From assembly GCA_027347545.1 (NCBI GenBank), contig DAIEQT010000244.1, positions 1 to 13,006 of the forward strand: 13,006 nucleotides of DNA, written 5' to 3'. Both the position numbers and the translations under genes were made by a program. The notes under the pieces are model-generated. The model saw only the letters and a program-made list of their open reading frames with translations, was not told the origin of the DNA and did not search any database. The stretch is from Ignavibacteria bacterium (GTDB lineage: Bacteria; Bacteroidota; Ignavibacteria; Ignavibacteriales; Melioribacteraceae). This document shows, in pieces, positions 1-13,006 of this stretch; within the stretch, counting starts at the first letter, position 1; each line of letters starts with the position of its first letter.

Positions 1-67
1 ATATGGAGCTTTTTAGAAAGTGATTTTTTTTTCGCTTTTTTCTGCCTAATCTAAGTTCTATTTCTTT

Positions 68-472
68 TTAAGCATTCCTTGGTTTTAATTGACACATACA
101 TGAACCGGAGAGTTTTTCTTTGTTATCGTACACCAGCGGCATTCCATCTTGTTCCCATTCAACTATTCCCGCGGCAAGATTCTCAACTCTCTCAAATCCA
201 TTTTTAATTAGAAGTAAACAAACTTCTTTGCTGAAGATGCCGGAAGCATCTGCAACAATAATAGTTTTATTCTTCGGAAGTTTTGATAGCTCTTGTTCGA
301 GATGACTTTTAGGAATTTGTATTTCGTTCTTTACACCGAAGCGTTTGTAAAGATTCATATACTCTTCGCGAATGTCGAGAAGTAAAGCGCCTTCTTCGCA
401 GAGTGCAAATGCTTCTTTAGAAGTTAGATTATGAATCCCTTGAGTAGAATAGAAACCAACTTTCGTTTCCAT
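68..472 (-). CDS. Rhodanese-like domain protein without the catalytic cysteine
   Basis: A 134-residue single rhodanese fold. Visible family features are the LLDIREEY strand (about residues 30-38), the active-site loop region (75-81) and the closing G-x-x-x-W-x-x-x-G-M-P motif (102-112). Active rhodaneses carry C-x-x-G-x-R-S in the loop. Here it reads D-A-S-G-I-F-S, so the sulfur-accepting Cys is Asp75 and the Arg is Phe80. Classic thiosulfate sulfurtransferase activity is therefore unlikely at this site. The C-terminal tail instead holds Cys125-Met-Cys127 followed by QLKPR, which could be a substitute thiol or metal site (inference). The start at 472 has a GGAGAG ribosome site (480-485) 7 bases upstream. 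It follows thiS- and thiF-like genes on the same strand, which suggests a role in sulfur transfer or in binding a sulfur-loaded partner. It is the last gene of the cluster inside the window. The fold is confident; the function is not. Confidence 0.8.
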   Translation of the reverse strand: METKVGFYSTQGIHNLTSKEAFALCEEGALLLDIREEYMNLYKRFGVKNEIQIPKSHLEQELSKLPKNKTIIVADASGIFSKEVCLLLIKNGFERVENLAAGIVEWEQDGMPLVYDNKEKLSGSCMCQLKPRNA

Positions 473-489
473 TTAAAAGCTCTCCAAAA

Positions 490-522
490 AGCCCTTCCCT
501 TTGGGAAGGGTTGGGTTGGGCT
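490..522. repeat. REP-like intergenic hairpin
   Basis: A perfect 8-bp inverted repeat, CCCTTCCC (492-499) and GGGAAGGG (503-510), with a 3-base loop. It is followed by TTGGGTTGGGCT, whose end can pair loosely with AGCCC at 490-494. It fills the 51-bp gap between the thiS-like and rhodanese-like genes. The form resembles the dispersed CCCTTCCC...GGGAAGGG elements common between Bacteroidota genes. It has no T-run that would make it a clear terminator, but it could attenuate or stabilise the polycistronic mRNA. Confidence 0.6.
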
Positions 523-523
523 G

Positions 524-733
524 TTATCCGCCGCTAATCATGTGAATAATATCAACTTTATCGCCATCCTTAAATCTTGCTTGTTCGTAGCTATCGCGCT
601 TAACTAACTCATCATTAATCTTCACTACCAAATTTTTAAATGAGTACTTTTTTATTTGCAACAACTGATTGATTGAAAGACTAGACTCCGTTGTTTCAAT
701 TATTTCTATGTTGTTATTCAGAGTGATTTTCAT
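524..733 (-). CDS. thiS: ThiS-like sulfur carrier protein
   Basis: A 69-residue beta-grasp (ubiquitin-like) protein ending in Met-Ile-Ser-Gly-Gly. The C-terminal Gly-Gly is the residue pair that a ThiF/MoeB-type enzyme adenylates and that is then converted to a thiocarboxylate. Length, the FKDGDKVDII stretch before the tail (about 54-63) and the terminal GG all fit ThiS, which supplies sulfur for the thiazole ring of thiamine. MoaD is usually longer. The start codon at 733 overlaps the stop of the upstream ThiF-like gene (ATGA), so the two are translationally coupled, with an AAGGA site just upstream. No thiG or thiH is visible here, so whether the sulfur goes to thiamine or elsewhere (a MoaD- or CysO-like role) cannot be settled from this window. 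Confidence 0.85.
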   Translation of the reverse strand: MKITLNNNIEIIETTESSLSINQLLQIKKYSFKNLVVKINDELVKRDSYEQARFKDGDKVDIIHMISGG

Positions 734-1317
734 TTGTCCTTACCGAGTAATATTTCTAAAACTACATTTGCCATCATATTTGATACTATCCCTACGCGTG
801 GTGCGAGTGGCGGATCGTTTTCACTTGTTTCGCTTGCTCTATCGCCAACAATGTAAAGTTTACGGTACTGTTCGGTTTTAATCAAGTTGTTGCCGCCCCA
901 GCCAGCAAGTCCAACTCCACACACAATTTGTTTCTGGGGAAATTCTGAGAGAACAGTTTCTACAATCATTTCCTTCATTTCAGCTTTATCGAATGCTTCT
1001 ACTATTACATCGCAGTCTTTGTACAGCGCAACTATTTCTTTCGGAGAAAGTTTAATAACATGATCATCAACTAAAACATTAGGATTGATTCGAATAAGAT
1101 TTTCTTTGAGTGTTGGCGCCTTGTATTTTCCAATCTGATCAAAGAAAAAATATTGGCGGTTAAGATTATTTTCTTCAATTACATCAAAGTCTGCAATTAC
1201 AACTTTTCCAATACCAACTCGCGCCAAAGCAACAGCACAATTAGAACCAAGTCCGCCGCAGCCGGCTATTCCAACTGTTTTGTTTTTAAGTGCTGATTTT
1301 ACTTCAGAAAACTTCAT
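730..1317 (-). CDS. thiF: ThiF-family adenylyltransferase (short form)
   Basis: A 195-residue E1-like enzyme. The Rossmann nucleotide loop G-C-G-G-L-G-S is at residues 19-25. The strand ADFDVIEENNLNRQ is at 42-55, with the Asp, Asn and Arg used for ATP, followed by Lys66. Asp110 in EAFDKAE matches the Mg-ATP Asp of the family. It is expected to adenylate the C-terminal Gly of the ThiS-like protein encoded by the next, overlapping gene. It is shorter than E. coli ThiF/MoeB (about 250 residues). Its only cysteines are at 20, 27, 102 and 133, so it lacks the tetracysteine zinc site. This matches the short 'ThiF family 2' enzymes found next to thiS in anaerobes. A GAGG ribosome site lies about 9 bases before the start. 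It is the first gene of the cluster and is divergent from the peptidase at 1409. Confidence 0.88.
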   Translation of the reverse strand: MKFSEVKSALKNKTVGIAGCGGLGSNCAVALARVGIGKVVIADFDVIEENNLNRQYFFFDQIGKYKAPTLKENLIRINPNVLVDDHVIKLSPKEIVALYKDCDVIVEAFDKAEMKEMIVETVLSEFPQKQIVCGVGLAGWGGNNLIKTEQYRKLYIVGDRASETSENDPPLAPRVGIVSNMMANVVLEILLGKDK

Positions 1318-1408
1318 AATGAATTCCTCACTTTAAAATAGCCAAATTTCTTTAATGATTTCAGACTTCATCTTTATAAATTTGGGCAAGCAAAAACTTG
1401 GATTGGCA

Positions 1409-2704
1409 ATGAAACTACAAAAGTACTTTCTACTGCTCGTTGCATTCTTATTTATTACGACATCAGTTTTACCTCAACAAGAAACCGAACTTTACAAAAA
1501 GCTAAATTCGTTTAAGGAAGTTGTAAGTGTAACACCAATTAAAACGGATACGACCTTCACCGAAGGTTATGCGATAATGATTTCTCAGCCAATTGATCAC
1601 AATAATCCGAAGAGTGAAACTTTCAAACAAAAAGTTTACTTGCTTCACAGAAATGAAAACCTTCCCACTGTTCTTGCTCTAGAAGGATATTCGGCAGATT
1701 TCAACAGGCCTTACGAATTAACCAGAATACTGCAAGGGAACCAAGTGCTGGTCGAACACCGATACTTTGGTGCTTCAGTCCCGGAAAAAATTGATTGGAA
1801 ATATTTAACAGTAAAGCAATCAGCCGACGACCATCATGCAATTGTCCAGCTATTCAAAAAAATATATAACGGTAAATGGGTTAGCACTGGGATAAGCAAA
1901 GGTGGACAGACAACTGTTTTCTTCAAGCGCTTTTATCCAAACGATGTTGACGTTGCAGTTCCTTACGTAGCACCTGTTAACTATTCTGTGGAAGACCCAC
2001 GTATTACTCAATTTCTTAGAACTGTTGGAAGCGATGATTGCCGGAAAAAGATTTTGAATTATCAACGCGCATTTCTGCAAAGACGGGAAGAAATTATGCC
2101 ATTGCTCATGCAAGATGTTGAGAAGCAAAATATCAGATTAGCTTTCGATTGGGATTTCCTATACGAGATTTGGGTTCTCGAGTATTCATTTACTTTTTGG
2201 CAATATGGCGCCGCAAAGTGTGAAGATGTTCCTCTTCCAAACGCTGATGCAAAAGTCATGTTCGAACACATGAAGAAAGTAAACGGTTACAGCTGGTACA
2301 CAGAGCAAGGCATTCAACAGTTTTTACCATCGTATATTCAGTTCTATAAAGAAATCGGCTATTACGATTACGATTTAGAGCCGTTTAAAGATTTACTGAT
2401 CGAAGTTACAGACGGCTCAAGCATCTTTTGGATTCCAAAAGAGCTTAGACCAAAATTTGACGGAAGTTTGTTGAAAGATGTTAGCGAATGGCTTAAAAAT
2501 AATAGTAACAACATGATTTTCATTTACGGCGAACTAGATACTTGGTCGGCAACCTCTGTGGTTCTTAGCGGGAAGACAAATGCTCTCAAAATGGTCAGAA
2601 AGGATGGTCATCATGGGACAAGTATTAGAAGTTTTGATCCAGAGAGCAAAGAATTAATTTATTCAACTTTAGAAAAGTGGCTTGATCTAAAAATTAAAAG
2701 ATAA
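1409..2704 (+). CDS. Secreted serine peptidase, S37 (PS-10, tripeptidyl aminopeptidase-like) family
   Basis: An alpha/beta-hydrolase peptidase of 431 residues from the chosen start. An in-frame ATG at 1355 exists, but the Met at 1409 begins a proper signal peptide (Met-Lys-Leu-Gln-Lys, then a hydrophobic core ending near VLPQQ), so this start is preferred. Family marks are SQPIDHNNP near the N-terminus, the HRYFGAS strand, the nucleophile elbow G-I-S-K-G-G with Ser163, and PYVAPVNY after it. The likely remaining triad residues are Asp377 in GELDTWS and a His of the DGHHG motif (401/402). S37 enzymes remove short peptides from protein N-termini. This one probably acts in the periplasm or outside the cell on imported or external peptides. 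It stands alone, divergent from thiF, and ends 14 bases before the next gene. The family call is strong; exact specificity is not known. Confidence 0.85.
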   Translation: MKLQKYFLLLVAFLFITTSVLPQQETELYKKLNSFKEVVSVTPIKTDTTFTEGYAIMISQPIDHNNPKSETFKQKVYLLHRNENLPTVLALEGYSADFNRPYELTRILQGNQVLVEHRYFGASVPEKIDWKYLTVKQSADDHHAIVQLFKKIYNGKWVSTGISKGGQTTVFFKRFYPNDVDVAVPYVAPVNYSVEDPRITQFLRTVGSDDCRKKILNYQRAFLQRREEIMPLLMQDVEKQNIRLAFDWDFLYEIWVLEYSFTFWQYGAAKCEDVPLPNADAKVMFEHMKKVNGYSWYTEQGIQQFLPSYIQFYKEIGYYDYDLEPFKDLLIEVTDGSSIFWIPKELRPKFDGSLLKDVSEWLKNNSNNMIFIYGELDTWSATSVVLSGKTNALKMVRKDGHHGTSIRSFDPESKELIYSTLEKWLDLKIKR

Positions 2705-2718
2705 CACGGGAGAAAAGG

Positions 2719-3210
2719 ATGGACTTATTTGGAAATATGACACTTAATGCCGTGCAGATCATTCAGTTAATGCTTGCACCTGCGGTAATGATAAACGCTT
2801 GCGGCTTGCTACTACTTGGTATTAACAACAAATATTCTTTGGTCGTAAATAGAATAAGGCTGCTAAACGAAGAGAAACGCCGCTTGATGCTTAAGATTGG
2901 AGAAAAGGCGCCAACAACAGACGATAATGTGCGGCTCGAAAGTATCGCTCATCAAATTAAAGCACTTACTTACCGCGCAAGGCTTGTTCGAAATACAGTG
3001 CTTTGTTACACAACTTCGGTCGCATTGTTTGTAACAACTTCGCTTATACTTGGTGTTTCTTCTGTACTATCACTCGGCAAATTAAACTTTTTGATAATCA
3101 CCACTTTCCTTCTCGGAATGACTTTTGTTTTTATCGGAATTGTATTTGCCGGACTTGAAACAAAAAAAGGTTACGATATTATTTCTTACGAAGTAAAGGC
3201 GCATGAATAG
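2719..3210 (+). CDS. DUF2721 family membrane protein
   Basis: A 163-residue integral membrane protein. Three hydrophobic segments are visible: about residues 12-35 (LMLAPAVMINACGLLLLGINN), 93-118 and 122-146. A charged, helical cytoplasmic stretch with 'NRIRLLNEEKRR' (44-55) lies between the first and second. The order AP-A-x-x-I-N-A-x-G-L-L-L-L-G-x-N-N-(K/R)-Y followed by NRIRxLNEE is the hallmark of the DUF2721 family, whose function is unknown. GGGAG at 2708-2712 gives a ribosome site 6 bases from the start. Its last 8 bases overlap the start of aat, so the two genes are almost certainly co-translated. Nothing in the sequence links this membrane protein mechanistically to Aat. Confidence 0.85.
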   Translation: MDLFGNMTLNAVQIIQLMLAPAVMINACGLLLLGINNKYSLVVNRIRLLNEEKRRLMLKIGEKAPTTDDNVRLESIAHQIKALTYRARLVRNTVLCYTTSVALFVTTSLILGVSSVLSLGKLNFLIITTFLLGMTFVFIGIVFAGLETKKGYDIISYEVKAHE

Positions 3211-3802
3211 CAATCGGCAACCAACGGAAGATGATTTACTAAAGCCGGAGTATATGATTTTAATGTATGCTCACGGCGCTTTTCCGATGGCTGACGAAGG
3301 CAAAAAAATAAATTGGTATCTGCCGGAAATACGCACTGTAATTCCTCTTGATCATTTTAACTTTCCACGCTCGCTTAAAAATTTTTACTACGATTCCGGC
3401 TTCACTTACAAAATTGATTTTGCTACAATCGAAGTCATCCGTAATTGCGCTAATAGAGAAACAACGTGGATTTCCGAGGAATTGATAGAAGCCTATAAAG
3501 GCTTGCAAAATCTGGGACATCTTCACTCTGTAGAAGTTTATGAGAGAGAAAAGCTAGTCGGCGGATTGTATGGCGTTTCTTATAAGGGAGCGTTCTTCGG
3601 CGAGTCAATGTTTTCTAAAGTCTCACAAGCTTCCAAATGCGCATTGATAAAACTGATCGAGCACTTGCGCTCACAAAATTTTGTTCTGCTCGACGTTCAG
3701 TACCAGACTGATCATTTAAAAATGTTTGGCGCAATTGAAATTGATTTTGATGACTTCGAAAATAGACTATTGCAATCCAATTCTGTGGACACTACTTTCT
3801 GA
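3203..3802 (+). CDS. aat: Leucyl/phenylalanyl-tRNA-protein transferase
   Basis: Aat moves Leu or Phe from aminoacyl-tRNA onto proteins with N-terminal Arg or Lys, tagging them for ClpS/ClpAP degradation (the bacterial N-end rule) in the cytoplasm. Family motifs visible are AHGAFPM (23-29), the NWYLPEIRTVIPL strand (37-49), RETTWI around 85-90, G-E-S-M-F-S at 133-138, and the final LLDVQYQTDHLKMFGA block. The E. coli enzyme is about 234 residues. This 199-residue form has a short N-terminus and 'WYLPEIR' in place of WWSPDPR, as in Bacteroidota versions. Met3203 has an AAAGG site 4 bases upstream and lies inside the end of the DUF2721 gene. The protein ends with a short polar tail. Confident identification. 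Confidence 0.93.
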   Translation: MNSNRQPTEDDLLKPEYMILMYAHGAFPMADEGKKINWYLPEIRTVIPLDHFNFPRSLKNFYYDSGFTYKIDFATIEVIRNCANRETTWISEELIEAYKGLQNLGHLHSVEVYEREKLVGGLYGVSYKGAFFGESMFSKVSQASKCALIKLIEHLRSQNFVLLDVQYQTDHLKMFGAIEIDFDDFENRLLQSNSVDTTF

Positions 3803-3889
3803 AAGCTGTAATTTAAGTTGTAAATAATATCTATTTAGTGGTACAGATATTGAATTAACACGCGCAAACAATCATTAATGGAGTACAAA

Positions 3890-4576
3890 ATGAAAAAACA
3901 GCTACTATTTATTTTCTTAATTGCCATGGCAACTGTTAACTATGCGCAAACTTTTGGCGGCAGTTTTATGCTTGGCTATCCGCAAGGGGAATTTAGATCA
4001 AACGTTAACCAAATGGGTTACGGCGTAAGTTTGGAGGGAACTCTTTGGGCACCTTCTAAAGAGAGACCATTCACAATTGGACTTCATGCAGGATATTTAG
4101 TTTACGGAGAAGTAAGCGAGCGTAGAGCCTGGTCAGATTTCCCGGGCATTTATCTTAATCTAAACAGAACGAACAGCATGGCCAATTTACATTTACTGCT
4201 GAAGGTTAGTCCTTTCTTCGGAACAGTTCGTCCTTACGCGGAAGGATTGTTTGGCGGGAATTATATTTTCACAACTTCCACTGTGCGCAACGAAAATGGA
4301 AATCAAGAAGTTGCCTCATCAACTAATTTTGATGATTTCACCTGGAGCTACGGTGGATCGGCCGGAATACTTTTCAAAATTGCCGATAACTTAGAAAATG
4401 TTAGCGCTCTCTATCTTGATGTTAAAGGACAATATTTATTTGGTACGGAAGCTGAATATCTAACTGAAGAAAGTGTTTTTGTAAATTCTCTCGGCAAGAC
4501 AATTTTTCAGCCTAGAAAGTCAAAAACCGATTTCTTTACATTTCAAATAGGTATAATAGCTTATTTCAACCTTTAA
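3890..4576 (+). CDS. Secreted outer-membrane beta-barrel-like protein
   Basis: A 228-residue protein from the Met at 3890. An earlier in-frame ATG at 3878 would put four extra residues (MEYK) before the signal peptide, but the GGAG at 3880-3883 is the better ribosome site for 3890. The signal peptide is MKKQLLFIFLIAMATVNYAQ, with probable cleavage after Ala-Gln. The mature part is rich in alternating polar/aromatic strands with glycines (GGSFMLGYPQG, GYGVSLEGTLW, IGLHAGYLVYG, YAEGLFGGNYIF, WSYGGSAGILFKI, ALYLDVKGQYLFG). It ends FQIGIIAYFNL, a terminal aromatic strand typical of small OmpA/porin-type barrels. I do not recognise a specific family or substrate. It is flanked by 87-bp and 73-bp gaps and is likely its own transcription unit. 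Outer-membrane location is inferred from the strand pattern. Confidence 0.75.
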   Translation: MKKQLLFIFLIAMATVNYAQTFGGSFMLGYPQGEFRSNVNQMGYGVSLEGTLWAPSKERPFTIGLHAGYLVYGEVSERRAWSDFPGIYLNLNRTNSMANLHLLLKVSPFFGTVRPYAEGLFGGNYIFTTSTVRNENGNQEVASSTNFDDFTWSYGGSAGILFKIADNLENVSALYLDVKGQYLFGTEAEYLTEESVFVNSLGKTIFQPRKSKTDFFTFQIGIIAYFNL

Positions 4577-4649
4577 CTGTGCGGTCTTTCATAGGATAAG
4601 ATAATTTTTTATACTTCCGGCGATAATTATGAGTTTTTTTAATTAACAA

Positions 4650-5654
4650 ATGGCGAGAGATATGATTACTTACAAGGAATTAGGATTAGTTAATTCTAAA
4701 GACCTTTTTGCAAAGGCTGTAAAAGGCGGATATGCAATTCCGGCTTTCAATTTTAACAATCTTGAACAATTACAAGCAATTATCGGTGCATGTGTTGAAA
4801 CAAAATCCCCGGTTATTCTTCAGGTTTCCAGCGGTGCCCGTAAATACGCAAACCAAACTTTGCTGAAACATTTAGCTAAAGGTGCTGTTGATTACGCTCA
4901 CGAGTTGGGATTTGATGTTCCTACCGTACTTCACTTAGATCATGGTGATACATTCGAACTCTGCAAATCTTGTATTGAATCGGGCTTTTCATCAGTAATG
5001 ATTGATGGTTCACATCATCCTTACGAAAAGAACGTAGAACTAACAGCTCAAGTTGTAGAATACGCTCATAAATATGATGTTAGTGTTGAAGGTGAACTTG
5101 GCGTTCTTGCCGGTATTGAAGATGAAGTTAGCAGTGAAGTTACTCACTACACAAAACCGGAAGAAGTAGAAGATTTCGTTAAGAAAACCGGTGTTGATTC
5201 ATTAGCAATTTCTATCGGTACTTCGCACGGCGCAAATAAATTTACTCCGGAACAATGCACACGCAACGCAGACGGTATTCTTGTACCGCCGCCGCTCCGC
5301 TTCGATATTCTTGAAGAATGCGAAAAGAGAATTCCGGGTTTTCCAATTGTTTTACATGGCGCTTCTTCTGTTCCAGCTGAATTAGTTAAAATAATTAACA
5401 GCAATGGCGGCAAGCTTAAAGACGCTGTTGGAATTCCGGAAGAACAATTACGCCGCGCTGCTGCTTCCGCAGTTTGCAAAGTTAACATTGATTCCGATGG
5501 CCGTTTAGCAATGACGGCAGCTATAAGAAAAGTATTTACTGATAGTCCGGCAGAATTTGATCCGCGTAAATATTTAGGACCAGCCCGCGATTCATTAAAA
5601 GAACTTTACAAACACAAAATTGTAAACGTTCTTGGAAGCGCTGGTAAAGCGTAA
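4650..5654 (+). CDS. fba: Class II fructose-bisphosphate aldolase
   Basis: A zinc-dependent aldolase that splits fructose 1,6-bisphosphate into DHAP and glyceraldehyde 3-phosphate in glycolysis, or the reverse in gluconeogenesis. At 334 residues it is full length. Visible catalytic elements are LHLDHGD with Asp97 (proton donor) and zinc-ligand His98, YEKN at 125-128, VEGELG with Glu149, the IGTSHGANKF block with His193, and VLHGASSVP with His236. CKVNIDSDGR, the phosphate-binding stretch, follows. Class II enzymes use two of these His residues with the first as zinc ligands. The start is uncertain: Met4650 has no clear Shine-Dalgarno site, while Met4662 (MITYKELGL) has GGCGAGAG close upstream. 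The alternative start would shorten the N-terminus by four residues. Followed by a repeat-rich intergenic region with a terminator 220 bases on. Confidence 0.95.
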   Translation: MARDMITYKELGLVNSKDLFAKAVKGGYAIPAFNFNNLEQLQAIIGACVETKSPVILQVSSGARKYANQTLLKHLAKGAVDYAHELGFDVPTVLHLDHGDTFELCKSCIESGFSSVMIDGSHHPYEKNVELTAQVVEYAHKYDVSVEGELGVLAGIEDEVSSEVTHYTKPEEVEDFVKKTGVDSLAISIGTSHGANKFTPEQCTRNADGILVPPPLRFDILEECEKRIPGFPIVLHGASSVPAELVKIINSNGGKLKDAVGIPEEQLRRAAASAVCKVNIDSDGRLAMTAAIRKVFTDSPAEFDPRKYLGPARDSLKELYKHKIVNVLGSAGKA

Positions 5655-5659
5655 AAAGC

Positions 5660-5680
5660 AGTAAAGAGTAATTAGTAAAT
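5660..5680 (+). repeat. AT-rich heptad repeat after fba (3 units)
   Basis: Three 7-bp units, AGTAAAG, AGTAATT and AGTAAAT, starting 5 bases after the fba stop codon and on the coding strand. Together they belong to the AGTNNTT-like heptad family seen again at 5822-5870, 7914-7927 and 8083-8110. Confidence 0.6.
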
Positions 5681-5716
5681 TACCTTACGTAAAAAAATAT
5701 GAACGATCTTGATCTT

Positions 5717-5791
5717 GTTCTTAATCCTAATCTTAATCTGTCTTTAACCCTCAAAAAGGTCAAGATTAAGAGTATGATTAAGATTAAGAAC
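5717..5791. repeat. Hexamer-based imperfect inverted repeat
   Basis: The left arm (5717-5738) starts GTTCTTAATC and continues with CTAATC and TTAATC. The right arm (5764-5791) contains GATTAAG, GATTAAG and ends ATTAAGAAC. The outer 16 bases of the arms pair with one mismatch; the right arm then carries about 6 extra bases. The 25-base centre is unpaired. The arms are made of a near 6-bp CTTAAT motif, so this may be either a hairpin or two oppositely oriented micro-repeat arrays. Confidence 0.65.
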
Positions 5792-5821
5792 GTTTGTATA
5801 AACAAAGACTGCGTAACGTGA

Positions 5822-5870
5822 GTTAGTAATTAGTAATTAGTAGTTAGTAGTTAGTAGTTAGTCGATAGAC
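5822..5870 (+). repeat. AT-rich heptad tandem array (6 units plus one degenerate)
   Basis: A clean 7-bp tandem repeat read as GTTAGTA, ATTAGTA, ATTAGTA, GTTAGTA, GTTAGTA, GTTAGTC, then a degenerate GATAGAC. In the AGT phase the units are AGTAATT or AGTAGTT. It ends 7 bases before the stem of the terminator at 5878, whose loop is itself TTAGTAG. Because 7 is not a multiple of 3, TAG/TAA falls in all three frames of the plus strand within 21 bases. Confidence 0.9.
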
Positions 5871-5877
5871 TAAAAAG

Positions 5878-5905
5878 AAGAGCGGTTAGTAGCCGCTCTT
5901 TTCGT
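5878..5905 (+). terminator. Intrinsic terminator
   Basis: Stem AAGAGCGG (5878-5885) and CCGCTCTT (5893-5900), perfect over 8 bp, with loop TTAGTAG, followed by TTTTCGTTT. Correctly oriented to end transcription from fba before the CHRD gene. The A-rich side upstream (TAAAAAG) could allow weaker use on the other strand. Confidence 0.8.
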
Positions 5906-5982
5906 TTCAAAATTCCATCCTTTTACAAATCTTTAATATCAATCAACAAAAAAACGAATTAAAGGAACTCAGCGTTATTCAA

Positions 5983-6015
5983 ATTTGTTTTTACTATATC
6001 ATACCAAAAACAAAT
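5983..6015. promoter_or_regulatory. Perfect 10-bp inverted repeat upstream of the CHRD gene
   Basis: ATTTGTTTTT (5983-5992) and AAAAACAAAT (6006-6015), separated by 13 bases (ACTATATCATACC). It ends 6 bases before the AAAGGGG ribosome site of the gene at 6035. It could be an operator for a dimeric regulator or an AU-only mRNA hairpin; the A/U stem is weak as RNA, which favours a DNA site. Function inferred from position only. Confidence 0.45.
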
Positions 6016-6034
6016 ATCTCGAAAGGGGATTTTT

Positions 6035-7897
6035 ATGAATAGATCAATCCTTACCTTAATTACACTTCTTCTTATCACCCAACATACATTTTCACAAAGC
6101 TCAATTATGTTCACAGCAAAGATAGACGGAAGCCAGGAAGTTCCGGCAGTTACTACAACTGCAACCGGCACCGGTACTTTTGTCTTAAGCGCTAACGGAA
6201 CACAATTGACGTACAATATAACCGTTAACGGTTTAAGCGGAACGATCACCGGTTCACATTTTCACAATGCGGCTGTTGGATCTGGCGGTGGAGTAGTAAA
6301 AGCAATTGCCTTTACTGGAAATACAGCTTCTGGTGTTTGGACCAGCGCTGACGCAAATCAACCTTTAACGGATTTGCTGCTTAGCGAGTTGTTGAAGGGA
6401 AGGCTGTACGTAAATATTCATACATCGGCTAATGCTGGCGGAGAAATCCGCGGACAAGTATTGTTGAGCACCGGTGTGGGTTTTTCAGCTAAACTGGAAG
6501 GAAGCCAAGAAGTTCCTTCTGTTACTACAACCGCTTCCGGAACAGGGTCGGTCAGATTAAACACCGACGGTACAATAAGTTATGATGTTACAACCGCAGG
6601 ATTAACACCAACAGCAGCGCATTTTCACAACGCAGCGGCAGGAACAGCCGGCGGAGTTGCTAAATCAATTACTCTTACCAATAATACCAGCGCTGGAGTT
6701 TGGGCAAGCGGAGATGCTTCTCAACCACTAACTGATTTATTGCTTAGAGAATTGGTTAAAGGAAGATTATACATGAATGTTCACACTGCTGCTAATCCCA
6801 GCGGTGAAATTCGTGGGCAAGTGTTGTTGAACTCCGGTGCGGGCTTCACAGCAAAAATGGATGGAAGCCAGGAAGTTCCGGCTGTTACTACAACTGCTAC
6901 CGGCACAGGTTCGTTTGTCCTTAGCTTAAACGGAACACGATTGACATACAACATTACTGTTAATGGATTAACCGGAGCGATTACAGGTTCGCACTTTCAC
7001 AATGCTTCAGCAGGAGCTAGCGGCGGTGTTGTTAAAGCATTTATGTTCACCGGAAATACAGCTTCAGGTGTTTGGACTAGCTCAGACGCAAATCAACCTT
7101 TGACCGATTTGCTGCTTAGCGAGTTATTGAAGGGAAAACTGTACGTGAATGTTCACACATCTGCTAATGCCGGTGGAGAAATTCGCGGACAAGTATTGTT
7201 GAGTACCGGAATGGGATTTACAGCTAAGTTAGATGGTAGCCAAGAAACTCCAGCAATAACTACTACAGCTTCCGGCACAGGATCAGTTAGATTGAACACA
7301 GACGGTACAGTTAGTTATGATTTAACTGCCGGTGGATTAACACCAACGGCTGCGCACTTTCACAATGCGGCTGCCGGAATAAATGGTGGTGTTGCTAAAT
7401 CAATTACTCTAACTAACAATACAGCTTTGGGAATTTGGTCGAGTGTAGATGTTACTCAACCGCTAACTGATTTACTAATTAGAGAGTTGGTTAAAGGAAA
7501 ATTGTACATGAATGTTCACACATTAACAAATCCTGGCGGCGAAATACGTGGGCAGGTAATTAATTCTACAGATATTGCTACGGGTATAGAATCTAATGAT
7601 TCTCAAGAACTGCCTTCCCGTTTTGTACTCAGCCAGAATTATCCAAATCCATTTAATCCAACTACTGTAATCCAGTATATCGTTCCTTTCGAGAGCAGAG
7701 TGAACGTAACAATTTTCAATTCAATTGGACAAGTGGTGAAAACGTATAACGAGGGCAGCAAGAGTGCCGGCTCTTATTCTATAAAATTTAACGGCGAGCG
7801 GCTTGCCTCAGGTGTTTATCTTTATAACATCAGAGCATTCTCGTTAGACGGTAAACAAAACTTTCAAGCAACGAAAAAAATGTTGCTGATTAAATAA
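6035..7897 (+). CDS. Secreted four-CHRD-domain protein with type IX secretion sorting domain
   Basis: A 620-residue exported protein. The signal peptide is MNRSILTLITLLLITQHTFSQ. Four CHRD domains begin near residues 26, 150, 271 and 395, each about 120 long, with F-x-A-K-x-x-G-S-Q-E-(V/T)-P at the start, H-F-H-N in the middle (His75 and His77 in the first) and VHT...GGEIRGQV at the end. Domains 1 and 3 resemble each other, as do 2 and 4, giving an A-B-A-B order. CHRD domains are named from chordin and also occur in bacterial secreted proteins; their biochemical role is poorly known. Residues from about 529 to 620 are the Por/T9SS sorting domain, with YPNPFNP at 536-542, so the protein probably crosses the outer membrane and stays on the surface or is released. 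It has a strong ribosome site, AAAGGGG, 6 bases before ATG. It appears monocistronic, bracketed by terminators with a similar stem. Confidence 0.92.
   Translation: MNRSILTLITLLLITQHTFSQSSIMFTAKIDGSQEVPAVTTTATGTGTFVLSANGTQLTYNITVNGLSGTITGSHFHNAAVGSGGGVVKAIAFTGNTASGVWTSADANQPLTDLLLSELLKGRLYVNIHTSANAGGEIRGQVLLSTGVGFSAKLEGSQEVPSVTTTASGTGSVRLNTDGTISYDVTTAGLTPTAAHFHNAAAGTAGGVAKSITLTNNTSAGVWASGDASQPLTDLLLRELVKGRLYMNVHTAANPSGEIRGQVLLNSGAGFTAKMDGSQEVPAVTTTATGTGSFVLSLNGTRLTYNITVNGLTGAITGSHFHNASAGASGGVVKAFMFTGNTASGVWTSSDANQPLTDLLLSELLKGKLYVNVHTSANAGGEIRGQVLLSTGMGFTAKLDGSQETPAITTTASGTGSVRLNTDGTVSYDLTAGGLTPTAAHFHNAAAGINGGVAKSITLTNNTALGIWSSVDVTQPLTDLLIRELVKGKLYMNVHTLTNPGGEIRGQVINSTDIATGIESNDSQELPSRFVLSQNYPNPFNPTTVIQYIVPFESRVNVTIFNSIGQVVKTYNEGSKSAGSYSIKFNGERLASGVYLYNIRAFSLDGKQNFQATKKMLLIK
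6107..7576 (+). repeat. 735-bp tandem in-frame duplication (two CHRD A-B pairs)
   Basis: Equivalent codons of CHRD domains 1 and 3 (Phe at 6110 and 6845) and of domains 2 and 4 (6482 and 7217) are both exactly 735 bases apart. The gene therefore contains two direct copies of a 245-codon unit with no net length change. Nucleotide similarity is high in places, for example around 6354-6475 versus 7089-7210. This points to a fairly recent duplication of an already two-domain unit. Confidence 0.9.
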
Positions 7898-7913
7898 CGA
7901 CAAATGTAGGTAT

Positions 7914-7927
7914 AGTAAATAGTAGTA
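7914..7927 (+). repeat. Short AT-rich heptad pair after the CHRD gene
   Basis: Two units, AGTAAAT and AGTAGTA, 16 bases after the stop codon and on the coding strand. On its own this would be too short to call. It is listed because it matches the heptads found after fba and after the cytochrome gene and sits in the same place relative to a terminator. Confidence 0.4.
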
Positions 7928-7964
7928 CGCCAAGAGTTGGCTAATAGTTGTTATGAAAGTACGG

Positions 7965-7990
7965 AGAGCGGCGCTAAGCCGCTCTTCATT
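7965..7990 (+). terminator. Hairpin terminator after the CHRD gene
   Basis: Stem AGAGCGGC (7965-7972) and GCCGCTCT (7978-7985), loop GCTAA, followed by TCATTATATA. The stem is strong but the U-tract is poor, so termination may be partial. The AGAGCGG/CCGCTCT core is the same as in the terminator just upstream of this gene. Confidence 0.6.
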
Positions 7991-8048
7991 ATATACTCGT
8001 TCAAATAATTTCTTTCGATTATGACATAGATTATTATTCGAAAAATCA

Positions 8049-8076
8049 CAAACAAAAACCCCTTTAAGCGGGGTTT
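8049..8076 (-). terminator. Intrinsic terminator of the cytochrome c gene
   Basis: On the minus strand, AAACCCC (8076-8070), a 7-base loop, GGGGTTT (8062-8056), then TTGTTTG. It lies about 30 bases after the cytochrome stop codon, in the right orientation. The inverted repeat could also act on the plus strand as a second stop after the CHRD gene. Confidence 0.75.
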
Positions 8077-8082
8077 CTGTCT

Positions 8083-8110
8083 AACTACTAAATACTCACT
8101 ACTAATTACT
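8083..8110 (-). repeat. AT-rich heptad array at the cytochrome c stop codon (4 units)
   Basis: On the minus strand the units are AGTAATT, AGTAGTG, AGTATTT and AGTAGTT, then AGAC. The TAA stop codon of the cytochrome gene (8108-8106) lies inside the first unit. The array ends 7 bases before the terminator stem. Confidence 0.8.
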
Positions 8111-8522
8111 TGGTAAGAAGATAGTCAGCAATCTTGCCAAGGTTTTTAACATCAACATTATTGTAAGATGGCATAACTACGTTTTTGAATTTAGATTTAT
8201 ATTCAACAAACCTTTCATCAGAACCAAATGAAGATGGATTACGCAGGTAGTTTATTAACTTATCGCGTGACCAGTATTCTTTAAGTCCGGCAAGTGCCGG
8301 CGCCATTTTTGTACCTTGTAAATTAGATCCATGACAAGTAACACAGCCGGTTTGCCTCATTAAACTGAGTCCGTCTGTTTCTTGTGCTGCTTGTTGCGAT
8401 TGCTGCATCATTTGCATAGACATCGCTTCCGTTCCGTCATCTTTCTTAGTTACTCTTCCAAGTATAAGTAGAATTAGAAATAGCCCTAGAAAAGCAGCCA
8501 TCCATTTTTGTGCATTGGTCAT
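8106..8522 (-). CDS. Membrane-anchored monohaem cytochrome c
   Basis: A 138-residue c-type cytochrome from the Met at 8522. The N-terminal hydrophobic segment (about residues 8-22, WMAAFLGLFLILLIL) is an uncleaved anchor or signal. A Met/Gln-rich linker (34-48) follows, then a single class I cytochrome domain with C-V-T-C-H (Cys60, Cys63, His64). Met117 in VVMPSYNN is the probable sixth haem ligand. It should carry electrons in the periplasm, held to the inner membrane. A longer reading frame begins at 8600, but that ATG and the first codons lie inside a heptad repeat, whereas Met8522 has AGAAAGG 8 bases upstream, so the short start is chosen. The stop codon is part of another heptad array. 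No oxidase or reductase partner is visible nearby. Confidence 0.9.
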   Translation of the reverse strand: MTNAQKWMAAFLGLFLILLILGRVTKKDDGTEAMSMQMMQQSQQAAQETDGLSLMRQTGCVTCHGSNLQGTKMAPALAGLKEYWSRDKLINYLRNPSSFGSDERFVEYKSKFKNVVMPSYNNVDVKNLGKIADYLLTK

Positions 8523-8587
8523 TCGTAAAACCTTTCTAATAAATTTGTGGTGCAAAGTTAGGTATAAGATGTACATAACTGCAAAGA

Positions 8588-8620
8588 GGCTTTCAGCCAT
8601 CGGCGGTCAGCTATCAGCTT
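8588..8620 (+). repeat. GC-rich heptad array, left (4.5 units)
   Basis: Plus-strand units are GGCTTTC, AGCCATC, GGCGGTC and AGCTATC, then AGCTT; the consensus is RGCNNTC. It lies upstream of the cytochrome c gene and covers the false upstream ATG at 8600. It is inverted relative to the array at 8676-8717, with which GGCGGTC-AGCTATC-AGC can pair, with two mismatches in 17 bases. Confidence 0.8.
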
Positions 8621-8675
8621 AAAACCACAAATGAGGAATCTTGAGATACTTGTTCTTTAATTGAAAACGTTAACC

Positions 8676-8717
8676 GAAAGCCAAATGCTGATCGCTGAAA
8701 GCCGACCGCCGACAGCT
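8676..8717 (-). repeat. GC-rich heptad array, right (6 units)
   Basis: Minus-strand units are AGCTGTC, GGCGGTC, GGCTTTC, AGCGATC, a degenerate AGCATTT, and GGCTTTC. The consensus is RGCNNTC, the same as the left array but in opposite orientation. The TAG stop codon of the amidase gene (8718-8716) overlaps the first unit by two bases. With the left array it frames a 55-bp AT-rich core that holds nothing else recognisable. Confidence 0.82.
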
Positions 8718-10296
8718 ATTTTCCTATCTCCTTTTCGTAGAATTCTTTATACATTTTAATCGAATTGAAAACCGTTTCAGCTATTGCGTTTTGTCCGCTA
8801 TTGCTTGCAAGGTAAGTTTCATCCTTACGGTTGGAAAGAAACCCATTTTCTATTAATACGCTAGGCATCGAGGCGCCGACCAGCACATAGAATCCGGCTT
8901 GTTTAATACCAAGAGATGGAATTGATACATCGCGCTTCCAAGTTTGATTTAAGTAATCCGAAAACGATTCTGAGTAACGCATGTATTGCGAGTGAACCAT
9001 GCTCACAAGAATAAAATTCTCGTCGGTAAGTTTTTCATATCTGTTTGGGTTTTCTTCATACTTGATTACACTGTTTTCAAACTCAGCTATTCTAATTGCT
9101 TCTTTTGTTCTGCCGGGGCGAAGTAAGTAAACTTCGAATCCTCGGTAGCCGTTATCTTTAGTTTCAGTGGAGTTGCAATGAATTGAAATGAAAAGTTTCC
9201 CGCCCGCTTCGTTGGCTATTTTGCCCCGTTTATAAAGCTCGATAAACTCATCGGTCTTTCTTGTGTAAACAACACGAACGCCTTCCAAATTATCTTCAAT
9301 CAGTTTCCCGAGTTTTAATGCGACAGCAAGATTCACATCTTTTTCTCTCACTCCGGTAACACCAATTGTTCCGGGATCTTTTCCCCCGTGCCCGGCATCA
9401 ATTACAACGCAATCGAAACTCCATTTGGATTTATCCGCATCCTCGTTTACCGGTTTAACAAACATTTTATTGTGAATTGTTATCATCAAATAGTTTGTCT
9501 CTGGATCAAGAAATGTTTCTGTTGTTGAGTAGCCATCTTTAAGCGCGAATTCAAGTTGCACATTTTTAGCGCTAATAAAATGCTGCTTAATTTTTTCAAC
9601 CAAACCAGCCGGTTTAGCTTTTGCAGCCAAGCCCGGAGTTACAGTCGCATTGGAAAGAAAAACGTAGAGAGTTCCGTTGCTGATCGAACTTCGCGGAATT
9701 CGTATTGCTTTGTTTGTCTTAAGTGTAATTAATGTTCCGTTAGCTTTTTCTTCAACAAGAATATCATATACATCATGTTTTTTTGAAGAAGCCACAGCTG
9801 GCTTTTCTCTTCCAGCGTCTTCTTCTTTTTGAATTGCAACAGCTTCTTCAATATTGTCTGCTTTGGAAACAATTAAATTCTTGGAATTCTTCTCATAAGT
9901 TATCTCGCTTCCGGAAACTTGTTTATAATATTCAATAACGTATTCCAGCGGAACAAAAACATCTTCTTTGATAAGCAAAGTAGAAAGTGGAATTTGATAA
10001 GACTTCTGAGTATTGCTCTCTTTATTGGTTATAACAACAAATTGACTTCTAGCTGTTAGCTTCAAGAGATGTTGCGAAAAGTTGGATTCTATCTTCGCTG
10101 TCTCAGAATTATAAAAATTCTTTGCACCAAGCTGATCAGCAAGTTCTCTTGCGGAAACATAATCCAATCCATTACGGACTAAGTAAGAAAGTTCGCTTTT
10201 CTTTTCACCATTCTGAACAGAAATTTTGTAGAGTCTCTGCGAGTAATATGAAGAAGTAAACAAAAGTAGGAACAGTATGAGTAAATTTTTTCTCAT
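8716..10296 (-). CDS. N-acetylmuramoyl-L-alanine amidase with copper amine oxidase-like N-terminal and AMIN-like domains
   Basis: A 526-residue periplasmic zinc hydrolase that cleaves the amide bond between MurNAc and the stem peptide of peptidoglycan, as in cell separation. Order: signal peptide (1-19); a domain like the copper amine oxidase N-terminal domain (about 20-145, with GLDYVSARELADQLGA and VFVPLEYVIEYY); an acidic/Lys linker (about 146-175); an AMIN-like beta domain (about 176-275); and the Amidase_3 domain (about 295-520). Zinc ligands are His303 in DAGHGGKD, Glu318 in REKD and His373 in SIHCN. The catalytic Glu483 lies in LIENGFLSN. An insert around 410-450 may be the regulatory helix known in AmiB/AmiC-type enzymes (inference). 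The N-terminal domains probably target it to the wall. The start lies 5 bases after the stop of the ICMT-like gene and has no clear Shine-Dalgarno site, which suggests coupling. The stop codon adjoins a heptad array. Confidence 0.93.
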   Translation of the reverse strand: MRKNLLILFLLLFTSSYYSQRLYKISVQNGEKKSELSYLVRNGLDYVSARELADQLGAKNFYNSETAKIESNFSQHLLKLTARSQFVVITNKESNTQKSYQIPLSTLLIKEDVFVPLEYVIEYYKQVSGSEITYEKNSKNLIVSKADNIEEAVAIQKEEDAGREKPAVASSKKHDVYDILVEEKANGTLITLKTNKAIRIPRSSISNGTLYVFLSNATVTPGLAAKAKPAGLVEKIKQHFISAKNVQLEFALKDGYSTTETFLDPETNYLMITIHNKMFVKPVNEDADKSKWSFDCVVIDAGHGGKDPGTIGVTGVREKDVNLAVALKLGKLIEDNLEGVRVVYTRKTDEFIELYKRGKIANEAGGKLFISIHCNSTETKDNGYRGFEVYLLRPGRTKEAIRIAEFENSVIKYEENPNRYEKLTDENFILVSMVHSQYMRYSESFSDYLNQTWKRDVSIPSLGIKQAGFYVLVGASMPSVLIENGFLSNRKDETYLASNSGQNAIAETVFNSIKMYKEFYEKEIGK

Positions 10297-10301
10297 TTAA
10301 C

Positions 10302-10889
10302 TTAGCCGATAAATGGAATCATAAAACCGGAATGTTTTTTATAGCTTACAAAACTTTCGCCGAAATGTTTCCTAAGCATTTTTTCTTCAACTGCCGCACG
10401 CATTATGAACAATGGGATTTCGGCAATCAAAACCAATGGAACAACAAGATAGCTCATCAATGCGAGTCCGGCTCCAAGATCGCTAAGAACTTGGCTAATA
10501 TACTGCGGATGTCTGATCAATCGGTAAACTCCTTTTGTAACTAGATTATGTTCCTTCATTATGACAATATCTTGCGCATAGTTTTTGCCAAGTGTTTTAT
10601 ACGCCCAAACTTGAACCCAAGAAAAAATAGCAAACATAGCCAGACCAACAATTCGGATAGTCTGATATTCTTGTTCAGACTCAGCCGGTAATGTGCCAAT
10701 TTTGAAAACCGAAATAATTGTTAGAACCAAAATTAATGCTGCAATATTTGGTGGGGTTTTTTGAAGAAACGTAGCCGGACGTTCAACAACTTTTGTTATG
10801 GAGGTTTTAAGTCCTTTTTTTGCACCGGAGAAATTTGCGCTCATAGAAACAAAAAGATTAATTGCCACTAAGAGATTTATTGGATCCAT
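10302..10889 (-). CDS. Isoprenylcysteine carboxyl methyltransferase (ICMT)-like membrane protein
   Basis: A 195-residue multi-pass membrane protein. It has hydrophobic stretches near residues 5-18, 48-62, 78-95 and 140-165. The SAM-binding signature of the ICMT/PEMT superfamily follows: LVTKGVYRLIRHPQY (about 115-129, His127) and near the end EEKMLRKHFGESFVSYKK (about 167-184). Bacterial members methylate lipids, quinones or small molecules; no prenylated-protein substrate is expected. The substrate here is unknown. It heads a two-gene minus-strand unit with the amidase (5-base gap), so the product may act at the envelope, but the link could be only transcriptional. It is divergent from the pilin-like operon across a 235-bp region. 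Confidence 0.85.
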   Translation of the reverse strand: MDPINLLVAINLFVSMSANFSGAKKGLKTSITKVVERPATFLQKTPPNIAALILVLTIISVFKIGTLPAESEQEYQTIRIVGLAMFAIFSWVQVWAYKTLGKNYAQDIVIMKEHNLVTKGVYRLIRHPQYISQVLSDLGAGLALMSYLVVPLVLIAEIPLFIMRAAVEEKMLRKHFGESFVSYKKHSGFMIPFIG

Positions 10890-11124
10890 TTGAATATCCG
10901 CTTAATTCTTAATCTAAATATAACAACTTTAGGTTTCTTCGGTTTGGTGTTAAACTTTGAGGCATTTTCGCCAAAAATTACATGTACATTCTTCTCAAAA
11001 AAACTGCTCTAGCTCAAATTTATCATTATTTGATTAAAAACACGCCAGAAATTCCCGCACGATTATTGAGTGGTTACAGGAGTTAATTTTATCTATTTTT
11101 CTATAGAACAAAGGAATTGTATTA
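10890..11124. other. Divergent intergenic region with the promoters of two operons
   Basis: A 235-bp AT-rich region between the ICMT-like gene (minus) and the pilin-like operon (plus). Both promoters should be here, but I found no -33/-7 or -35/-10 pair I can defend. The only clear element is AAGGA (11111-11115), the ribosome site 9 bases before the start at 11125. No ORF here is supported. Confidence 0.6.
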
Positions 11125-11676
11125 ATGAATACCGGGCAAATGCTCATTACAATAGGTGCTTTGATTTTGCTTGCGCTGGTAATTATGCGTGTTAATACCG
11201 GCTTTCTAAACACCGGCGTTAGTGTAATGGAAACTAAATTCAATGTAATGGCTGTTTCTCTTGGTACTTCATTAATTGAAGAAGCAAATTCTAAAGCTTT
11301 CGATGAAGCTACCGATACTACATCTATAGCAACAACAACACCACTGAAAGCTTATAACCAACTTGGACCGGAATCCGGTGAATCTTATCCAAATTACAAT
11401 GACTTTGATGACTATAATAATTACAACAGATTAGTTTTAGCTGATACAGTATTGACTATCCCTTCGGGAGTAGAGACGGTGCTTGTTGATAGCACATTCC
11501 GTTCCGCAGATTTTAGATTGGATTGCCAGGTTGACTATGTTACAGTTTCATCAAATACAATTGCTACTACTACAAGCAAAACCTGGAGTAAAAGATTAAG
11601 AGTTACTGTAACAAGTCCTTCAATGAGAGACACGGTTAGAATGCAAACTGTTTTTAGTTACTGGTATTTTAGGTGA
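11125..11676 (+). CDS. Pilin/pseudopilin-like protein (PilV-like position), first gene of operon
   Basis: A 183-residue protein with a single N-terminal hydrophobic helix (about 7-22, LITIGALILLALVIM) after the 4-residue leader Met-Asn-Thr-Gly, then an extended polar, Thr/Ser/Asp-rich exported part. The layout of short leader, long hydrophobic helix, amphipathic helix (FNVMAVSLGTSLIEEANSKAFDEAT, about 37-61) and beta-rich C-terminus is that of type IV pilin-like minor pseudopilins, where the second helix half is followed by 'LIEEA...AFDE' as in PilV. The canonical G-FTLIE cleavage site is absent. Here cleavage could occur after Gly4 (G|QMLIT), with Thr instead of Glu at +5. I do not recognise a named family. 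It is followed after 3 bases by the next gene. The pilin-like role is an inference from architecture and operon order. Confidence 0.65.
   Translation: MNTGQMLITIGALILLALVIMRVNTGFLNTGVSVMETKFNVMAVSLGTSLIEEANSKAFDEATDTTSIATTTPLKAYNQLGPESGESYPNYNDFDDYNNYNRLVLADTVLTIPSGVETVLVDSTFRSADFRLDCQVDYVTVSSNTIATTTSKTWSKRLRVTVTSPSMRDTVRMQTVFSYWYFR
11671..11676 (+). promoter_or_regulatory. Shine-Dalgarno AGGTGA overlapping the stop codon
   Basis: AGGTGA provides both the TGA stop of the first pilin-like gene (11674-11676) and a ribosome site 3 bases before the ATG at 11680. The same AGGTGA arrangement recurs at the next junction (12274-12279), so both downstream genes are probably translated by re-initiation. 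Confidence 0.65.
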
Positions 11677-11679
11677 GAT

Positions 11680-12279
11680 ATGGGCTTTAGTACATTAATA
11701 GACATATTGGGTTCTACAATAGTTGGCGGTATGCTGCTTATGATACTTTTCCGTTTAAATGATGCGGCTACTCAAAATACATATAATTATGGTGCAGATC
11801 TTATAGTCCAACAAAGCTTAGTTGAGGTAGTCCAGTTGCTTGAATACGATTTTAAGAAGGTTGGCTATTGTAGAGATTGGACAAAAATTCCCGACCCATC
11901 TCAGGCAATATTATTAGCTGATTCTACCAGAGTAAGATTTTTAACTGATACGGATAATGATAGCAATGTTGATACTATGTATTACTATGTTGGTCTGCCA
12001 GATTCTCTTTCGGGCACTCCTAATCCAAGAGATAGAATGTTGTACCGTGTGGTTAACCACGATACACCGGGAAGCGCAAATCTAGGTATAACACAATTCC
12101 GGTTAAATTATTTTAATGCACTTGGTCAACAAATGAGCTTCCCAATTTCAAATCTTTCACAAATACAAACCATTCAACTTAGTATTACAGTTGAAAGCAG
12201 TTATGCTTACGCGAATGATTATTCAAAAGTATTCTGGAGACAAATTCGTCTTGCAGCTAGAAATTTAAGGAACAGGTGA
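11680..12279 (+). CDS. Pilin/pseudopilin-like protein (PilW-like), second gene of operon
   Basis: A 199-residue protein. The N-terminus Met-Gly-Phe-Ser-Thr-Leu-Ile-Asp-Ile-Leu-Gly resembles the prepilin site G|FTLIE but with one residue inserted and Asp for Glu, after a leader of only Met-Gly. The hydrophobic helix runs from about residue 5 to 25. It is followed by LIVQQSLVEVVQLLEYDFKKVGYCRDW (about 42-68), which matches the PilW/GspJ pattern in which a long N-terminal helix leads into '...LEyDlr.aGy'. The rest is beta-rich, with DADND-type acidic turns (TDTDNDSNVDT, about 88-98) and a final WRQIRLAARNLRNR. The LxxDFxxxGY feature is the best evidence for a minor pilin role. Tight coupling to the genes on both sides fits a minor pilin set such as pilV-pilW-pilX. 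Confidence 0.68.
   Translation: MGFSTLIDILGSTIVGGMLLMILFRLNDAATQNTYNYGADLIVQQSLVEVVQLLEYDFKKVGYCRDWTKIPDPSQAILLADSTRVRFLTDTDNDSNVDTMYYYVGLPDSLSGTPNPRDRMLYRVVNHDTPGSANLGITQFRLNYFNALGQQMSFPISNLSQIQTIQLSITVESSYAYANDYSKVFWRQIRLAARNLRNR
12274..12279 (+). promoter_or_regulatory. Shine-Dalgarno AGGTGA overlapping the stop codon
   Basis: AGGTGA contains the TGA stop of the second pilin-like gene and lies 4 bases before the ATG at 12284. It repeats the arrangement at 11671-11676. Confidence 0.65.
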
Positions 12280-12283
12280 AACT

Positions 12284-13006
12284 ATGGGCGGCAAAGCAGC
12301 AATACTTTTAGTTCTCGGTTTTAGTATGATATTCCTTGTTGTTGGGCAAAATTTTCTTGGAATAACGAATAGAGCTGTAGATAATGTTGGTAAGTATTAC
12401 AATGATACTCAGGCTTATAATATTGCCGTTGCAGGAGCAAATATGGCGGCTAATGCAATATTCATGGATAAAACTTGGGAAGTCGGTTATGATAATTTGA
12501 GTTTTGCCGGTGGAACAATAGACGTTTATGTTTCAAATCCACAAGGTGTATCGAGCGGTAGAGTTACTATCTGTCATCGCCCTCCCGGTAATCCGGCAGG
12601 ACAAAAAACACTATCAATACCTTCGTCTGCTGTGGCAGCACACATGGCTCACGGAGATGCAATGGGTGCTTGCGGCAGCGAGACAGTTGATAACACAATG
12701 GCTACAATAGTAGCTGAAGGAACATTTAATAATATTACCAAAGTAATTAGTGTTCAGTTAAGACCAAGCAATTTTGCAAAGTTTGGGAACTACTATTCTT
12801 CAATTAGCGCTATGCCTGCTACCGGCGATACATTTCATGGACCATTTCATGTTAATGGGACTCTTTCTACTTGGGGCTCCCCGGTCTTTTTAGGCAAAGC
12901 TTCATCTAAAGGTGGATTAAGTAAATATGGCAGCGGCAATCCTGTTTTTAATGCCGGTTACCAGACAGGTGTTGATGTACCTCTTCAATTTGATACTACC
13001 GGTTTA
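12284..13006 (+). CDS. Pilin-like (PilX-position) protein with embedded Cys/His module, partial at right edge
   Basis: An open frame of 241 codons that reaches the window edge without a stop, so the C-terminus is missing. Met12284 has AGGTGA 4 bases upstream. The N-terminus Met-Gly-Gly-Lys-Ala-Ala leads into a hydrophobic helix (about 5-21, ILLVLGFSMIFLVVG), then a helix with YYNDTQAYNIAVAGANMAANAIF (about 39-61), as in PilX/GspK-type minor pilins. Between two beta stretches lies a compact module at about 93-132 with Cys97-His98-Arg-Pro-Pro-Gly-Asn-Pro, His120, His123-Gly-Asp and Cys130. Downstream, ISAMPATGDTFHGPFHVNGTLSTWGSPVFLGKASSKGG looks like the beta-helix start of surface filaments or adhesins. 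It was probably missed by ORF callers because no stop lies in the window. It is the third gene of the putative minor pilin operon. Family not recognised with certainty. Confidence 0.7.
   Translation, partial: MGGKAAILLVLGFSMIFLVVGQNFLGITNRAVDNVGKYYNDTQAYNIAVAGANMAANAIFMDKTWEVGYDNLSFAGGTIDVYVSNPQGVSSGRVTICHRPPGNPAGQKTLSIPSSAVAAHMAHGDAMGACGSETVDNTMATIVAEGTFNNITKVISVQLRPSNFAKFGNYYSSISAMPATGDTFHGPFHVNGTLSTWGSPVFLGKASSKGGLSKYGSGNPVFNAGYQTGVDVPLQFDTTGL
12560..12679 (+). other. CHRPPGNP...H..HGD...C module (possible metal-binding insert)
   Basis: Codons 93-132 of the third pilin-like gene. Key residues are Cys97, His98, Pro100-Pro101-Gly102-Asn103-Pro104, Ser115-Ala116-Val117, His120, His123-Gly124-Asp125 and Cys130. 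The pattern I-C-H-x-P-P-G-N-P...T-(I/L)-x-(V/I)-x-x-S-A-V-x-A-H-(L/M)-x-H-G-D-x-x-G-x-C recurs in many secreted bacterial proteins I know from memory. I know no accepted name or function for it. Two Cys and three His would suffice for a metal site (inference). Confidence 0.75.

Follow-up and report, generated by a model that had tools for sequence, protein, structure and literature searches.

A conserved 38-residue Cys/His module inserted into a pilin with a ComZ-like predicted fold in an Ignavibacteria bacterium

Why would a pilin-like protein of an Ignavibacteria bacterium carry a compact island of two cysteines and three histidines in the middle of its chain, and what might such an island do there? 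According to our analysis, the island is a 38-aa Cys/His mini-domain representing an unnamed module family, undescribed in any database searched. The full explanation we propose, namely that it forms a disulfide-closed binding knob with a His/Asp metal site in a tip pilin, has in our judgment an even chance of being correct.

The module and its host reading frame

The window, i.e., the whole stretch of 13,006 nucleotides that was analyzed, is one entire contig (C486) of a 530-contig assembly, and the genome (G000) is 75% complete. The ORF that hosts the module (12284-13006, + strand) runs past the window end. The last bases of the window match the end of contig C513 exactly over 23 bases, and the frame stays open into C513 until a stop codon, giving a joined C486+C513 frame of ~461 aa; the C513-encoded part contains one further Cys, at a position where the nearest relative has Gly. 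The entire visible ORF is present in a same-genus genome (96%), and among named relatives a Stygiobacter MAG comes closest, with a module identity of 89%. The features discussed are the following.

11125..11676, + strand: pilin-like gene no. 1 of a conserved three-gene cluster; MNTGQMLITIGA...
11680..12279, + strand: pilin-like gene no. 2 of the conserved three-gene cluster; MGFSTLIDILGS...
12284..13006, + strand: ORF of the pilin with ComZ-like predicted fold and with the module; completed via C513 to ~461 aa
12560..12673, + strand: 38-residue Cys/His module, residues 93-130, model positions 1-38 (profile, invariant columns, AF2 fold)
12572..12574, + strand: Cys97 (model C5), putative disulfide partner of Cys130
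12575..12577, + strand: His98 (model H6), putative ligand
12641..12643, + strand: His120 (model H28), putative ligand
12650..12652, + strand: His123 (model H31), putative ligand
12656..12658, + strand: Asp125 (model D33), putative ligand; Cys instead in four Planctomycetota modules without the Cys pair
12671..12673, + strand: Cys130 (model C38), putative disulfide partner of Cys97
12984..13006, + strand: exact 23-base overlap with the end of contig C513

Translation of the ORF confirms the residues that an earlier note on this DNA had pointed out: positions 12560-12679 encode residues 93-132, RVTICHRPPGNPAGQKTLSIPSSAVAAHMAHGDAMGACGS, with C97, H98, H120, H123, and C130 in place. Within the 241 visible residues Cys occurs at 97 and 130 only, while two further His, 185 and 189, lie outside the block. 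The 40-residue block of that note is real as a compact unit, but the conserved part measures 38 residues. In the alignment of pilin modules, the model positions C5, H6, H28, H31, G32, D33, G36, and C38 do not vary in any row (14 of 14). The other pilin modules share 44-89% identity with that of the window, and an unrelated Cyclobacteriaceae protein carries a module 68% identical across 38 aa; with such identities and eight invariant columns, the module is not due to chance. The possibility of a chance or frameshift artifact was rejected on the conservation across genera.

All five Cys/His residues are retained in 20 of the 21 distinct block-bearing pilins (20 rows of the tree described below plus the window), where, as in the tree, the block-bearing label was assigned by motif, and length also divides the classes (458-481 aa with the block, 406-434 aa for the others). 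The exception is L018, in which Tyr and Lys replace the second and third His and the block is still present. The PPGNP loop, which the earlier note had placed within the signature, is absent or changed in L011, L015, and L016 while the Cys/His residues stay. PPGNP was rejected as the core of the signature, since several members lose it yet keep Cys/His. The idea of haem binding fell away as well, no CXXCH motif occurring in any of the 21 block-bearing pilins, window included.

No model of Pfam, NCBIfam, or PHROGs reaches its cutoff over the module in the proteins scanned, and the PDB holds no chain that matches it convincingly. A Pfam tally covered 79 of 87 hosts, those longer than 1300 aa being excluded, and all 79 carry the module. 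At an E value of ≤0.01, DUF4900 was found in 12 of them, N_methyl in 3, T2SSG in 2, and Tad/TadE in 3; among the 25 of 37 families listed, none occurs in more than 12 of the 79.

Insertion into the pilin and likeness to ComZ

Homologues of the pilin were sought in 58 genomes, from members of the window's genus out to other members of its order, and were found in 48. Block-bearing pilins (about 460-484 aa) match continuously over residues 1-241; block-less ones, with frames mostly of about 404-455 aa, match in two pieces, from 1 to ~84 and from ~139 to 241. The two kinds adjoin each other in G015, G021, G023, G025, and G028, and a short turn stands at the block position in 11 block-less proteins, among them L030, which ends at a contig end. 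On these alignments, the block is a clean insertion into the pilin. The earlier note would have been refuted by homologous pilins lacking the block, with no pattern in the five Cys/His; this check came out in its favor, since block-less pilins do exist and the block-bearing ones hold on to all five residues in 20 of 21 cases.

In a tree of 36 pilins, from which the block was removed beforehand, one side of a fully supported branch contains 19 of the 20 block-bearing rows and two block-less rows, while the remaining block-bearing row, L018, groups with block-less rows. The best tree implies three changes of block gain or loss, of which well-supported branches force at least two, and a loss plus a second gain or transfer is therefore likely from the sequences compared.

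An AlphaFold2 model of L034, a relative of the window pilin, consists of a helix at 3-62 and strands at 70-75, 78-85, 141-149, and 152-160, with a pLDDT there of ~45-66. In this full-length model (A4), whose numbering runs one ahead, the sequence having started one codon early, residues 1-160, module included, have a pLDDT of ~45-66 by ten-residue blocks. Foldseek of the full-length model gave ComZ (6qvi) as the best PDB match with an E value of 3.2e-8, a TM-score of only 0.29, and an rmsd of 15.7. Profile A4 retrieved no ComZ chain from the PDB sequences at E ≤ 10, so that the likeness is one of predicted fold only. Judged by this model, the predicted host fold is nearest that of ComZ, which supports the earlier view of the host as pilin-like.

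In the available part of its report, ComZ is described as a competence-associated pilin of Thermus thermophilus that is argued to occupy the pilus tip and for which DNA binding is demonstrated (PMC6561018). As far as this text goes, the long first helix, pilin sheet, and beta-solenoid of ComZ would have counterparts in the host pilin as the model predicts it, and both proteins are clustered with other pilin-like genes and have an N-terminus with no clear class III signal (PMC6561018). Unlike ComZ as described there, the host pilin carries the 38-residue Cys/His module, set between its predicted second and third strands. For GspK, the tip pseudopilin of type II secretion, the same source reports that the insertion is alpha-helical and separates strands 3 and 4 (PMC6561018), whereas in the host pilin the Cys/His module parts predicted strands 2 and 3, and a predicted solenoid comes after strand 4. 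By analogy with ComZ, we consider it somewhat more likely than not that the host pilin is located at the filament tip. The window protein also shows a weak match to DUF4900 (PF16241) at residues 180-209 (19.4 bits versus a gathering threshold of 29.4), which does not cover the module; the literature searched contained no paper with the name DUF4900.

Separable Cys and His parts, and the spread of the module

For the module, AlphaFold2 predicts a beta-beta-alpha fold with confidence (pLDDT 95.8). We propose that it is an autonomous 38-residue extracellular mini-domain of this fold, placed in the loop that joins the predicted second and third strands of the sheet in a ComZ-like tip pilin. It would be closed by a Cys97-Cys130 disulfide, and His98, His120, and His123 with Asp125 would make up a site of their own, which most likely takes a single divalent metal ion. 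Through this His/Asp site the knob would attach to its target, be it a surface, a polymer, or a ligand, at the end of the filament or close to it.

The natural variants bear on this proposal. From 420 rows we obtained 315 distinct sequences and, after removal of 13 cut-off or partial rows, a set of 302 modules. C5 is accompanied by a downstream Cys in 295 of them and stands alone in 2; neither Cys is present in 5, and the downstream Cys alone in 0. All three His are present in 298, with three missing in 2 modules, two in 1, and one in 1. The loss pattern persists at 80% clustering (163 clusters), the p-values of the co-loss tests being too strong because related sequences were treated as independent. 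That the Cys disappear together, and the His likewise, fits a disulfide and a ligand site independent of it. The co-loss of the two Cys and the confidently predicted small fold also speak for the disulfide-locked knob that the earlier note had envisaged, and from these sequences we regard the C97-C130 disulfide as probable. The His3/Asp metal site is about as likely to exist as not to, and we put the chances of the module serving as a binding knob near one half.

The five Cys-less modules are paralogues in one Planctomycetota genome (G965), and few independent Cys-loss events are therefore represented; all five keep HHH, and Asp33 is changed to Cys in four of them. Because their hosts contain other Cys, a disulfide formed by the Cys at position 33 is possible. 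This genome has nine copies, of which three are intact, five lack the Cys pair, and one has both Cys but is without HHH and the Asp. These copies are L226, L234, L238, and L240-L245, and eight of the nine hosts have a prepilin-like N-terminus.

These variants also allow a metal-free reading, in which the disulfide and a His hydrogen-bond network hold the fold and variable surface residues do the binding. A metal is often unnecessary to small disulfide domains, and the domain persists in L018, which has both Cys and is minus two His, as well as in L238 and L156, from which all three His are gone. However, the Cys-less modules keep all three His (5/5, in one genome), which argues that conservation of the His does not depend on the disulfide; we treat such a structural knob as a lesser, though real, possibility. 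A single metal held by all five Cys/His, with thiols as ligands and no disulfide, is a further candidate, in view of a likeness to small zinc folds in the beta-beta-alpha order with Cys and His. We deem it unlikely, since members lose the Cys pair or the His set independently of each other, the second Cys lies anywhere from 5 to 19 positions past D33 depending on the member (29 rows at 1-2 positions, where a second GD adjoins the Cys, being taken as artifacts), and the protein is predicted to be extracytoplasmic, where paired Cys normally oxidize.

The claim that the island recurs in unrelated secreted proteins held up, as it was found in unrelated host proteins with secretion-type N-termini. 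The search of the genome collection gave 316 pattern matches and, from these, 185 relatives, of which the best 80 were kept; because the pattern demanded HxxHGD and later scans were made by profile, detection favors conserved residues. In the best 80 of 185, the record titles name Bacteroidetes, Ignavibacteriae, Acidobacteria, Planctomycetota, Chloroflexi, Omnitrophota, Gemmatimonadetes, Deltaproteobacteria, Nitrospinae, Fibrobacteres, Acetothermia, and Lentisphaerae among the bacteria, and also Pacearchaeota, Nitrosocosmicus, and Nitrosopumilales, where a few records could be misbinned because metagenome assemblies make up most of them. A complete plasmid from an isolate, Halorussus limi, encodes the module as well. 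By profile, 36 of 395 genomes in the phylum of the window were positive, as were 13 of 300 in the phylum to which a Nitrosopumilales genome belongs and 12 of 294 in that of a Planctomycetota genome, each tally counting in the module-bearing genome at its center. A profile of the stand-alone form matched 3173 short proteins among 8000 candidates scored (120 of the 3173 are listed). The module thus occurs in thousands of apparently secreted bacterial and archaeal proteins, and is named in none of the libraries searched; being so widespread and unnamed, it would allow one structure and one metal assay to annotate thousands of proteins. Natural variants in which the Cys pair and the His set come apart point to the mutants worth making.

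Several side observations concern this spread. Two module loci, L130 and L132, lie on plasmids of the haloarchaea Halorussus limi and Haladaptatus halobius, the Deltaproteobacteria genome G436 (L070) has 24 module copies, and the virus collection IMG/VR contains sixteen module-encoding loci (L114-L129), in one of which, L114, the module is fused to collagen repeats matching phage tail-fibre families.

Some hosts, of 70-90 aa, consist of a signal peptide and the module with little else, and one stand-alone form is a Flavobacteriaceae protein of 72 aa; others are tandem arrays, type IX secretion proteins, or Tad-like proteins. By eye, the module forms the extreme C-terminus or directly follows the signal peptide in several hosts, a placement that would suit a tag by which secreted proteins are processed, sorted, or anchored, in place of a ligand-binding knob. 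Such a tag seems quite improbable to us, given that the module also occurs mid-protein in pilins and in tandem copies, that 5 of 79 hosts have a separate type IX sorting tail, and that archaea have the module too. The TIGR02532 cutoff (prepilin-type N-terminal domain) was passed by 5 of 10 candidates scanned, these five being module-bearing proteins of Planctomycetota or Omnitrophota (L244, L240, L056, L058, and L238, the last over the first 111 residues of its frame), in a sample of hosts that is biased because the query came from pilin modules. The Planctomycetota pseudopilin-like proteins with a prepilin-type N-terminus have the same module inserted in another phylum, and both their pilin family and the insertion point differ from those of the window pilin.

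Possibly leaderless pilins and the filament machinery

Genes of a type IV filament machine are present. PF00437 (PilB/PilT-type ATPase pair), which includes the assembly ATPase, was found in 13 of 13 genomes, the window's own included; genes for the T2SSF platform protein and the Secretin adjoin PF00437 in the same-genus genome G001, at whose locus alone neighbors were scanned. PF01478 (prepilin peptidase) was detected in 3 of 39 genomes, with 0 of 6 in the window's genus, and N_methyl in 3 of 39; in control searches of known genomes, PF01478 was detected in 12 of 14 and N_methyl in 8 of 14. G000, 75% complete, gave no match to PF01478, PF06750, or N_methyl, and the PF06750 search yielded two strong matches and five weak partial ones (22-24 bits), which we took as chance. 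The peptidase of G007 and G036 probably serves a second, separate canonical system, since its gene adjoins an extra PF00437 gene. As judged from these profile searches, the lineage appears to be mostly without a detectable prepilin peptidase, and it may possess a divergent one.

The pilin-like genes themselves begin in an unusual way. Five codons upstream of the ATG of the window pilin there is an in-frame stop, with no ATG, GTG, or TTG between, and 81 of 84 distinct pilin-like cluster genes have none of these codons from the preceding in-frame stop to the conserved start (genes were picked by the conserved start pattern, and those with no upstream stop within 150 codons were excluded). Gene no. 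2 of the cluster was found in 35 of 39 genomes. A class III leader is given as 6-26 residues, cut by prepilin peptidase, in the portion of the source available (PMC4471445); with ATG, GTG, or TTG starts such a leader is impossible in those 81 of 84 genes. In these scans, the window pilin and the 75% complete G000 show neither the class III leader nor the prepilin peptidase that mark a canonical type IV subunit.

If the pilins are truly made ready-cut, a large part of a bacterial order would be an exception to the prepilin-peptidase rule for type IV filaments. This would also explain the genome of Melioribacter roseus, for which the accessible text reports pilT, pilQ, pilB, and pilC and neither pilA nor pilD (PMC3534657). 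The open-access literature searched, part of it in excerpt, contained no paper on filaments of leaderless pilins without prepilin peptidase. A broader scenario can be outlined, in which the module is a His3-Asp metal plug-in receptor knob that has entered the type IV filament subunits of various phyla repeatedly, and in Ignavibacteriota it sits on the tip of a filament made up of leaderless, prepilin peptidase-independent pilins; we offer this tentatively, as it is rather unlikely to hold in all its parts.

Across 11125-13006 of the window and its relatives (G000-G049), three pilin-like genes that leave no space for a leader peptide are seen along with the ATPase pair, few peptidases, and few canonical N_methyl pilins. 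Elsewhere in the window, 6035-7897 encodes a 620-aa protein that combines four CHRD domains with a type IX secretion tail, and 8106-8600 (- strand), upstream of the pilin cluster, a cytochrome c domain protein; cytochrome c-like genes, by eye, adjoin the pilin cluster in several relatives. In G028 (L166, 11390-11935), an additional unexplained ORF lies immediately 3' of the module-bearing pilin.
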